NCBI RefSeq assembly: GCF_038404985.1
Contig: NZ_JBBKBA010000001.1
Span: forward strand, 124,001-188,000
Source of the DNA: Ferrovibrio sp. MS7
Lineage (GTDB): Bacteria > Pseudomonadota > Alphaproteobacteria > Ferrovibrionales > Ferrovibrionaceae
Reading direction: 5' to 3'
DNA length: 64,000 nt
The first letter of the stretch is position 1, and each line of letters begins with the position of its first letter. Below the pieces are notes generated by a model. The model was not told the DNA's origin, searched no databases, and saw only the letters and a program-made list of their open reading frames with translations. Shown in pieces: positions 1 through 64,000 of the stretch. A program made the translations under genes and the position numbers.

Positions 1-131
1 TTGCCCCACACCGAGTCATAGCCGAGCTTTTCGCACAGCACGCCGAGCTTGACGAAATCCTCCGGCTGCACGAACGGGATCGGATACATCACGCCCTCGA
101 AACCGGTGGGCAGGCAGATACTGAATTTCAT
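1..131 (-). CDS. LLM class flavin-dependent oxidoreductase, N-terminal fragment (cut by window edge)
   Basis: Only the first 43 codons lie in the window; the rest continues beyond base 1. The fragment begins MKFSICLPTGFEG and reaches LGYDSVWG, which matches the first beta strand and first helix of the bacterial luciferase-like (F420/FMN) TIM-barrel family. Members reduce or monooxygenate small substrates with reduced flavin supplied by a partner. The ATG overlaps the stop of the preceding gene by four bases (ATGA), so it is the last visible gene of the molybdenum hydroxylase operon. It is a second, distinct copy of the family after the gene at 128-1108. Substrate unknown. Confidence 0.75.
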   Translation of the reverse strand, partial: MKFSICLPTGFEGVMYPIPFVQPEDFVKLGVLCEKLGYDSVWG

Positions 132-1108
132 TGGTCCCCCTTCGCGGCCGCCATGGCCGCCTTGATCAAATCCGAAACCTGCTGGCTTTCGCTGACACCA
201 CTCAGCACCAGTTCATCCAGGCCGGCAGCGCCGTAGGCGGCAAAGCGCGCCGCCACTTCCGCCGCGGTGCCGCTGGCGGCATGGCTTGCAACGATACGGT
301 CGGTGAGCAAGGCATTGGCGGCAGACCAATCCTCGGCTGCCACGGCGGCGCGCAAGGCCGCCTGATCGAGCGTATTGCCGGCCAGTTCGAGATTGAGGCG
401 GTGATGCTGGCCGCGCAGCACGATGGCCAGCACCCGGCGCAGGCGCTGATGCGCCGTTGCAGCATCCGCCGCCACCGAGCCATAGACCAGGCCGATGCGA
501 CGCACGGCACGGCCATTGGAACCGCGCGCCACATGATCCAGGCACCAGCGCATGAAATCGATCGAGGTGGCCGCCGAAAGCAGCACGCCATCGGCTTCGG
601 CGCCGGCCAGTTCCAGCATCTTGGGCCCCGAAGCAGCCAGGATGACCGGCAGCGGCCCCGGTGCATGCACCAGCCGGCGGCTCTCGATGCGGAAACTCTC
701 GCCCTGGAATGTCACCATCTCGCCGGCCAGCAACGCGCGCACCACGCGGATCGCCTCGCGCATCGGCGCCAGCGGCTTTGGGATCTCCAGGCCTACCGAA
801 CCAAGATCCACCGGCGCGCCGACACCAAGGCACAGCGTGATGCGCCCGGGATAAAGCTCATCCAGCGTGGCGGCACTCATGGCAAGCTGCACCGGATGCA
901 TGGTGAAGGGCGACATCGCCATCAGCGCAACGTCGATCAGCGGGCTTTCCTGCAAGGCGGCAGCGGCCAGCGCAATGGGGTCGCGCTGGAACAGATGGTT
1001 GGCGATCCACACACGGCGGCGCTGCCCGGCCTGCACGCCGGCGGCGAGCTTGGCGCGGAAGGCAGCCGGGGTTTCGCGGCCATCGGAACTGATACTCAGG
1101 TCAAACAA
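128..1108 (-). CDS. LLM class flavin-dependent oxidoreductase (methylene-H4MPT reductase-like)
   Basis: This 326-residue protein has the luciferase-like TIM-barrel layout: a first strand FDLSI, a central segment LCLGVGAP near residue 95, and PVILAASGPKMLELAGAEAD near residues 153-172, the part that usually contacts the flavin phosphate. Family members use FMNH2 or F420H2 to oxidise or reduce small organic molecules in the cytoplasm. The first codon appears to be TTG at 1108, as no ATG occurs before residue 62; an AAGAG stretch lies just upstream. It overlaps the end of the 2Fe-2S subunit gene by eight bases, so it is probably translationally coupled. A role downstream of the hydroxylase, such as opening a hydroxylated ring, is inference. 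Confidence 0.8.
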   Translation of the reverse strand: MFDLSISSDGRETPAAFRAKLAAGVQAGQRRRVWIANHLFQRDPIALAAAALQESPLIDVALMAMSPFTMHPVQLAMSAATLDELYPGRITLCLGVGAPVDLGSVGLEIPKPLAPMREAIRVVRALLAGEMVTFQGESFRIESRRLVHAPGPLPVILAASGPKMLELAGAEADGVLLSAATSIDFMRWCLDHVARGSNGRAVRRIGLVYGSVAADAATAHQRLRRVLAIVLRGQHHRLNLELAGNTLDQAALRAAVAAEDWSAANALLTDRIVASHAASGTAAEVAARFAAYGAAGLDELVLSGVSESQQVSDLIKAAMAAAKGDQ

Positions 1109-1577
1109 GGCTCTTCACCGCTTCGATGATCTTCACATAGCCGGTGCAGCGGCAGATATTGCCGCGCAGGAAATGCCGGATCGTCGCTTCCGTGGGCTTT
1201 TCATGCAAAGCCAGCAGCGCGCGCACCGCCAACACGAAACCCGGCGTGCAGAAACCGCATTGCAATGCGCCATGATCGACGAAGGCCTGCTGAATGCGGT
1301 CCAGCTTGCCTTCCTCGCCCACGCCCTCGATGGTCAGGACATCGCGGCCATCGGCATCGGCGGCCAAAGTCGAGCAGGCACTGGCCGGCAGGCCATCCAG
1401 CAGCACAGTGCAGGCGCCGCAGACCTCGACATCGCAGGAACGCTTGGTGCCGGTAAGGCCTAAGCGGTTGCGCAGGAAATCCACCAGCAATTCGCTGGGC
1501 TGGATTTCCACCTCACGCGGCTGGCCGTTCACCACCGGTGTGATGCGGATTTTCGCAATGCCCTGAACGTCGCTCAT
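1101..1577 (-). CDS. (2Fe-2S)-binding small subunit of a molybdenum hydroxylase (CoxS/XdhC-type)
   Basis: The 158-residue protein has the two iron-sulfur domains of the small subunit of xanthine dehydrogenase-family enzymes. The N-terminal plant-type ferredoxin domain shows CDVEVCGACTVLLDG followed by a fourth cysteine (ASAC). The C-terminal helical domain shows CGFCTPG and CRCTGY. It passes electrons from the molybdenum centre of the large subunit to the FAD of the medium subunit. Length is normal for the family. The start ATG at 1577 overlaps the stop of the FAD subunit gene by four bases. Identification as a small subunit is secure; the substrate of the complex is not. Confidence 0.93.
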   Translation of the reverse strand: MSDVQGIAKIRITPVVNGQPREVEIQPSELLVDFLRNRLGLTGTKRSCDVEVCGACTVLLDGLPASACSTLAADADGRDVLTIEGVGEEGKLDRIQQAFVDHGALQCGFCTPGFVLAVRALLALHEKPTEATIRHFLRGNICRCTGYVKIIEAVKSLV

Positions 1578-2461
1578 GCCGGCACCCGCTTCGCCTCTGT
1601 CTCATGGCCCAGAGCGGCCGTCAGCGCGCGCTCCAGCATGGTCAATGCCAGATGGCGCTTGTAATCGGCGCTGCCATGGCTGTCGTCCGATGCCTCGATT
1701 ACGGCTATTTCTTCCGCTGCTATGCCCAAGCAGGCTTCCGCCACATCGTGCATCGCCTTGCCGCTTGCCGCAGCCATCGTGGCCGGCAATGGCAGCGGGC
1801 GGCCACTGACCGCGCCGATCCAGAATTGCGCTTGAGCAACCTTGCCAGTCGCATCCGGCAGGATCACGGCAGCCGCACCCGCCGCCGGGCGCTCGCCAGC
1901 GCCATAGCAGCGATAGGCGGCCTGCAGGCCGGGAGCCGGCTTCGGCACCAGAATGGCGGTCATCACTTCGCCGGGCTGCCGTTCGGTCTCGAAATCACCA
2001 AGGATGAAATCAGCCACCGCACAATCGCGCTGGCCTTCCTTGCCTTGCAGCCGCACCCTGGCGCCGAGTGCCGCCAGCAAGGCCGGCGGATCGGCGTGAG
2101 GTTCGGCGAAACACAGATTGCCGCCCAGCGTGCCGGCGCAGCGCACGCGGATATTGGCGATGCCGTCACTCAATTCGGCATAGGCCGGCAGAAGGCGCTG
2201 CATCAGCGGATGGTTGGCGATGCGATGATGACTGGCGAGGGCACCGATCACCACATCATCGCCGGCCTCCTCGATGGCGGCCAGTTCGGCCAGTGCCTTC
2301 AGGTCAACCAGGTGCGGGTAATGCAGCACACGGGCCTTCAGAGCAATCAGCAATTCGGTGCCGCCGGCATAGACCGAGGCATCGTCGCCATAGCGATCCA
2401 GCAGGCCGAAAACCTCTGGCAGCGAGCGGGGGCGGTGCAGTTCGAAGCGGCGCGGCAGCAT
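1574..2461 (-). CDS. FAD-binding medium subunit of a molybdenum hydroxylase (CoxM-type)
   Basis: This 295-residue protein carries both FAD motifs of the CoxM/XDH medium subunit family: YAGGTELLIALK near residues 31-42 and a CAGTLGGNLCFAEPHADP stretch near 109-126, followed by the C-terminal CO-dehydrogenase flavoprotein domain. It receives electrons from the 2Fe-2S subunit and passes them to an acceptor. The ATG at 2461 shares one base with the stop codon of the CoxG-like gene (TGATG), and its own stop overlaps the small subunit start. The arrangement large, CoxG, medium, small is compact and clearly one complex. The acceptor (NAD, quinone or oxygen) cannot be read from the sequence. Confidence 0.92.
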   Translation of the reverse strand: MLPRRFELHRPRSLPEVFGLLDRYGDDASVYAGGTELLIALKARVLHYPHLVDLKALAELAAIEEAGDDVVIGALASHHRIANHPLMQRLLPAYAELSDGIANIRVRCAGTLGGNLCFAEPHADPPALLAALGARVRLQGKEGQRDCAVADFILGDFETERQPGEVMTAILVPKPAPGLQAAYRCYGAGERPAAGAAAVILPDATGKVAQAQFWIGAVSGRPLPLPATMAAASGKAMHDVAEACLGIAAEEIAVIEASDDSHGSADYKRHLALTMLERALTAALGHETEAKRVPA

Positions 2462-2904
2462 CAGCGCAGCACCTCCTGCTGCAATTGCTGGCTGAACTCG
2501 GCGAAATTCTCGTCCGCCTTCTTGCGGATCACCGAGTAGCCGAGCGATGCCAGCCTACCTGCCACCTGCAGGCCGGCCTGCACATTCAGCGCCGATTGCG
2601 GCTCTGCCTGCAGTATCACCTCGAAATTCACAGTGAAATTCGTGCCAGTGAACTTGTCCCGTCCGGTGGCGCGGGCGCGCACCAGTTCGTTGGCGCGCAT
2701 CTCGTCGATGAAGATTTCTGCCGGCACTTCCAGCTTGAAGGGGCCGATCTTCTGCTTCAGCACCGCCTTGTAATGCGCCAGCTCGGCCACTTCCTCCACC
2801 TGTTCGCAGCCGGGAATGCAGCCGGCGATGCGGCGGAAATCCAGCAGCACGGGCCAGACCTCTTGCGGCGCGCAGGGCAGCGGCATGGACATGGCGAAAT
2901 CCAT
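2461..2904 (-). CDS. CoxG-like SRPBCC family protein
   Basis: The 147-residue protein matches the CoxG/SRPBCC (START-like) family, with the typical opening MDFAMSMPLPCAPQEVWPVL, a DFRRIAGCIPGCEQVEEV segment and a central GPFKLEV strand. In carbon monoxide dehydrogenase systems CoxG anchors the enzyme to the membrane or helps its assembly; similar proteins occur with other molybdenum hydroxylases. ATG at 2904 directly overlaps the stop of the large subunit gene; GTG at 2907 is an in-frame alternative. There is no transmembrane helix at the C-terminus as in full-length CoxG proteins, so an assembly or substrate-handling role is more likely than membrane anchoring (inference). Confidence 0.8.
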   Translation of the reverse strand: MDFAMSMPLPCAPQEVWPVLLDFRRIAGCIPGCEQVEEVAELAHYKAVLKQKIGPFKLEVPAEIFIDEMRANELVRARATGRDKFTGTNFTVNFEVILQAEPQSALNVQAGLQVAGRLASLGYSVIRKKADENFAEFSQQLQQEVLR

Positions 2905-5171
2905 CACGCCACTCCCTTCGCCTTGATATCGCGCAGCGCACGCCAGACTTTTTCCGGCGTCAGCGGCAGACTCTTGATGCGCACGCCATAGCGGCGGGCC
3001 AGGGCATTGGCGATGGCGGGAGCTGTCGGCAGGATAGCGCCCTCGCCCATGCCGCGCGCACCGCCGGGGCCAGGGCCATCACCGCCTTCGATCAACACGG
3101 TATGGAATTCATCCGGCGCCTCGTCGATGCCCGGTACATGATAATCGATCATGCTGGCATTCACCGGCTGGCCGTCTTCGTAGAGCAGTTCCTCGAACAG
3201 GCCATGGCCGATGCCCTGCATCGCCGCACCTTCGTCCTGCCCCTCGGCGGCCACGCGGTTGATCACCTTGCCGACATCGGCGACGCTGACATAGCGTCGC
3301 ACGGCAATGGCGCCGGTGCCTTCATCCACATCGATCTCGCAGCCAGCGGCGGCGGTTTCCCAGAACAGCGGCGCCTGCACGAAAGCCCCGCCGCGATATT
3401 GCGGCGTGATCACACCAAGGCCCGTCACCTCGCCGCTATCGATGCCGAAACAGCGATGCAGGATGTCGCGGAAACTATGCAGCTCATTGCCGACCAGCAC
3501 GCCACCCGGCGCCAGGCGGCATTGCTCAATGGTGGTCTCGAAGGCAATGGCAGCCAGCTCCAATATCTTGCGCGCGGCATCGCTGGCCGCTTCCTGCACC
3601 GCCAAGCCGATGATCACAGTGGAACGGCTGGCGCCGGTGCCCCAATCAAACGGCGTGGTCAGCGTGTCGGGCTCGGCCACGCTCACCTGCTCCACCGGCT
3701 GGGCCAGCACATCGGCCGCCAGCTTCGCCAGCACGGCGCGCACGCCCTGGCCGATCTCGACGCTGTTGGCGAACACCACCATCGAGCCATCGATATGCAG
3801 CCGCACCATGGCCGAGCCGACCGCCATGATGCCGGGATCGCTGGCCGCCACCGCCAGGCCGCGCGCCGGGGCGTCGCTGCCCTTGGCTCCCGGCGGCAAT
3901 GCCTGCGCCACCAGGTCCAGCGCCTCACCCATATCCACGTCGATGGGCCGCAGGTCGGACCGCACCGTCTCGCCCCGGCGCAACAGATTGCGGCGGCGCA
4001 GTTCCAGCGGCTCGATGCCCAGCGCATCGGCAATCTGATCCATCTGCGACTCCGTCGCCCACACTGCCTGCGGCCCGCCGATGGAGCGGAAGGCGGCGCC
4101 GGGCACGGTGTTGGTATAGACGGCGAGCGATTCAAGCCGCAGGTTGGGAATGCGATAGGGGCCGATGGCACGGTTGGCGGCCTTGATCGCCACGGCCGGC
4201 CCGGTATCGGCATAGGCGCCGCCATTCATCACCACGCGCACCGCCTTCGCCAGCAGCGTACCATCGGCAGCGACGGCGGTGCGTAGCGACACCGTGGCGC
4301 TGAGGCGGCGGCAAGTGAGCATCGATTCGGCAATCGACAGACAGAGCCGCACCGGCTTGTGCAGCTTCCAGGCCAGGCCGGCCACCAGCGGATCGAGCTT
4401 CACCGAGGCCTTGCCGCCGAAGCCGCCGCCGACATAGGGCACACGTACGCGGATCTTGCCCTGCGGCACGCCAAAAATGGCGCCGATCACTTTCTGCACC
4501 GCACTCGGAGACTGGCCGCAGCTCCACAGGCTGAAACCATCGCGCGGATCGTAATCGGCGATAACGCAATGGGGCTCCAGCGCATAATGGAACACCATGG
4601 GGAAGTCGTAACTATCCTCGAAAACCCGGTGCGCCGCCGCCATGGCGGCATCCACATCGCCGGTCTCGTAGGCGAAATTCTGGAACACATTGCTGCCGGC
4701 CACCGGCTTGGCCTGGCCCTTGAAATAGAAATCTTTGAGCGTGTCCATGCGCTCATGCAGCAGCGGTGCATCGGGCGCCAGTGCCGCCTCGGCATCGGTC
4801 ACATAGGGCAGATCCTCATAATCCACCAGGATGGCGTCGAGTGCCTCCTCGGCGCTGTATTCATCCTCGGCCACCACGGCAGCCACCGGCTCGCCGACAT
4901 AGCGCACGCGATCCACGGCGATCAGTGGGCGGTCGCGCAGGAACAGGCCCCAGTGATGATTGAGGCTGGCGAAATCCGCGCCGGTCAGCACCGCCACCAC
5001 ACCGGGCATCCGCAACGCCGCTTCAGCATCGATCCCCTTGATCCGCGCATGCGGCAGCGGGCTACGCAACAGCTTGGCATGCAGCATCCCCGGCACGGTG
5101 ACATCGGTGACGAAGCGGGCAGCGCCGCTCACCTTCTCCACTGCATCGGGCCGGGGGGTGGATGCCGTCAT
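2904..5171 (-). CDS. Molybdopterin-binding large subunit of a xanthine dehydrogenase-family hydroxylase
   Basis: This 755-residue protein holds the molybdenum cofactor and the active site. It has an N-terminal aldehyde-oxidase/xanthine-dehydrogenase domain (DAVEKVSGAARFVTDV onwards), the VGGGFGGK loop that contacts the cofactor, PGAAFRSIGGPQAVWATE, and the C-terminal GARGMGEGAILPTAPA with the conserved catalytic glutamate. The AYxCSFR loop of true aerobic CO dehydrogenase is absent, so this is a hydroxylase for an aldehyde or N-heteroaromatic compound rather than CO. I chose ATG at 5171 because homology begins there and it overlaps the tctA-like stop by four bases; in-frame sequence upstream is antisense to other genes and not coding. 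Confidence 0.9.
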   Translation of the reverse strand: MTASTPRPDAVEKVSGAARFVTDVTVPGMLHAKLLRSPLPHARIKGIDAEAALRMPGVVAVLTGADFASLNHHWGLFLRDRPLIAVDRVRYVGEPVAAVVAEDEYSAEEALDAILVDYEDLPYVTDAEAALAPDAPLLHERMDTLKDFYFKGQAKPVAGSNVFQNFAYETGDVDAAMAAAHRVFEDSYDFPMVFHYALEPHCVIADYDPRDGFSLWSCGQSPSAVQKVIGAIFGVPQGKIRVRVPYVGGGFGGKASVKLDPLVAGLAWKLHKPVRLCLSIAESMLTCRRLSATVSLRTAVAADGTLLAKAVRVVMNGGAYADTGPAVAIKAANRAIGPYRIPNLRLESLAVYTNTVPGAAFRSIGGPQAVWATESQMDQIADALGIEPLELRRRNLLRRGETVRSDLRPIDVDMGEALDLVAQALPPGAKGSDAPARGLAVAASDPGIMAVGSAMVRLHIDGSMVVFANSVEIGQGVRAVLAKLAADVLAQPVEQVSVAEPDTLTTPFDWGTGASRSTVIIGLAVQEAASDAARKILELAAIAFETTIEQCRLAPGGVLVGNELHSFRDILHRCFGIDSGEVTGLGVITPQYRGGAFVQAPLFWETAAAGCEIDVDEGTGAIAVRRYVSVADVGKVINRVAAEGQDEGAAMQGIGHGLFEELLYEDGQPVNASMIDYHVPGIDEAPDEFHTVLIEGGDGPGPGGARGMGEGAILPTAPAIANALARRYGVRIKSLPLTPEKVWRALRDIKAKGVA

Positions 5172-6688
5172 TTCGTTTCTTCCTGCGGCTCCAGCCCCAG
5201 CGCCGCATTGCTGCGCCGCCAGGCCAGAAGCTGCATCACCAGCACCGCCAGGCCGAGCACCAGGATGATGCCGGACATCGGCCGGCTGATCAGGATCATC
5301 GGGTTGCCATCGCCCATCAGCAGCGACTGGCGCAGCGAGGTATCGAGCAGATCGGCCAGGATGAAAGCCATGATCAGCGGCCCGGCCTCGATGCTGGCCT
5401 TGCGGAACAGATAGCCGATCACGCCGCCGGCCATCAGCACACCGACATCGAACCAGGCATTGCGCAGGCTGTAGGCGCCGAGGATGGCAATGGCGATGAC
5501 GATGGGACTGAGGATCCAGAACGGCACGCGCAGCAACTGCACCCACAGGCCAACCAGCGGCAGGTTGAGGATCAGCAGCATGACATTGCCGACATACATC
5601 GACGCGATCACGCCCCAGAACACATCGGCATGCTTCACCAGCATCAGCGGGCCGGGCTCGATATTCTGGATCAGCAACGCCGCCAGCAGCACGGCGGTCA
5701 CCGCATTGCCAGGAATGCCCAGCGTGAGCAGCGGTACGAAAGCAGCCGAAGCGGCTGAATTGTTGGCCGATTCCGGGCCGGCGACGCCGGCGATATTGCC
5801 CTTGCCGAAGCTCTCCGGATGCTTCGACAGGTTCTTCTCGATGGTGTAGCTGAGCAGGGAACCGAGAATCGCGCCGCCGCCAGGAATCAGGCCGAGCAGG
5901 AAGCCGAGCACCGAGCCACGTCCGATCGGCCAGGCGGAATCCTTCCAGTCCTGGCGTGACGGCATGATGCGGCCGATCTTGGTCGTTACCAGCGTCGACT
6001 CGCCGCGCTGTTCCAGGTTGTAGAGAATCTCACCGAGGCCGAAGATGCCCATCATCAGCGGCACGATGCCGATGCCGTTGGTCAGATCGAGGATGCCGAA
6101 GCTGAAGCGTGGATCGCCGGTCATGGTATCGAGGCCGACCAGGCCGAGCAGGATGCCGAGGAACACCATGCAGAGGCCGCGCAAAGGCGGGCCGCCGGCC
6201 AGCGTGCTGGCCAGGATCAGGCCGAAAGTCGCCAGCGCGAAATATTCCGGCGGGCCGAAACTAAGCGCGAAACGGGCGAACATCGGCCCGATCAGCGTGA
6301 GTCCGACCACGGCGAGCGTGCCGGCAACGAAGGAGCCGATGGCGGCAATGGCCAAAGCCGGGCCGGCGCGGCCCTGCTTGGCCATCTCATGGCCATCGAT
6401 GCAGGTAATCACGGAAGCCGCCTCGCCCGGCACTTTAAGCAGGATCGAGGTGGTGGAGCCGCCATACATGGCGCCATAATAGATCGCCGCCAGCATGATC
6501 AGCGCGCCGAGCGGCGAACCGACCTGATAGGTGATCGGCAGCAGCACGGCGATGGTGGTGACCGGCCCGAGCCCGGGCAACACGCCGACCAGCGTGCCGA
6601 GCAATGAGCCGACCAGGGCATAGAGAAGATTTTCCGGCAGGACCGCAAGCGAGAAGCCGTGGCCGACCTGCTGCAACGCCTCAAGCAT
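5168..6688 (-). CDS. Tripartite tricarboxylate transporter large permease (TctA family)
   Basis: The 506-residue membrane protein has about twelve hydrophobic segments and the two signature glycine-rich loops of TctA: GVLPGLGPVTTIAVLLPITY near residue 38 and LGLIPGGGAILGSLLSYTIE near residue 265. TctA moves a carboxylate across the inner membrane, driven by an ion gradient, using substrate delivered by the periplasmic TctC protein. It overlaps the tctB-like gene by eight bases and the molybdenum hydroxylase large subunit gene by four, so transporter and enzyme are almost certainly one transcript. This ties uptake to hydroxylation of the same compound. Substrate unknown; the family covers citrate, tartrate, terephthalate and others. 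Confidence 0.93.
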   Translation of the reverse strand: MLEALQQVGHGFSLAVLPENLLYALVGSLLGTLVGVLPGLGPVTTIAVLLPITYQVGSPLGALIMLAAIYYGAMYGGSTTSILLKVPGEAASVITCIDGHEMAKQGRAGPALAIAAIGSFVAGTLAVVGLTLIGPMFARFALSFGPPEYFALATFGLILASTLAGGPPLRGLCMVFLGILLGLVGLDTMTGDPRFSFGILDLTNGIGIVPLMMGIFGLGEILYNLEQRGESTLVTTKIGRIMPSRQDWKDSAWPIGRGSVLGFLLGLIPGGGAILGSLLSYTIEKNLSKHPESFGKGNIAGVAGPESANNSAASAAFVPLLTLGIPGNAVTAVLLAALLIQNIEPGPLMLVKHADVFWGVIASMYVGNVMLLILNLPLVGLWVQLLRVPFWILSPIVIAIAILGAYSLRNAWFDVGVLMAGGVIGYLFRKASIEAGPLIMAFILADLLDTSLRQSLLMGDGNPMILISRPMSGIILVLGLAVLVMQLLAWRRSNAALGLEPQEETK

Positions 6689-7130
6689 GGGGCCAAACCT
6701 CGATGGGCGTGTCCAGGAACATGCTGAACAGCACGGCGCCGCCAGCCGTCACCAGCAGCGAAACCAGCAAGGCCGGCAGCAGGCCGCGGCCATAGATGAA
6801 CTTCACCAGGATGAACAGCATCACCGCCGTGGGAATGGCGAAGCCGAAACGCGGCAGGGCCGCCACGTAAATCCAGAGCAGGACCAGGGTGGCGATGGGC
6901 AGCAACTGGAAGCCCTCGCCTTCGCCCCGGCCTTCGCGGCCACGAATGGCCTGCACCAACAGGACGACAGCCAGCGGCAGCAGGGCCAGGCTGGCGATCA
7001 TCGGCATCAGCCCGGAACCGGGGATGCCGTGATCCCAGAAGCCGAGCTTGAGAGAGCCCACGCCGAAAGCCACGGCAAGCGCGATCATGACAAGTGCCGA
7101 GACTCCGAGCGGCGTGAAACTCCCCCGCAT
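6681..7130 (-). CDS. Tripartite tricarboxylate transporter small permease (TctB family)
   Basis: This 149-residue protein has four predicted membrane segments, including ALVMIALAVAFGVGSLKLG near the N-terminus, as expected of TctB, the poorly conserved small partner of TctA. I start it at ATG 7130 (MRGSFTPLGV); an upstream in-frame extension of 17 residues is basic and would run into the tctC-like gene. It lies ten bases after the binding protein stop and overlaps the tctA-like start by eight bases. Identification rests on size, topology and position between the C and A components, as usual for this family. Confidence 0.85.
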   Translation of the reverse strand: MRGSFTPLGVSALVMIALAVAFGVGSLKLGFWDHGIPGSGLMPMIASLALLPLAVVLLVQAIRGREGRGEGEGFQLLPIATLVLLWIYVAALPRFGFAIPTAVMLFILVKFIYGRGLLPALLVSLLVTAGGAVLFSMFLDTPIEVWPHA

Positions 7131-7140
7131 GACGCCCGCC

Positions 7141-8103
7141 TTACTGCTTGATCTGCGCCAGCAGCGTACGCGCGCTGGCAATTTCGGAATCGACGAGCTT
7201 CTTCACCTCGGCGCCCGGCAGATCCACCACCACCATGGCCAGACGGTTCATGGTGTCGATGAAGCCCTGATCCTTCAGCGCCGCACGGAAGGCGCCTTCC
7301 AGCTTGAGTCGGGCCGCTTCCGGAACGCCGGCCGGCGCGATGATCGCCTGCACCGAACGTAGCGACTTGAAGCCCATCTCATTCATCGTCGGGGTATCGG
7401 GGAAGCGCGGCGAGCGCGCCGGCGTGTTCACCGACAAGAGCCGCAATTCCTTCTGCTCCACGAAGGGCGCCCAGACCGAGGTTTCGGAGATGAAATCGAC
7501 ATGCGCACCGAGCAGGGCCGGCACCGAACCCGCCGAACCCTTCTGCGGGATATGGACGAACTTGGCGCCGGTTTCCACCATCAGCCCTTCGATGCTGAGA
7601 TGCTGCGTGGTACCAACGCCACCGGTGCCAAACTTGACCTTGCCGGGATTCTTCTTGCCGTCGTCGATCAGTTCCTTGAGCGTCTTCCACGGCGCATTGG
7701 CGGGCACCGCCACGCCGATCAGGTTGTCGCCGTAATAGCTCACATAGGAAAAGCTCTTTTCCGGATCATACTGCACCTGGCGACCCGCCAGCGGGATCAG
7801 GTAGCTGCTGGTGGAAAGCACGCCGAGCGTATAGCCATCGGGCTTGGCAGCGGCCAATTCGGTCATGCCCAGCACGGTGGCGGCGCCTGGCTTGTTCACC
7901 GGGACTATCGGCTGGCCCAGCACCTTCTCTGCCGCCTTGGCCAGCACGCGCGCGGTCTGGTCGGTGCTGCCACCGGCATCCCACGGGATGATCAGGTTGA
8001 TCGGGCGATCGGGAAATTCGGCGCGCGCGGCGCCAGCCGAAGCGAACAGCGCCACTGCCGCCAATGCGGAAAACGCCGCCGTGATTGTCTTGCTTTGCAT
8101 CAT
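7141..8103 (-). CDS. Tripartite tricarboxylate transporter substrate-binding protein (TctC/Bug family)
   Basis: The 320-residue protein starts with a Sec signal peptide (MMQSKTITAAFSALAAVALF, cleavage likely after GAARA) and continues with the Bug-family core: FPDRPINLIIPWDAGGSTDQTAR, a GAATVLGMTELAAAKPDGYT segment, and VKFGTGGVG in the middle. Bug proteins capture carboxylates in the periplasm and pass them to TctA/TctB. ATG at 8103 is preceded by a GGGGG stretch; the following codon is a second ATG at 8100. An in-frame upstream extension to 8154 would overlap the IclR gene and precede the signal peptide, so it is not used. It is the first transporter gene after the regulator. Confidence 0.93.
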   Translation of the reverse strand: MMQSKTITAAFSALAAVALFASAGAARAEFPDRPINLIIPWDAGGSTDQTARVLAKAAEKVLGQPIVPVNKPGAATVLGMTELAAAKPDGYTLGVLSTSSYLIPLAGRQVQYDPEKSFSYVSYYGDNLIGVAVPANAPWKTLKELIDDGKKNPGKVKFGTGGVGTTQHLSIEGLMVETGAKFVHIPQKGSAGSVPALLGAHVDFISETSVWAPFVEQKELRLLSVNTPARSPRFPDTPTMNEMGFKSLRSVQAIIAPAGVPEAARLKLEGAFRAALKDQGFIDTMNRLAMVVVDLPGAEVKKLVDSEIASARTLLAQIKQ

Positions 8104-8150
8104 ACGCCCCCTTGTTGCTGGTTGTTCCTGTTGTTGCGGGAAACTCAAAC

Positions 8151-8999
8151 TCAAGCCGTACTCATCGCCTGACCGCGCGAAGCCAGCTTGCGCCGGGAGG
8201 CGCCAAGCCGCTGGGAAATCCGCTCTGCCGTGGCCGCCACCACGGCGCCAAGCTGATCGAGCCTGGCGCGCGACACCATGGCTTGCGGCAACGCACCGCT
8301 GATCGCTGCCACGATGCGGCCATTGCTGTCGCGCACCGGCGCGCCGATGGAGTAGATGCCGATAATGTTTTCGCCTTCCGACAAGGTGTAGCCCTGCTTG
8401 CGCGCCTTGCGGATCTCGGCCACCAATGCGGCCACACTCAGCTTGGTCTTGGGCGTGCGGCGGATCAAATCACTGGCGCTCAGGATTGCCTTGATCTCGG
8501 CATCATTCATATCCAGCAGCAGGGCCTTGCCCAGTGCCGTGGTATGCAGCGGGATGCGGTCTCCAGGCGATACCTGGATCGCAATCGGGCCGCTGCTCTG
8601 CAAGGTGGCAAGATACAGCGCCTCGTTTTCGCGCAGGATGCCGAGATAGGAATTCAGCTTGTGGTCCCGCACCATCGGCTCCATCTCGGGCAGACTGACT
8701 TCGGCCAGGCTGCCGCCGCGCATGAAGCTGGAGCCGATCTCGAAAGCATGCGGCCCGATGCGGTATTTCCGCGTCACCGGCTCCTGCTCCACGAAATCGC
8801 GTTCGCTCAGGGTATTGAGCAAGCGCTGCACAATGCTCTTGGACAGGTCGAGTTCACGCGCCAAGTCGCGCACACCAATGGTGTCGTCGGCGGCGCCAAG
8901 CATTTCCAGGATGCGCAGGCCACGGTCCAGCGACTGGCTGCGGCTCTTGGCATCGCGGCCTTCAGTGTTCCGATTATCGGTACTTTGTCCCGATTTCAT
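8151..8999 (-). CDS. IclR family transcriptional regulator
   Basis: The 282-residue protein has an N-terminal winged helix-turn-helix (about residues 24-85, TIGVRDLARELDLSKSIVQRLLNTL) and a C-terminal IclR effector domain (about 100-265, containing HTTALGKALL and GYTLSEGENI). IclR proteins bind small aromatic or carboxylic effectors and act as homodimers or tetramers. The gene is the first of the minus-strand operon, about 48 bases before the tctC-like gene, which suggests it controls that operon and itself. A 21-base near-perfect palindrome at 9089-9109, 90 bases upstream of the start, is a plausible operator. Confidence 0.93.
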   Translation of the reverse strand: MKSGQSTDNRNTEGRDAKSRSQSLDRGLRILEMLGAADDTIGVRDLARELDLSKSIVQRLLNTLSERDFVEQEPVTRKYRIGPHAFEIGSSFMRGGSLAEVSLPEMEPMVRDHKLNSYLGILRENEALYLATLQSSGPIAIQVSPGDRIPLHTTALGKALLLDMNDAEIKAILSASDLIRRTPKTKLSVAALVAEIRKARKQGYTLSEGENIIGIYSIGAPVRDSNGRIVAAISGALPQAMVSRARLDQLGAVVAATAERISQRLGASRRKLASRGQAMSTA

Positions 9000-9088
9000 G
9001 CAGGCAGCATGACAAGCCGGCGGCGATCAAGTCAAGCCAGTTTCTGTGCATCTGCAATGCTGCCGTAAAAAGCAGCAAGTTTTCATCA

Positions 9089-9109
9089 CTGCGCAGATGA
9101 TCCGCGCAG
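9089..9109. promoter_or_regulatory. Candidate IclR operator palindrome
   Basis: A 21-base inverted repeat with outer arms CTGCGC and GCGCAG, inner arms GAT and ATC, and one mismatched pair. It sits between the IclR-type gene and the threonine-synthase-like gene, 90 bases upstream of the IclR start. Length and symmetry suit an IclR-type operator. It could instead form a hairpin ending the transcript from 10453-9170, but no T tract follows directly. Confidence 0.45.
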
Positions 9110-9169
9110 CTTCTCCGCATCAATGGTTGTTGTCAGTGCCGCCGGCTGACGCGACGCGCGCAATCCAGC

Positions 9170-10453
9170 TCACGCCATCAGGCGGCGGAGCAGCTCGTCG
9201 AGACCGTTTTCGTCAATATGAGGCACGCCATCGACAATGGCCGGCACATCCTTGAGGCCTGACGAGGTGAGAATCGCCACCACCGGCCCCTCGAAACGCT
9301 CGCCGCGCGCCGATGCCGCACGCAACGCAGCAAGCCCGGCGACGCCGGCGAGTTCCTGGTACAAGCCGGTATGGGCCAGGCTGGCGCGGATCGACACCAG
9401 ATCTTCATCGCTGCAGGTAAGGGCAACGCCGGCAGTGTCGCGGATCGCGCGCACGCCGCGATAACTGTTCACCGTGCAGGCAATACCACCGGCGATGGTC
9501 GGCACTGATGCCACTTCCACGGCAGCGGCATTGCTTTGCAGCGCACGCGCCAGCGGGCCGCGCGCAGCCGGCTCGGCCGAGATGATACGCGGCACGCGGT
9601 CGGTGAGGCCCAATTGCTGCAATTCGCGAAAACCCTTGGCCAGGCCGTAAAGCAACTCGCCATAGCCGGTCGGCACCACCACGCAACCCGGCAGCTTGCG
9701 CCCAAGCTGCAGAAAAAGTTCATAGGCCACGGTCTTGTAGCCTTCCGGACCGAAGGGATTGCCGGTGTGGAAACGCGTGAGATTACTGACCGGGAAATAG
9801 CCGGTTTCCGCGATAATCCGGCGCAGCACCGGCCAGCGCCGCTCGGTCGGCACCAGCACCAGTTCGGCACCATAGGCAGTGATGAACTGGCGGAAGGCCG
9901 ACTGCGCACCGGGGCTGGAAACGATCACGCAAGGCAGGCCCATGCGCGCGGCATAGGCGGCGGCGGCGGCGCCATGATTGCCGGAAGAAGCTGCCGCGAT
10001 GCCACGCGCCCCGCCGAGCTTGGCGGCACTCACGGTGCAGAGATTGAGGCGGTCCTTGTGGCTCCAGGTCGGGTTGCGGCTTTCATCTTTCAGCAGCAAT
10101 TCGCCATCGAAGCCGATGGCCGCCGCGATAGCCCCGCCATCGAGCAGCGGTGTGCCGCCTTCGCCCATGGAAATGCCCGGCGCCAGTGGCGGCAGCAACG
10201 GTGCCCAGCGGTCGAGACCGGGTAGCGGCGCTTGATCAAACAGCTTTAAATCAACTTTGGCGTAGTCGTAGTCGATCTCCAGCGGATACTGCATCTCTTC
10301 GCTGCTGCTCACCGGGCAGCCCTGCAGCAAAGCCGGTTGCAACGGGAAAAGCTGCGTCGGATCGCCAAGCGAGCGCTGACCGATAGCGAGCGATGAAGAA
10401 GGAGACTGCGCCATAACCTGTATATCCGCCTGCTTTAGGAAAGCCCGAAGCAT
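9170..10453 (-). CDS. Threonine synthase-like PLP-dependent enzyme
   Basis: This 427-residue protein belongs to fold type II PLP enzymes. It shows the PLP lysine motif NPTWSHKDR near residues 127-135, the phosphate-binding SSGNHGAAAAAYA loop near 154-166, and an N-terminal PLEIDYDY stretch seen in threonine synthases. Such enzymes form threonine from O-phosphohomoserine, but relatives degrade serine, threonine or diaminopropionate. ATG at 10453 has a GAGGG three bases upstream; ATG at 10414 (MAQSPSSS) is an alternative. It is isolated from hom and thrB here, so a catabolic or salvage role is possible. It may be co-transcribed with the upstream cupin gene (68-base gap). Confidence 0.8.
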   Translation of the reverse strand: MLRAFLKQADIQVMAQSPSSSLAIGQRSLGDPTQLFPLQPALLQGCPVSSSEEMQYPLEIDYDYAKVDLKLFDQAPLPGLDRWAPLLPPLAPGISMGEGGTPLLDGGAIAAAIGFDGELLLKDESRNPTWSHKDRLNLCTVSAAKLGGARGIAAASSGNHGAAAAAYAARMGLPCVIVSSPGAQSAFRQFITAYGAELVLVPTERRWPVLRRIIAETGYFPVSNLTRFHTGNPFGPEGYKTVAYELFLQLGRKLPGCVVVPTGYGELLYGLAKGFRELQQLGLTDRVPRIISAEPAARGPLARALQSNAAAVEVASVPTIAGGIACTVNSYRGVRAIRDTAGVALTCSDEDLVSIRASLAHTGLYQELAGVAGLAALRAASARGERFEGPVVAILTSSGLKDVPAIVDGVPHIDENGLDELLRRLMA

Positions 10454-10521
10454 TTCCCTCTAAAGCATCGGCGACGAATTACAAGCCTGATGGCATCAGC
10501 CCTGCGGCCGCTTCCAGGTGG

Positions 10522-10974
10522 CTACTTCCATGGTGTGGGGGCTGGAATGGCACAGGGCGCCGGCATATCGACGGTGCTGAAATCGGCCGGGCTGACGATT
10601 TCGAGATATTCCATGTCTGGCGAATAATCGAACAGGAAATGCACGATGCCGGGACGCTGATGCACGCAGTCGCCGGCCTTCACCAAGGTTTCCTTGTCTT
10701 CATACATGAACCGGGCCCAGCCCTTCAGCATGATGACGATATGGAAGGTGGCCTCATGGCGGTGCCAGCCGGTGCCTTCTTCCGGCGGCAGATTGGCTTT
10801 CACCAACTGGGCCAGAACCATGCCGTTGGTGGCTGCGGCAATGCCGAGATCACGATAGAGGAAGAAATCGCGCAGGCCGCCGGATTTGAATTCGGTATCG
10901 CCTTCACCAACATGCGAGAAAGCCGTGGCGATCAGGGCATCAATGGCAGGCTTGGTCAACGTATCGGTCTGCAT
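10522..10974 (-). CDS. Cupin domain protein
   Basis: A 150-residue single-domain cupin. The metal-binding motif is visible as GTGWHRHEATFHIVIMLKG, with two histidines and a glutamate, and the second motif as GDCVHQRPGIVHFLFDYSPD with histidines. Small cupins are metal-dependent dioxygenases, isomerases or sensors. I start it at ATG 10974 because AGGAGG stands five bases upstream and the homologous region begins after it; the longer in-frame extension to 11211 is low-complexity and unsupported. It precedes the threonine-synthase-like gene on the same strand. Function otherwise unknown. Confidence 0.8.
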   Translation of the reverse strand: MQTDTLTKPAIDALIATAFSHVGEGDTEFKSGGLRDFFLYRDLGIAAATNGMVLAQLVKANLPPEEGTGWHRHEATFHIVIMLKGWARFMYEDKETLVKAGDCVHQRPGIVHFLFDYSPDMEYLEIVSPADFSTVDMPAPCAIPAPTPWK

Positions 10975-11390
10975 GGGGCCTCCTGGGGCAGGCAAGGTTG
11001 CAGGGCAAGACACTGCAATGAAATCCGCAAATCTCGTGCCACAGGGCTGATTTTGAGTTTTTTCAGTGGGTTGCTGGTCTATACGGTCAACTCGACCGGC
11101 TTTATGCGATACGGAAAATAGGCGGCGCGCGTAAAAATATGGCGCTTTGCCGTGGCCCGCCGGCTTCGACGCCCAAAGCACGCACGGAGCAGGCCCATGG
11201 CAACGCCGCAATCATCGCGCCAGCATTGGCATTCACTGATACGGTGCAACGCTTGGCACCACCCCGAAGGCGATGCGGCCAGCCGCATGCATGCGCATGC
11301 CCGGAATCTTGATATCAACGTGCGTTTACCATTACATACCGGACACAAATTCCGAGGCTACTTCCCACCTGTATTTCTGGAGATACAAAC
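10975..11390. promoter_or_regulatory. Divergent intergenic region between cupin and formaldehyde genes
   Basis: This 416-base gap separates the minus-strand cupin gene from the plus-strand frmA. No convincing gene lies in it; the open frames present are short and compositionally unlike the neighbours. Close to frmA there is a perfect 10-base palindrome TTGATATCAA at 11309-11318 whose first half can act as a -35 box, with TTACAT or TACATA 17 to 18 bases further as a weak -10. Around 11284-11300 there are overlapping GCATGC repeats. Both promoters of the divergent genes must lie here, but I can place neither firmly. Confidence 0.35.
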
Positions 11391-12503
11391 ATGGACGTTC
11401 GTGCCGCCGTAGCCTTCGAGGCCAAGAAGCCGCTCAGCATCGAGACCGTGAAACTCGAAGGCCCCAAGGCGGGCGAAGTGCTGATCGAGATCAAGGCGAC
11501 CGGCGTCTGTCACACCGATGCCTATACCCTGTCCGGCCTCGATTCCGAGGGCAAGTTTCCCTGCATCCTGGGCCATGAAGGCGCGGGCGTGGTGGTGGAT
11601 ATCGGCCCCGGTGTGACCAGCGTGAAAAAGGGCGATCACGTCATCCCGCTCTACACGCCAGAATGCCGCCAGTGCGATTACTGCCTGAGCCGCAAGACCA
11701 ATCTCTGCCAGTCCATCCGCATCACCCAGGGCGCCGGCCAGATGCCCGATGGCACCAGTCGCTTCAAGTGCCGCGGCCAGACCGTGTGGCACTATATGGG
11801 CACCTCCACTTTCGCCAATTTCACGGTGCTGCCCGAGATTGCCGTTGCCAAGATCCGCCCCGACGCGCCATTCGAGAAGGTCTGCTATATCGGCTGCGGC
11901 GTCACCACCGGTATCGGCGCGGTGGTCTACACCGCCAAGGTACAGGCCGGTGCCAACGTGGTGGTCTTCGGCCTCGGCGGCATCGGGCTGAATGTCATTC
12001 AAGGTGCCCGCATGGTTGGCGCCGACCGCATCATCGGCGTGGATATCAATCCGGCGCGCAAGGCCATGGCCGAGAAGTTCGGCATGACCCATTTCGTCAA
12101 CCCGAAAGACATGAAGGACGAGGAACTGGTGCCGCATCTGGTCGAACTGACCAAGGGCGGTGCCGATTACAGCTTTGAATGCATCGGCAACACCAAGACC
12201 ATGCGCCAGGCGCTGGAATGCTGCCACAAGGGCTGGGGCGAAAGCATCATTATCGGCGTTGCGCCTTCGGGCGCGGAGATTTCCACCCGCCCGTTCCAGC
12301 TCGTCACCGGCCGTGTGTGGAAAGGCTCCGCCTTCGGCGGCGCCCGTGGCCGCTCCGATGTGCCGCAGATCGTCGACTGGTACATGGATGGCAAGATCAA
12401 CATCGACGACCTCATCACCCATGTGATGCCGCTCGACAAGATCAATGATGCTTTCGACCTGATGCACAAGGGCGAGTCGATCCGCTCTGTGGTGACATTC
12501 TGA
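11391..12503 (+). CDS. frmA: S-(hydroxymethyl)glutathione dehydrogenase / class III alcohol dehydrogenase
   Basis: The 370-residue zinc enzyme oxidises S-(hydroxymethyl)glutathione, formed from formaldehyde and glutathione, to S-formylglutathione with NAD, and also reduces S-nitrosoglutathione. Catalytic zinc ligands C40 and H62 (GHEGAG) and the third cysteine in [10 protein letters not shown] are present, as are the structural zinc cysteines C92, C95, C98 and C106. The Rossmann loop [15 protein letters not shown] and the class III end [11 protein letters not shown]...IRSVVTF are typical. Its stop overlaps the start of the next gene (TGATG), which encodes the following enzyme in the pathway. 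It is cytoplasmic and full length. Confidence 0.97.
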
Positions 12504-13342
12504 TGCAGCGATTGAAGAACTGGACCTGCTTCGGCGGCCAGCAGCAGGTCTGGAAGCATCGCTCGACAGCCCTCGACTGCGACATGGAAGTGGCGGTCTA
12601 TCTGCCGCCCCAGGCCGCCGCCGGTGCGCCGCTGCCGGTGCTGTATTATCTCTCCGGCCTGACCTGCACCTGGGAAAACATGGTGACCAAGGCCGGGGCG
12701 CAACGCTATGCCGCCGAGCATGGCCTGATCCTGGTGGCGCCGGATACATCGCCGCGCGGCGTGAATATACCGGGCGAGAACGAGTCATACGATTTCGGCT
12801 CGGGCGCCGGCTTCTATGTCGACGCCACCCAGGCGCCGTGGTCGAAGCACTACCGGATGTATTCCTACGTCACGATGGAGTTGCCCGATCTCATCGCTGG
12901 CCACTTCCCGGTTGATGGCTCCCGCATCGGCATCACGGGTCACTCCATGGGCGGGCATGGCGCGCTGGTCTGCGCGCTGCGCAATCCGGCCCTCTACCGC
13001 TCTGTTTCCGCTTTCTCACCAATCGTTGCGCCGAGCCAGGTGCCGTGGGGCCAGAAGGCCTTCACCGGCTATCTCGGAACTGCCACGGACCAGTGGCAGC
13101 CTTATGATGCCACGGCATTGGCAGCCACGACGGCATGGACTAATCCCATCCTGATCGATCAGGGCACGGCGGATGAATTCCTGGAAAGCCAGTTAAAGCC
13201 GCAGCTTTTTGCATCGGCCTGCGCCAAGGCCGGTATCCCGGTGACCCTGCGGCTGCAGCAGCATTACGATCACAGCTATTACTTCATCCAGAGCTTCATT
13301 GGCGAGCATATCGCGTGGCACGCGGACGCGCTGCGGCAATAA
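12503..13342 (+). CDS. fghA: S-formylglutathione hydrolase
   Basis: This 279-residue esterase-D family enzyme hydrolyses S-formylglutathione to formate and glutathione, completing formaldehyde detoxification begun by the upstream dehydrogenase. The nucleophile is S148 in GHSMGGHGAL; the aspartate lies in LIDQGTADEFL and the histidine in HYDHSYYFI, all at family positions. LYYLSGLTCTWENM near residue 48 is a hallmark of the family. The ATG overlaps the frmA stop, so the two are translationally coupled. No glutathione-dependent formaldehyde-activating enzyme or formate dehydrogenase is seen nearby. Confidence 0.96.
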   Translation: MQRLKNWTCFGGQQQVWKHRSTALDCDMEVAVYLPPQAAAGAPLPVLYYLSGLTCTWENMVTKAGAQRYAAEHGLILVAPDTSPRGVNIPGENESYDFGSGAGFYVDATQAPWSKHYRMYSYVTMELPDLIAGHFPVDGSRIGITGHSMGGHGALVCALRNPALYRSVSAFSPIVAPSQVPWGQKAFTGYLGTATDQWQPYDATALAATTAWTNPILIDQGTADEFLESQLKPQLFASACAKAGIPVTLRLQQHYDHSYYFIQSFIGEHIAWHADALRQ

Positions 13343-13360
13343 ACCATATCGGCCTGAACG

Positions 13361-14035
13361 CTACTTCGCCTGCAGAAAAGACAGTACAACCCTGACAACA
13401 TGACCCTTCCAGTCATGCTGCCAGGCTTCCGACCGGATATCGGTCTGGAATGTCGCAGAGAGCGTGTAGCCGTTATTCAGGTGATGGCAGCTCAGGGCAA
13501 CGATAGTGATATAGAGCTTGAGCGGATCGGTGCCGCGCCGGAACAGGCCGCTGGTTTCGCCGCGCTTCAGCACCATGCGCAAGGTATCGATCAACGGCGA
13601 TGACATGGCCGGAATCCGGCTGGAGGCCTTGATATACTTGCCCTTGTGCAGGTTTTCCGTGCTGGTGAGGCGAACAAAGCCCGGATGCGCAGCAAAATGA
13701 TCGACGGTGAATTCGACCAGCTTCTTCATCGCCGCCACCGGCTCCAGATGCTCCAGGTCGAGCTGCTGCTCGGCCGTGCGGATCTCCTCATAGACAGCTT
13801 CCAGCGCCGCGATATAGAGGCCTTCCTTGTCCTTGAAATGGTGATAGATCATCCGCATGTTGCACTTGGCCCGCGTGACGATGGTTTCCACCCGCGCGCC
13901 GCTGAAGCCATGCCTGGAAAATTCCTCTATCGCCGCCGTGAGGATCTGCTGGCGGGTGCGCGCACTATCCCGCTTCGCGGCGACACGAGCTCGCGCGCCG
14001 GGCGCGGGATGGCTGGAAATGCTTCTGGCGGCCAT
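13361..14035 (-). CDS. TetR family transcriptional regulator
   Basis: The 224-residue protein has a basic N-terminal tail and a TetR DNA-binding domain at about residues 24-72 (RQQILTAAIEEFSRHGFSGARVETIVTRAKCNMRMIYHHFKDKEGLY); the remainder is an all-helical ligand-binding domain. It lies 27 bases after the amidase gene on the same strand and is probably the last gene of the RidA-amidase transcript. A perfect 7-base inverted repeat at 15919-15936, upstream of that operon, is a candidate target. It converges on fghA with an 18-base gap. The effector cannot be predicted. Confidence 0.9.
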   Translation of the reverse strand: MAARSISSHPAPGARARVAAKRDSARTRQQILTAAIEEFSRHGFSGARVETIVTRAKCNMRMIYHHFKDKEGLYIAALEAVYEEIRTAEQQLDLEHLEPVAAMKKLVEFTVDHFAAHPGFVRLTSTENLHKGKYIKASSRIPAMSSPLIDTLRMVLKRGETSGLFRRGTDPLKLYITIVALSCHHLNNGYTLSATFQTDIRSEAWQHDWKGHVVRVVLSFLQAK

Positions 14036-14062
14036 TCATGGTCTCAAGGGTTACTGTTCTGA

Positions 14063-15361
14063 TTATAGTATCGAATCTCGAACAGCAATGCTTGCCAGTA
14101 GTGGGCCGAGTTTCTTGCCAAGGCCGAGCAATGCCCGATCCTGGCCCGGCGCCGCCGCCAGCATGCAGGCAAGCGGCAGGCCATGCCGATCCAGCCGCCC
14201 CGGCAAAACCGCCAGCGGCCCGCGCAGCATGGTCCAGGGAATCTGGTAATGCGCCGGGCCCGTGCTGGTGAGGCTCGGCGCCGAAGCCGGTACCGGCAGG
14301 GTCAATATGGCATCGAAATGCCGCAGGCCAGACCAGGTTGCCGAACGCCAGGCGGCGATGCGCTCCAACGCTGTTGCCGCGGCTTCCTCACCGATGCCGG
14401 AGCCATAATCGAGCAATGCACGGATATGCTGGCCGAGCAAAGCCCTGTCCGCCTGATAGACCGCCGCATGGGCCCGATATGCCTCGAAGGCCATGACCAA
14501 GCGATGATCCTGCAGCGGGGCATCGCCAGCAAAGGGAGTATCGATCCGTTCGAGGCTGTAGCCTGCCTGCACGACCATGGCCGCTGTCTGCTCGAGATGA
14601 TCCAGCGCCTCATGATCGGCATCGGGGAAGAAATCGTGGCTAGGCATGCCAATCCTGGCACTCTCCGGCAGGGTGCTCTCGGGCCAGTCCGCCAAGGCTT
14701 CGAGCAACAGGGCGCAATCCGCGATCTTCGGCGCCATGACGCCCAGCGTGTCGAAGCTTGGCGCCAGCGGCAGCAATCCATCCGTGCGCAGCAGGCCATA
14801 GCTCGGCTTGAACGCAGCAATGCCGCAATAGGCAGCGGGCCGGCAGAGGGAGCCGGCGGTTTGGGTACCCAGCGAAGCTGACACCATGCCGGCGGCCACG
14901 GCCGCTGCCGAGCCACTGCTCGAGCCGCCAGGCGTATGCTGCAACTGCCACGGATTGCGCGTGGCGCAGGGATCCATGGTGGCATATTCGGTTGTTGTGG
15001 TCTTGCCGAGAATGATCGCGCCACATTCCCGCAGCCGCTTGATGATCCAGGCATCCTCTGTTGCCGGCCCGATCGCTGCCCGAGTGGCACTGCCGCCACG
15101 GGTCACCTCACCGGCAATGTCGATCACGTCCTTCACACCGATGGAAATACCCTGAAGCGGGCTCGGTGCCCCATCAACAGTATCCTGTCGCCGCGCCTCG
15201 GCAAGTGCGCCAGACGCATTGACCGAAACCCAGGCTTTCACATTGGCATCCGATTCCTCGATACGACGGAGCGCGGACAGAATGCATTCTTCCGCCGTGG
15301 TCCGCCGCTGCCGCAGGCCATGCGTCACCGCGAGCGGCGCCAGGGAAACCCTGTCATTCAT
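14063..15361 (-). CDS. Amidase signature family hydrolase
   Basis: This 432-residue enzyme has the amidase signature. The catalytic lysine is K77 in SIGVKDVID, the glycine-serine-rich loop GGSSSGSAAAVAAG begins near residue 145 and supplies the cis-serine, and the nucleophilic serine is S171 in GTQTAGSLCRPA. It should hydrolyse an amide to acid and ammonia in the cytoplasm. Its start overlaps the stop of the RidA-like gene by four bases (ATGA). The GatA partners GatB and GatC are absent and the C-terminal half is divergent, so a catabolic amidase is more likely than the transamidosome subunit. Confidence 0.9.
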   Translation of the reverse strand: MNDRVSLAPLAVTHGLRQRRTTAEECILSALRRIEESDANVKAWVSVNASGALAEARRQDTVDGAPSPLQGISIGVKDVIDIAGEVTRGGSATRAAIGPATEDAWIIKRLRECGAIILGKTTTTEYATMDPCATRNPWQLQHTPGGSSSGSAAAVAAGMVSASLGTQTAGSLCRPAAYCGIAAFKPSYGLLRTDGLLPLAPSFDTLGVMAPKIADCALLLEALADWPESTLPESARIGMPSHDFFPDADHEALDHLEQTAAMVVQAGYSLERIDTPFAGDAPLQDHRLVMAFEAYRAHAAVYQADRALLGQHIRALLDYGSGIGEEAAATALERIAAWRSATWSGLRHFDAILTLPVPASAPSLTSTGPAHYQIPWTMLRGPLAVLPGRLDRHGLPLACMLAAAPGQDRALLGLGKKLGPLLASIAVRDSIL

Positions 15362-15831
15362 GGCATGCGAATCCGGAAAACGGCATCGACCTCCACCAAT
15401 GCCTGGCGCGGCAGCGTCGCTACACCCACGGCAGTACGTGCATGCCTGCCGGCTTCGCCGAAAACGGCAACGAACAGATCGGAAGCGCCGTTAATGACGA
15501 AGGGCACGCGGTCGAAATCCGGAGCCGCATTCACGAAGCCTCGCACCGACAGGCAGCTTTTCACGCGATCAAGATCACCGCCACAGGCCAGCTTCAGGGC
15601 CGCAAGCAAATTCAAGGCACAGATTCTGGCGGCTTCCTGCCCCACTTCCGGGGAATGATCCGTCGGCACCTTGCCGGTCTTGTGCGGCTTATGCTGCACA
15701 TCATTGGTCTGGCCCGCCAGAAAGACCAATCCTTCGTCGACACGAAAGGGAACATAATTGGCTGTCGGCTCTGGAATCACCGGCAATGAAAGACCGAGTT
15801 CCGTCAGGCGCTGCTCGGCGGTACTGGGCAT
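15358..15831 (-). CDS. RidA/YjgF family protein
   Basis: A 157-residue member of the RidA superfamily, slightly longer than the classic 130 residues and closer to the YjgF-like subgroup with a TAVGVATLPRQALVEVDAV C-terminus. The arginine in GRHARTAVG corresponds to the residue that binds the carboxylate of imines or enamines in active members. RidA proteins hydrolyse reactive enamine/imine intermediates; some relatives hydrolyse aminoacrylates in catabolic operons. It is the first gene of the RidA-amidase-TetR operon, so it may process an intermediate of the same pathway. Start ATG at 15831 fits the family N-terminus. Confidence 0.85.
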   Translation of the reverse strand: MPSTAEQRLTELGLSLPVIPEPTANYVPFRVDEGLVFLAGQTNDVQHKPHKTGKVPTDHSPEVGQEAARICALNLLAALKLACGGDLDRVKSCLSVRGFVNAAPDFDRVPFVINGASDLFVAVFGEAGRHARTAVGVATLPRQALVEVDAVFRIRMP

Positions 15832-15918
15832 AGGCCAATTCCTCTTCTCGTCATCTACACCAGGGCTCGCGCATGAGCCGACCCTAGAATAGATGCTGAC
15901 AGGGAATTAGCAAGTTTG

Positions 15919-15936
15919 TAAGTAATTTCTTACTTA
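15919..15936. promoter_or_regulatory. Perfect inverted repeat upstream of RidA-amidase-TetR operon
   Basis: TAAGTAA and TTACTTA arms of seven bases flank a four-base spacer. The repeat is the only AT-rich block in the 137-base gap between the aldolase gene and the RidA-like gene, 88 bases upstream of the latter. Size and symmetry fit a TetR-type operator, and a TetR gene closes the operon. Binding is inferred. Confidence 0.45.
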
Positions 15937-15968
15937 TGATTTCAAAGCAGCGCAGCTTCCACCTGGCT

Positions 15969-16736
15969 CTAGCCCGCCCTGAATTCCGCGACCGCCGCAT
16001 TGGCGCCGACCTCGATGAAGCGGGCATCGGAGCCGACGGTGAGCAGGGCGAAGCCGCGCGCGGCCATCCGCGCTGCATAAGCCGGCTGGCCGCAATGCAG
16101 GCCGCAGGGCAGGCCAGCAGCGGCGCAGCGCGCCCGGATATGCTCCAGCAATTCGAGCATCTCGGTTTCGGTACGATCAAAGCCGGGCGTGAAACCGTGC
16201 GACAATGCAAGGTCGGCCGGGCCGATATAGATGCCGCCAAGGCCGGGCACCTGCAGAATGGCGTCTAGATTGGCCACCGCCGTCCGCGTTTCGATCATCG
16301 CGAAGGCAAGAATCTCGGTATTGGCTGACGCCACCGTATAGTCGCCGCCATGGGCCAGCCGGGCGCGGATCGGCCCGAAGCTGCGCGCGCCCCGTGGCGG
16401 ATAGAGGCAGGCATCGACCAGCCGCCGGGCATCGGCAGCGGTCTGGATCATCGGCGCGATGATGCCGAGCGCCCCGGCATCCAATGCCCGCATGATCGCC
16501 GCCTGGTCCAGCCAGGGCACGCGCACCAGCGGCGCAATGCCGGCCTTCTCGATCACCGGCAACAACGCCAGCAGATCGGCGTAGTCAGCGGTACCGTGCT
16601 GCAGATCGATGGTCAGGCTGTCCCAGCCGGCCCGCGCCATCGCCTCCGCCGCCAGCGGTGAAGGCAACGCGATCCAGCCATTCAGCGCTGCGCCACCCGC
16701 CTCCCAGATGCGGCGCAGCGGATTGCGCAGACTCAT
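15969..16736 (-). CDS. HpcH/HpaI family aldolase
   Basis: The 255-residue protein has the class II pyruvate-type aldolase barrel of HpaI and 2-keto-3-deoxy-L-rhamnonate aldolase. The catalytic base is the histidine in DLQHGTAD near residue 47; metal ligands are the glutamate in AMIETRTAV near 149 and the aspartate in YIGPADLALSHG near 175. It cleaves 2-keto-3-deoxy or 4-hydroxy-2-keto acids to pyruvate plus an aldehyde. It overlaps the upstream aldehyde dehydrogenase gene by four bases and is the last gene of the long branched-chain-type ABC transporter operon, which suggests cleavage of the imported carbon skeleton. The exact substrate is unknown. Confidence 0.92.
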   Translation of the reverse strand: MSLRNPLRRIWEAGGAALNGWIALPSPLAAEAMARAGWDSLTIDLQHGTADYADLLALLPVIEKAGIAPLVRVPWLDQAAIMRALDAGALGIIAPMIQTAADARRLVDACLYPPRGARSFGPIRARLAHGGDYTVASANTEILAFAMIETRTAVANLDAILQVPGLGGIYIGPADLALSHGFTPGFDRTETEMLELLEHIRARCAAAGLPCGLHCGQPAYAARMAARGFALLTVGSDARFIEVGANAAVAEFRAG

Positions 16737-18178
16737 GCCGCCGGCCAGCTCAGGTTTGTCAGCTTGATATTCTGGTAATCCTGGATCGCCTGGCGGCCGC
16801 CTTCGCGGCCCATGCCGGAATGGTCGATGCCGCCAAATGGCGCCTCCGCATGAGCAACCAGGAAGGTGTTGATCCCGACCATGCCCGCGCGCAGGCCGGC
16901 GGAAAGCTTCTCCGCCTTGCCAGCATCGCCGGTGAAAGCATAGGCGGCGAGACCGAAGCGTGTGCTGTTGGCGCGCGCGATGGCATCATCGAGGTCGTTG
17001 AAACTCGCCACCGCCGCCACCGGGCCGAACGGCTCCTCGGCCATGATGCGGGCATCATCGGGCACATCGGCCAGCACCGCCGGTTCGAGGAAGAAGCCCT
17101 TATTGCGGCCCTCTGGCCGGCGGCCGCCGCTGCGCAGGTTGGCGCCGCGCTCCAGCGCATCGCCGATCAGCGCTTCCACTTTCTCGCGCCCCGAAGCCAG
17201 GGTGAGCGGCCCCATGGTGGAAGCCGGATCGCGGCTGTCGCCAAGCCGCAGTGCCTTCGCCTCCGCCACCATGCGATCAAGGAAGCGATCCGCCACGCTG
17301 GCCTCGACATAGAAACGGTTCGGCGCGATGCAGACCTGCCCGGCATTGCGGAACTTGAAGGCGGCACATTGCGCGGCGGCGGCTTCCACGTCTGCATCGG
17401 CGCAGACCACTACCGGCGAATGGCCGCCCAGTTCCATGGAGCAGCGCTTCACGGTTTCCGCTGCCTGGGCCAGCAGCAGCTTGCCGACCTGGGTGGAGCC
17501 GGTGAGCGAAATCTTGCGCACTTCTTCAGCCGCCATCAGATGCGGCACGATATCGGAGGCCCGGCCAGTCAGCACCTGAACCACGCCCGCCGGCACACCA
17601 GCAGCGACGCAGGCATCCGCGATCAATGTGGTGGTCATTGGCACCTGCTCCGAAGGCCGCACAATGATCGGGCAGCCAGCAGCCAAAGCCGGCGCGATCT
17701 TGCGCACCGGCAGGTTGACCGGGAAATTCCATGCCGAGAAAGCGGCAACGATGCCGACAGGTTCCGGTGCGGCGATCAGCCGACCGCCCTGGCGCGAGCG
17801 GATGGTTTCACCAAACAGCCGCTCGGCCTCGCCGGCGAACCAGTCGAGCTGCTCGATGGCGGCATTCACCTCGCCCTCCGACTGCGATATCGGCCGGCCG
17901 ATTTCCTGCGACAGGGCGCTGGCGATAAGCGGGCGCCGCACCTCCATCTCACGTGCGATGCGGCGCAGGATGCGGCCACGTTCCCAGCCATGCACCGCCG
18001 CCCATTGCGGCAGCGCGAGGCGGGCATGGTGCAAAGCCTCGGCCACTTCGACGGCGGTACAGGCCGGCTGGCGCCACAATTCCTCCTCGGTGCAGGGATC
18101 GAACACGGCGATGCTGCCGCCACTGGCCTTGTCGCGAAAAGTGCCACCGATCAACGCATAAGGTTCGGTCACGCTCAT
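16733..18178 (-). CDS. NAD(P)-dependent aldehyde dehydrogenase
   Basis: This 481-residue enzyme has the aldehyde dehydrogenase fold. The general base glutamate sits in MELGGHSPVVV near residue 246 and the nucleophilic cysteine in NAGQVCIAPNRF near residue 280. The cofactor loop is SLTGSTQVGK. Best family resemblance is to succinate-semialdehyde or glycolaldehyde-type dehydrogenases. It lies between the SDR and the HpaI-type aldolase and overlaps the latter, so it may oxidise the aldehyde released by the aldolase. It differs clearly from GabD at 35067-36548 and is not a recent duplicate. Confidence 0.92.
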   Translation of the reverse strand: MSVTEPYALIGGTFRDKASGGSIAVFDPCTEEELWRQPACTAVEVAEALHHARLALPQWAAVHGWERGRILRRIAREMEVRRPLIASALSQEIGRPISQSEGEVNAAIEQLDWFAGEAERLFGETIRSRQGGRLIAAPEPVGIVAAFSAWNFPVNLPVRKIAPALAAGCPIIVRPSEQVPMTTTLIADACVAAGVPAGVVQVLTGRASDIVPHLMAAEEVRKISLTGSTQVGKLLLAQAAETVKRCSMELGGHSPVVVCADADVEAAAAQCAAFKFRNAGQVCIAPNRFYVEASVADRFLDRMVAEAKALRLGDSRDPASTMGPLTLASGREKVEALIGDALERGANLRSGGRRPEGRNKGFFLEPAVLADVPDDARIMAEEPFGPVAAVASFNDLDDAIARANSTRFGLAAYAFTGDAGKAEKLSAGLRAGMVGINTFLVAHAEAPFGGIDHSGMGREGGRQAIQDYQNIKLTNLSWPAA

Positions 18179-18204
18179 GTCAGACTCCGGGAGGTTGGGA
18201 GGGA

Positions 18205-19026
18205 TTATTGCGAGGCGGTGACGCCGCCATCGATATAGACGACCTGGCCGGTCATGTAGCTGCCGGCGGCGGCGGCGAAGGTGATCACCTGCCCCACCAC
18301 TTCCAGCGGATCGCCGATGCGGCCAAGCGGGTTGCGATCCAGGATGAAATTGCGGAAGGCCGGACGTTCGAGATGCGGCCGGATGCGATCCGACTGGATG
18401 AAGGTGGGCGCCACGCCATTGACGGTGATGTTATGCGGCGCCAGTTCCATGGCATGCTGCTTCACCAGCATCACCAAGGCGCCCTTGGTGGCGCAATAGG
18501 CCGAATAGCCGCGCCCGCGCAAGGCAAGCTGCGAGCGCACCGAGAGCAGATGAATTTGCCGCCCGCCCTGGCCACGCGCGATCTGGTCGCGCGCCACCGC
18601 CTGGCCGAGAAACATCGCCGAGCGCATATTGGTGGCATACATCTCATCGAACGTATCCGGCGTCACCTCCAGCAGGGCCTGCTCGCGCTGGATGCCAACA
18701 CAATTGACCAGTACATCAATGCCGCCCATCAGGGCGATGGACTCTGCGGTGGTATCGGCAATCGCCTGGCTGTCGCGGGCATCAAGATCCAGGGCATGAG
18801 CCCGTCCGCCCGCTGCATTGATGCGCGCGGCCAACGCCTCGGCCTTGGCGCCGCTCGGCCCGGCGATGCAGACCACGGCCCCCAGCCGCGCCATCGCCGT
18901 CGCGATAGCTTCGCCGATGGCGCCATAACCACCGGGCAGGAACACGCGCTGACCACGGATATCGAACAGCCGGTCGATGCGTTCGAGCTCAATCTCAGGT
19001 GTCAGGCTCGTGCTCTGGTGATTCAT
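18205..19026 (-). CDS. SDR family oxidoreductase
   Basis: A 273-residue classical short-chain dehydrogenase. The cofactor loop is GGYGAIGEAIATAM near residue 32 in place of the more usual TGGxxGIG, the structural NCVG motif follows, and the active site is the YSAYCATK pair of tyrosine and lysine, with serine supplied by LLSVRS. The protein ends DGGVTASQ, as in 3-oxoacyl-ACP reductase-like sugar dehydrogenases. I start at ATG 19026, which overlaps the stop of the cupin gene (ATGA); longer in-frame sequence lies antisense inside it. It probably oxidises a hydroxyl group ahead of the aldolase step. Confidence 0.9.
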   Translation of the reverse strand: MNHQSTSLTPEIELERIDRLFDIRGQRVFLPGGYGAIGEAIATAMARLGAVVCIAGPSGAKAEALAARINAAGGRAHALDLDARDSQAIADTTAESIALMGGIDVLVNCVGIQREQALLEVTPDTFDEMYATNMRSAMFLGQAVARDQIARGQGGRQIHLLSVRSQLALRGRGYSAYCATKGALVMLVKQHAMELAPHNITVNGVAPTFIQSDRIRPHLERPAFRNFILDRNPLGRIGDPLEVVGQVITFAAAAGSYMTGQVVYIDGGVTASQ

Positions 19027-19340
19027 GGCACGGCTCCGAAGCGGCCATAGCCGTAATGCCAGACACTGCCGGCATCCCTGGTGGTGCGCAGGCTGTGGCG
19101 CGCACCCGCCGGTATCCGCACCAGATCGCCGGGGCCACAAAGCTGACGCACCTGCCCGACCTCGATCTCGACGCGGCCTGCGGCAACAACGACGAATTCA
19201 TCCACATCGTCGTGGCGAAAGTCGTCCCAGACCTGGCCGGGCGGATCGGTATAGGTGGCGAAACTGAACCCGGGATGATCCGCGCGTATGCTGTCGGGCG
19301 AAACCGGCACGGCATAAGCGGCAGGCTGAAAAATCCTCAT
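19023..19340 (-). CDS. Small cupin domain protein
   Basis: The 105-residue protein is a single cupin. A histidine pair in FRHDDVDEFVVVAAGRVEI and a glycine- and proline-containing GPGDLVRIPAGARHSLRT turn mark the two conserved motifs. Such proteins bind a metal and act as sugar isomerases, lyases or stabilisers of reactive intermediates. The start ATG at 19340 overlaps the preceding ABC-type gene by four bases, and the stop overlaps the SDR start, so it is firmly within the operon. It is unrelated in detail to the cupin at 10522-10974. Catalytic role unknown. Confidence 0.82.
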   Translation of the reverse strand: MRIFQPAAYAVPVSPDSIRADHPGFSFATYTDPPGQVWDDFRHDDVDEFVVVAAGRVEIEVGQVRQLCGPGDLVRIPAGARHSLRTTRDAGSVWHYGYGRFGAVP

Positions 19341-19960
19341 GCCGCACGCTCCGTCAGCAGGCTGCCTAGATAGGCATGGGCCGGGGGATGCGCCAGCAGC
19401 GCCTGGTAATCGGCCAGCGGCGTGACACTGCCCTTCTGCACGAAAATGTAGCTCTCGCAGATTTCCCTCAGAATTTCGAGATGGAATGGTTCGTTGGGGT
19501 GGACGCAGAGAAATACCAGCCGGCCCTCGCTGCGCAGGCGGCGGAAGAAATCCAGCATGAAGCCGATATAGCCGTCCTGGGTGTTGAATTGCGGCTCATC
19601 GAACAGATGCACCATGGGATAATCGAACTCCGCCTTCTCGAGCAGGACATTCGGCATCAGCGAACGGAAATGCCGCACCTGGTAGGATTGGTGATAGTGG
19701 ATCGCCAGGCGGTCACGCTGGTCGGTGCGCACACGGTGGATATTGCGGCCCATTACCTGCACCTCGCCGGCGGTGGGGCTGTTGGACCCGGTGATGAGTT
19801 CGAACAACGTGGTCTTGCCCGAGCCGTTCGGCCCCATCATGCCGACCACCGAAGACTTATCGATGGTGAAATCGGCGGTGAGGCGGAAAGTTGGCGTGCG
19901 GTCGAACCGGCTTTTGCAGTAGACCTTTTCCAATCCCTGGACGTGCAGCATCGCCGGCAT
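19337..19960 (-). CDS. ABC ATPase-like protein lacking the signature motif
   Basis: A 207-residue protein with part of an ABC ATPase domain. Walker A is GPNGSGKTT at residues 43-51, a Q-loop-like HYHQSYQ lies at 88-94, Walker B with catalytic glutamate is MVHLFDE at 116-122, and an H-loop-like histidine is H154. Only about 27 residues separate Q-loop and Walker B, where about 75 are usual, and no LSGGQ-type signature is present. The helical subdomain is therefore largely missing without any frameshift. It lies three bases after the LivF-like gene and overlaps the next cupin gene, so it is a third ATPase-like protein of this transporter operon. It may regulate the transporter or act elsewhere. 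Confidence 0.75.
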   Translation of the reverse strand: MPAMLHVQGLEKVYCKSRFDRTPTFRLTADFTIDKSSVVGMMGPNGSGKTTLFELITGSNSPTAGEVQVMGRNIHRVRTDQRDRLAIHYHQSYQVRHFRSLMPNVLLEKAEFDYPMVHLFDEPQFNTQDGYIGFMLDFFRRLRSEGRLVFLCVHPNEPFHLEILREICESYIFVQKGSVTPLADYQALLAHPPAHAYLGSLLTERAA

Positions 19961-19963
19961 GGC

Positions 19964-20659
19964 TCAGACTCCGATCAGGCGGCAGCGCAGGGCCGGATTA
20001 TCGAGCAGTTCGCGCGCCGGCCCTTCATGCTCGATATGGCCACGGTCCATGACATAGACGCGATCAGCGACATCCAGGGCCGCCAGCGCATTCTGCTCGA
20101 CGATCAGCACCGAGATGCCTTCCTGCTTCAGGCGACGGATGGTACGCATCACGCCCTGCACGATATTCGGCGCCAGGCCCTGGCTCGGCTCGTCGAACAG
20201 CACCAGGCCGGGCGAGCCGAGCAAGGCACGGGAAATCGCCACCATCTGCAACTCGCCGCCCGACATGTTCTCGCATTCACGACGCATCAGATGCTCAAGG
20301 GCTGAAAAAATTCCGAACATCTCATCCTCGCACCAGGCCCGGAAGCGCGTGCGCCGGGTGCCAAGCCGCAGGTTGCGCGCCGCCGTCAGGGTCGGAAACA
20401 CGCGGCGATCATCCGGCACCCAGGAAATGCCCATGCGCGCAATGCGATGGGTCGGCAGCGCGGTGATGTCCTGCTCGTCGAAACGGATATGGCCCCGGCG
20501 CGGCGGCGACAGGCCGAGGATTGAGCGCAACGTCGTGGTCTTGCCAGCGCCATTCGGCCCCAGCAAGGCCACCACTTCGCCGCGCCCGATGCCTAGCGAG
20601 ACGCCAAACAAAGCCTGGGTTTCGCCGTAGAAGGTCTCGATGCCATTGAGTTCGAGCAT
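19964..20659 (-). CDS. Branched-chain amino acid-type ABC transporter ATP-binding protein (LivF family)
   Basis: This 231-residue ATPase has Walker A GPNGAGKTT near residue 35, the signature MSGGELQMVAISRAL, and Walker B LVLFDEPSQGLAPNIV typical of LivF. It powers the hydrophobic amino-acid transporter (HAAT) type complex together with the LivG-like ATPase. I start it at ATG 20659, which shares one base with the LivG-like stop (TGATG); upstream in-frame sequence lies inside that gene. Membrane-associated on the cytoplasmic face. The substrate of HAAT systems ranges from amino acids to urea, amides and aromatic acids. Confidence 0.93.
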   Translation of the reverse strand: MLELNGIETFYGETQALFGVSLGIGRGEVVALLGPNGAGKTTTLRSILGLSPPRRGHIRFDEQDITALPTHRIARMGISWVPDDRRVFPTLTAARNLRLGTRRTRFRAWCEDEMFGIFSALEHLMRRECENMSGGELQMVAISRALLGSPGLVLFDEPSQGLAPNIVQGVMRTIRRLKQEGISVLIVEQNALAALDVADRVYVMDRGHIEHEGPARELLDNPALRCRLIGV

Positions 20660-21405
20660 CACGCCACCTCGCCGAGCGCAGAGCGCGCCACCCATTTGTT
20701 GGCCCGCAATTCGGCCGGCGGGCCTTCTGCGATCACCTGGCCCCAATGCACCACGGAGATACGGTCGGCGAGATCGAACAGGAAGCGCATGTCATGCTCG
20801 ATCAGGCAGATGGTGTAGCGCTGGCGTAGCTTGCGGATCAGCGCCGCCAGTGTTCGCGTCGCCTCGGCGCCAAGCCCAGCCGTCGGCTCATCCAGAAACA
20901 GAACACGCGGCTCGGCGGCCAAAGCGACGGCGATTTCCAGCGCCCGGCGGTCGCCATAACTCATCGCCTTGGCCTTGTCCCAGGCGCGGCCGGCAAGGCC
21001 AACCTGATCCAGCACGGCCATGGCCGCATCGATCAGGCGGCGGTCGCCAAAGCTTTCGCGCAACGGGCTGGCGCTGATGGCGCGGAAGGCCGGCAAGGCC
21101 AGCATCACATTCTCGATCACCACGGTGTCGTCGAACAGGTTCATGATCTGGAACGAGCGCGACACGCCGAGCCGGGCGATGACATGCGGCTTGAGGCCGG
21201 TGATATCCATGCCGTCGAAGATGATCTGCCCGGCATCGGGCGCATGAAAGCCGGTGAGGACATGAAAGCAGGTGGTCTTGCCGGCACCGTTCGGGCCCAT
21301 GATGCCATGCACCGAACTGGCTTCGATCCCGAGCGTGATATTCTCCAGCACCACGCGGGCGCCGAAGCGTTTCTGGATCGCCTTCGCTTCGAATAACGGC
21401 ATCAC
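20659..21405 (-). CDS. Branched-chain amino acid-type ABC transporter ATP-binding protein (LivG family)
   Basis: The 248-residue ATPase shows Walker A GPNGAGKTT near residue 36, the LivG-type degenerate signature MSYGDRRALEIAVALA, and Walker B VLFLDEPTAGLGAEAT. The C-terminal extension after the H-loop (EHDMRFLFDLADRISVVHWG) is characteristic of LivG. It pairs with the LivF-like protein to drive the permeases encoded upstream. Its start overlaps the LivM-like stop by four bases. All motifs are intact, in contrast with the protein at 19337-19960. Confidence 0.94.
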   Translation of the reverse strand: MMPLFEAKAIQKRFGARVVLENITLGIEASSVHGIMGPNGAGKTTCFHVLTGFHAPDAGQIIFDGMDITGLKPHVIARLGVSRSFQIMNLFDDTVVIENVMLALPAFRAISASPLRESFGDRRLIDAAMAVLDQVGLAGRAWDKAKAMSYGDRRALEIAVALAAEPRVLFLDEPTAGLGAEATRTLAALIRKLRQRYTICLIEHDMRFLFDLADRISVVHWGQVIAEGPPAELRANKWVARSALGEVA

Positions 21406-22439
21406 GCCTGCTCCGGCTTGGTGGCGGCAATGACGGCTGGCCCTGCCACCTCAGCAGTGGCGCGGCGGCGCAGCAGGCAATCCAGCAAACCTGCAACACC
21501 TTCCGGACGCGTCATCACCATGACGACGAACATCAGGCCGTACCACAGCAGCCAGGCTTCGGTGATGCCGCCCAGCACATCGCGCGCCACGTAATAGAGA
21601 ATGACGCCAAGCACCGGCCCCCAGAAATTGACCAGGCCGCCGCCCACCAGCACCATCATCACGATCAGGCCGGATTGATGCAGGCTCATCACATCGGGAT
21701 AGGCACTCTGCTGTGCCATCGAGAACAGCCCGCCAGCCAGGCCGGCGAAACCGGCAGACAGTGTGAAGACCAGCCACTTCCAGCGCCAGACATCGTAGCC
21801 GATGAAGCGGGCGCGGGTTTCGTTCTGGCGGATGGCCTGCAGCACATGGCCGAAGGGGGCATTCACCAGGCGCCACATCATAATCACGGCGAGCGCGGTG
21901 ATCACGGCGACGAACCAGTAGAAATTCACATTGTCGTCGAGATCGACATGCCAGGGCCCCAGCACCAGATCGGGACGCGGAATATTGAGCAGACCATCCT
22001 CGCCACCGGTGATGCCGTGCAGTTTCATCGCCGAGAACCAGAAGACCTGACCGAAGGCGATGGTGAGCAATGCGTAGTAGATCCCGCGGCGATGCGAGAG
22101 GAAAAGCCCGACCACGGCGCCGGCAAAAGCCGCTGCCAGGACGGCGGCAAGCAAGCCGCCCCACAGGCTGACCGCGACATGGTGCTGGAAAAGGCCGAAG
22201 CCATAAGCGCCGATGCCGAGATAGGCGCCATGGCCGAAGGAATGCAGCCCGGTATAGCCGAACAGCAGGTTGAACCCCATGGCGAACAGGATCCAGATGG
22301 CGATCTCGACGCCGAGATACTGGTAGAGGCCGAGCGGCACCAGCCAGAACGGCGCCGTGGCCAGGCCGAGCAGGAACAAAGCCATCGGCAATGTGAACGG
22401 CGAGCCGCCGCGTGCAGGAATATCGGAAAGCGACAGCAT
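21402..22439 (-). CDS. Branched-chain amino acid-type ABC transporter permease (LivM family)
   Basis: The 345-residue protein has about nine membrane segments and the LivM marks GYTGLHSFGHGAYLGIGAYG near residue 64 and the cytoplasmic coupling loop RFIGYDVWRWKWLVFTLSAGFAGLAGGL. It forms half of the translocation pore with the LivH-like protein. I start it at ATG 22439 (MLSLSDIP), four bases after the LivH-like stop; an in-frame extension upstream overlaps that gene and lacks homology. Its C-terminus ends with a short hydrophilic tail rather than a fused ATPase. Confidence 0.92.
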   Translation of the reverse strand: MLSLSDIPARGGSPFTLPMALFLLGLATAPFWLVPLGLYQYLGVEIAIWILFAMGFNLLFGYTGLHSFGHGAYLGIGAYGFGLFQHHVAVSLWGGLLAAVLAAAFAGAVVGLFLSHRRGIYYALLTIAFGQVFWFSAMKLHGITGGEDGLLNIPRPDLVLGPWHVDLDDNVNFYWFVAVITALAVIMMWRLVNAPFGHVLQAIRQNETRARFIGYDVWRWKWLVFTLSAGFAGLAGGLFSMAQQSAYPDVMSLHQSGLIVMMVLVGGGLVNFWGPVLGVILYYVARDVLGGITEAWLLWYGLMFVVMVMTRPEGVAGLLDCLLRRRATAEVAGPAVIAATKPEQA

Positions 22440-22443
22440 CGGC

Positions 22444-23364
22444 TCAATTCTCCAGCGCGCTGCGCCGGCCGAACAGGCCACGGGCGCGGAAGCCGACAAT
22501 GGCGATCAGCAGCAGATACATCGACATCATCGACCAGGCCGGCGCATAAGCACCGGTAACGCCGACCGAGAGGCCGACCAGCAGTGCGGCGATCACCGCG
22601 CCCCAGAAACTGCCGACGCCGCCAATGACAATGATCAGGAAGGCCGGGATCACCACATCGATGCCGAGATGCGGCCGCAGGCCCCAGATCGGCGCCATCA
22701 CCATGCCGGCAATGCCGGCCAGCATCGCGCCGAAGCCGAACACGAACAGGCGCAACCGCGACAGATCATAGCCGAGCGCCCGCACCATCTCGCTGTCATG
22801 GGCACCAGCCTTGATGATGGCGCCATAGGGCGTGCGTTCGAGGAACAGCCAGACGGCGAGGATGGCAGCAATAGCGAAGCCGGCGGCGTAGAATTTGTAG
22901 GTGGAGAAGATCAAACCACCCATCAGGAAGGCGCCGGTGATCATCTGCGGCACCGGCAGGTTCTGCTCACCCGTGCCCCAGATCAGGCGGATCGCCTCTT
23001 CCACCACGATGGCGGCGCCGAAGGTGAGCAGCAGGCCATACAGCGGCGCCTTGCCATAAGTGGGGCGCAGGCAGAGTTCCAGCAGCATGCCGGCTATACC
23101 TGCCAGGGCCGGGCCGAAAGCCAGGGCCGAGAAATAGCGCGCCGCCTGCGGCAGCTCCAGCCACCAGGCCCCAAACGGCGTACCGGCGAACCAGCCGGCA
23201 CCGATGGTGGACAGGGCCAGGTAGGCGCCGAGCGTGAACAGCGAGCCATGGGCGAGATTGATCACTTCCATCACGCCGACAATCAGCGTGAAGCCCAGCG
23301 CGATCAGCGCGAAGAGCAGGCCAAGCGTGACGCCGTTGATGAGATGCGGAACAAAACTGGTCAT
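22444..23364 (-). CDS. Branched-chain amino acid-type ABC transporter permease (LivH family)
   Basis: This 306-residue permease begins MTSFVPHLINGVTLGLLFALIALGF and includes VGVMEVINLAHGSLFTLGAYL, the best conserved LivH segment, and GVGSFWGAVIAALLVG near the C-terminus. About eight membrane segments are present. ATG at 23364 is supported by the family N-terminus; longer in-frame sequence reaches back into the binding-protein gene and is not coding. It follows the binding-protein gene by 61 bases, a gap that may allow the extra binding protein usually needed. Confidence 0.92.
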   Translation of the reverse strand: MTSFVPHLINGVTLGLLFALIALGFTLIVGVMEVINLAHGSLFTLGAYLALSTIGAGWFAGTPFGAWWLELPQAARYFSALAFGPALAGIAGMLLELCLRPTYGKAPLYGLLLTFGAAIVVEEAIRLIWGTGEQNLPVPQMITGAFLMGGLIFSTYKFYAAGFAIAAILAVWLFLERTPYGAIIKAGAHDSEMVRALGYDLSRLRLFVFGFGAMLAGIAGMVMAPIWGLRPHLGIDVVIPAFLIIVIGGVGSFWGAVIAALLVGLSVGVTGAYAPAWSMMSMYLLLIAIVGFRARGLFGRRSALEN

Positions 23365-23425
23365 GAAGGGGATTGCTTCTGCGATGAGCGGCGGCCGGCC
23401 TGGACCGGCCGCCGGCTGAACAGCT

Positions 23426-24715
23426 TCAGGCGTCGAAGGTCGGCGTCGCCTCGTAGGATTCCAGCTTGCAGGCCCCTGCCGCATCGCTATCCATCGCCTC
23501 CTGCGGCGAGGTACTGGCGATGATCTTGAACATGTCGTCCTTGTCCTTGGTGCCGATATTCGCCGTCGCCTGGTAGATCGTCTGCTGCACCTGGTGCGTC
23601 ACCGGATCGATCCAGGCATCATGGTGCTGCATGCGGTCGCGGGCCGACATCTTGTGACCCTCCAGCGCCTTGATCACCTTGATGTTGTTGGTGGAGCCGG
23701 CGCGCTCGATAGCGGCGAACAATTCGCGCGTCGCCCAGTAGCCGTTGTAGAACACGTTGCCCGGCACGCGCATCGCGGTATCCGGGAACATGGCCTGATA
23801 GCGCTTGACGAATTCAGCTACGCCCGGCAGGTCGAGATTGTAGTACCAGGTGGTGCCGAACATGCCGAACAGGTTGTCCAGCGGCAGGCCATAGACATCC
23901 GGCCAATCCTGCTGGTTGTTCAGCCAGACCGGCTTGTTGCCCATGCCAAGCTGGGCGATCTGCTGGCGCATCGCCTTCTGGTCATCGCCGCCGATGGCCG
24001 CCGCGACCACGCCGGGATTGATCTGCTGGATCTTGAGCAGTTGCGAGGAGAAATCGCGCGTGCCCTGCGGCACCAGGATTTCCTCGACCATCTGGCCGCC
24101 ATATTCCTTAAGCAGTGCCTTGGTGGCCGCCGCTGTGCTGTGGCCCCAGACATAATCGTTTGTCAGCAGCACCCATTTCTTGCCGAATTTCTCGATCGCC
24201 GCCTTCACCGAGGCTTTGGCGAAATTGGTGCCGTTGGCATCCCACACGAACTTGGTGCGGTGGCAATTGGCGCCTGCTTCGGAAGGCGCGCTGGAATTGG
24301 TGTTGAGGTAGATGACGCCGTATTTCTGCGCCACCTGGCTGATCGCATTAGCGACGCCGGAATGGATCGCGCCGATCAGGAAGCCGCAATTCTCGCGCGT
24401 GATCATGCGCTCGGCGACGCGGCTGCCGGTGGCCGGTGTGGTCTCGGTATCGAGATGCACGAATTCGATCTTGCGGCCGAGCACGCCGCCGCGCGCATTG
24501 GCCTCGGCGATGGCCATCTGCATGCCGCGGCGGTCGCTGGCACCGGAATTGGCGTATTGGCCGGTGGCATCCGAGGTGATGCCGATCCGGATTGGCTTGG
24601 CCGCACCCTGGGCATAGACCCGGGTGTAACGCCAAGGGCCGGCAAAAGCGGCAACGCCGCCGGCAGCGGCAACGCCGGTCAGCAGACGGCGGCGGGAAAC
24701 CTGCAATCGAGACAT
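23426..24715 (-). CDS. HAAT-family ABC transporter substrate-binding protein (urea/amide-type)
   Basis: The 429-residue protein opens with a twin-arginine-like signal (SRRRLLTGVAAAGGVAAFAG), so export by Tat is likely. The mature part is a type I periplasmic binding fold of the Leu/Ile/Val-amide-urea family: PIRIGITSDATGQYANSGASDRRGMQMAI, an ITRENCGFLIGAIHSGVANAI segment, and QHHDAWIDPVTHQVQQTIY near the end. It captures the transported compound and hands it to the LivH/LivM-like pore. ATG at 24715 follows a GGAGG-like stretch. It is the first gene of the operon and faces the RpiR-type regulator across a 193-base AT-rich region. Confidence 0.92.
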   Translation of the reverse strand: MSRLQVSRRRLLTGVAAAGGVAAFAGPWRYTRVYAQGAAKPIRIGITSDATGQYANSGASDRRGMQMAIAEANARGGVLGRKIEFVHLDTETTPATGSRVAERMITRENCGFLIGAIHSGVANAISQVAQKYGVIYLNTNSSAPSEAGANCHRTKFVWDANGTNFAKASVKAAIEKFGKKWVLLTNDYVWGHSTAAATKALLKEYGGQMVEEILVPQGTRDFSSQLLKIQQINPGVVAAAIGGDDQKAMRQQIAQLGMGNKPVWLNNQQDWPDVYGLPLDNLFGMFGTTWYYNLDLPGVAEFVKRYQAMFPDTAMRVPGNVFYNGYWATRELFAAIERAGSTNNIKVIKALEGHKMSARDRMQHHDAWIDPVTHQVQQTIYQATANIGTKDKDDMFKIIASTSPQEAMDSDAAGACKLESYEATPTFDA

Positions 24716-24797
24716 CCATTCCTCCCTTGATTGGCACCTGCCATGGCTCGGCTGGGTGCGCTCGTCCGGCGCTTCTTGCGATGCGTGTGAACGCCGT

Positions 24798-24862
24798 TTC
24801 AATCAAGTTGAATGAATATTCCCAAACTGTCAAAGAATATTTTTTCAATGCAATTGAATATT
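24798..24862. promoter_or_regulatory. Three GAATATT repeats at exact 21-bp spacing (candidate RpiR operator array)
   Basis: GAATATT occurs at 24814-24820, 24835-24841 and 24856-24862, each exactly 21 bases apart, equal to two helical turns. The first copy extends to the palindrome GAATATTC, the third to TGAATATTTCA, an inverted repeat of TGAA and TTCA around three bases. A further inverted repeat TTCAA-N5-TTGAA spans 24798-24812. The array lies in the divergent promoter region between the binding-protein gene and the RpiR-type regulator, so it is a likely operator for that regulator. Confidence 0.5.
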
Positions 24863-24908
24863 TCATCTATGATTGAGCTTACAGGCTAAACTGTTGTAAA
24901 GATTGGCT

Positions 24909-25790
24909 ATGAAGAATGCTGCCGTGCCGAATCCAGGCCCCGTCACCGCCGAGGCGGCGGCGTTGAACCCGAATCCCGAGACCTTCGAGGCCCTGCGCCA
25001 GCGGCTCCGCGACCGTTTCACCAGCCTCAGCCCGCATCTGCAGCGCATCGCCCGCGCCGCGCTTGAAGAGCCGAACGGCTTCGCGCTCAACACCACCTCG
25101 AAAATCGCCGGCGAACTGGATATCCAGCCTTCGACGCTGATCCGCTTCGCCAAGGAATTCGGCTATGCCGGCTTCTCCGATCTGCAGCGGGTCTTCCGCC
25201 AGCGCCTGATCGAGGGCGAGGCCGTGGTGCGCGAGCGGGTCTATTCCGAGGCCAGCGCCCTGCAGGCGCCGCCGGATGTAAAGGATCTGCTGCAATCCTG
25301 CGTGCAGGCGCATATCAACTCGCTGCAGGAATTGCTGCGCCATTGCGATACCGACAGCCTGGCCCGCGCGGTGGAAGTGCTGCGCGCCGCGCGCCATGTC
25401 TATGTTGCCGGCCTGCGCCGCTCGCGGCCAATCGCCAGCTATCTCGCTTATGCGCTGATGCGGTCGGAGCGCCCATGCAGCCTGCTCGATTTCGCCGGCG
25501 GCATGGCGGGCGCGCAGATCGCCACCATCGGCCCGGATGATCTGCTGGTCGCCATCGCCTTCGCGCCGCATTCGCAGCCCGTGGTCGATGCCGTGCAGGA
25601 TGCCTATGTCTCCGGCCGCAAGGTGCTGGTGATCACCGATGGGCCGAGCAGCCCGCTCGCCTCGCATGCCCATACGCGGCTCTATATCGATGCTGGTGCT
25701 GCCTCGCCGTTTCAGCCGATTTCCGGCGCCATCGGCCTGGTGCAGACCCTGGTGACCGCGCTCACCATCGACTCCGTCACCGGCGAGTGA
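24909..25790 (+). CDS. MurR/RpiR family transcriptional regulator
   Basis: The 293-residue protein has an N-terminal HTH_6 domain at about residues 20-95 (LSPHLQRIARAALEEPNGFALNTTSKIAGELDIQPSTLIRFAKEFGYAGFSDLQR) and a C-terminal SIS domain at about 130-265 (ARHVYVAGLRRSRPIASYLAY and VLVITDGPSSPLA). SIS domains bind phosphosugars or related acids. ATG at 24909 is preceded in frame by TTG at 24903, two codons earlier; either may be used. It is divergent from the branched-chain-type transporter operon and probably controls it. Confidence 0.92.
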   Translation: MKNAAVPNPGPVTAEAAALNPNPETFEALRQRLRDRFTSLSPHLQRIARAALEEPNGFALNTTSKIAGELDIQPSTLIRFAKEFGYAGFSDLQRVFRQRLIEGEAVVRERVYSEASALQAPPDVKDLLQSCVQAHINSLQELLRHCDTDSLARAVEVLRAARHVYVAGLRRSRPIASYLAYALMRSERPCSLLDFAGGMAGAQIATIGPDDLLVAIAFAPHSQPVVDAVQDAYVSGRKVLVITDGPSSPLASHAHTRLYIDAGAASPFQPISGAIGLVQTLVTALTIDSVTGE

Positions 25791-25806
25791 CGCTGATAGG
25801 CCTGCC

Positions 25807-27192
25807 CTAGCGCAGCAACGTAGCCGCGAGTTCTATCGCCTGGTCGCGGATATCGGCAATCGCCGTGCATTCGAGATGTACGCCGCGCAGCAATGGGCCG
25901 AGGCCATAAAGCCCGGCTACTGGCTGACCATCGCCGCCGACAAGCTGGCCATCAGGCCGGGCATCCAGGCCCATGCCGAAAGCATCGCGGCGCACCAGAT
26001 GCCCGGCTTCGAGGGCCTGAATCAGCATCGCTTCGTCGCCGGAGGGTTTGGGGCCGACACAGAGAATAAGCGTCGCAGCCGCCATTTCGATAATGCTTAC
26101 GGCGCTGCGCCGGCGCACCGCGATGCGCAATTCGCCATTCTCCTGGCGCAGTGAAAGCAAGCGCCCCTTCTCCACCACCAGCTTGCCGCGATTGAGTTCG
26201 GTGGCCAGGAATGTCGCGGTATCTGGTGGCATGCGGTAGCGATGCGCATCCCAGAAACTGCGCAGATGGCGCACGAAACGGCTTTTCTCCGCCACGGGCA
26301 AAGCATACCAGAGTGGCCGCGTGATCGGCCGCAGGGCCTCAATCACCGCCTGCCAGCGGTTGTCGCCATGCTGGCGGATGGCGGCGCGCGAGGCCTGGCG
26401 CAATTGCTGCAGCAGGCGGCTGAAGCCCTGCCCTGCCTGTTCCGGGCCGAATGGCGCCGTTGCCGCCGGCGGATCAATCCGCAAGGTCGGCACCACGCCG
26501 TGACGCGACAAAGCTGTGATGGTGCCGAGATGCCCCGTCTGGCGCAGGGACTGCACGGCATCGGCCATGGTCAGCGCCGTGCCCAGAATGAATACCGGAC
26601 GATCCGGCGGGATGCGTTGCAGCTCGTCCAGCGCCCAAGGGTTTGCAATTACCAAGCCGGCAGCGCGGGCTTCGGTGAGGCCTGGTACGGGCGGCGCGCT
26701 CGGCGGCAAGGCGCCCGCTGCCAACACCACGATGCGGCTATCGCAGACCGCGCCAGTATCAAGGGTCAGACGGAAACCGCCGGCCCGGCGTTCGATGTTG
26801 CGCACAGCCTGACGGTGATGCTCGACCTGATGCGGCGAAGCCTGCATCGCCTGGCGCAGCATGGAATTGACATACTGGCCGAAGACCAGCCGCGGCAGAT
26901 AAGAATGCGGCGCCGCATCGCTATGGCCTTCGGCCACCGCCCAGCGCCAGAAGCTATCCGCATCCTGCGGCAGCAGGCTGGCGCGCGCGGCGGTGATGTT
27001 CAAGCTATGCCAGGACGCGGCAGCGCCATAAGCCAGACCAGCGCCAAGCCGCTCCGCCGGTTCGAACACATGCAAGGTAAGGCGCGGCGATGCCGGCTGG
27101 CGCAGCAAGGCCATCAGCAACGCCGCTGCCGCGAAGCCGCCGCCGACAATGGCGATGTCGGCGGTGGCGATTTTCGCTGCATCCTGCTTCAT
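25807..27192 (-). CDS. FAD/NAD(P)-binding protein (COG4529-type)
   Basis: This 461-residue protein starts with a Rossmann dinucleotide fold, IAIVGGGFAAAALLMALL at residues 14-31, followed by a conserved GLAYGAAASWHSLN segment near residue 71 that is typical of the NAD_binding_9 / YdhS-like family. A second Rossmann-like stretch, RPVFILGTALTMADAVQSLR, lies near residue 198. These are flavin proteins of unknown reaction, often found in sulfur-assimilation clusters. It is divergent from the binding-protein gene at 27294 and converges on the RpiR gene with a 16-base gap. Lysine/ornithine N-monooxygenase-like activity is a weaker alternative. Confidence 0.75.
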   Translation of the reverse strand: MKQDAAKIATADIAIVGGGFAAAALLMALLRQPASPRLTLHVFEPAERLGAGLAYGAAASWHSLNITAARASLLPQDADSFWRWAVAEGHSDAAPHSYLPRLVFGQYVNSMLRQAMQASPHQVEHHRQAVRNIERRAGGFRLTLDTGAVCDSRIVVLAAGALPPSAPPVPGLTEARAAGLVIANPWALDELQRIPPDRPVFILGTALTMADAVQSLRQTGHLGTITALSRHGVVPTLRIDPPAATAPFGPEQAGQGFSRLLQQLRQASRAAIRQHGDNRWQAVIEALRPITRPLWYALPVAEKSRFVRHLRSFWDAHRYRMPPDTATFLATELNRGKLVVEKGRLLSLRQENGELRIAVRRRSAVSIIEMAAATLILCVGPKPSGDEAMLIQALEAGHLVRRDAFGMGLDARPDGQLVGGDGQPVAGLYGLGPLLRGVHLECTAIADIRDQAIELAATLLR

Positions 27193-27293
27193 GCCGATCC
27201 GGGCTTAATCGACAGACAAATAAATCTAAATTCTCGCTGCATGCGGCACAGCTTAGCGTGGCCTGATGGTCTTACGCAACGCAGGGAACCCCG

Positions 27294-28322
27294 ATGAAAC
27301 AGATCATGCGCCGCCCAATCCTACGCCGCTCCATTATCGGCGGCATCCTCGCCGCCGGTTTGGCATTTTCTACAACGGGGGCCAGAGCCGAAGTGACCGA
27401 AGTGCGCTTCGCCCGCCAGCTTGGCCTAGGCTATCTACAGCTCTATGTCATGCAGGAACTGCAGTTGGTGGAAAAGCAGGGCGAGAAGCTGGGCCTGAAA
27501 GCCCTGAAGGCCAGTTACACACCGCTCGGCAGCCCTTCCGCGATCAACGATGCGCTGCTCGCCGGCACCACGGATTTCGGCGCCGCTGGCGTCACACCGT
27601 TCATCATTCTGTGGGACAAAACCCGCAGCAATATCCAGGTGAAGGCGGTGGCGGCGCTGAATGCGCAGCCCGCTTTCCTCAACAGCAACAAGCCTGACAT
27701 CAAATCCCTGCGCGATTTTACCGAGAAGGACCGTATCGCGGTGCCGACGGTGAAACTTTCGTTGCAGGCGATCCTGCTGCAAATGGCGGCTGAAAAGACC
27801 TTCGGCCTCGGCCAGCAGAACAAGCTGGATCACCTGACAGTGTCGCTGGCCCATCCGGACGGCACGGCGGCGCTGCTTTCGGGGCGCACCGAAATCACCG
27901 CCCATTTCACGAGCCCGCCATTCCAGTATCAGCAATTGCAGGATGCCAAGGTGCATCGCGTGCTGAGTTCCTACGAGATCACCGATGGCCCGGCCTCGTT
28001 CAGTGCGATCTGGACCACGGCGAAGTTCCGCAATGACAATCCCAAGGCCTATCAGGCGGTGAACGCGGCGCTTGAGGAAGCCACCCAGATCATCCGGCAG
28101 AATCGCAAGGAAGCGGCCCGTATCTTCGTGAAGCTGGACAATTCCAAGCTGCCGCAGGATTTCATCGAGCAGTTGCTGGCCGATCCGGATATTCAGTATT
28201 CCACCGCGCCGCAGAATTTCGAGAAGTTCTCCGACTTCCTGCACCGTATCGGCAGTATCCAGGCCAAGCCGACCTGGCGCGACCTTGTCTTCCCGGAAGC
28301 CCACGGCAAGCCGGGCAGCTAA
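27294..28322 (+). CDS. ABC transporter substrate-binding protein (nitrate/sulfonate/taurine type), orphan copy
   Basis: The 342-residue protein has a signal peptide with an arginine-rich start (RRPILRRSIIGGILAAGLAF; cleavage after GARA) and a SsuA/TauA-type binding fold. Conserved blocks are INDALLAGTTDFGAAGVTPF, HPDGTAALLSGRTEITAHF and the SSYEI motif. It is a clear paralogue of the protein at 31012-32028, sharing these blocks, yet stands alone, with a strong terminator right after it. It may feed the ABC complex at 29288-31007 with a second substrate. Divergent from the FAD-protein gene. Confidence 0.88.
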   Translation: MKQIMRRPILRRSIIGGILAAGLAFSTTGARAEVTEVRFARQLGLGYLQLYVMQELQLVEKQGEKLGLKALKASYTPLGSPSAINDALLAGTTDFGAAGVTPFIILWDKTRSNIQVKAVAALNAQPAFLNSNKPDIKSLRDFTEKDRIAVPTVKLSLQAILLQMAAEKTFGLGQQNKLDHLTVSLAHPDGTAALLSGRTEITAHFTSPPFQYQQLQDAKVHRVLSSYEITDGPASFSAIWTTAKFRNDNPKAYQAVNAALEEATQIIRQNRKEAARIFVKLDNSKLPQDFIEQLLADPDIQYSTAPQNFEKFSDFLHRIGSIQAKPTWRDLVFPEAHGKPGS

Positions 28323-28344
28323 CCACGGCAAGTAAACACACAGC

Positions 28345-28380
28345 AAAAGGGCTGGTTCCCTGTGGAACCAGCCCTTTTTT
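28345..28380. terminator. Strong bidirectional-looking intrinsic terminator
   Basis: An 11-base-pair perfect stem (GGGCTGGTTCC with GGAACCAGCCC, 28349-28359 and 28364-28374), loop CTGT, followed by six T and preceded by four A. It lies between the convergent genes ending at 28322 and 28402, and the flanking A and T runs let it work in both directions. Confidence 0.93.
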
Positions 28381-28401
28381 GATCCGCAGGCAGTGGCCGG
28401 A

Positions 28402-29277
28402 TTACTGCGGCCGGTCGCCCTTCACCGTGGTACGGTAGAGCGTGCGGCGTTCGGTCGGCGGACAACCAACGGCGAGATGGATCACGGCACGATTATCCCA
28501 AAAAACCAGATCGCCCGGCTGCCACTGGTGGCGGTAGGTCAGGGCCGGCTGGGTCGAATGCGCGAACAGGAATTTCAGCAATTCCTCGCTCTCGCCTTCC
28601 GACAGGCCCTCGATCCGTGAGGTGAAACCCTCGCTGATGAACAAGGCCTTGCGGCCGGTTTCTGGATGGGTGCGCACCACCGGATGCGTTACCGGCTTGA
28701 CCTGGGCCAATTGTTCCGGCGTCAGCGGATTGCGGGCATCGGACTTGGCCCGCAGGGCATCGTATTTCAGCGTATAGGAATGCTCCGCGCGGCGACCGGC
28801 GATGCGCTGCTTGATCTCCTTGGGCAGGGTCTCATAAGCCGCGTACATGTCGGCGAACAGCGTATCGCCCTCGATGCGCGGCAGTTCCTGGGCATGCAGC
28901 AGCGAGCCGAGACTCGGCTCTTCCTTGTAGGAGAGATCGGAATGCCAGTAGCGGCCGGCATCGCCCAACCCGATCTTGCGGCCGTTCTCCACCACATTCG
29001 ACACCACCAGGATTTCCGGATGGCCGGGCAGATGGAATTCCTTCAGCACATGGATCTGCAGTTCGCCGAAGCGACGGCTGAAGGCAATATGCTGTTCCGG
29101 CGTCAGCGCCTGCTGGTTGCGGAAGACCAGCACTTGAGCATCGAGAAAAGCCTTGCGCACTTCGGCAAAGCTCTCTTCCGAAAGCGGCTGCGAAAGATCC
29201 AGGCCGACGATTTCGCCGCCGAGCGGCGCATCGAAATGGCGATAAGCAAAATCGATTTTATGCTGTGCGATGCCCAT
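28402..29277 (-). CDS. TauD/TfdA family Fe(II)/2-oxoglutarate dioxygenase
   Basis: The 291-residue enzyme has the facial triad histidine and aspartate in RYWHSDLSY near residue 109 and the distal histidine in VIHLAVG with the 2-oxoglutarate arginine in RRTLYRTTV near the end. Family members hydroxylate taurine, alkylsulfonates, or aryloxyalkanoates, releasing sulfite or the phenol. I start at ATG 29277, ten bases after the permease stop, where homology begins; the in-frame extension lies inside the permease gene. It is the last gene of the binding protein-ATPase-permease operon, which points to use of the imported compound. It is 36 to 40 per cent alike by eye to 32226-33086. Confidence 0.88.
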   Translation of the reverse strand: MGIAQHKIDFAYRHFDAPLGGEIVGLDLSQPLSEESFAEVRKAFLDAQVLVFRNQQALTPEQHIAFSRRFGELQIHVLKEFHLPGHPEILVVSNVVENGRKIGLGDAGRYWHSDLSYKEEPSLGSLLHAQELPRIEGDTLFADMYAAYETLPKEIKQRIAGRRAEHSYTLKYDALRAKSDARNPLTPEQLAQVKPVTHPVVRTHPETGRKALFISEGFTSRIEGLSEGESEELLKFLFAHSTQPALTYRHQWQPGDLVFWDNRAVIHLAVGCPPTERRTLYRTTVKGDRPQ

Positions 29278-29287
29278 GGAGTCCTCC

Positions 29288-30184
29288 CTATCGCTGCATG
29301 CCCCAGCGACGCACGGTGGCGCGCTCGATGGAACGGAAAATGACGCTTTCGACCAGCAGGCCGATGCCGATGACGGTGAGCAGGCCGGCGAACACCGCCG
29401 GGATTTCAAGCTGATTGCGGTTCTCGAAGATGTACCAGCCCAAACCGCCATTGCCGGACGACACGCCGAATACCAGCTCGGCGGCGATCAGGGTGCGCCA
29501 GGCGAAGGCCCAGCCAATCTTGAGGCCGGTAAGAATCGCCGGGAAAGCCGCCGGGATCAGGATTTTCACCGCGAAATTCAAATGCCGCAGGCCGAAGCTC
29601 TGGCCGGCCAGGCGCAGTGTTTCACTGACACCCTGGAAACCGGTATAGGCATTCAGCGCCAGCGGCCACAGCACGGCATGCACCAGCACGAAGATCAGGC
29701 TTTTCTCGCCCAGCCCGAACCACAGTAACGCCAGCGGCAGCAGGGCGATGGCCGGCAGCGGATTGAACATGGCGGTGAACAGGTTCAGCAGATCGGTGCC
29801 GATACGGGTGGAAATCGCGGCGAGCGTCAGCAGCACCGCCACGACGATGCCGGCAGCATAGCCGAGCACCAGCAGCTTCAGCGACGTCACGGCGCGCAGC
29901 AGCAACGGCCCGCGCGTGAACCCATCCCACAAGGCCTCAATGGCCGCCCCGAAGCTCGGCAGCACCAGCGGATTGTTGATCCACAGCGCATAGGCCTGCC
30001 AGATCGCGGCGAGAATCAGCAGCAAGCTGAATTGTCGCACCGGATCGATCTGATAGATGCGTTCGGCCAGCGACAGAGGGCGCTCGACCTTGAGATCCGT
30101 CGGCACGTCATCGACATTGCGGATGAATTCCGGCCGCTCCAGCGGCGGTGCGCGGCGGGTTAGGCTGTGGCTAGCGGCGACCAT
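29288..30184 (-). CDS. ABC transporter permease (SsuC/TauC type)
   Basis: This 298-residue permease has about six membrane segments and the binding-protein-dependent transport loop visible as EAA-like AGQSFGLRHLNFAVKILIPAAFPAILTGLKIG near residue 190. It belongs to the nitrate/sulfonate/taurine uptake class. ATG at 30184 overlaps the ATPase gene by 14 bases; the earlier in-frame starts lie deep inside that gene. A long hydrophilic N-terminus (about 50 residues) precedes the first helix, longer than in typical SsuC. Confidence 0.9.
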   Translation of the reverse strand: MVAASHSLTRRAPPLERPEFIRNVDDVPTDLKVERPLSLAERIYQIDPVRQFSLLLILAAIWQAYALWINNPLVLPSFGAAIEALWDGFTRGPLLLRAVTSLKLLVLGYAAGIVVAVLLTLAAISTRIGTDLLNLFTAMFNPLPAIALLPLALLWFGLGEKSLIFVLVHAVLWPLALNAYTGFQGVSETLRLAGQSFGLRHLNFAVKILIPAAFPAILTGLKIGWAFAWRTLIAAELVFGVSSGNGGLGWYIFENRNQLEIPAVFAGLLTVIGIGLLVESVIFRSIERATVRRWGMQR

Positions 30185-31007
30185 GGGAGACCTTCCGTGC
30201 GTCCATCGCCCGCCCTTCCACCGCATTGTCCTGTTCATCGAACAACAGATGATGGATGCGGCGACCCAGGGCCGATTGTGCCTCGCCCCCCAGTTCGCCG
30301 CCGAACTGCGGCACATTCAGTTCACCGCGCACCCGGCCCGGATGCGGCGACAGCAGCAGGATGCGGCTGCCGACCACGATGGCTTCCTCGATACTGTGCG
30401 TGACGAAAAGCAGCGTGAAGCCAATGTCGTCCCACAGTTTCAGCAGTTCTTCCTGCATCCGGCGCCGGGTCAGGGCATCCAGCGCGGCGAAAGGCTCATC
30501 CATCAGCAGGATTTTCGGCTCCAGCGCCATGGCGCGGGCAATGGCAACGCGCTGTTTCATGCCACCGGACAGCATATGCGGGTAGACATCGCCGAAGCCC
30601 GTGAGGCCGACGCGGTCGAGATAGGCCCGCGCCTTGTCTTCCGCCTGACGTTTCGAGGTGCCGCCATTGACCAACGGGAAGGTGATGTTCTGCAACACCG
30701 TCTTCCACGGCATGAGTTGGTCGAATTCCTGGAATACCATGATGCGGTCCGGCCCGGCTTCACGCACCGGCTGGCCATCCAGCAGAATTTCGCCTTCAGT
30801 CGGGCGCAGGAAACCGGCCACCGCCTTGAGCAGGGTGGACTTGCCGCAGCCCGAGGGGCCGAGCAGCACGAAGCGGTCGCCCTTGTGCACGTCGAGGCTG
30901 ACGCGGTGCGTTGCCGTAACCAGATGATCGCTGGTCTTGTACTGCACCGTGACGCCGCGCACGCTCAAGAGCGGATGCGGCAACTGGGCGACTGGGGCGG
31001 CGGCCAT
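30171..31007 (-). CDS. ABC transporter ATP-binding protein (SsuB/TauB type)
   Basis: The 278-residue ATPase shows Walker A GPSGCGKST near residue 52, signature MLSGGMKQRVAIARAM near 146, and Walker B ILLMDEPFAALDALTR near 170. The C-terminal segment SHPGRVRGE-like (LLSPHPGRVRGELNV) is typical of sulfonate/nitrate/taurine ATPases. It lies four bases after the binding-protein stop and overlaps the permease gene, in the same operon. All catalytic motifs are intact. Confidence 0.93.
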   Translation of the reverse strand: MAAAPVAQLPHPLLSVRGVTVQYKTSDHLVTATHRVSLDVHKGDRFVLLGPSGCGKSTLLKAVAGFLRPTEGEILLDGQPVREAGPDRIMVFQEFDQLMPWKTVLQNITFPLVNGGTSKRQAEDKARAYLDRVGLTGFGDVYPHMLSGGMKQRVAIARAMALEPKILLMDEPFAALDALTRRRMQEELLKLWDDIGFTLLFVTHSIEEAIVVGSRILLLSPHPGRVRGELNVPQFGGELGGEAQSALGRRIHHLLFDEQDNAVEGRAMDARKVSHGRR

Positions 31008-31011
31008 GGCT

Positions 31012-32028
31012 TTAGCTACCCTGCTGGTCGTGCAGATCGGCGAAGAAATAGTCGCGCCAGGTTTCAGGCTTGTTCTTCACCGTGCCGACACGATAGAGGA
31101 AATCGGCGATCTTCTGGGTGTTCTGCGGCGTCAGGGTGTATTTGATCGTCGGGTCGCGCAGCAGCTTCTGCACCCATTCGGCGCCGAGTTTCGATTTCTC
31201 TTCCTCGATGAAGATTTTCGCCGCCGCATCCGGGTCTCGCGCGATCAGCTCATGGCCTTCCTTGAACGCATCGAACACGGCCTGGAAGGTTTTCGGGTTG
31301 GCCGCGCGGAACTTGCCGGTGGCATAGACCGAGGTGACCGTGGTGGGGCCGCCGAAAATCTCGTAGGACGAGGTGACCCGGCGGATGCCCTGCTGCTCGA
31401 GCTGCTGATGGTTGAAGGGCGGCGTGGTGAAATGTCCGGTGATTTCCGACTTGCCGCCAAGCAAGGCCACGGTGGCATCGGGGTGCGGCAGCGTGACGGT
31501 CAGCTTGTCCAGCCGCTCATGCTGGCCGATGCCGAATTCCTTCTCCACCGCGATCTGCAGCATCACCGCCTGGATCGAGGATTTCACCGCCGGCAGCGCG
31601 ATGCGGTCCTTGTCGGTGAAGTCGCGCAGCGTCTTCACATTCGGGTTGTTGGTGTTGAGGAAGGTGGACGAGGCATCCAGGCCGCCAATGGCGCGCACAT
31701 CCAGGTTGCCGCGGCTCTTGTCCCACAGGATCAGCAGCGGCGCGATCCCGGCGGCGACGTAATCGACACTGCCGGTGAGCAGCGCGTCATTCGCCGCCGT
31801 GCCACCCGAAAGCCGCGCCCAGGTGACGGTTGCCGGCGGCAGGCCGTGCTTGGTCAGATGCTTTTCGATCAGGTTCTGGTTCTTGACGATGATCAGCGGC
31901 AGATAGGCCAGGCCGAATTGCTGCGCGATGCGGATTTCCTTGGTTTCGGCCCGCACCGCCGGAGCGGCAAGGCCAAGGCTGAGGCCGGCGGCAACGGCAA
32001 GCGAGGCAAAACGGGACAAGAGATGCAT
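31012..32028 (-). CDS. ABC transporter substrate-binding protein (nitrate/sulfonate/taurine type)
   Basis: A 338-residue periplasmic protein with a Sec signal peptide (MHLLSRFASLAVAAGLSLGL, cleavage after AVRA). It carries the same conserved blocks as the paralogue at 27294-28322 (NDALLTGSVDYVAAGIAPL, HPDATVALLGGKSEITGHF, SSYEI) and is encoded with its ATPase and permease. I chose ATG 32028 because the signal peptide starts there; the upstream in-frame extension is cysteine-rich and unlike a leader. The operon continues to a TauD-family gene, suggesting an organosulfur substrate. Confidence 0.92.
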   Translation of the reverse strand: MHLLSRFASLAVAAGLSLGLAAPAVRAETKEIRIAQQFGLAYLPLIIVKNQNLIEKHLTKHGLPPATVTWARLSGGTAANDALLTGSVDYVAAGIAPLLILWDKSRGNLDVRAIGGLDASSTFLNTNNPNVKTLRDFTDKDRIALPAVKSSIQAVMLQIAVEKEFGIGQHERLDKLTVTLPHPDATVALLGGKSEITGHFTTPPFNHQQLEQQGIRRVTSSYEIFGGPTTVTSVYATGKFRAANPKTFQAVFDAFKEGHELIARDPDAAAKIFIEEEKSKLGAEWVQKLLRDPTIKYTLTPQNTQKIADFLYRVGTVKNKPETWRDYFFADLHDQQGS

Positions 32029-32117
32029 GGCAGAACCCTTCCTGGATGGCGCGGCCCGGGAACACGGCCCGGGAACATGGCAGTCAGGGCAACGGTAGGG
32101 CGCAGCCTCTATTTCAC

Positions 32118-32184
32118 AAAACAAAAGGTTTTTGTTTTCTTATTTACAAATATTGTTTGAGATAAATATTTATACCCAATATTT
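32118..32184. promoter_or_regulatory. AT-rich divergent promoter with two inverted repeats
   Basis: The gap between 32029 and 32225 contains two symmetrical elements: AAAACAAAA and TTTTGTTTT around a three-base spacer at 32118-32138, and AAATATTG with CAATATTT around 21 bases at 32148-32184. The region is strikingly AT-rich compared with its surroundings. It separates the divergent transporter operon and the TauD-family gene at 32226, so it should hold both promoters and a regulator site. No regulator gene is next to it. Confidence 0.4.
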
Positions 32185-32225
32185 CTATGTTAAATTAAGC
32201 TATCACATTGTGAAGGTACCGCCCC

Positions 32226-33086
32226 ATGGGATACGCCCTGCACCCGCTGCCCGCCGGCCTTGGCGCCGAACTACATGGCCTGGATTTACGTAAGCCACTC
32301 AATGATATAGCCCTGGCCGGCGTACTGGATGAGTGGCATCGGCATCTGGTGCTGGTGTTCCGTGGCCAGCATCTGAGCGATGGTGAGTTGCTCGCCTTCA
32401 GCCGCCGCCTCGGGCAACTCGACCCGGCGCCAAATTTCGATACCGAGAAGTCATCCGCCGATGGCTTCCCGGAAATCGCCGTGGTGTCCAATGTCGTTAC
32501 CGCCGAGGGCCGCAAGCTCGGTGGCCTTGGCGATGGCGAACTATCCTGGCACAGCGACATGACCTATGTGCCGGACCCGCCGGTCGCCTGCCTGCTGCTG
32601 GCGCATGAAGTGCCGGCGCAGGGCGGCGATACCTGGTTCCTGAATCTGCAGGCGGCTTATGATGCCCTGCCCTATGCCTTGAAGAACACCATCGCACGGC
32701 TTCGCGTGCTGCATGATGCCGGCTATACCAGCGCCGGCACGCCACGGATGGGTGCCCAACCGGGCCAGGGCAGTTGGCATCCGCTGGTCACCACCGATCC
32801 ATTCAGCGGCCGGCCGTCGCTGCTGCTGGGCCGCCGCTCCAACACCAAGGTGGAAGGGCTGGAGGATCAGGCGGCAAAGGCCTTGCTGGACGAACTCTGG
32901 CAGCATGCAACACAGCCGCAATTCACCATGCGCCATCGCTGGCAGCCGGGTGACCTGCTGCTGTGGAATAACGTGAGCGTGATGCATCGCCGCGATGCCT
33001 TCGATCCGGCAGCCCGGCGGCGGCTGCACCGCACCCAGGTGCGGCGGCTGTTCAGCAGTTGGGAACGCTACGCCTCTTACGCCTAG
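32226..33086 (+). CDS. TauD/TfdA family Fe(II)/2-oxoglutarate dioxygenase, second copy
   Basis: The 286-residue protein has the iron ligands in LSWHSDMTY near residue 106, the distal histidine in VSVMHRRDAF and the 2-oxoglutarate arginine in RRRLHRTQV. The segment GGDTWFLNLQAAYDALP is typical of the family. It is divergent from the sulfonate-type transporter operon that ends in another TauD homologue, so two paralogous dioxygenases bracket one transporter and may differ in substrate. The stop overlaps the end of gabT by four bases on the other strand. Confidence 0.88.
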   Translation: MGYALHPLPAGLGAELHGLDLRKPLNDIALAGVLDEWHRHLVLVFRGQHLSDGELLAFSRRLGQLDPAPNFDTEKSSADGFPEIAVVSNVVTAEGRKLGGLGDGELSWHSDMTYVPDPPVACLLLAHEVPAQGGDTWFLNLQAAYDALPYALKNTIARLRVLHDAGYTSAGTPRMGAQPGQGSWHPLVTTDPFSGRPSLLLGRRSNTKVEGLEDQAAKALLDELWQHATQPQFTMRHRWQPGDLLLWNNVSVMHRRDAFDPAARRRLHRTQVRRLFSSWERYASYA

Positions 33087-34372
33087 GCCGTCGCCTTGAC
33101 GAGCGCCGTTTCGATCATGCCGAGCGCCTCTTCGATCTGCGCCTCGCTGGTGTTGAGTGGGGCGAGGAAGCGCACCACGTTGCGCTGAACGCCGCATTTT
33201 ATCACCAGCAGGCCGGCGCTACGGGCCTTGTCGATAATGCTCTGCGCCAGGGCAGCATCGGGCTTCCTGCTGGCACGATCAGTAACAATTTCCATGGCAA
33301 TCATGCTGCCAAGCCCGCGCACTTCGCCGATAATGGCGAACTTCTGCTGCAGGCGATCAAGCCCGGCACGCAGCCGCTCGCCGATGACATTGCTGCGCTC
33401 GACCAGCTTCTCTTCCTCGAAAATCCTGAATACCGCGAGACCGGCAGCACAGGCGAGCGCATTGCCGCCATAAGTGCCGCCGAGGCCGCCTGGCATCGGC
33501 GCCTCCATGATCTCGGCCCGGCCGACCACGCCGGAAAGCGGCAGGCCACCGGCCAGGCTTTTCGCCACCGTCACCAGGTCCGGCTTGATGCCCGAATGCT
33601 GGAAGCCGAACATCTTGCCGGTGCGGCCGAAGCCGGTCTGGATTTCATCGCAGATCAGCACGATGCCATGCTTATCGGCAAGGCCACGCAAGGCAACCAT
33701 GAAATCATCCGGTGCCGGCAGGAAACCGCCATCACCCTGCACCGGCTCGATGATAATCGCCGCCACGCGATCGGGCGTCACTTGCGTGGCGAAGACTTCT
33801 TCAAGCGCCGCCAGGGCCACATCCGTGGTGATGCCGTGATAGGCATCCGGATAAACCGAGTGATAGATCTCGGCCGGGAAGGGGCCAAAATTCTGCCGGT
33901 AGGGTTGCGACATGCCGGTGAGGGTCATGCCGAGCAGCGTGCGGCCATGGAAGCCGCCACGGAACGCAATCACCGCCGGCCGGTTGGTATAGCCGCGCGC
34001 GATCTTGATGGCATTTTCCACCGCTTCGGCGCCGGTGGTGAAAAACACCGTCTTGCAATCGGCACCCGCACCGATCGCCGCGTTCAGCTTCTCGGCCAGT
34101 TCGATATAAGGGCCATAGGCGCCGACCTGGAAAGCCATATGGCTGATCTTGCCAATCTGGCCGGCCACCGCTTCGGCGATCCGGGGGTGGCTGTGGCCGA
34201 TATTCATCACACCGATGCCGCCGACGAAATCGAGATAACGGCGTCCTTCGACATCCCAGACTTCACTGCCGAGCGCGCGCTCGATCACCAGCGGATGCGC
34301 AGTAAGAACGCCGCGCGGCACATGCTTGTTGCGGGTTTCGAGTAGAGCCTGATTGCTGCGGGCGACAGACAT
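33083..34372 (-). CDS. gabT: 4-aminobutyrate aminotransferase
   Basis: This 429-residue class III aminotransferase converts 4-aminobutyrate and 2-oxoglutarate to succinate semialdehyde and glutamate. Family marks include TTGAEAVENAIKIAR, the GGFHGRTLLGMTLTG loop, the cofactor aspartate in LICDEIQTGFGRTG and the PLP lysine K271 in VTVAKSLAGG. I start at ATG 34372 (MSVARSNQ), six bases after a GGAGG; ATG 34384 is four codons earlier but lacks such a site. With gabD nearby it completes conversion of GABA to succinate. 5-Aminovalerate could also be a substrate. Confidence 0.93.
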   Translation of the reverse strand: MSVARSNQALLETRNKHVPRGVLTAHPLVIERALGSEVWDVEGRRYLDFVGGIGVMNIGHSHPRIAEAVAGQIGKISHMAFQVGAYGPYIELAEKLNAAIGAGADCKTVFFTTGAEAVENAIKIARGYTNRPAVIAFRGGFHGRTLLGMTLTGMSQPYRQNFGPFPAEIYHSVYPDAYHGITTDVALAALEEVFATQVTPDRVAAIIIEPVQGDGGFLPAPDDFMVALRGLADKHGIVLICDEIQTGFGRTGKMFGFQHSGIKPDLVTVAKSLAGGLPLSGVVGRAEIMEAPMPGGLGGTYGGNALACAAGLAVFRIFEEEKLVERSNVIGERLRAGLDRLQQKFAIIGEVRGLGSMIAMEIVTDRASRKPDAALAQSIIDKARSAGLLVIKCGVQRNVVRFLAPLNTSEAQIEEALGMIETALVKATA

Positions 34373-34473
34373 GATAGCCTCCATCTACACCCCGATATGG
34401 GCGCGTTCGGTTCAGAAAGGATGTCGCGAGCTTAGGCGCTCGGCGCCAACGGCATCGGCTGAACTTGACCGCT

Positions 34474-34510
34474 TTTCCATCCAGAAATGCCGCATCGTGG
34501 GCGATGGAAA
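34474..34510. repeat. Inverted repeat upstream of gabT
   Basis: TTTCCATC at 34474-34481 and GATGGAAA at 34503-34510 form a perfect 8-base inverted repeat around 21 bases. It lies in the 177-base gap between csaA and gabT. It may be an operator for the nearby Lrp-type regulator or a weak terminator of csaA. Confidence 0.3.
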
Positions 34511-34549
34511 GCATTTTCCACCAGGGCAACAGGCTAGGGCATTCTGTGA

Positions 34550-34906
34550 TCAGAATACCTTCTCGCCTGGCGCAACCGCCGACCGGGGCGACAACACAAT
34601 GACATCGCCGTTTTCGTTGCGGGCGCCAAGAATCAGCACCTGCGAAGCGAAGCCGGCGATGTTGCGCGAGGCAAAGTTGCAGACGCAGGCAACTTGACCG
34701 CCGATCAGTTCATCAGGCGAATAATTGGTGATCTGAGCACTCGACCAACGCGTGCCAAGCTCGCCAAGATCCACCGCGATCTTGTAAGATGGATTGCGCG
34801 CCCTTGGGAAAGGCTGCACCTCGGTAATCCGGCCAACACGGATGTCGAGTTTCAAAAAATCAGCGAACGCCGCCACCGGCGCGGCTGCTGGAACGAGCTC
34901 TGTCAT
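34550..34906 (-). CDS. csaA: tRNA-binding protein, CsaA family
   Basis: The 118-residue protein is a single tRNA-binding OB-fold as in CsaA, the C-terminus of methionyl-tRNA synthetase and Trbp111. LKLDIRVGRITEVQPFPRARNPSYKIAVDLG at the start and the GGQVACVCNF and SQVLILGARNENGDVIVLSP strands are characteristic. CsaA has been linked with chaperone-like activity in protein export. ATG at 34906 is preceded by GGAGG at a good distance; the longer in-frame extension lies in the promoter region. It is divergent from gabD and probably unrelated to GABA metabolism. Confidence 0.9.
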   Translation of the reverse strand: MTELVPAAAPVAAFADFLKLDIRVGRITEVQPFPRARNPSYKIAVDLGELGTRWSSAQITNYSPDELIGGQVACVCNFASRNIAGFASQVLILGARNENGDVIVLSPRSAVAPGEKVF

Positions 34907-34979
34907 GGGTTCCTCCGATACGGGGCCCATATTCCGGCCCAATAAAAAGCAGAGGATGCTGTTTTCAACCGTTTTCCCG

Positions 34980-34995
34980 CATTCAACGTCGAATG
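34980..34995. promoter_or_regulatory. Near-palindrome in csaA-gabD promoter region
   Basis: CATTC and GAATG arms surround AACGTC, itself almost symmetrical, giving a 16-base palindrome with one mismatched pair. It lies 72 bases before the gabD start, in the divergent promoter region. The Lrp-type regulator at 36592-37086 is the obvious candidate to bind it. Confidence 0.35.
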
Positions 34996-35066
34996 TACTG
35001 CGTCTACGGCAGCAAATTTGGTGCGTTGGCGGGATGATGCCGGCTGTAATCTGAGGAGAATCGACC

Positions 35067-36548
35067 ATGCTTAAGGACAAACTGCGCGATCCGTCACTGC
35101 TGACCGGCAAAGCCTATATCGGTGGCGCCTGGGTTGCGGCCGCCAGCGGCCAGACCATTGCCGTGACCAATCCGGCAAATGGCGATGTGATCATCGATGT
35201 ACCGGCCATGGGTGCCGCCGAGACCCGTCAGGCCATCGCAGCCGCGGAAGCCGCCTGGCCGGCCTGGCGTGCGCTGCCTTCCAGCGAGCGCGGCCGCCTG
35301 TTGGAAACCTGGCATCGCCTGATGCTGGAGAATCTGGAAGACCTGGCCCGCATCCTGACCGTGGAGCAGGGCAAGCCGCTGGCCGAAGCGCGCGGCGAGA
35401 TCCACTATAGCGGTGGCTTCGTGAAATGGTTTGCCGAGGAAGCACGCCGCATCAATGGCGATATCATTCCGGCGCCAAGCACCGACCGCCGCATTCTGGT
35501 GCTGCGCGAGCCGGTGGGCGTTTCCGCCGCCATCACGCCGTGGAATTTCCCGAGCGCCATGATCACGCGCAAGGCGGCACCCGCGCTTGCCGCCGGCTGC
35601 CCCGTAGTCGTGAAGCCTTCCGATTTCACGCCGCTTTCCGCCCTGGCCCTGGCTGTGCTGGCCGAGCGTGCCGGCATCCCGAAGGGTGTGTTCAATGTCG
35701 TCACCGGCATGCCCGAGGGCATCGGCGGCGAATTGACCGGCAATCTCGGCGTGCGCAAACTCTCTTTCACCGGCTCGACGCGGGTCGGTCGGCTGCTGAT
35801 GCAGCAATGCGGCGATACGGTGAAGCGCATCAGCCTGGAACTGGGCGGCAATGCCCCGTTCATCGTATTCGATGATGCCGATATCGATCTGGCGATTGCC
35901 GGCGTGATGGCCAGCAAGTTCCGCAATGCCGGACAGACCTGCGTCTGCGCCAACCGCATCCTGGTTCAGGATGGCATCCATGACCGTTTCGTCGAGCGTC
36001 TGGCCCAGGCTACCGCGAAGCTGGTGGTGGGCAACGGCGTGGACGACGGCGTGACCATCGGCCCGTTGATCAACCAGGCGGCGGTGAACAAGGTGGAGCG
36101 CCATATCGAGGATGCCCGCGCCAAGGGTGCCACGCTGGTGCTGGGTGGCGACACCAAGTCGAACAGCCTGTTCGTCAGCCCCACCCTGCTGACCGGTGCG
36201 CGGATTGAGATGGACCTGGCCAGCGAGGAAACCTTCGGCCCGGTGGCGCCGATCTTCCGCTTCCGTGAGGAAAATGAGGCCATCGCCATGGCCAATGCGA
36301 CGCCGTTCGGCCTTGCCTCCTACTACTACACCCAGGATATACGCCGCGCCTGGCGCGTTGCGGAACGTCTGGAATTCGGCATGGTCGGCCTGAATACCGG
36401 CTCCGTATCGCTGGAAGTCGCCCCGTTTGGCGGCATCAAGCAATCGGGCCTCGGTCGTGAAGGCTCCAAGTTCGGCATCGACGAGTATCTCGAACTGAAG
36501 TCATTCCATGTCGGCGGCCTGGATCCATCTGCCGACGCGGCGGGCTGA
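35067..36548 (+). CDS. gabD: NAD(P)-dependent succinate-semialdehyde dehydrogenase
   Basis: The 493-residue aldehyde dehydrogenase has the general base E258 in LELGGNAPF, the nucleophile C292 in NAGQTCVCANR and the redox partner C294 that is typical of GabD-type enzymes. GSTRVGR and the C-terminal EVAPFGGIKQSGLGREGSKFGIDEYLE also fit. It oxidises succinate semialdehyde, the product of GabT, to succinate. TGAGGAGAA lies just before ATG 35067. It is on the strand opposite gabT, with csaA in between. A strong hairpin follows its stop. Confidence 0.95.
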   Translation: MLKDKLRDPSLLTGKAYIGGAWVAAASGQTIAVTNPANGDVIIDVPAMGAAETRQAIAAAEAAWPAWRALPSSERGRLLETWHRLMLENLEDLARILTVEQGKPLAEARGEIHYSGGFVKWFAEEARRINGDIIPAPSTDRRILVLREPVGVSAAITPWNFPSAMITRKAAPALAAGCPVVVKPSDFTPLSALALAVLAERAGIPKGVFNVVTGMPEGIGGELTGNLGVRKLSFTGSTRVGRLLMQQCGDTVKRISLELGGNAPFIVFDDADIDLAIAGVMASKFRNAGQTCVCANRILVQDGIHDRFVERLAQATAKLVVGNGVDDGVTIGPLINQAAVNKVERHIEDARAKGATLVLGGDTKSNSLFVSPTLLTGARIEMDLASEETFGPVAPIFRFREENEAIAMANATPFGLASYYYTQDIRRAWRVAERLEFGMVGLNTGSVSLEVAPFGGIKQSGLGREGSKFGIDEYLELKSFHVGGLDPSADAAG

Positions 36549-36557
36549 CCCTGATAA

Positions 36558-36588
36558 GCACCCTGCTGCCACGAAGGCAGCGGGGTGC
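36558..36588. terminator. Hairpin between convergent gabD and Lrp-type gene
   Basis: Thirteen paired bases (36558-36570 with 36576-36588, one G-T pair) enclose the loop ACGAA. No T tract follows on either strand, so it may need Rho or act as a transcript-stabilising end for both converging messages. Confidence 0.6.
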
Positions 36589-36591
36589 CGT

Positions 36592-37086
36592 TCAACGTTC
36601 TTCGCCGAGCAAGGTCCAGATCGGTAGCGCCGTCTTCACGATCGGTGATTTCAGCACGATATAACTGAAATACTTCTCAATCCCGATATTGCGGTCCACC
36701 AGGTCTTCGATGATCTGCTGGTAGTGGTTCACATTCCGGGTGACGAAGCGCAGCAGGTAATCATAGCCGCCGCTGAGCAGATGGCATTCCATCAGTTCTT
36801 CGATATTGCGGATGCTGGATTCGAATTTCACGAAATCGTTGCGGCGGTGGTCGGATAGCGTCACCTCGGTGAACACCGTGATGGTCTCGGTCAGCTTGGC
36901 CAGATTGATCCTGGCCCCATAGCCGGTGATATAGCCCGCCTGCTCCAGGCGCTTGACCCGTTGCAGGCAGGGACTCGGCGACAGGCCGACATGCTGGGCA
37001 AGCTGAACATTGGTGAGCTGCCCGTCCTTCTGCAGATGGACGAGGATATTGATATCGATCCGATCGAGTTTGGGCAGCCCATTCAT
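36592..37086 (-). CDS. Lrp/AsnC family transcriptional regulator
   Basis: The 164-residue protein has an N-terminal helix-turn-helix (residues 5-60, LDRIDINILVHLQKDGQLTNVQLAQHVGLSPSPCLQRVKRLEQAG) and a C-terminal RAM ligand-binding domain (about 70-150, with MECHLLSGGYDYLLRF). Lrp-type proteins bind amino acids and act as dimers to octamers. It lies 21 bases after the HAD hydrolase gene on the same strand and beside gabD, so regulation of GABA or related amine catabolism is likely. The sites at 34980-34995 and 34474-34510 are candidate targets. Confidence 0.93.
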   Translation of the reverse strand: MNGLPKLDRIDINILVHLQKDGQLTNVQLAQHVGLSPSPCLQRVKRLEQAGYITGYGARINLAKLTETITVFTEVTLSDHRRNDFVKFESSIRNIEELMECHLLSGGYDYLLRFVTRNVNHYQQIIEDLVDRNIGIEKYFSYIVLKSPIVKTALPIWTLLGEER

Positions 37087-37107
37087 GCCGTGTTCAATCC
37101 CGCCTGA

Positions 37108-37830
37108 TCAGGCGCGCAACTGCTCCTGATGCGCCTTGGCCAGATCGGCCATGCTGGTGAACCTGAAATCATATTTCGGCATATCGCCGGGATTCATGGT
37201 GGCGCCAAAGCCTTCGTCATTATGACGGCGGTAGATCCAGCAGGAAGCCAGTTGCATCTGGTTGGCCGGCTTGTGGTCATGAAACATGCTTTCCGCGGTG
37301 TGCAGGATCTTGTCCTTGGTCACACCCAGGCCGGCGAGCTTTTCCAGCATGTAGTCGAAATTGCGCAGGCTCGGCTTGTAGGAGCCAATATCCTCGGCAG
37401 TGTAGATGGCATCGAATTCGACGCCGAGCTTCTGGTTGCTGTAGCTGAAAGTCTCGTTATCAACATTGGAGAGAATCACCAGCTTGTAGTATTTCTTCAG
37501 ATACTGCAGCGCGCCAGCGGTATCGGGGAAAGCTGGCCAGTTGCGCACACTCTGGCCGTAGCGCACGCATTCTTCCACCGATGCCGGTACACCCCATTCC
37601 TCGGCCAGACGCTTATAGACGATGGCGAGCAATTCGCTGTAGCGCTTGGTCGGCGTGTGAAGCTGCTGCGACGATTCATGGCGGGCATGGGCTTCCAGAA
37701 TCGCATTGCGACTCAGCGGCGCCTTGACCTTGGTGGTCAGCGGCTTGAGCGCCTCGACCATGCCGGATTCCCAATCGATCAGGGTGCCATAGCAGTCGAA
37801 GGTCAGGGTGTTGAAATCGGTGAGACGCAT
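37108..37830 (-). CDS. Haloacid dehalogenase type II / HAD-superfamily hydrolase
   Basis: The 240-residue protein has the HAD nucleophile D12 in LTFDCYGTLIDWESG, the motif II serine in LVILSNVDNE near residue 120, the motif III lysine in GSYKPSLRNF near 150 and motif IV ESMFHDHKPANQ. This resembles L-2-haloacid dehalogenase, which hydrolyses 2-halo acids with inversion, but many members act on phosphorylated or unknown substrates. It is the first gene of a two-gene transcript with the Lrp-type regulator. Function in the GABA context is not clear. Confidence 0.83.
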   Translation of the reverse strand: MRLTDFNTLTFDCYGTLIDWESGMVEALKPLTTKVKAPLSRNAILEAHARHESSQQLHTPTKRYSELLAIVYKRLAEEWGVPASVEECVRYGQSVRNWPAFPDTAGALQYLKKYYKLVILSNVDNETFSYSNQKLGVEFDAIYTAEDIGSYKPSLRNFDYMLEKLAGLGVTKDKILHTAESMFHDHKPANQMQLASCWIYRRHNDEGFGATMNPGDMPKYDFRFTSMADLAKAHQEQLRA

Positions 37831-37945
37831 GATCAGGCTCCTTGTTACCCCGGCATGGCCCAGGGTTTCCCTGGCCCCAAACTAGGGCAACGCGCCGCAA
37901 TAGAATGCTGAAGGCCATCCCTGGCGCAGCATCATCCCCTGATTC

Positions 37946-37961
37946 GCCGCCCGAAGGCGGC
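37946..37961 (-). terminator. GC hairpin with TTCG loop downstream of polyamine-type operon
   Basis: On the minus strand six perfect base pairs (GCCGCC and GGCGGC) close the very stable loop TTCG. It lies 27 bases after the permease stop at 37988 and before the HAD gene. There is no T run, so it could be a Rho-dependent end or an RNA-stabilising hairpin. Confidence 0.45.
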
Positions 37962-37987
37962 ATTGTAGCGCAACCCGCAACCCGCCA

Positions 37988-38863
37988 TCACTGGCCCAGC
38001 AATCGATTCTGCCGCGCCAGGAACAGGCTCGACAGGACCGAGGCGCCGCCGGTGACGGCGATCAGGATGAAGGCCAGGGCGGCGCCGAACGGCCAGTTCA
38101 TCACCAGCGCGAATTGCTGATAGACCGTGGGCGCCATCATGCGGAATTCAGCGCCGCCAAGCAGCACCGGCGTGGCATAGGAGTTCATGCCGATAGTGAA
38201 AACCAGCACGGAGGCGGCCGAAACACCCGGAATCGACAGCGGCAGGATGACGCGTCGGAAAGCAGTTGCCGGCGAGGCGCCGAGATTGCGGGCAGCATCG
38301 AACAGCGTGAAATCCAGCCCCTCCAGGACACCCAGCAAGGTCAGGATGACGAAGGGCAGCATCACGCTCATGAGGCCGACAAACACTGCCGTGTTGGTAT
38401 ACATGAATTGCAGCGGTTCGGGCGAAAGACCCAAACTGATCACCAGATGATTCAGCAATCCGTCGCGGCTGAGAAAGATCGTCCAGCCTGCCGCACGCAC
38501 CACATTGCCGACCAACAGCGGGAACAGCACCAGGATGATCAGCACGCTTTTCCAGCGTGTATGGGTGCGCGCCAGCATATAGGCGACCGGATAGCCGAGC
38601 GCGACGCTGCTGACGGTGCAGATCGCCGCCAGCCCGAAGGTGCCAGTCATCACCTCGCGGAAATACGGCTCGGCAAAGAACTTGATGTAATTGTCGAGGA
38701 TGAAGGCCTCGGACATGAGCTGCCCTGGCGTGAACTTGTTGAAGCTGTATCGCAACAGCGTCAACAAGGGCAGCACCAGCAGCAGGAGCATGACAACCAG
38801 CCCCGGCCCCATCAAGAGCACGGCCGAGGACCGGCCGTGCCTTGTTGTCGTTGCAGCGGCCAT
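37988..38863 (-). CDS. Polyamine-type ABC transporter permease (PotB family)
   Basis: This 291-residue permease has six membrane segments and the coupling loop DAARNLGASPATAFRRVILPLSIPGV near residue 195 that contacts the ATPase. The first helix, GPGLVVMLLLLVLPLLTLLRYSF, and the PotB-like architecture indicate uptake of a polyamine, opine or similar cation. It starts two bases after the binding-protein stop and is the last gene of its operon. The other permease lies at 41004. Confidence 0.92.
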   Translation of the reverse strand: MAAATTTRHGRSSAVLLMGPGLVVMLLLLVLPLLTLLRYSFNKFTPGQLMSEAFILDNYIKFFAEPYFREVMTGTFGLAAICTVSSVALGYPVAYMLARTHTRWKSVLIILVLFPLLVGNVVRAAGWTIFLSRDGLLNHLVISLGLSPEPLQFMYTNTAVFVGLMSVMLPFVILTLLGVLEGLDFTLFDAARNLGASPATAFRRVILPLSIPGVSAASVLVFTIGMNSYATPVLLGGAEFRMMAPTVYQQFALVMNWPFGAALAFILIAVTGGASVLSSLFLARQNRLLGQ

Positions 38864-38865
38864 TA

Positions 38866-39903
38866 TCAGCCCTTGAACTTCTGGTTCCAGAATTCGCTGA
38901 TTTCGGTCGCCTTCAGCGTGGCATAGGCATAATCGGGCTTGTGGAACTTGGCCCGGTCAGCCTCGGTGAAGCCGATCTTCTCTTCCATATCCGCCGGCAG
39001 CTTGGCGGTGGTGACCGTCGGCACCTGGCCGATGGCGGCAGACACGGCAAGCTGCACATCCGGCTCGAGGGCGGCGCCCAGCACCTTGTTGGCTGCATCC
39101 GGATCGCGGGTATTGCGGGTCACACCGAAGACGAAGAAGGTCGGATAGACGCCTTCGCTCGGGGTGGTGTTGAGCAGCGGCACGCCCTGCTCGGCCCACT
39201 GGTAGGCGCGGCCCTTCCACATCAGCGACACCAGGATTTCCTCGCTCTTCAGCGCGGCACCGACGGCTTCATTGGACGGATAGACGCGGACACCCTGCTT
39301 CTTGAGTTCGAGCAGAGCATCGTAGGCCGGGGTGTAGTTGCTGACGCTGCCGCCGAAAGCAATGGCGGTCATCGGGATGATCTTGTCGTAGGAAAGATCC
39401 GTGAATCCGATCTTGCCGGCATATTCCTTCTTCCACAGATCCTTGATCGACTTCAGCGGCGTGACCTTCTTGTTGTAGACCAGCACCAGGGCGCCGTAAC
39501 AATTCGGGATGCTGTAGTCGGTCTGGAATTCCTTGAACAGCGTGTTGTAGTTCGGGATGGCCGAGGGATCGTTCGGCTTCAGGATATTCTGCTGGTTCAT
39601 CTGGTACATGTCACCATCGACCAGCCACGGAATATCCATGCTGTTCTGCGGGCGGCTGGCCTGGGCGAGCAGCTTGGTCTTGCGGGCGGTGGGGGTGCCG
39701 ACATCGAAAACGATCTCGATGCCGTAACGCTCCTTCGCCTTCACGGCCAGGGACGAGCGGAGAATGCGCTCAGAATCGCCACCCCAGGTGCCCAGCACCA
39801 CTTGCTTGCCCTGGGCAAAGACCGGCATGGACGCACCGGTGGCGGCCAGGCCGCCCAAACCAGCGGTTAGCTTGAGGAAGTTGCGACGCGTCTGAATGAT
39901 CAT
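38866..39903 (-). CDS. Polyamine-type ABC transporter substrate-binding protein (PotD/PotF family)
   Basis: The 345-residue protein has a Tat-type signal (TRRNFLKLTAGLGGLAATG). The mature part is a type II binding fold of the spermidine/putrescine group, with VLGTWGGDSERILR at the start, IPWLVDGDMYQMNQQNIL, and IPNCYGALVLVYNKK in the middle. It would deliver a small cationic or zwitterionic compound to the PotB/PotC-like permeases. It lies between the ATPase and permease genes. The canonical acidic residues for polyamine binding cannot be assigned without an alignment, so opines or cyclic amino acids remain possible. Confidence 0.9.
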   Translation of the reverse strand: MIIQTRRNFLKLTAGLGGLAATGASMPVFAQGKQVVLGTWGGDSERILRSSLAVKAKERYGIEIVFDVGTPTARKTKLLAQASRPQNSMDIPWLVDGDMYQMNQQNILKPNDPSAIPNYNTLFKEFQTDYSIPNCYGALVLVYNKKVTPLKSIKDLWKKEYAGKIGFTDLSYDKIIPMTAIAFGGSVSNYTPAYDALLELKKQGVRVYPSNEAVGAALKSEEILVSLMWKGRAYQWAEQGVPLLNTTPSEGVYPTFFVFGVTRNTRDPDAANKVLGAALEPDVQLAVSAAIGQVPTVTTAKLPADMEEKIGFTEADRAKFHKPDYAYATLKATEISEFWNQKFKG

Positions 39904-39930
39904 GATGCTCTCCTGTCTCTCGCTTCTTGG

Positions 39931-41004
39931 TTAATTCTCTTGCAGCAATCTGGCTGCAGTGCTCTTCCAGCCGACGCTGCAATCGGCACCGACTGACAGG
40001 CCGGCATTCGGCTTGTCGCGGTTTTGCAGATGCACCAGGATTGTCTGGCTCTGCTGCGGCGGGCGTATTTCGATTTCGGTGATCGAACCGAGGTAAGTGA
40101 GGCGCTCGATCCGGCCCGAGACGTGGTTTTCAGCAATGCCGGCTGCATCGGTCAGCTCGATATTCTCCGGCCGTACGCATAGCACTGCGCGGCTGCCGGT
40201 ATCGAACACACCGGTATCGCATTGGATTGCCAAGCCACTATCGGCGATAAAGCGGCCCTTCTCTGCCACCTTGCCCGGCATCAGGTTGGTATGGCCGAGG
40301 AAACTGGCGACGAAGACATTCTTCGGATTGGTGTAGAGTTCGGTAGCCGAGCCGGTCTGCTCGACGCGGCCGCCATTCATCAGCACCAGACGATCAGCCA
40401 GCGCCAGCGCCTCGTTCTGGTCATGGGTGACGAAAACCGTGGTCAGGCCGAGCGATTGCTGCAGGGCGCGGATCTCAAGACCGACGCTCTGGCGCAGCTT
40501 CGCATCCAGGTTGGACAGGGGCTCATCAAGCAGGAACACGCCCGGCCGCACCGCCAGGGCACGCGCGATGGCGACGCGCTGCTGCTGGCCGCCGGAGAGC
40601 TGGCGTGGATAGCGTTCGGCAAAGCCGTCGAGGCGTACCAGGCGCAGGGCTTCCGCCACCTTCGCCTTCATATCTTCCTTCGACACTTTGCGCATCTCGA
40701 GGCCGAAAGCCACGTTCTCCGCCACGGTCATGTGGGGAAACAGCGCGTAACTCTGAAACACCATGCCGGTATCGCGCTTGTGCGGCGGCGTATGGGTGAC
40801 GTCCTTGCCAGCAATCTGGATGCGACCCGATGTCACCGGCATGAAACCGGCGATCATGCGCAGCAACGTGGTCTTGCCGCAGCCGCTGGGGCCAAGCAGT
40901 GCGACCAGTTCCGCACCTTCCACCTGCAGCGAAACGCGGTCCACCGCCGGAACACTGCTGGCGTCGAAGTGCTTGGATACTTCTTCGATGGAAAGACGCG
41001 CCAT
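39931..41004 (-). CDS. Polyamine-type ABC transporter ATP-binding protein (PotA family)
   Basis: A 357-residue ATPase with Walker A GPSGCGKTT near residue 38, signature [16 protein letters not shown] near 136, Walker B VFLLDEPLSNLDAKLR near 158 and a C-terminal TOBE/regulatory domain (about 240-350) typical of PotA/FbpC. The start ATG overlaps the permease stop at 41004 by one base. It energises the two permeases of this operon. Confidence 0.94.
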   Translation of the reverse strand: MARLSIEEVSKHFDASSVPAVDRVSLQVEGAELVALLGPSGCGKTTLLRMIAGFMPVTSGRIQIAGKDVTHTPPHKRDTGMVFQSYALFPHMTVAENVAFGLEMRKVSKEDMKAKVAEALRLVRLDGFAERYPRQLSGGQQQRVAIARALAVRPGVFLLDEPLSNLDAKLRQSVGLEIRALQQSLGLTTVFVTHDQNEALALADRLVLMNGGRVEQTGSATELYTNPKNVFVASFLGHTNLMPGKVAEKGRFIADSGLAIQCDTGVFDTGSRAVLCVRPENIELTDAAGIAENHVSGRIERLTYLGSITEIEIRPPQQSQTILVHLQNRDKPNAGLSVGADCSVGWKSTAARLLQEN

Positions 41005-41813
41005 TATACCACCCGGCTCAATTTAACGAAGCGATCGGTAATCAGAAGCACCGCCGCCACAACGGCTACCTGCACAGCCGTGGCCGCCGCCACGGTTGGG
41101 TCCATCTGGAATTCCAGATATTGCATCAGCGCAATCGGGAATGTGGTGGAACCCGGCTGTACCAGCAGCAACGATATTTCGAGATTTTCGAATGAGATGA
41201 TGAAGCTGAACAACGCCGCGGCAATGACGCCGGAGCGCATCATCGGCAGCGTGATGCGCCAGAATACCACCAGCGGCGGTGCTCCGAGATTGGCCGCCGC
41301 CTCTTCGATCGAGCGGTTGAGGCCGACGAGATTAGCGCATATCAGCCGCACCGACCACGGAATGGTGAGCAGCGTATGCGCCAGCACCAAGCCGAGGATC
41401 CCTTGCGTGAGATCAAAGCCGCTCCAGTTGGCCACCGCGATGAAGAAGATATAGAGCGCAATGCCGAGCACGATATTCGGCACGATCATCGGCGTGAGTA
41501 GCAGGCCCTGCAGCAGCTTCATGCCGCGCAGGCCACTGCGGATAATCACCAGGCTGGCGGCGGTGCCGGTCAGCACACCCAGGAAGGTGGCGGCCAGTGC
41601 CACCTTGATGCTGGTCTTGAAGCCGCTGGTGAAGGCGGTGTGCTCCGCCGCCCGCACAAACCAGTTGAGCGTGTAGCCGGGCGGCGGAAACGACATGAAG
41701 GTACTGTCGAAGAATGCCGCCCACACCACCAGGACCACCGGCGTCAGCATCACGGTATAAACCAGATACGTGATGATGGTCCGAAGCGTCTTGAAGAGTG
41801 AGGTGGCATCCAT
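41004..41813 (-). CDS. Polyamine-type ABC transporter permease (PotC family)
   Basis: The 269-residue permease has six membrane segments and the loop EEAAANLGAPPLVVFWRITLPMMRSGV near residue 170. It is the PotC-like partner of the permease at 37988. ATG at 41813 is preferred; TTG at 41816 is directly upstream. It follows the ornithine cyclodeaminase-like gene by 30 bases. In this operon the two permease genes are separated by ATPase and binding-protein genes. Confidence 0.92.
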   Translation of the reverse strand: MDATSLFKTLRTIITYLVYTVMLTPVVLVVWAAFFDSTFMSFPPPGYTLNWFVRAAEHTAFTSGFKTSIKVALAATFLGVLTGTAASLVIIRSGLRGMKLLQGLLLTPMIVPNIVLGIALYIFFIAVANWSGFDLTQGILGLVLAHTLLTIPWSVRLICANLVGLNRSIEEAAANLGAPPLVVFWRITLPMMRSGVIAAALFSFIISFENLEISLLLVQPGSTTFPIALMQYLEFQMDPTVAAATAVQVAVVAAVLLITDRFVKLSRVV

Positions 41814-41843
41814 CAACGGTATTTCCCCGCAATCAGGTAGGGC

Positions 41844-42851
41844 TTAGCTGGCGGCCCAAGCTCGGACCTGGTCCGAGTGGCCACGGCGCAGCGCCTTGGT
41901 CTGCTGCTTGATCGGCAGTTCAACGCCCATGCCGCGCTTCACCGCGCGGTCATAAACCAGCGAGGCCATGGCGATATCCCAGAGGCCGACGCCATGGGAT
42001 TTGAACAGGCTGATCGAACCCGGCTTGCGCTTCGGCGCTTCGGCGACGACATCGCTGAATTCTCGGATACGGTTCCAGTCGAGGCGGCCTTCCTCGACCG
42101 CCTTGATGAATTCGCCCGACTCGACATGGCTCTGCTGCCAATCATCGACCGCGATCAGGTCGGCACGCTCGATGGTCAGCGTGTCGATTTCGCGGCTGGT
42201 CGGCTTCATGGCGCCCACTAGGTTGATATGCTGGCCCTCGGGCACCCAGGAGCCATCAACGACGGGATCCTTGGACGAGGTGATGGTGCACAGCACGTCG
42301 GACTTGCGCACGACTTCCTCGACCGACTTCGCCGGTTCCACCGGGAGGCCGAGATGCTTGCTCATGCCCTTGCAGAATTCGAGCAGCTTTTCCGTGGTGC
42401 GGCTGTAGGCCAGCACCTTCTCGATCTTGCGTACTTTGCAGACGGCCTCAAGCTGGCTCGGCGCCTGATAGCCGGTGCCCAGGATGCCGGCGACCTTGCT
42501 GTCCTCGCGGCTCATATACTTGGTGGCGATGCCGGAGGCGCCGCCGGTGCGGATCAGGCCGATATGCTCGGCTTCCATCAGACAATGCAGTTCGCCGTCT
42601 TCCTTGAACAGCAGCAGCCAGAAGCGCACGCCATCGGGGCCGACGGTGTAGGTCTTGTAGCCCAGGCTGCCCAGGCTCGGGATCGCCGCCGGCAGCACCG
42701 AAAGCTGGGCATTCGGGGTGGCAACGATCTGACGCGGCCGGTTGGTCGCGATCTTCTGCCCCTGCTCCCGGATGGACGCCTCAAGCACGTCCATGGAATC
42801 GGTAACCGTCAGGAGTTCTTCGACGTCATGCTCGTTCAGGAACAGGGCCAT
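41844..42851 (-). CDS. Ornithine cyclodeaminase/mu-crystallin family enzyme
   Basis: The 335-residue protein has the family's substrate domain (LIRTGGASGIATKYMSRED near residue 105) and Rossmann motif VAGILGTGYQAPSQLEAV. Relatives convert ornithine to proline, deaminate alanine, or reduce cyclic imines such as delta-1-pyrroline or delta-1-piperideine carboxylate. I start at ATG 42851 (MALFLNEHDVEELLT), where homology begins; the in-frame extension crosses the promoter. It is the first gene of the polyamine-type transporter operon, so its substrate may be the transported compound or a product of it. Which of the family reactions it performs is unknown. Confidence 0.88.
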   Translation of the reverse strand: MALFLNEHDVEELLTVTDSMDVLEASIREQGQKIATNRPRQIVATPNAQLSVLPAAIPSLGSLGYKTYTVGPDGVRFWLLLFKEDGELHCLMEAEHIGLIRTGGASGIATKYMSREDSKVAGILGTGYQAPSQLEAVCKVRKIEKVLAYSRTTEKLLEFCKGMSKHLGLPVEPAKSVEEVVRKSDVLCTITSSKDPVVDGSWVPEGQHINLVGAMKPTSREIDTLTIERADLIAVDDWQQSHVESGEFIKAVEEGRLDWNRIREFSDVVAEAPKRKPGSISLFKSHGVGLWDIAMASLVYDRAVKRGMGVELPIKQQTKALRRGHSDQVRAWAAS

Positions 42852-42916
42852 TACAATCCTCGATAGTTGTACTGGGTAATCTTTTACCCGTTGACTTCGG
42901 GATTGGTTATAGCTAA

Positions 42917-42928
42917 ATTGGATCCAAT
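42917..42928. promoter_or_regulatory. Perfect 12-base palindrome, candidate GntR/FCD operator
   Basis: ATTGGATCCAAT is a perfect palindrome in the 110-base divergent region between the ornithine cyclodeaminase-like gene and the GntR gene. FCD-type GntR proteins commonly bind short palindromes of this form (TTGxATxCAA-like), so it is a good candidate operator controlling both genes. Confidence 0.55.
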
Positions 42929-42961
42929 CTACAAGCGCCAATTTTTTAAGGGATAAATCAG

Positions 42962-43648
42962 GTGTCGGAATCAGCAGTTCTCACCCGAGACCAAGAGCCG
43001 CCCCCGCCATTACCGACCAGCCTTACCGAGCACGCCTACAGGCATCTCCGACAGGCAATCCTGAGCGGCAAGCTGCAAGCCGGCGCCCCGCTGCGGCAGG
43101 AGAAATTGTCGAATGAACTCGGCATCAGCCGCCTGCCGCTGCGCGAGGCCCTGCGCCAGCTAGATTCAGAAGGCCTTGTCGTGCTGCGCCCCCGGCGCGG
43201 CTACTACGTTGCGCTGCTCGATACCAAGGAGATCGAAGAACTATTCGATATCCGCGCCATGATGGAGGCGCGCGCCGGCTATCTCGCGGCCGTCAACAGA
43301 ACCGAAAAGGATATCGCCGAAGTCGGTGAAATCCTGGAACGGCTTGATGCCGCAGCATTCCGCGAACCGCTGGATGCAGCGGAATTCTATCGTCTGAACC
43401 GGCTATTCCATCATCGCTTTTTCGCCAGCTCGCAGCGCGCTCATCTCTGCCGCCTGCTCAGCAGCGTGCATGACAGCCTTGATCCCTATATCCGCATGGG
43501 CGAAGGGATTCAGTCGCTCGAGGAATCACAGGACGACCACCGCAACCTGTTCGAGGCGCTGAAGGCTGGCGATGGCGATCTGGTGGCGCGGCTCTGCCGC
43601 GAGCATTGCGAGGCGTCCTGCCGCCGCCTGATCAAGTCGAGTTCGTAA
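42962..43648 (+). CDS. GntR family transcriptional regulator, FCD domain
   Basis: The 228-residue protein has a winged helix domain at about residues 18-85 (LTEHAYRHLRQAILSGKLQAGAPLRQEKLSNELGISRLPLREALRQLDSEGLV) and an all-helical FCD domain at about 95-215, with metal-binding-type histidines in the FHHRF and REH stretches. The start codon is GTG at 42962. FCD regulators respond to organic acids or amino acids. It is divergent from the ornithine cyclodeaminase/transporter operon and probably controls it through the palindrome at 42917-42928. Confidence 0.93.
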   Translation: MSESAVLTRDQEPPPPLPTSLTEHAYRHLRQAILSGKLQAGAPLRQEKLSNELGISRLPLREALRQLDSEGLVVLRPRRGYYVALLDTKEIEELFDIRAMMEARAGYLAAVNRTEKDIAEVGEILERLDAAAFREPLDAAEFYRLNRLFHHRFFASSQRAHLCRLLSSVHDSLDPYIRMGEGIQSLEESQDDHRNLFEALKAGDGDLVARLCREHCEASCRRLIKSSS

Positions 43649-43651
43649 AGG

Positions 43652-44662
43652 CTAGGACGGGCTGAGCGCCACCCAGGCGCCGCTCGGTGCGCTGGCCCGG
43701 ATCGCATCGAGAATCAGGGCAATATCGAGGGATTCTGCCGGCGAGGCGCCATGCCAGCCGCCCTTGCCTGCCACCAGGCTGGCAAATTCCTCGGCCTCCA
43801 GGCGGAAGCCGTTGCCATCAGGGACAGCCAGCGGCTCCAGCGGCAAGGCAAGCGTGGTGCCGCGCCGGATCTGCAACAGCGGCGGCCCCCCCATCGGTGG
43901 ATGGTTCAGGTAATTGGTTTCGATGATGCCGCTTTCGCCGGCAATCGAGGCACTGCGGAAATACGCTGCATCGAAACTGCAGGAAAGCTGCGCGAACAAG
44001 CCGCTGCCGAAATCGATATTGGCCAGTGTGGTGACATCCACGCCATTGCCATCCACCTGCCAGGTGGCCTGCACGCGCAGCGGGCGCCGGCCGGCGGCAA
44101 GCCGGATCAGGCTGGCGGCATAGCTGCCGGCATCATACAGGGCGCCACCGCCCAGATCGGGCATCAGGCGGATATTGGCCGGATCCTTGAACAACACCGA
44201 AAAGGTGGAGCGGATCAGCTTCAACTGGCCGATAGCGCCCTCGTGCAGCATCTGCCACAATGTAATCGTCTGCGGTTGCGCCATATAGGGATAGCCTTCG
44301 CGCAGGATCACGCCGTGGCGGTCGGCAGCGGCGAACATCGCCGCGACTTCAGCGGCATTCATCGCCAGTGGCTTTTCGCATAGCACATGCTTGCCGGCTT
44401 CCGTCGCCTTGATCGCCCAGGGCGCATGCAGCGAATTCGGCAGCGGCAGATAGATCGCGTCGATTTCCGGATCGGCCAGCAACGCCTCGTAGGAGCCCAG
44501 TGCGCGCTTGATACCGAGTTCCCTGGCCATGGCGTCGGCGCGGCTCTGGTCGCGGCTGGCAATCGCGATGATTTCAACATGCTCAGACGGCGCACAGCCG
44601 GCAACGAACATCCGCGCGATATTCGCGCCGCCCAGAACACCGAAGCGCAGCTTGCGACTCAT
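43652..44662 (-). CDS. Gfo/Idh/MocA family NAD(P)-dependent oxidoreductase
   Basis: The 336-residue protein begins with a Rossmann fold (LRFGVLGGANIARMF) and has the EKPLAMNAAE motif, whose lysine is part of the family's active site, near residue 96. DLGGGALYDAGSYAASLIR near 170 gives the second catalytic region. Family members oxidise or reduce polyols, sugars, inositol and quinate-like compounds. It is the last gene of the TRAP transporter operon, after an AroQ-type gene and an unknown gene. It may be the dehydrogenase of a quinate- or shikimate-like pathway, which is inference. Confidence 0.9.
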   Translation of the reverse strand: MSRKLRFGVLGGANIARMFVAGCAPSEHVEIIAIASRDQSRADAMARELGIKRALGSYEALLADPEIDAIYLPLPNSLHAPWAIKATEAGKHVLCEKPLAMNAAEVAAMFAAADRHGVILREGYPYMAQPQTITLWQMLHEGAIGQLKLIRSTFSVLFKDPANIRLMPDLGGGALYDAGSYAASLIRLAAGRRPLRVQATWQVDGNGVDVTTLANIDFGSGLFAQLSCSFDAAYFRSASIAGESGIIETNYLNHPPMGGPPLLQIRRGTTLALPLEPLAVPDGNGFRLEAEEFASLVAGKGGWHGASPAESLDIALILDAIRASAPSGAWVALSPS

Positions 44663-44688
44663 GGCCTGAAATCCTTATCGGTGAAGCC

Positions 44689-45336
44689 TCACGGCCAGCG
44701 GCGGCCGTTCAGGGCGAACATGAAAGAGTAGAGTGGTTGCTGCGCTGCCGCACCCGCATGCTGCAACGGGTCGGCATGCCGGGCAGTGGCATTGTGCAGG
44801 GCAGCCTGATCCAAGCCCTCGATCAGCAACAGGGCGGCAAAACTACGGTCCCGCTCGCGCAGTTGCTTCTCGTTGGTCTGAATGGACGTGCGCACCTGAT
44901 CGGTGACGAGCAAGTGAACGGCAGCGATGCGATCCGTAGCCGCCAGTTCATCCAGCAGGGCATCCGCATCCTGCGGCGCACGCTCAAGCGGCAGGGCGGC
45001 AAGGAAGCCGCCTTGGCCTTCGCCACGCGACAGGCGTCGCTCTCCGCCGCCACGCGCGAAATTCTGCAGGATCGGCATGATCCGCTGCGACCAGGGCGTC
45101 GGGTTATTGAGGCGGTCGAGATAAGGCTGCCCGTCCAGAGCCTCCGGCGTCTCCAGTTCATAGACGATGAGGAAGCGGTTGATAGCCGGAAGCAGGGCGC
45201 GGAATACCCGCACGGCAATGAAGCCCTGCACGCCCATGCGTTCCGCCGTGTGTTCACGGGTCAGCCAATGCAGGTAATCGGTTTCAAGCTCGGGCGCTAC
45301 ATCGCTCCAGATCGCCAGAAATCCGCTGCCGAGCAT
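44689..45336 (-). CDS. Unknown protein, probable double ferredoxin-like (EthD/DUF4286-type) fold
   Basis: I do not recognise this 215-residue protein by name. The first half, WSDVAPELETDYLHWLTREH then MGVQGFIAVRVFRAL and RFLIVYELETPEAL, resembles EthD- or DUF4286-type dimeric alpha/beta barrels, where the W-L-x-x-E-H stretch is conserved. The second half (GFLAALPLE, IAAVHLLVTDQVRTS, SFAALLLIEGLD) repeats the beta-alpha-beta pattern, so the chain may be a fused pseudo-dimer. It starts ten bases after the AroQ-type gene and 27 bases before the oxidoreductase gene. Stabilising or transforming a pathway intermediate is possible. Confidence 0.55.
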   Translation of the reverse strand: MLGSGFLAIWSDVAPELETDYLHWLTREHTAERMGVQGFIAVRVFRALLPAINRFLIVYELETPEALDGQPYLDRLNNPTPWSQRIMPILQNFARGGGERRLSRGEGQGGFLAALPLERAPQDADALLDELAATDRIAAVHLLVTDQVRTSIQTNEKQLRERDRSFAALLLIEGLDQAALHNATARHADPLQHAGAAAQQPLYSFMFALNGRRWP

Positions 45337-45345
45337 CCTGTTCCT

Positions 45346-45828
45346 CTACTTCTTCTTGCGTGGCAGCGCGGCTGGGAAATCCGCCGGCAGCTTGTTCAAC
45401 ATCGACAAAGCTGCCTGCATGCCAACAATATAGCCAAAGGGGCCAAGCCCGCAGATCACACCCGAAGCCGCCGCAGACAGCTTGGAATGGCGGTGCATCT
45501 CGTCGCGGGCATGGATATTCGAGATATGCACCTCGATCACCGGCCCTTCGAATATCTTCAAGGCGTCGTAGATCGCGACCGAGGTAAAGGAGTAGCCCGC
45601 CGGATTGATCACAATGGCATCGGCGCTGCCACGTGCCTGCTGGATCATGTCGACGATCTCGCCTTCATGGTTCGATTGCCGGAAATCCAGTTCGACCTTC
45701 ATGCGCGTGGCGAAATCCGCGCAATAGCCCTGGATTTCAGCCAGCGTGGTATGGCCATAGATATGCGGTTCGCGCACGCCGAGCAGGTTCAGGTTGGGGC
45801 CGTTGATAATCAGTAGTCGGACGGTCAT
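45346..45828 (-). CDS. aroQ: Type II 3-dehydroquinate dehydratase-like protein with altered substrate-binding residues
   Basis: The 160-residue protein is a clear member of the AroQ family. R19 and catalytic Y24 (NLLGVREPHIYG), N75 (VINPAG), H101 and R108 (EVHISNIHAR) are present and fall at the numbers known from the mycobacterial enzyme. Two other binding positions differ: H81 of the family is F81 here (GYSFTSVAI) and R112 is H112. Type II enzymes interconvert 3-dehydroquinate and 3-dehydroshikimate. Encoded in a TRAP transporter operon rather than with biosynthetic genes, it is more likely a catabolic enzyme for a related cyclic acid. A basic tail RKKK ends the protein. Confidence 0.82.
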   Translation of the reverse strand: MTVRLLIINGPNLNLLGVREPHIYGHTTLAEIQGYCADFATRMKVELDFRQSNHEGEIVDMIQQARGSADAIVINPAGYSFTSVAIYDALKIFEGPVIEVHISNIHARDEMHRHSKLSAAASGVICGLGPFGYIVGMQAALSMLNKLPADFPAALPRKKK

Positions 45829-45862
45829 GGGTGATCACCAGGAAACATTTGGATGCGGCCTG

Positions 45863-47140
45863 CTAACTGAACCATTTGGCGGGCACCATGACCAGGGCTG
45901 GAAACAGCACCATCAGGAACAGCACCACCAGTTCGGCCCACAGGAACGGCCAGGCGGCCTTGATCAGCTCGGCCATCGGAATCCGGGCAACACCGGCCAC
46001 CACGTTCAGCACCACGCCAACCGGCGGCGTGATCAGGCCGATGGAATTGTTGATGATGAACAGGACGCCGAAATAGACCGGATCAATGCCCGCCTGCTTG
46101 ATGATCGGCATCAGGATCGGTGTCAGGATCAGGATGGTGGGGGTCATGTCCAGCGCCGTGCCGACGATCACCACCACCACCATGATGGCGATCAGCAACA
46201 GGGTCTGATTGCCCATGAAGGGCCGCAGTATATCGACGATCTGCGCCGAGATTTCCGACACCGTGATCAGCCAGGAGGAGACCAGCGCGGCGGCGACCAG
46301 GAACATGATCACGGCCGTGGTATAGGCTGCACGGATAAAAACCGGGAGAATGTCGCGCGGCTTCAATTCGCGATAGATGCAGGTGGCAACGAACAGAGCA
46401 TAGACGGCAACGACAACGGCCGCCTCGGTGGGCGTGAAAACGCCAAACTTCAGGCCGAAGACAATGATCAGCGGCAGGCCGAGTGCCCAGGATCCATCAA
46501 TCACCGCCCGGATTTTCTCGCGCCACGGCGCCCGCGGCGGTGTTGCGATATTCTCGCCACGCACCTTCCACCACCAGGCGACGCCGAGCGCCAGGCCGAT
46601 CATCAAGCCAGGGAAGATGCCGGCGAGAAACAGCTTGGTGATCGAGACGCCGCCGACCACGCCGAAGATGACGAAGCCAATGCTGGGCGGGATCACCGGA
46701 CCGATGATGCCGGAGGCCGCTATCAGGCCGCCGGCCGTGGCCTTGTCATGGCCGGCCTTCACCATCATCGGAATCATCAGCGCCGAGAGCGCTGCCGCAT
46801 CGGCCACCGCTGAGCCGGACAGGGCCGAAAGCAGGCAGGCCGCGAGAATGGCAACATAGCCGAGCCCGCCACGGACATGGCCGACAAAGGCCATGGCAAC
46901 ATTGACGATGCGCTTGGACAGGCCACCGGCATTCATCACTTCGCCGGCCAGCATGAAGAACGGTACTGCCATCAGCGGGAAGCTATCGGCACCATTGATG
47001 ACATTCTGCGCGATGATCTGGGCATCGAAGATATCGAGCTGAACCATCAGCGCCACGCCGCAAACCAGCAGGGCGAAGGCGATCGGCATGCCCAGCGCCA
47101 TGGCGCCGAGCAGCGAGAAGGTGAAAATCGCGATGGTCAT
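45863..47140 (-). CDS. TRAP transporter large permease (DctM family)
   Basis: The 425-residue membrane protein has about twelve hydrophobic segments and DctM marks LLSALSGSAVADAAALSALMIPMMVKAG near residue 105 and AASGIIGPVIPPSIGFVIFG near 142. It imports an organic acid with sodium, using substrate from the periplasmic DctP-type protein. It starts six bases after the DctQ-like stop. The AroQ-type gene follows after 34 bases in the same direction. Confidence 0.94.
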   Translation of the reverse strand: MTIAIFTFSLLGAMALGMPIAFALLVCGVALMVQLDIFDAQIIAQNVINGADSFPLMAVPFFMLAGEVMNAGGLSKRIVNVAMAFVGHVRGGLGYVAILAACLLSALSGSAVADAAALSALMIPMMVKAGHDKATAGGLIAASGIIGPVIPPSIGFVIFGVVGGVSITKLFLAGIFPGLMIGLALGVAWWWKVRGENIATPPRAPWREKIRAVIDGSWALGLPLIIVFGLKFGVFTPTEAAVVVAVYALFVATCIYRELKPRDILPVFIRAAYTTAVIMFLVAAALVSSWLITVSEISAQIVDILRPFMGNQTLLLIAIMVVVVIVGTALDMTPTILILTPILMPIIKQAGIDPVYFGVLFIINNSIGLITPPVGVVLNVVAGVARIPMAELIKAAWPFLWAELVVLFLMVLFPALVMVPAKWFS

Positions 47141-47146
47141 GGCGTT

Positions 47147-47656
47147 CTACTGTTCTTCCGATTCCCGGACCGTAACGAGTTCATCGTCGGTCAGGTCGCC
47201 GCGCAGGAAACGCACCAGGTCATAGGCCAGGATGATGCCGGCCGAGGCGCCGAAAGCCAGACCCGCGCCATAGAAAAGGCCGACCGAGAGACTGGTGGCG
47301 GGGGCGCGGTCGCCGGCGGTAATCAGCACCTGCGTCCAACTGCCCGAGAGCAGCAGCCAGTCGGCATAGAGCATCAGGCTGTAGCTGACGACAAAGCAGA
47401 GGCGCTTGCCCAGCGGCGGCAGCAGCAGGATCAGGGTATCCACGCCGAGATGGCCGCGTTCCCGGAGTGCCACGACGGCACCCAGGAAGGTGAGCCAGAC
47501 CATGAGCCAGCGGGACAATTCCTCGGCAAAGGTGATGCCGGAATTGAAGCCGTAGCGCAGCACGACATTGCCGAACACCAGCACCACCATCACCGCAAGA
47601 AACAGCGCAATCACGTATTTCAGCGCGAGGCAGTAATAGTCGATCAGCTTGGCCAT
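47147..47656 (-). CDS. TRAP transporter small permease (DctQ family)
   Basis: This 169-residue protein has four membrane segments; the central FAEELSRWLMVWLTFLGAVVALRERGHLGVDTL contains the conserved DctQ arginine- and tryptophan-rich loop. It bridges the binding protein and the large permease. It lies between the DctP-like and DctM-like genes with gaps of 28 and 6 bases. A long acidic tail (VRESEEQ) ends the protein. Confidence 0.92.
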   Translation of the reverse strand: MAKLIDYYCLALKYVIALFLAVMVVLVFGNVVLRYGFNSGITFAEELSRWLMVWLTFLGAVVALRERGHLGVDTLILLLPPLGKRLCFVVSYSLMLYADWLLLSGSWTQVLITAGDRAPATSLSVGLFYGAGLAFGASAGIILAYDLVRFLRGDLTDDELVTVRESEEQ

Positions 47657-47684
47657 GGCCTGGCTACCCCATCCGCAACAAGGC

Positions 47685-48695
47685 TTAGTTCAGCTTCCGG
47701 ATGCGCTCGAGTTCGCTGTTGAACAGCTTGACGATGGCCGGATTCATCTCGGCGGCGAACTTCTCCGTCACCGGCTTCACGGTTTCCTGCAGGCGGGCAT
47801 ATTCCGCCGGCGCGATCTCGTTGAACTGCATGCCCTTGGCCTTCAATTCGCCCAAAGCCTTGTCGGCAGCCAGTTTGGTCTGTTCGCGCTGATAGGCATG
47901 GCTTTCGGCAAACGCCTCACGCAGCAGCTTCTGTTCATCGGCCGAGAAGCGATCCCAGACTTTCTTGCTGACGGTGATGACGTTCTGCGTATAGGTGTGG
48001 TTGGTCGCCGAGACGAATTTCTGCACCTCGAAGAACTTGTTCGACAGGATCACCGAATAGGGATTCTCCTGGCCGTCCACGGTCTTGGTTTCCAGCGCCG
48101 TGTAGAGTTCGGCGAAATTCAGCGGCACCGGGTTGGCGCCGAAGGCCTTGAAGGTTTCGAGATAGACCGGGTTCGGGATGACGCGCAGCTTGAGGCCGCG
48201 GAAATCCTCCACCTTGGTGATCGGGCGCGTGCTGTTGGTGGCATTGCGGAAGCCCAGGCCCCAGAAACCGAGCCCGATCATGTCCTTCTCCGGCAGCATG
48301 TCGAGCAGGGCCTGGCCGAACGGGCCCGCCACCAGGGCATCGGCCTGGTTCGGCGTGCTGGCAAGGAAGGGGAAATCGAGCAGGCCGAGTTCCTTGATCA
48401 CGCCGGCCAGCGAAGTGGTGGAAGCCGACAGCATCTCCTGGGTGCCGCCGCGCACAGCGGACTGCATCTGCATCTCGTTGCCGGGCTGGGAGGCAGCGAA
48501 TTCGCGGATCTTCATCTTGCCACCGCTCTTGGCGGCCAGGATTTCCGCAGTCTTCTGCACGCCGAAGCTGATCGGGTGGTCGGTGTTGTTGAGATGGCCC
48601 CAGCGGATGGTCCGCTCCTGGATCTGGGCCTCGGCGGCCGGCGCAGCGAACAGCGCCACAGCCAGTGCGGACAGGATAAGTGACTGAATTTTCAT
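47685..48695 (-). CDS. TRAP transporter substrate-binding protein (DctP family)
   Basis: The 336-residue protein has a signal peptide (MKIQSLILSALAVALFAAPA, cleavage after AEA) and DctP marks: RTIRWGHLNNTDHPISFGVQKTAEIL, GFWGLGFRNATNSTRPI with the arginine-containing segment VEDFRGLKLRVIPNPVYLETFKAFGANPVPLNFAELYTAL. The arginine in KLRV normally pairs with the substrate carboxylate, so an organic acid ligand is expected. ATG at 48695 starts the signal peptide; the earlier in-frame start is in the promoter. First gene of the six-gene operon. Confidence 0.94.
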   Translation of the reverse strand: MKIQSLILSALAVALFAAPAAEAQIQERTIRWGHLNNTDHPISFGVQKTAEILAAKSGGKMKIREFAASQPGNEMQMQSAVRGGTQEMLSASTTSLAGVIKELGLLDFPFLASTPNQADALVAGPFGQALLDMLPEKDMIGLGFWGLGFRNATNSTRPITKVEDFRGLKLRVIPNPVYLETFKAFGANPVPLNFAELYTALETKTVDGQENPYSVILSNKFFEVQKFVSATNHTYTQNVITVSKKVWDRFSADEQKLLREAFAESHAYQREQTKLAADKALGELKAKGMQFNEIAPAEYARLQETVKPVTEKFAAEMNPAIVKLFNSELERIRKLN

Positions 48696-48758
48696 ATGTT
48701 TCTCTCCCCTAGGCGATAATGGCGGGGCTTTCCCGGCCAGCTTTATCGGCCATCCGTA

Positions 48759-48770
48759 GACCATATGGTC
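48759..48770. promoter_or_regulatory. Perfect 12-base palindrome, candidate GntR/FCD operator
   Basis: GACCATATGGTC is a perfect palindrome in the divergent region between the DctP-type gene (starts 48695) and the GntR gene (starts 48897). On the minus strand it is preceded by TTGACC- and TTGACT-like -35 boxes, so a bound protein would cover the operon promoter. It differs from the palindrome at 42917-42928, fitting two different regulators. Confidence 0.5.
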
Positions 48771-48896
48771 AATTCATAGTCAACATTTGTTTTAGTTTTT
48801 ATATGATGATTTCTATTTTACTGGATGATATTTACACTGCGCAAGAATGTGAGATCCCTCGTACGACTCGGGGGAGTTGCGGTAAGAAGACTGGCT

Positions 48897-49571
48897 ATGA
48901 GCTTGATTCAGCGCCTGGACGCCATGCAGACGATCGGTGAGGACGGCTATCGCCGCCTCCGCACCGATATCATTCTCAACCGCTACAAGCCGGAGCAGAA
49001 GCTGAAGCTGGAGGCGCTGAAGGAAGCCTATGGCATCAGCGTCAGCACGCTGCGCGAAATCCTCTGCCGGCTCTCCGCGGAAGGCCTGGTGGTGGCGGAA
49101 GGCCATCGCGGCTTCGAGGTGGCGCCGGCCTCCATCGACGACCTGCGCGAAATCGCCGACCTGCGCCTGCTGCTGGAAACCCATGCCATCCAGCTATCCT
49201 TCGCCAGGGCCGATGTGGAATGGGAAGGCCGCGTGGTCTCGGCGCATCACAAGCTGGCGCAGACCGAGCGCAACCTGCATGGCGAGAACAGCACGGCGGA
49301 GCAGTGGAAACGCTATGACAGCGAATTCCACCGCGCCCTGATTTCGAATTGCGGCTCGCACACCCTGATGGAAGCGCATGCCGCTGCCTTCGACAAATAT
49401 TTCCGCTACCAGATGATCGTGCTGGATTACCGCGGCGACGAGCCGGTGCACCAGCATGAGACATTGCTGGACTGCGCCTTGAAGCAGGATATTCCGCGCG
49501 CACAGCAGACGCTGTTCGAGCATGTGACCAACTGCGTCGAACACGCCATTGCCGCTGGCCGCCTGAAATAA
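48897..49571 (+). CDS. GntR family transcriptional regulator, FCD domain
   Basis: The 224-residue protein has a winged helix at about residues 15-75 (DGYRRLRTDIILNRYKPEQKLKLEALKEAYGISVSTLREILCRLSAEGLV) and an FCD domain at about 85-215. FCD domains bind organic acids, often through a metal. I prefer ATG 48897 (MSLIQRLDAMQ); an in-frame ATG at 48825 would add 24 basic residues antisense to the promoter and is less likely. It is divergent from the TRAP operon and should control it. Confidence 0.92.
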   Translation: MSLIQRLDAMQTIGEDGYRRLRTDIILNRYKPEQKLKLEALKEAYGISVSTLREILCRLSAEGLVVAEGHRGFEVAPASIDDLREIADLRLLLETHAIQLSFARADVEWEGRVVSAHHKLAQTERNLHGENSTAEQWKRYDSEFHRALISNCGSHTLMEAHAAAFDKYFRYQMIVLDYRGDEPVHQHETLLDCALKQDIPRAQQTLFEHVTNCVEHAIAAGRLK

Positions 49572-49851
49572 TCAGTCCGCAAGCATCAGCGCGGAACAGT
49601 GAGGGCGGCGCTTAAATCGCGGCCTCCATGCAGCGAGGCACCGCCATCCACCGGCATTTTGATGGGCAAGCCTTAATTTGCCGCTCATTTCAGCATAAAA
49701 CATTGCTGGATTGTTAAGACTGGAAAGATCAACTAGCATGCTTTGCGAATGTTTCTTTCCGCCGACAAAAGATTGCGGCGCTGTCCTGCTAATACCGTTG
49801 CCTCCGCAGAAGGTAATTTGCCCACAAATATTTGACTCGAGCGCAGCCTGA
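49572..49851. other. Intergenic region upstream of the receiver-only regulator
   Basis: This 280-base gap separates the GntR gene from the receiver gene, both on the plus strand. I see no convincing hairpin or palindrome. A 37-codon open frame at 49738-49851 ends directly before the next ATG, but its composition looks random. The promoter of the receiver gene must lie here. Confidence 0.3.
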
Positions 49852-50220
49852 ATGAAGAAGCTCGACCTGCTTATTACTGAGGACGACGCCGCCATCGCCC
49901 GTTTGCTCGCCATCTATCTGGATAGCGAGGGATATGCCGTGCGCGTCGCCGGCAGCGTCAAGGCGATGCAGGATGCCTTTAGCGCCGCCGCCCCAGACCT
50001 GATGATCCTGGACATGATGCTGCCCGATGGCGATGGCTGGGGCGCGCTGCGCTGGTTGCGGGCACGCAGCCAGATACCGGTTATGATGCTGACAGGCCAA
50101 GGCGACATAGAGGGCAAGGCGCCAGGCCTTGAATTCGGCGCCGACGACTACCTGGCTAAGCCCTTCGATCTGCGGGAACTGCTTGCCCGGCTGCGCAATC
50201 TCCAGCGCCGCACGGTGTAG
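49852..50220 (+). CDS. Receiver-only response regulator (CheY-like)
   Basis: The 122-residue protein is a single receiver domain. The acidic pocket is E10-D11-D12, the phosphate acceptor is D54 (LMILDMMLPDGDGW), the threonine lies in MLTGQGDI and the lysine in DDYLAKPFD. It has no DNA-binding or enzymatic output, so it would work by protein contact or as a phosphate relay step. It converges on the hybrid histidine kinase at 50341, 120 bases away, which is the probable partner. The sequence from DDYLAKPFDLRELLARLRNL resembles OmpR-family receivers, so the output domain may have been lost. Confidence 0.88.
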   Translation: MKKLDLLITEDDAAIARLLAIYLDSEGYAVRVAGSVKAMQDAFSAAAPDLMILDMMLPDGDGWGALRWLRARSQIPVMMLTGQGDIEGKAPGLEFGADDYLAKPFDLRELLARLRNLQRRTV

Positions 50221-50340
50221 CCTGCATCGACAGCAGCGCCCAATGGTGCAATCGGTGATCAGCCGTCCTGTGATGATGCAAGCATTACCTTTTGGCGCTG
50301 CGTCTGGCTGACAAACACCGCCAGCAGTCTGGCAATCATC

Positions 50341-53091
50341 CTACTTCGGTGCCGCCTTGGCACGGTTGACCTCCTGTAATGCGGCGCGCAGCATCTGGGC
50401 CAATTCCTGCCGCCGATAGGGCTTGCTCAGCAGGCGGAAATCATGCGCCACCTGGCCATCATTGCCAATATTGGTATCGGAGAAGCCGGAGGTCAGCACG
50501 ATGCCAATCTGAGGCCAGCGTTTACGCACGATATGCGCCAGTTCCAGACCATCGAGCTTGCCGGCCATCACCACATCGGAGAACAGCAGATCAATGGCCT
50601 TGCCGGATTCCAGCACCTCCAGTGCGATGGCAGCATTCTCGGCAATGATGCAATGATAGCCAAGCATCTCCAGTTCGCGCTCGACAAGCTTACGGATGGC
50701 CGGATCGTCCTCCACTGCCAGCACGGTTTCCTGCAGACCTGGCACGATCACGTCATCGACCGGCGCGACCGTTTCCTGCTCGCCCATATGGCGCGGCAGA
50801 TAGAGCCGGAACGTGGTACCAACACCCGGCTCGCTGTAGACATTCAGATGCCCGCCGGACTGCTTGATGAAGCCGAACACCATACTCAAGCCCAAGCCTG
50901 AGCCGCGACCTGCTTCCTTGGTGGTGAAGAACGGCTCGAAGATGCGCTTCATCAAGTCCGGCGCCATGCCCATGCCGGTGTCGCTAACCTCCAGCATCAT
51001 GTAGTCGCCTTCCGACACATCCGAATGCTGAGACGCATAGTCGCGGTCGAGACGCCGGCGCTGGGTACGGATATTCAGGCGTCCGCCACGCGGCATGGCA
51101 TCGCGCGCATTGGTCGCCAGATTGGCCAGCGATGCCTCAAGCTGCGTCGGGTCGACATTGACCATCCAGCTATCTGGTTCAAGCGACAGGACAACCTCGA
51201 TCCGTTCGCCCAACACATGACGCAGCATACGCGTGGTTGCCGATATCGTTGTGTTGAAATCCACCGGGCGCGGCCGCAGCGGCTGGCGTCGCGCAAAGGC
51301 CAGCATGCTGCGGACCAGTTCGGCACCACGTTCAGCCGCCGCCATGATCTCGCCGCCAAACTGCTGCACCGTTTGGTCATTCGCACGCATATCGCGCAGC
51401 AACTGCGTATTACCCATCACGATCAGCAGCAGGTTGTTGAAATCATGTGCCAGGCCGCCCGTAAGTTGGCCGAGCGATTCCATCTTTTGTGCTTGGAAAA
51501 GCTGAATCTCGGTCTGCCGCCGCTGCGAAACATCTTCCATCACACCAAGCGTGCCGATCAGCACATCATCCTCATAAAGCGGTGCACCGGAAAAGCTGAC
51601 ATTGAGCTGGCGACCATCGCGGTGGTGGCACAGAATCTCCATATTGTGCAGCACCTCACCCTGTTCGACGCGGCTAAAGTAGCTATGCGCCTCCTCGGCG
51701 CTGTCTGGCATCGACAGATTATAGGGCCGGCCCATTACCTCCTTGGCGCTATAGCCGAAAATGCGCTCCGCCGTTTTACTCCAGAAACGGATACGCCGTC
51801 GGGTGTCTATGAAAATGATCGCCACCGGCAAGGCTGCAAGAGCGGTTTCAGTGGTGCGTGCCTGTTGCCGTAGAATCCTTTCCGCCTTGCTACGCTCCTC
51901 CACCTCCTCTGCCAGAGTCGCATTCGCTTCACTCAATTCCTGAGTACGCATCTGCACTGCCTGCGCAATATGTTCATGCAGTGCCTTCTGGTACATGAAA
52001 TACAGCGTGAGGATTGCGGTCAGCAGCAGGGTCAGCAATCCGGAAACCCAAGGCAGGTTGGACCGTAAGGCACCAGCTACCGGTGCCGGGAAAGCGAAAG
52101 CCAGCGTCCAGCGCTGGCCGAAATCATCAAAATCAGCCTTGAACTCCATCGCGTCCTGCGGCGGCAGCCAGCTTTCTATCTCGCGCACCACGATCTGTTT
52201 CGCTCCAGGGTCATAGAGCGCCACCAGCTTGCCTATGCCTTCGGCCTTCGCGTCATTGGTATAGAAGCGAATGTATTCAACGATTTCCGGCGTATCGGCG
52301 ATGGCGTGTTCCAGGATCGCGGCGATGCGCGAATGGCCGACAACGAAACCGCGCAGTTCACCACGGCTGGCATTGCCAAGGCTGCCAGCGTCTGGCGTCT
52401 TGGTCGACGTGAAGACCGGTGCGATCAGTTGCCGCATCGGTTCGCCAATCGACTGCATTGCCGGCTGCCAGGCCGGCGTAGCCATCATCTGGCCAGTGTT
52501 GCGCGCCTCCTGCAGCAGCGCACCGCGCACAGCATCGTGCAGCAAGTCATAACCATAGAGCTGGGCATGCTCTTCAAACAGTTCGGTATAGGCGATGGGG
52601 GCATATTCCGGCCACTCGGCGGCTGGCAGCAGGGTGCCGGCAATAGAAACATCGCGGATCGCATAAGATACCCCGATGGTCTGCGACATGACGCGCTCAA
52701 AACTGGCCCGTTCGTTGTGCTTCACGAGCGGTGCCCAACTCAATGCCCGCATGCTGGACTTGGTGCCGACCAGGCGGCCAACGAAATTGCTGTATTCGCC
52801 AGGGAAGAGGAATTCCTGCGAGGCCACGAAAGCCGCCGTGGCCGCCACGGGGGATGCCGCCAGACGTATCTTCGACTCAATGTCCTTAGCTCGCCACTCG
52901 GCGCGGAATTCCAGCGCAGTGTAGATGCGCTGGTCATCAATGTGTTTGCTGAAAAGGAAAATACCTACCGAAGCGGCAACACCGAATATCGCCGCCGTGG
53001 ACGCAGCTAGGGAATGCCGCAACTGGCGTTGTACGAAGCGCCAGAAGCCTTGCTTTTCACCGCTCAATCCCTGTGTGAATCCTTCCGACAC
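50341..53091 (-). CDS. CHASE-PAS hybrid sensor histidine kinase
   Basis: The 916-residue protein has a first membrane helix at about 27-48, a periplasmic CHASE domain at about 60-330 (ALSWAPLVKHNERASFE is characteristic), a second helix near 350-370, a coiled linker, a PAS domain at about 415-530, the H-box with H549 in GGLAHDFNNLL, an ATP-binding domain with ATNARDAMPRGG and GSGLGLSMVFG, and a C-terminal receiver (LAVEDDPAIRKLV to LLSKPYRRQEL). It senses an external ligand and passes phosphate to its own receiver. The start codon is GTG at 53091, preceded by GAGAGG. It is transcribed towards the receiver-only gene and away from kdp. Confidence 0.93.
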   Translation of the reverse strand: MSEGFTQGLSGEKQGFWRFVQRQLRHSLAASTAAIFGVAASVGIFLFSKHIDDQRIYTALEFRAEWRAKDIESKIRLAASPVAATAAFVASQEFLFPGEYSNFVGRLVGTKSSMRALSWAPLVKHNERASFERVMSQTIGVSYAIRDVSIAGTLLPAAEWPEYAPIAYTELFEEHAQLYGYDLLHDAVRGALLQEARNTGQMMATPAWQPAMQSIGEPMRQLIAPVFTSTKTPDAGSLGNASRGELRGFVVGHSRIAAILEHAIADTPEIVEYIRFYTNDAKAEGIGKLVALYDPGAKQIVVREIESWLPPQDAMEFKADFDDFGQRWTLAFAFPAPVAGALRSNLPWVSGLLTLLLTAILTLYFMYQKALHEHIAQAVQMRTQELSEANATLAEEVEERSKAERILRQQARTTETALAALPVAIIFIDTRRRIRFWSKTAERIFGYSAKEVMGRPYNLSMPDSAEEAHSYFSRVEQGEVLHNMEILCHHRDGRQLNVSFSGAPLYEDDVLIGTLGVMEDVSQRRQTEIQLFQAQKMESLGQLTGGLAHDFNNLLLIVMGNTQLLRDMRANDQTVQQFGGEIMAAAERGAELVRSMLAFARRQPLRPRPVDFNTTISATTRMLRHVLGERIEVVLSLEPDSWMVNVDPTQLEASLANLATNARDAMPRGGRLNIRTQRRRLDRDYASQHSDVSEGDYMMLEVSDTGMGMAPDLMKRIFEPFFTTKEAGRGSGLGLSMVFGFIKQSGGHLNVYSEPGVGTTFRLYLPRHMGEQETVAPVDDVIVPGLQETVLAVEDDPAIRKLVERELEMLGYHCIIAENAAIALEVLESGKAIDLLFSDVVMAGKLDGLELAHIVRKRWPQIGIVLTSGFSDTNIGNDGQVAHDFRLLSKPYRRQELAQMLRAALQEVNRAKAAPK

Positions 53092-53297
53092 GTCGGCCTC
53101 TCACCACCCGGTCAATACCAGCAGCAGTAGACAGCACAGATCAGCATTCCAGCCTAGATTACCCAATCTTAAAACTAACTTATAGATTGTCTAACATGAC
53201 CATGGGTTTGCTGTGGCGAGAAATGCATAAACCTCCATGCATTATAAAAGATGCAGCAATTCCAGGGCCATCGTGAATATCATAAGCATTTGATATA

Positions 53298-53327
53298 ATT
53301 CACATTTACACCCAGCGACATGTGAAT
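53298..53327. promoter_or_regulatory. Inverted repeat enclosing a TTTACACCC element
   Basis: ATTCACAT (53298-53305) and ATGTGAAT (53320-53327) flank TTTACACCC at 53305-53313. The known KdpE site of Escherichia coli contains TTTTACACCCC, as I recall it, so this may be a related element. It lies about 140 bases before the first gene, which is far for a core activator site. Confidence 0.35.
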
Positions 53328-53375
53328 GCCGCACCCGGGCCATGCTGGCGCGGCCCGCTCCAGCCCAGGGCGGGA

Positions 53376-53395
53376 CCTTTATGGTTCCCTTATGG
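53376..53395 (+). promoter_or_regulatory. Direct repeat with 11-base period, candidate KdpE site
   Basis: CCTTTATGG at 53376-53384 and CCCTTATGG at 53387-53395 repeat with a period of exactly 11 bases. OmpR-type regulators such as KdpE bind tandem half-sites at this period on one face of the helix. The repeat is 73 bases before the first gene of the operon, a fitting place for an activator. Confidence 0.5.
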
Positions 53396-53467
53396 CGGCA
53401 GCCCGGATGCCGCATGGCTTCCTGATGCAGGAGGGGCGTAAAGCTGCCTCTCGCAAAGGAGCCCTCC

Positions 53468-53551
53468 ATGCCCGACCTGCTCTATTTCGGCCTCGGCGCC
53501 GCGTTCTTCGCCGGCTTCATCGCCTACACCCTGCTCTGCGAGCGCCTCTAG
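53468..53551 (+). CDS. 27-residue single-pass membrane peptide upstream of kdpF
   Basis: The gene encodes 27 residues, beginning MPDLLYFGLGAAFF and ending YTLLCERL; nearly all of it is one membrane helix. AAAGGAG lies a few bases before the ATG, a better ribosome site than that of kdpF. It is followed after 23 bases by kdpF. Similar short peptides ending in CERL or DRL seem to precede kdpF in other bacteria, according to my memory of such loci, but have no established function. It could be an extra subunit of the Kdp complex or a leader peptide. It is too short for usual gene finders. Confidence 0.65.
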   Translation: MPDLLYFGLGAAFFAGFIAYTLLCERL

Positions 53552-53574
53552 GCCTGCCTTCTAGGATTCCAGCC

Positions 53575-53664
53575 ATGACCTTCGACTTCATTCTTGGCGG
53601 CGGCATCGCGCTGCTGCTGGCGATCTATCTCGTCTACGCGCTGCTGCGCCCCGAACGTTTCTGA
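53575..53664 (+). CDS. kdpF: K+-transporting ATPase small subunit KdpF
   Basis: The 29-residue peptide begins MTFDFILGGGIALLLAIYLV and ends YALLRPERF, the standard KdpF form: one membrane helix followed by L-x-x-PE-x-F. KdpF stabilises the KdpABC complex in the inner membrane and sits beside KdpA. It lies ten bases before kdpA. The match to the family ending is strong despite the length. Confidence 0.92.
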   Translation: MTFDFILGGGIALLLAIYLVYALLRPERF

Positions 53665-53673
53665 AGCTGTGCC

Positions 53674-55371
53674 ATGACCCAGAACGACTATCTCCAGCTT
53701 GCCCTCTACCTGGCCCTGCTGCTGGCGCTGACGCCGCTGCTCGGACGCTATATGACAAAGCTGTTCAGCGGCGAGATTGGCTGGCTGAAACCTGTCGAGC
53801 GCCCGCTCTATGCGCTGGCTGCGATCCGCGAGGACCGCGAGCAGCATTGGTCTGCCTATTGCATCGCCTTGCTGCTGTTCAATTTCCTCGGCTATGCCGT
53901 GCTGTTCGCGGTATTGCGGCTGCAGCATCTGCTGCCACTGAACCCGCAGGATCTGCCCGCTTTGAGCCCGGATCTCGCCTTCAATACGGCGGTGAGCTTC
54001 GTCACCAACACCAACTGGCAATCCTATGGCGGCGAAAGCACCATGAGCTATTTCAGCCAGATGGTTGCTCTGACGGTACAGAATTTCCTATCGGCAGCCA
54101 CCGGCATCGCCATCGCGCTGGCGGCGATCCGTGCCTTCGCGCGCCGATCCGCCCGCACGCTCGGCAATTTCTGGACCGATCTGACCCGCGCCACGCTTGG
54201 CCTGCTGCTGCCCATTGCGGTGCTGGTGGCTGTGTTCCTGATCTGGCAGGGCATACCGCAGAATTTCGCCCCCTACACGGTGGCCAAGACGCTGGAAGGC
54301 GCCGAACAGGTGATCGCCCAGGGGCCGGTGGCCTCCCAGGTGGCGATCAAGATGCTCGGCACCAATGGCGGCGGCTTCTTCAATGCCAATGCGGCGCATC
54401 CTTTTGAGAACCCGACCGCCTTGAGCAACTTCGTGCAGATGCTGCTGATCTTCCTGATCGGTGCGGGCCTGACCAATGTGTTCGGCCGCATGGTCGGCGA
54501 CCAGCGCCATGGCTGGGCGATCCTCGCCACCATGCTGCTGCTGTTCGTGCTTGGCACACTGGCGGCTGGCTATGCCGAAACCCAGGGCAATCCGCTGCTG
54601 ACTGCGCTTGGCGCCGATCCTGCCTTGGGCAACATGGAAGGCAAGGAAGTGCGCTTCGGCAGCTTCAGTTCGGCTTTGTTTGCAGTGATCACCACCGCTG
54701 CCTCCTGCGGTGCAGTGAATGCCATGCATTCCAGCTTCCTGCCGCTCGGTGGCCTGGTGCCGCTGCTCAACATCATGCTCGGCGAAGTCATCGTCGGCGG
54801 TGTTGGCGCCGGCTTCTACGGCATCCTGCTGTTCATCGTCGCGACGCTGTTCATCGCCGGCCTGATGGTGGGCCGCAGCCCGGAATATCTCGGCAAGAAG
54901 ATCGAGGCGCGCGAAGCCAAGCTGGCGGTGCTGGCGATCCTGATTTCGCCCATCGTGATCCTGGTTGGCACCGCCGTCGCGCTCGTCACCGAGGCCGGGC
55001 TTGCCGGCCTGATGTCGGCGGGCCCGCATGGCCTGAGCGAGGCGCTGTATGCCTTCACCTCGGCCGCCGGCAACAATGGCAGCGCCTTCGCCGGCCTTAC
55101 CGCCAATTCGCCCTTCTACAACACGGCCCTAGGCATCGCGATGCTGCTCGGCCGCTTCGCCATGATCGTGCCGGTGCTGGCACTGGCTGGCGGCCTGGCG
55201 GCGAAGCCCGCCGTGCCTGCCTCCAGCGGCAGTTTCCCGACCCATGGCGCGCTATTCGTGCTGCTGCTGGCCGGCACCATCCTGATCGTCGGCGGCCTCA
55301 CCTTCTTCCCCGCCCTGGCGCTGGGGCCGATTGCCGAGCATCTGCTGCTCGCCGCCGGCCAGAGCTTCTAA
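53674..55371 (+). CDS. kdpA: K+-transporting ATPase potassium-binding subunit KdpA
   Basis: The 565-residue membrane protein has about ten hydrophobic segments and four selectivity-filter repeats derived from potassium channels: [34 protein letters not shown] and AAGNNGSAF. It carries potassium through the membrane while KdpB hydrolyses ATP. Gene order F-A-B-C-D-E is standard. Length fits the family. A GAGG ribosome site lies before kdpB, 29 bases after this stop. No anomaly is visible. Confidence 0.97.
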
Positions 55372-55400
55372 GCATCGGGTCTTCTGAGGAGTAAAGCATC

Positions 55401-57434
55401 ATGAGCAAACGTAGCATCGGCGCGCCGGCGCTGTTCGATCCGGCCCTGGCTTTGCCGGCCATGACGCAAGCCGTCGCCAAGCTGGACCCGCGCCATCTCT
55501 GGCGCAATCCAGTGATGTTCGTCACCGCCGCCGTGGCCCTGGTCGCCACGCTGCTGTTCCTGCGCGATCTGCTTACCGGCGGCGAAGCCGCCCTGCTCGG
55601 CCAGATCGCCGCCTGGCTGTGGTTCACCGTACTATTCGGCAATTTCGCCGAAGCGCTGGCCGAGGGGCGCGGCAGAGCCCAGGCCGATAGCCTGCGGCGC
55701 GGCAAGACCGAGGCGATGGCGCTCAAGCTCGGCAGCGATGGCGCCACAACACTGGTGCCGGCCACGAGCTTGCGCGTCGGCGATGTCGTGCTGGTGCAGG
55801 CCGGTGATCCGGTGCCCGGCGATGGTGACGTGATCGAGGGCATCGCCTCGGTGGATGAATCCGCCATCACCGGCGAATCCGCGCCGGTGATAAGGGAATC
55901 CGGCGGCGACCGTTCCGGTGTTACCGGCGGCACCCGCGTGCTGTCGGATTGGATCAAGATCCGCATCACCGTCAATCCCGGCGAAAGCTTCCTCGATCGC
56001 ATGATCGGCTTGGTGGAAGGCGCCAAGCGGCAGAAAACGCCGAACGAGATCGCGCTGACCGTGCTGCTGGTCGGCATGACCCTGATCTTCCTGGTTACCA
56101 CCGGCAGCCTGGAGGCGCTGGCGATCTATTCCGGCATGCCTGTGCCGGTGGTCTACCTGATCGCCCTGCTGGTGACGCTGATCCCCACCACCATCGGCGG
56201 CCTGCTGTCGGCCATCGGCATCGCCGGCATGGACCGCCTGATCCGCCACAACGTGATCGCCAAGTCCGGCCGCGCCGTGGAAGCCGCCGGCGATGTCGAT
56301 ACCCTGCTGCTGGACAAGACCGGCACCATTACCCATGGCAACCGCATGGCTGCCGCCTTCATCTCCCTGCCGGGCGTGACGGAACGCGACCTGGCAGAAG
56401 CCGCCTTGCTCGCCTCGGTGGCGGACGATACCCCGGAAGGCAAGTCCATCGTCGCGCTGGCGGTGGAAAAATACAGCCTCGGCAATGCTGTGCCGCAGGC
56501 CGCCATGGGCCACTTCATCGCCTTTTCGGCGCAGACCCGCATGAGCGGCCTTGACCTCGGCGCGAAAGAAATCCGCAAGGGCGCCAGCGATGCTGTGCTG
56601 CGCTATTGCGGCGGCAATGCCCCGGCCGATCTTGGCCTGATCGTTGAGCGCATCGCCAAATCCGGCGGCACGCCGCTGCTGGTGGCGGTGGATCGCCGTC
56701 CCCTGGGCGTGATCCATCTCAAGGACGTGGTGAAAAGCGGCATCCGCGAACGCTTTGCCGAATTGCGCCGCATGGGCATCCGCACCGTGATGGTGACCGG
56801 CGACAACCCGCTCACCGCCGCTGCCATTGCCGCCGAGGCCGGCGTCGACGACTTCATCGCGGAAGCCACGCCGGAGAAGAAGCTGGCCCTGATCCGCACC
56901 GAGCAGGCCCAGGGCAAGCTGGTGGCGATGTGCGGCGATGGCACCAACGATGCACCGGCGCTGGCCCAGGCCGATGTTGGCCTCGCGATGAATATAGGCA
57001 CCGCCGCCGCGCGCGAGGCCGGCAACATGGTGGACCTCGACAGCAACCCGACCAAGTTGATCGAGGTGGTGATGATCGGCAAGCAATTGCTGATCAGCCG
57101 CGGTTCGCTCACCACCTTCAGCCTGGCCAATGACGTGGCAAAGTATTTCGCCATCATCCCGGCGTTGTTCGCGGCCACCTACCCGCAGCTCGGCACGCTG
57201 AACGTAATGCAGCTCACCTCGCCACAGAGCGCCATCCTTTCGGCGGTGATCTTCAACGCCCTGATCATCATTGCGCTGATTCCGCTGGCCTTGCGCGGTG
57301 TGCGCTACCAGCCGCTGCCGGCCGCCAGCCTGCTGCGCCGCAACCTGCTGGTCTATGGCCTGGGCGGTGTGCTGCTGCCCTTTCTCGGCATCAAGGTCAT
57401 TGATCTGGCCGTGGCCGCCCTGCATCTCGCTTAA
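55401..57434 (+). CDS. kdpB: K+-transporting ATPase catalytic subunit KdpB
   Basis: A 677-residue P-type ATPase. The phosphorylated aspartate is D305 in [12 protein letters not shown], the actuator motif is TGES at 157-160, the hinge motif is [16 protein letters not shown], and KGASDAV lies in the nucleotide domain. The serine of TGES (S160) matches the serine whose phosphorylation inhibits the Escherichia coli pump. ATP hydrolysis here drives high-affinity potassium uptake through KdpA. The gene follows kdpA with a 29-base gap including GAGGAG. All key residues are intact. Confidence 0.97.
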
Positions 57435-57446
57435 AGGAATACCATC

Positions 57447-58022
57447 ATGCTGTCGCATCTCCGCCCCGCCCTGGTCCTGCTCGTCACACTCACGGTGATC
57501 ACCGGGCTGCTCTACCCGCTTGTTGTCACCGGCCTCGGCCAAAGGCTTTTCCCGCGCCAGGCCCAGGGCAGCCTGATCGAGCAGGATGGCCGTATCGTCG
57601 GCTCCCACCTGATCGGGCAGAATTTCTCCAAGCCGGAATATTTCCAGCCCCGCCCCTCGGCCGCCGGCAAGGAAGGCTACGACGCCACATCTTCTAGCGG
57701 CTCGAATCTTGCCCCCACGGCCAAGGCGCTGGTGGAACGCACCACCAGCGATATTGCCACTTACAGGGGCCGCGATGGCACGGCTGCCGTTCCCATGGAT
57801 GCCGTCACCGCCTCGGGCAGCGGCCTCGACCCGCATATCTCGCCGGCCAATGCGGCACGCCAGATGCCGCGTGTCGCCGCCGCCCGCGGCATGGCGCTGG
57901 TGGAGTTGCAGCCGCTGGTGGAGCAGCATACCGAACGCCCCGTCCTGGCCTTTCTGGGCCAGCCAGGCGTGAACGTGCTGACGCTGAACCTGGCACTGGA
58001 TAAGATCAAGCCGCTTCAATGA
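57447..58022 (+). CDS. kdpC: K+-transporting ATPase subunit KdpC
   Basis: The 191-residue protein has one N-terminal membrane helix (LVLLVTLTVITGLLYPLVVTGLGQ) and a periplasmic domain with GSHLIGQNFSKPEYFQPRPSA and ATSSSGSNLAPTAKAL, the best conserved parts of KdpC, and the VNVLTLNLALD C-terminus. It assembles with KdpA and KdpB. It follows kdpB by 12 bases with an AAAGGA site. Length is normal. Confidence 0.96.
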   Translation: MLSHLRPALVLLVTLTVITGLLYPLVVTGLGQRLFPRQAQGSLIEQDGRIVGSHLIGQNFSKPEYFQPRPSAAGKEGYDATSSSGSNLAPTAKALVERTTSDIATYRGRDGTAAVPMDAVTASGSGLDPHISPANAARQMPRVAAARGMALVELQPLVEQHTERPVLAFLGQPGVNVLTLNLALDKIKPLQ

Positions 58023-58046
58023 CACCCGCTTGCAATAACGCCTGGC

Positions 58047-60773
58047 ATGGCAGACCCACCAACCGATAGCGACCGGCGGCCCTCGCCGGAGGCCTTGCTG
58101 CAGACGGCCGCGCAGGAAAAGCGCGGTCGTCTCAGCGTGTTCCTGGGGGCCGCGCCTGGCGTCGGCAAGACCTACGCCATGCTGGAAACCGCCCATGCCC
58201 GCCAGCGCGAAGGCATCGACGTGGTGGTCGGCGTGGTGGAGACCCATGGGCGTGAGGAAACCGCCTTCCTGCTGCGTGGCCTGGAGCAATTGCCGCTGCG
58301 CCGCGTCGACTACCGTGACCGGGTGTTCAACGAACTCGATCTCGATGAAGTGCTGCGGCGGCGACCGCAACTGGTGCTCATCGACGAACTGGCGCATTCC
58401 AACGTGCCGGGCAGCCGGCACGAAAAACGCTATCAGGATATCGAAGAAATCCGTGCCGCCGGTATCGACGTTTACACCACGCTGAACATTCAGCATCTGG
58501 AAAGCCTGAACGACGTGGTGGCGCAGATCACCCGCGTGAAGGTGCGCGAGACAGTGCCGGATGCCGTGCTCGGCAATGCCGACAGTATCGAAGTGGTGGA
58601 TCTGCCGCCGGAGGAACTGATCAAGCGGCTGCAGGAAGGCAAGGTCTATGTGCCCGAGCAGGCGGCGCGCGCGGTGCACCATTTCTTCGCGCCCGGCAAC
58701 CTGACGGCTTTGCGCGAACTGGCTTTGCGCAAGGCGGCGGATCAGGTGGATGGCCAGATGCTGTCGTATATGCAATCTCATGCGATTGCAGGACCATGGC
58801 CGACGCGGGACCGCATCATGGTCTGCATCAGCCCGAGCCCGTTGCTGCCACGCCTGGTGCGCAGCGCGCGCCGCGTCGCCGAGCGCCGTCGCGGCCCCTG
58901 GATCGCGCTCTATGTCGAAACCCCGGCGCATGACCGGCTTTCGGATGAGGAAAAGAGCCAGATCAATCGCGCACTGACACTTGCAGAAGAATTTGGTGCC
59001 GAGGTGGTGACTGTCGCGGCCAGTAACGTACCCGCCGAGATCATCCGCCAAGCCAGGCTGCGCAACGTCACCGATATCGTGGTGGCGCGCAGCCACCGCA
59101 GCCGGCTGCTTAACCGCCTGCGCGGCACGCTCACCGACCGGCTGGTGGAACTCGGCGAAGGCATCAACATCCATGTCGTCACCGGCCAGTCGGAGCCGGA
59201 GAACTGGTGGGAGGTGACCCGGGCAAGGCTGGCCGACATGCGGCTGGACGGCTTGGCGCCGGCAGCACTGTTGTCGCTGTTCGGATTGCTCGCCGTCAAG
59301 CTGGCGGAACCCTGGCTGCCGCCCTCCAGCATCCCGCTGTTCATCCTGGTGGCGGTGCTGCTCAGTTCCCTGCGCCATGGCCATGCGGCGGCAGTGCTGA
59401 GCTCGGTAATCTGCGTGCTCGGCTACAACTTTCTTTTCCTGCCGCCGCTCTACACCTTCACCATCAATAACCTGGAGAATATCCACACTTTCTTCGTCTT
59501 CCTGGCCGTGGCGCTGGTGACCAGCAACCTGACCGCCCGCATACGTGCCCAGGCGGAAGCGGCGCGCACGCGCGAGAGCCGCACCGCCGCGCTTTATGAT
59601 TTCAGCCGGCGCGTCACCAGCGCAGCAACCGAGGATGATATTCTCTGGACCGTGGTGCATCACGTTGCCGCCATTGCCAAGGCGCAGTCCCTGGTGCTGA
59701 TGCCGGGCCATCAGGACCTGGCAGGGCATTTGAGCATCCGCGCCGCCTATCCGCCGGAAGACCAGATCGATGAGCGCGCCAGGGCCGCCGCCGACTGGGC
59801 CTGGGAGAAGGGCGAACCGGCCGGCCATGGCACCGGCACGCTGCCGGCTTCCGACTGGCTGTTCCTGCCCTTGCGCACCGCCGAGCGTCGGCTTGGCGCA
59901 CTCGGCATCCGCTTTGCTGACCAGCGACCGCCCCTCGGGCCCGACGAACGCCGGTTGCTGGATGCGCTGGCCAACCAGGCCGCCCTTGCCATCGAACGCA
60001 GCCTGCTCAATCGCGATGTGGCGGAGGCGCGCGTCGCCGCCGAAACCGAGAAGCTGCGCTCCGCCCTGCTCTCCTCGATCAGCCATGACCTGCGCACACC
60101 GCTGGCCTCGATCATCGGCGGTATTTCCAGCCTGATGAATTTCGGCGACCGCATCGATGCCAAGGGCCGCCAGGACCTGATGCAAACCGTGCGTGATGAG
60201 GCCGAACGGCTGAACCGCTTTGTCGGCAACCTGCTCGACATGACCCGCATCGAAGCTGGCGCGATGCAGCCCAAGCTTGACTGGGTCGACCCTGAGGAAC
60301 TGGTGGCAACTGCCGTGAAGCGCGCGGCGGGCCTCACGGCCGGGCATGAGATTGCCATCCAGATCGAGCCCGGTCTGCCGCTGCTGCGGGTTGATTACAT
60401 CCTGATCGAACAGGTGCTGATCAACCTGCTGGATAATGCCGCCAAGTATTCGCCCAAGGGCAGCCCGGTAGCGCTGCGGCTATCGCGCAACGGCGATGGG
60501 CTTGTTGCCGAAGTGACCGACCAGGGCAGCGGCATTCCAATGGGTCAGCTTGAACAGGTGTTCGACATGTTCTATCGCGTCAAGGCCAGCGATCGGCAGG
60601 TGGCGGGCACCGGCCTTGGCCTGTCGATCTGCCGCAGCATCCTGCAGGCCCATGGCGGCAGCATCCGTGCCGAAAGCCCGGTTGCCGATGGCCACGGCAC
60701 GCGTATGGTGGTGACTCTGCCGCTGGAGGAACAGCCCTTGCTGCCAAATGACGAGAAAAGCAGCCATGGCTGA
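58047..60773 (+). CDS. kdpD: Potassium-responsive sensor histidine kinase KdpD
   Basis: The 908-residue kinase has the N-terminal KdpD domain (about 26-235) with Walker A GAAPGVGKT at 34-42, a universal-stress-type domain (about 250-375), four membrane helices (about 405-510), a GAF domain (about 530-660), H680 in SSISHDLRTPLAS and an ATP-binding domain with LLDNAAKYSPKGS and GTGLGLSICRSIL. It phosphorylates KdpE when potassium is low. It starts 24 bases after kdpC, so sensor and pump are probably on one transcript. The stop lies within the start region of kdpE. Confidence 0.96.
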   Translation: MADPPTDSDRRPSPEALLQTAAQEKRGRLSVFLGAAPGVGKTYAMLETAHARQREGIDVVVGVVETHGREETAFLLRGLEQLPLRRVDYRDRVFNELDLDEVLRRRPQLVLIDELAHSNVPGSRHEKRYQDIEEIRAAGIDVYTTLNIQHLESLNDVVAQITRVKVRETVPDAVLGNADSIEVVDLPPEELIKRLQEGKVYVPEQAARAVHHFFAPGNLTALRELALRKAADQVDGQMLSYMQSHAIAGPWPTRDRIMVCISPSPLLPRLVRSARRVAERRRGPWIALYVETPAHDRLSDEEKSQINRALTLAEEFGAEVVTVAASNVPAEIIRQARLRNVTDIVVARSHRSRLLNRLRGTLTDRLVELGEGINIHVVTGQSEPENWWEVTRARLADMRLDGLAPAALLSLFGLLAVKLAEPWLPPSSIPLFILVAVLLSSLRHGHAAAVLSSVICVLGYNFLFLPPLYTFTINNLENIHTFFVFLAVALVTSNLTARIRAQAEAARTRESRTAALYDFSRRVTSAATEDDILWTVVHHVAAIAKAQSLVLMPGHQDLAGHLSIRAAYPPEDQIDERARAAADWAWEKGEPAGHGTGTLPASDWLFLPLRTAERRLGALGIRFADQRPPLGPDERRLLDALANQAALAIERSLLNRDVAEARVAAETEKLRSALLSSISHDLRTPLASIIGGISSLMNFGDRIDAKGRQDLMQTVRDEAERLNRFVGNLLDMTRIEAGAMQPKLDWVDPEELVATAVKRAAGLTAGHEIAIQIEPGLPLLRVDYILIEQVLINLLDNAAKYSPKGSPVALRLSRNGDGLVAEVTDQGSGIPMGQLEQVFDMFYRVKASDRQVAGTGLGLSICRSILQAHGGSIRAESPVADGHGTRMVVTLPLEEQPLLPNDEKSSHG

Positions 60774-61455
60774 TGGCGCCAGCATCCTGGTGATCGATGA
60801 TGAGCCGCAGATCCGCCGCTATCTGCGGGTCAGTCTGGAAGCACATGACTTCCGCATCCTGGAGGCGGCAACGGCCAAGGAAGGCCTGCGCCTCGCGGCC
60901 CTGGAAAAGCCCGACCTGATGATCCTCGATCTCGGCTTGCCGGATATGGATGGCCAGGAGGTTATCAAGCGGCTGCGCGAATGGAGCAGCATGCCGGTGG
61001 TGGTGCTCTCCGTGCGCGCCGATGAAGTCGACAAGATCGCCGCCCTCGATGCCGGTGCCGACGACTACGTGACCAAGCCATTCGGCACCGGTGAATTGCT
61101 GGCGCGACTGCGAGCCGCGTTGCGCCACACCATTGGCGCTGCCGCCGGACAACCGGTTTTCACCAGCGGGCCGTTACGTGTCGACCTGGAAAAGCGCCAG
61201 GTGGCGGTGAATGGCGACGCCGTGAAGCTGTCGCCAAAGGAATACGACCTGCTGCGGCTGCTGGTGCAGCATGCCGGCAAGGTACTGACGCACCAGTTCA
61301 TCCTGCGCCAGGTCTGGGGTCCGGCGCATGAACATGATGTGCAGTATCTGCGGGTCTTTGCCCGCCAGTTGCGGCAGAAGCTCGAGGCCGATCCGGCCCA
61401 ACCCCAGTTATTGCTGACAGAGCCCGGCGTCGGTTACCGCCTAAGCCTGGATTAG
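60766..61455 (+). CDS. kdpE: Response regulator KdpE
   Basis: The 229-residue OmpR-family regulator has a receiver domain with D55 ([13 protein letters not shown]), acidic pocket D11-D12, K104-type lysine in DDYVTKPFG, and a winged helix domain (about 130-227) with [31 protein letters not shown]. It activates kdp transcription. I prefer ATG 60766 ([14 protein letters not shown]), overlapping the kdpD stop by eight bases; ATG 60748 would add six residues. Its own stop overlaps the stop of the convergent phnE by four bases. Confidence 0.96.
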
Positions 61456-62264
61456 ATAAACAGCTTGCGGATGCGCGAAGACACCAGGTCGACGCTGCTG
61501 ACCAGCAGGATGATCATGATCATCACGGCGCAGGTCTGATCGAAGCGGAAACCCCGGATCACTTCCCACAGCACCACGCCGATACCGCCGGCACCGACCA
61601 TGCCGACCACGGAGGCCGAGCGCACATTGGCCTCGAAGCGGTATAGCGAATATGACACCCAGAGCGGCATCACCTGCGGGATGACACCATAGACGATTTC
61701 TTCCAGCGGATTGGCGCCGGTGGCGCGGATACCTTCGACCGGCTGCGGGTCGATGGCCTCGACAGCTTCCGAAAACAGTTTGGCCAATGTACCGGTGGTG
61801 TGAATCCACAAAGCCAGCGCGCCGGCAAAGGGGCCGAGACCGACCGCCACCACGAACAGCATGGCGAAAACCATTTCGTTGATCGAACGCAGCGCATCCA
61901 GCAGGCGCCGCACCGGCTGATTCACCCAGGCCGGCGCTATATTGGAAGCGGCCAGCAGGCCGAGGGGCACGGCGAAGATTATGGCCAGCAGGGTACCCCA
62001 GATGGCGATATGCAACGTCACCAGCAGTTCGCTGAAGTAGTAGCGCCACTCGCGGAAATCCGGCGGGAAGAAGTCGCGCGCGAAGGTGGCCATGTTGCCG
62101 GCATCGCGGATAAGGTTGCCGGGATTTATCTCGGCCCCCTGGTAGGACCAGACCAATACAGCGCAGGCCAGGGCATAGCCGAATAGTTTCAGCAGCGAGG
62201 ACTTTAGACCCTGCTTCGGCGGGTGGATCGGATAGTCGGTCTGGATCGCGGCGGTCTGGGACAT
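61452..62264 (-). CDS. phnE: Phosphonate ABC transporter permease PhnE
   Basis: This 270-residue permease has six membrane segments and the PhnE block [33 protein letters not shown], then [51 protein letters not shown], where the family's coupling loop lies. It transports phosphonates or phosphite with PhnC and PhnD. I start at ATG 62264 (MSQTAAIQ). A hairpin separates it from phnD. No second phnE follows, because kdpE converges here. Confidence 0.94.
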
Positions 62265-62283
62265 CGGCAGCCTCACATAGAGA

Positions 62284-62314
62284 AACGCCGGGGAGGTTTT
62301 CCCACCCCGGCGTT
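62284..62314 (-). repeat. Hairpin between phnD and phnE
   Basis: AACGCCGGGG at 62284-62293 and CCCCGGCGTT at 62305-62314 form ten perfect pairs around eleven bases that can pair further. It lies within 12 to 50 bases of the phnD stop. Such intergenic hairpins often protect the upstream message and lower expression of the next gene, giving more binding protein than permease. Confidence 0.6.
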
Positions 62315-62325
62315 CATTGCTTGCT

Positions 62326-63309
62326 TCAAGAACCAAGCTGCTTGTTCAGTTCGGCGAGCTTGGCGTCGATCTCAGCCAGCTTCTTGGCCTTTTCGTCGGC
62401 AGCCATGTTGGCATCGCCTTCCAGCTTTATCTTGTCGCGGAACAGGCCGAGCTGGCGGATCGGCAGCAGCTGCTTGTTGGAGGATTCCTTGAACGGACCC
62501 CATTGCAGGTCGGCAAGCACCTTCTTCTCGCGCTCATCCTTGGTGCCATAAGTCATGAAGAACGTCTTCACGGCCTTCTTGGTCTCTTCCGGCAGATCCT
62601 TGCGCCATACGATCGGGTCGGAAGCGATCAGCGGCGACTTCCAGATCGCCTTCACCTCCTTGGCCTTCTCGGGCATGGTCTTCTGCAGACGCTCGAGATT
62701 CTCGGTGTTGTTGGTGGCGATATCGACCTGCTTGTTGGCAACGGCGAGCGCGTTGGTCTCGTGATTGGCCGCCACAACGCGGGTGAAATGCTTGCGGATA
62801 TCGATATTGTTCTGGCCCCAGGCGTAGTAGCTCGGCACCAGGAAGCCCGAGGTCGAGTTCGGATCGCCGTTGCCGAAAGTGTATTTGCCCGGCGCCTTGA
62901 CGATATCTTCCAGCGAATTGATCGGGCTGTCCTTGTGCACCAGCAGCAGCGACCAGTAGCCCGGCGCGCCATCCTTGGAGGTGGTCTGCACGAACACTTC
63001 GCCATCGGCGCGATCCACCGCCTGCATAGCAGAGGCATTGCCGTACCAGGCAATCTGCACCTTGTTGAAGCGCATGCCTTCAATCACGCCGGCATAGTCG
63101 GGGGCAAAGAAGGCATTGATCTTCATGCCGGTCTGCTTCTGCATGTCGGCGAGGAACGGCTCCCAGATGGTCTTCAGGTTGGCGCTCGATTCGGTCGAGA
63201 TGATGCCGAAGTTGAGTTCCTTCAGACCCTGGGCCTGAGCCGGGGCAGTGCCGGCGAAGCCGAGCAGCAGCAGCGGTAGTGTTGCCTTAAGCAAGTTGCG
63301 GCGAAGCAT
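62326..63309 (-). CDS. phnD: Phosphonate/phosphite ABC transporter substrate-binding protein PhnD
   Basis: The 327-residue protein has a signal peptide ([20 protein letters not shown], cleavage after AQA) and the PhnD pattern: [61 protein letters not shown], where the serine/threonine-rich loop binds the phosphoryl group. It captures phosphonate or phosphite in the periplasm. A charged lysine-rich C-terminal helix (about 300-327) looks like a coiled coil. Encoded between phnC and phnE. Confidence 0.94.
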
Positions 63310-63350
63310 GGATAATTCTCCCGTTGGCTACGAAGTAATCGTGAAAAGGA

Positions 63351-64000
63351 TCAGGCGATGGCCGCCTGCAGCGGACGTGCCCGGTATTCGGCGGCCTTAG
63401 GCTCCTCGACTTCTGGCGTGCCGAGCGAGCCGAAATCGAGGTCGCTGTTATCGCCATAGAGGTCGCGCAGCAATGGCGCGGTGACGCTGGCGGCCGGGCC
63501 GTCATACATCACGCGGCCATCGCGCAGCGCGACGACACGGCGGCAGTATTTCAGCGCGAAATCCACCTGATGCAGCGACACCACGACGGTGACCCCATCG
63601 GTGCGGTTGATATCGGCCAGAGCCGCCATGACGCGGCGTGAGGATTCCGGATCCAGCGAGGCAATCGGCTCGTCGGCCAGAATGACAGCAGCTTTCTGCA
63701 CCAGGGCGCGGGCGATGGCGGCGCGCTGCTGCTGACCGCCGGAAAGGGTGGAAGCACGCTGGAAGGCGCATTGCGCGATACCGACGCGGGCCAGGGCCTG
63801 CACCGCATCGCGGCGCTGCTCGTCGGTGAACCAGCGGAGCAGGCTGCGCCACAGCGGCAGGCGGCCCAGATTGCCGGCCAGCACATTGGTGATCACCGAG
63901 AGCCGGCCAACCAGATTGAATTGCTGGAACACGAAGCCGATACCGGCACGGGTCTCACGGATGCCCCGGCCAAGCTTGCCGGCCTGCTGCACCATGCGGC
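63351..64000 (-). CDS. phnC: Phosphonate ABC transporter ATP-binding protein PhnC (5' end outside window)
   Basis: The last 216 codons are present; the Walker A region and start lie beyond base 64000. Visible motifs are the Q-loop [10 protein letters not shown], signature [16 protein letters not shown], Walker [16 protein letters not shown] and H-loop [11 protein letters not shown], all standard for PhnC. The stop TGA is at 63351-63353, 41 bases before the phnD start. The C-terminus is about 30 residues longer than in Escherichia coli PhnC, rich in proline and glutamate. Confidence 0.93.

Follow-up and report, generated by a model that had tools for sequence, protein, structure and literature searches.

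The transporter operon and its sixth gene

The window, by which we mean the whole 64,000-nucleotide stretch of Ferrovibrio sp. MS7 DNA that was analyzed, carries an operon in which genes for a periplasmic binding protein (SBP), two permeases and two ATPases are followed by a gene for a signature-less ABC ATPase-like protein, named dABC here (Table 1). With a Peripla_BP_6-type SBP, two BPD_transp_2 permeases and LivF- and LivG-type ATPases, the operon has the composition of a Liv/HAAT importer; no NCBIfam match above cut-off was shown for any of the five transporter proteins. Downstream of dABC lie genes for a cupin, a short-chain dehydrogenase (SDR), an aldehyde dehydrogenase (ALDH) and an HpaI-type aldolase. 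The original prediction had described the genes as overlapping, which holds for dABC and the cupin gene (4 bases) but not for LivF and dABC, which are separated by 3 bases. Should LivF begin at the MLELNG methionine, its gene would share 1 base with LivG.

Table 1. Features of the dABC locus, with positions in the window.
Feature	Position	Strand	Basis or remark
dABC, signature-less ABC ATPase-like protein	19337..19960	-	ORF, 207 aa, ATG start
dABC Walker A GPNGSGKTT, residues 43-51	19808..19834	-	invariant residues, 68 members
dABC family motif RDRLAIHYHQSYQVR around the Q-loop, residues 82-96	19673..19717	-	68-member alignment
dABC Walker B, catalytic Glu122, altered D-loop and next helix, residues 117-139	19544..19612	-	D-loop assigned by eye
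dABC H-loop-like His154, within C-x-H-P	19499..19501	-	invariant, 68 members
LivF-type ATPase, signature MSGGE	19964..20659	-	likely start, inferred, at Met of MLELNG (residue 30); listed ORF 19964-20746
LivG-type ATPase, signature MSYGD	20659..21405	-	profile matches and locus comparison
LivM-type permease (BPD_transp_2)	21402..22499	-	profile matches
LivH-type permease (BPD_transp_2)	22444..23484	-	true start probably inside the ORF
Periplasmic binding protein (Peripla_BP_6)	23426..24802	-	profile matches
RpiR/MurR-type regulator, divergent	24903..25790	+	type from models matched by the homologue L050, none above cut-off
Cupin	19023..19340	-	>45% identity in 21/87 loci
Short-chain dehydrogenase (SDR)	18205..19140	-	start likely inside the ORF; commonest downstream neighbour, >45% identity in 70/87 loci

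Walker A, Walker B with its glutamate (MVHLFDE, residues 116-122) and His154 are found in dABC exactly at the positions at which they had been predicted. Both the Walker A and Walker B/catalytic glutamate elements of a PF00005 nucleotide-binding domain (NBD) are thus present (K49, T50, D121 and E122, all invariant in the family), as are the Q-loop glutamine and the H-loop histidine (Q91 and H154, likewise invariant, both assigned by eye). Q91 lies within HYHQSYQVR, by eye some 25 residues ahead of Walker B (about 27 residues had been noted earlier), and a D-loop-like segment, also recognized by eye, ends at D129. The Pfam ABC_tran profile (PF00005) matches dABC residues 30-91 alone, corresponding to profile positions 5-67 of 137, so that the match stops at the Q-loop. 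Among the PF00005 domains of the same genome (237 candidates, of which 150 were scored, dABC lying outside the 150), all 150 reach profile position 135-137. The dABC gene is present in a single copy in this genome, the remaining matches being longer ABC proteins, mostly matched via their N-terminal half. No specific Pfam or NCBIfam model for dABC turned up.

Conservation and predicted fold of dABC

Relatives were sought in a collection of genomes of 84,980 species with an alignment of 13 dABC members. The scan yielded 191 relatives, and the best 80 of these 191 come, by their record titles, from Alpha-, Beta- and Gammaproteobacteria as well as some Deltaproteobacteria, Myxococcales, Desulfosarcina and Binatia. 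Comparisons of loci refer to 87 loci including the window (L033, L042, L062 and L074 duplicate L020, L021, L024 and L025 and were removed, the apparent near-copies L077 and L078 were both kept, and L029-L032, with short flanks, were excluded from the neighbourhood count), while residue conservation refers to an alignment of 68 members made of proteins from 67 of the 80 loci and the window protein. At E<=1e-20, dABC was matched in 5/18 genomes of the order, the Ferrovibrio genome counted, and its distribution is patchy even within the genus (4/10 genomes). In the class and phylum samples, whose searches score few candidates per genome, 9/385 and 5/398 genomes were matched, respectively; the two samples overlap, share the Ferrovibrio genome and are not independent, and jointly contain 13 distinct dABC genomes. 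A plasmid or viral origin of the gene was considered and rejected, as there was no plasmid match at E<=1e-15 and no relative in viral contigs.

The distance between the Walker A lysine and the Walker B aspartate is 72 residues in dABC of all 87 loci, compared to 116 residues in the LivF (83 proteins) and 129 residues in the LivG (82 proteins) encoded at these loci. The LSGGQ signature was not found in its usual place in any dABC of the 87 loci, nor was a helical subdomain found between the Q-loop and Walker B, as judged by the Lys-Asp spacing and by an AlphaFold2 model, in line with the original prediction that both elements are missing. A loose signature pattern is present in 83/83 LivF and 81/82 LivG proteins and, between Walker A and Walker B, in 2/87 dABC proteins, in which (L026 and L102) the match is, by the listing, an [IM]TGGN segment right behind Walker A. 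We also considered that a signature may be hidden elsewhere in the protein and rejected this: an [ST][GY]G pattern is found in 8/87 members, none in the usual place, seven of the matches being NxPTGG or TGGN segments behind Walker A and the remaining one (L098) being located just ahead of the strand preceding the H-loop.

K49, T50, Q91, D121, E122, D129, H154 and P155 are invariant in the 68 aligned members, as are, within Walker A, G43, N45, G46, G48 and T51 in addition to K49 and T50. In the motif RDRLAIHYHQSYQVR, R82, H88-Q94 and R96 are invariant and D83-I87 and V95 are conserved in at least 90% of members. Residues 118-139 are mostly invariant. In place of the helical subdomain there is a variable linker (residues 100-116) with a mean top-residue frequency of 0.60, compared to 0.94 and 0.97 for the segments flanking it, the latter value being that of residues 117-139. 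The length of dABC is 201-220 aa in the 84 loci in which its start was placed. Relative to three congeners, the dN/dS ratio is 0.12-0.19 (dN 0.12-0.15, dS 0.79-1.03). Since the catalytic residues are invariant, selection seems to maintain a functional ATP site.

Homologues with a full signature region would have implied a deletion here and refuted the original prediction, and none were found among dABC members of the 87 loci. The idea that the short protein results from a local deletion, a pseudogene or a sequencing error can be dismissed with near certainty, because the same spacing is found in 87/87 loci from many genera and the gene is under purifying selection.

AlphaFold2, supplied with the 68-member alignment, predicted an ABC core for the dABC monomer with a mean pLDDT of 90.6 and a pTM of 0.87. 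No helix of four or more residues is present in the model between the strands formed by residues 86-89 and 117-121. The best solved match of the model is MetN (6cvl_D; Z 19.4, rmsd 2.5 over 175 residues), with many other ABC ATPases within 1 Z unit of it. PDB profile search and Foldseek retrieved, among the matches listed, only ABC proteins of a general kind, and no structure lacking the helical subdomain was noticed among them, which does not speak against the existence of one. The model confidently predicts an ABC core fold minus the helical subdomain.

Association of dABC with one importer clade

The usual gene order is SBP-LivH-LivM-LivG-LivF-dABC, with dABC closing the transporter operon; in a variant order, found mostly in Burkholderiales, the SBP and LivH genes lie upstream of LivM-LivG-LivF-dABC and are encoded by the other strand. 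The next gene upstream of dABC is LivF (>50% identity) in 86/87 loci; in the sole exception, L060, the dABC match begins at base 38 of the contig, i.e., at a contig end. The distance from the LivF stop codon to the dABC start, determined for the 84 of these 86 loci in which the dABC start was placed (two were without), is between -11 and +27 bases in 83 of them and 465 bases in L106. Fusion of the two genes was considered and rejected, as the long upstream frames seen in some loci are run-on frames and not LivF. At >45% identity, LivG was detected in 83/87, LivM in 81/87, LivH in 79/87 and SBP in 76/87 loci, several of the misses being due to short contigs. In L081 (Photobacterium sp. JCM 19050, positions 8550-9983), a draft contig, the matches to LivG and to LivF are both split in two, through sequencing errors or through decay, while dABC is open.

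A LivH query at E<=1e-60 retrieved exactly those genomes that contain dABC, 9/385 in the class sample and 5/398 in the phylum sample, the Ferrovibrio genome being present in both. The threshold is not critical, because all LivH matches have E values of 2.1e-110 or better. G138 and G143, which are among the nine class genomes, have dABC and LivH on different contigs, and for these two the presence of both genes is all that is shown. In the 76 loci with all six genes, dABC has diverged about as much as the other subunits, with a mean pairwise identity of 0.665 compared to 0.628-0.690. The distances between dABC proteins correlate with those between LivF proteins with a Mantel r of 0.64 (0/999 permutations gave a value as high), with those of LivG at 0.68 and with those of LivH at 0.66; LivM behaves alike. 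These values do not single out the evolutionary partner of dABC: LivF, LivG, LivM and LivH score alike, LivF is not favoured over LivG or LivH, and correlations of this kind would also come from shared inheritance alone.

Gene order and co-occurrence bear out the proposal that dABC belongs to this transporter: it is well supported as a dedicated sixth component of one Liv-type (HAAT-like) importer clade. No sampled genome with this importer lacks dABC, which is therefore probably a genuine, so far undescribed, working or regulatory part of it.

The genes around the operon bear on the substrate. Clusters of neighbouring genes include an RpiR-type regulator (61 of the 87 loci, mostly divergent), SDR (66), Gfo/Idh-type (30), IolC-type (22), L-arabinonate dehydratase-type (22) and IolB-type (5) proteins, and relatives of the window ALDH and HpaI proteins were found at >45% identity in 27/87 and 16/87 loci, respectively. 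When one representative of each of six clusters was scanned against NCBIfam, cut-offs were passed by the representatives matching bifunctional IolC (803.9 vs. 600), IolB (349.1 vs. 205) and L-arabinonate dehydratase (1025.8 vs. 882), and no cut-off was passed by the regulator and Gfo/Idh-type representatives. In L073, L075, L091, L111 and other loci, the importer has iolC- or iolB-type genes of inositol catabolism in its vicinity, which suggests a Liv-type inositol or polyol importer there. In L034, L046 and other alphaproteobacterial loci, genes for an L-arabinonate dehydratase-type protein, an aldehyde dehydrogenase and an HpaI-type aldolase are found downstream, suggesting an oxidative sugar-acid route; no L-arabinonate dehydratase-type gene is found next to the SDR, dehydrogenase and aldolase genes of the window. 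Given such catabolic neighbours, we consider a sugar, a polyol or a sugar acid a more likely substrate than a branched-chain amino acid. By default, the dABC importer would pass for a branched-chain amino acid system, and the neighbouring genes indicate its likely substrate class.

Compared to the Liv/HAAT (LivKHMGF) and urea (UrtABCDE) importers, the operon has the same SBP, two permeases and two ATPases; it differs from both in having a sixth conserved gene and, in part of the loci, neighbours that suggest a sugar or polyol rather than amino acids (Liv/HAAT) or urea (UrtABCDE). dABC itself resembles the NBDs of ABC transporters (PF00005; LivG/LptB-like) in its Walker A, Q-loop, Walker B glutamate, H-loop and modelled core fold and differs from them in having neither a helical subdomain nor LSGGQ and in forming a clade on a long stem.

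A possible role of dABC in the transport cycle

ABC motors are understood to work in pairs, either half lending its signature to the other. Lacking a signature, dABC would need another protein for hydrolysis in the ABC manner, and lacking a helical subdomain, it should be unable to make the usual coupling to a permease or to complete the site of a partner. The nucleotide-side motifs are invariant, so dABC should bind ATP and may hydrolyse it as well. LivF and LivG, encoded next to it, are intact, as had been predicted: Walker A, signature, Walker B and H-loop are kept with few departures, and the signature serine of LivG is replaced by Pro or Ala in at least 24/83 loci.

LivF has 15 clade-specific positions relative to 27 paralogs from the same genome, and six of them are at the Q-loop, the signature flank and the D-loop. 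In the Q-loop WVPDDRR (residues 109-113 of the listed ORF), W109, D112 and D113 are each present in 83/83 covered loci; at position 112, paralogs have E in 23/27 and Q in 4/27 cases. E159 (86/86) and V169 (85/86) are located at the signature flank, and Q189 (86/86) in the D-loop. LivG has 11 clade-specific positions relative to 24 paralogs, none of them at the Q-loop, signature flank or D-loop; they include M36 next to Walker A, F170 within Walker B, and F208 and L209 behind the H-loop. This hints that the ATP-sandwich face of LivF is specialized, the count having been made after the fact and without a control clade; the LivF changes may also be mere marks of the clade or reflect a fit to its own permease. 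Its own changes near catalytic motifs, together with the replacement of the signature serine in part of the loci, mean that LivG, too, could be the partner of dABC.

In a tree of 92 rows, the operon dABC, LivF and LivG proteins (15 rows each) form one clade each, with support values of 100/100, 100/99 and 100/100, respectively. The dABC clade branches with a long stem among LivG-type proteins, with weak support (85/72). Five paralog rows of the tree have very long branches and are probably mistranslated, and 4/27 LivF paralogs, for which there was no stop-free reading, were left out; one gene (L140, the same as L163) is present in both the LivF and LivG paralog sets of the tree and of the clade-position comparison.

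The reading that we favour, to which we assign a probability of about 40%, is that ATP-loaded dABC is an ATP-driven gate or timer that docks on the LivF signature and serves as a dedicated sixth component of a probable sugar, polyol or sugar-acid importer. LivF and LivG would form a normal motor beneath LivH and LivM, and dABC would keep one half of an ATP sandwich. In the open transporter, ATP-loaded dABC would dock on the free signature face of LivF (alternatively, of LivG). The docked pair would contain one complete site, made of dABC Walker A, Walker B and H-loop and the LivF signature, and one dead site. Docked dABC would block the closure of LivF on LivG until hydrolysis frees it. The data back the family, its conserved loss, the kept nucleotide-side motifs, the strict link to the importer and the predicted fold; ATP binding and hydrolysis, docking on LivF and gating of the importer are what we infer from them. 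The invariant catalytic residues and the changes in LivF sandwich motifs are compatible with regulatory or asymmetric pairing, though they are no proof of it. The motif RDRLAIHYHQSYQVR has no role in the docking model and may bind something else.

A different possibility, one that we regard as rather unlikely, is that dABC acts as its own homodimer or as a monomeric ATP switch, which senses a metabolite or the ATP level, controls the transporter in the style of trans-inhibition and uses no LivF or LivG signature. The additional invariant motif at the Q-loop might provide a new site, the dABC fold is self-contained and confidently predicted, and the gene adjoins LivF in 86/87 loci; however, a canonical ABC sandwich homodimer is impossible without a signature, and dABC has no attached sensor domain.

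Less probable still is an enzymatic role in the catabolic pathway instead of a part in transport, with dABC serving, for instance, as an ATP-dependent kinase whose substrate is the imported compound. The transporter does sit with catabolic genes, the ATP site of dABC is conserved and the P-loop fold can host other chemistries, but dABC follows LivF in 86/87 loci while the surrounding enzymes (SDR, ALDH, HpaI, IolC, dehydratase) vary. We give less credit again to a second motor form in which dABC takes the place of LivG or LivF, so that the importer would have a single catalytic site. Heterodimeric ABC motors of which one site is dead are known, and dABC has the anatomy of a half-site, yet without a helical subdomain it could not make the usual contact with the permease coupling helix, and neither LivF nor LivG is missing or has lost its motifs.

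A bolder version of the docking model, in which the signature-less third ATPase is an obligatory moving part that borrows the LivF signature, times LivF-LivG closure and so defines a new class of ABC importers, appears doubtful to us. A three-ATPase cycle is, to our knowledge, known for no ABC transporter. The fold of dABC is a known one, that of the ABC NBD, and there is a real chance that its working principle is new. A widespread family of half-sites encoded beside two complete motors offers a test of how far the signature-sharing rule bends.

The signature motifs are retained in PhnK and PhnL, which are part of an enzyme complex, not of Liv permeases. The open-licence PMC literature, a scope outside which most subscription papers fall, yielded no description of dABC, and there is none in the available portions of PMC5789663 and PMC8079746. 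According to the available portion of PMC9947105, PhnK/PhnL are the dual ABC ATPase of C-P lyase and thus resemble the dABC operon in that more than one kind of ABC protein is present in one complex. MlaB bound to MlaF, in the accessible part of PMC7367683, is a regulatory subunit of an ABC ATPase; like dABC, it is a small extra cytoplasmic protein, one that regulates an ABC motor. MlaB is a STAS protein, whereas dABC is itself ABC-like and has kept its ATP site.
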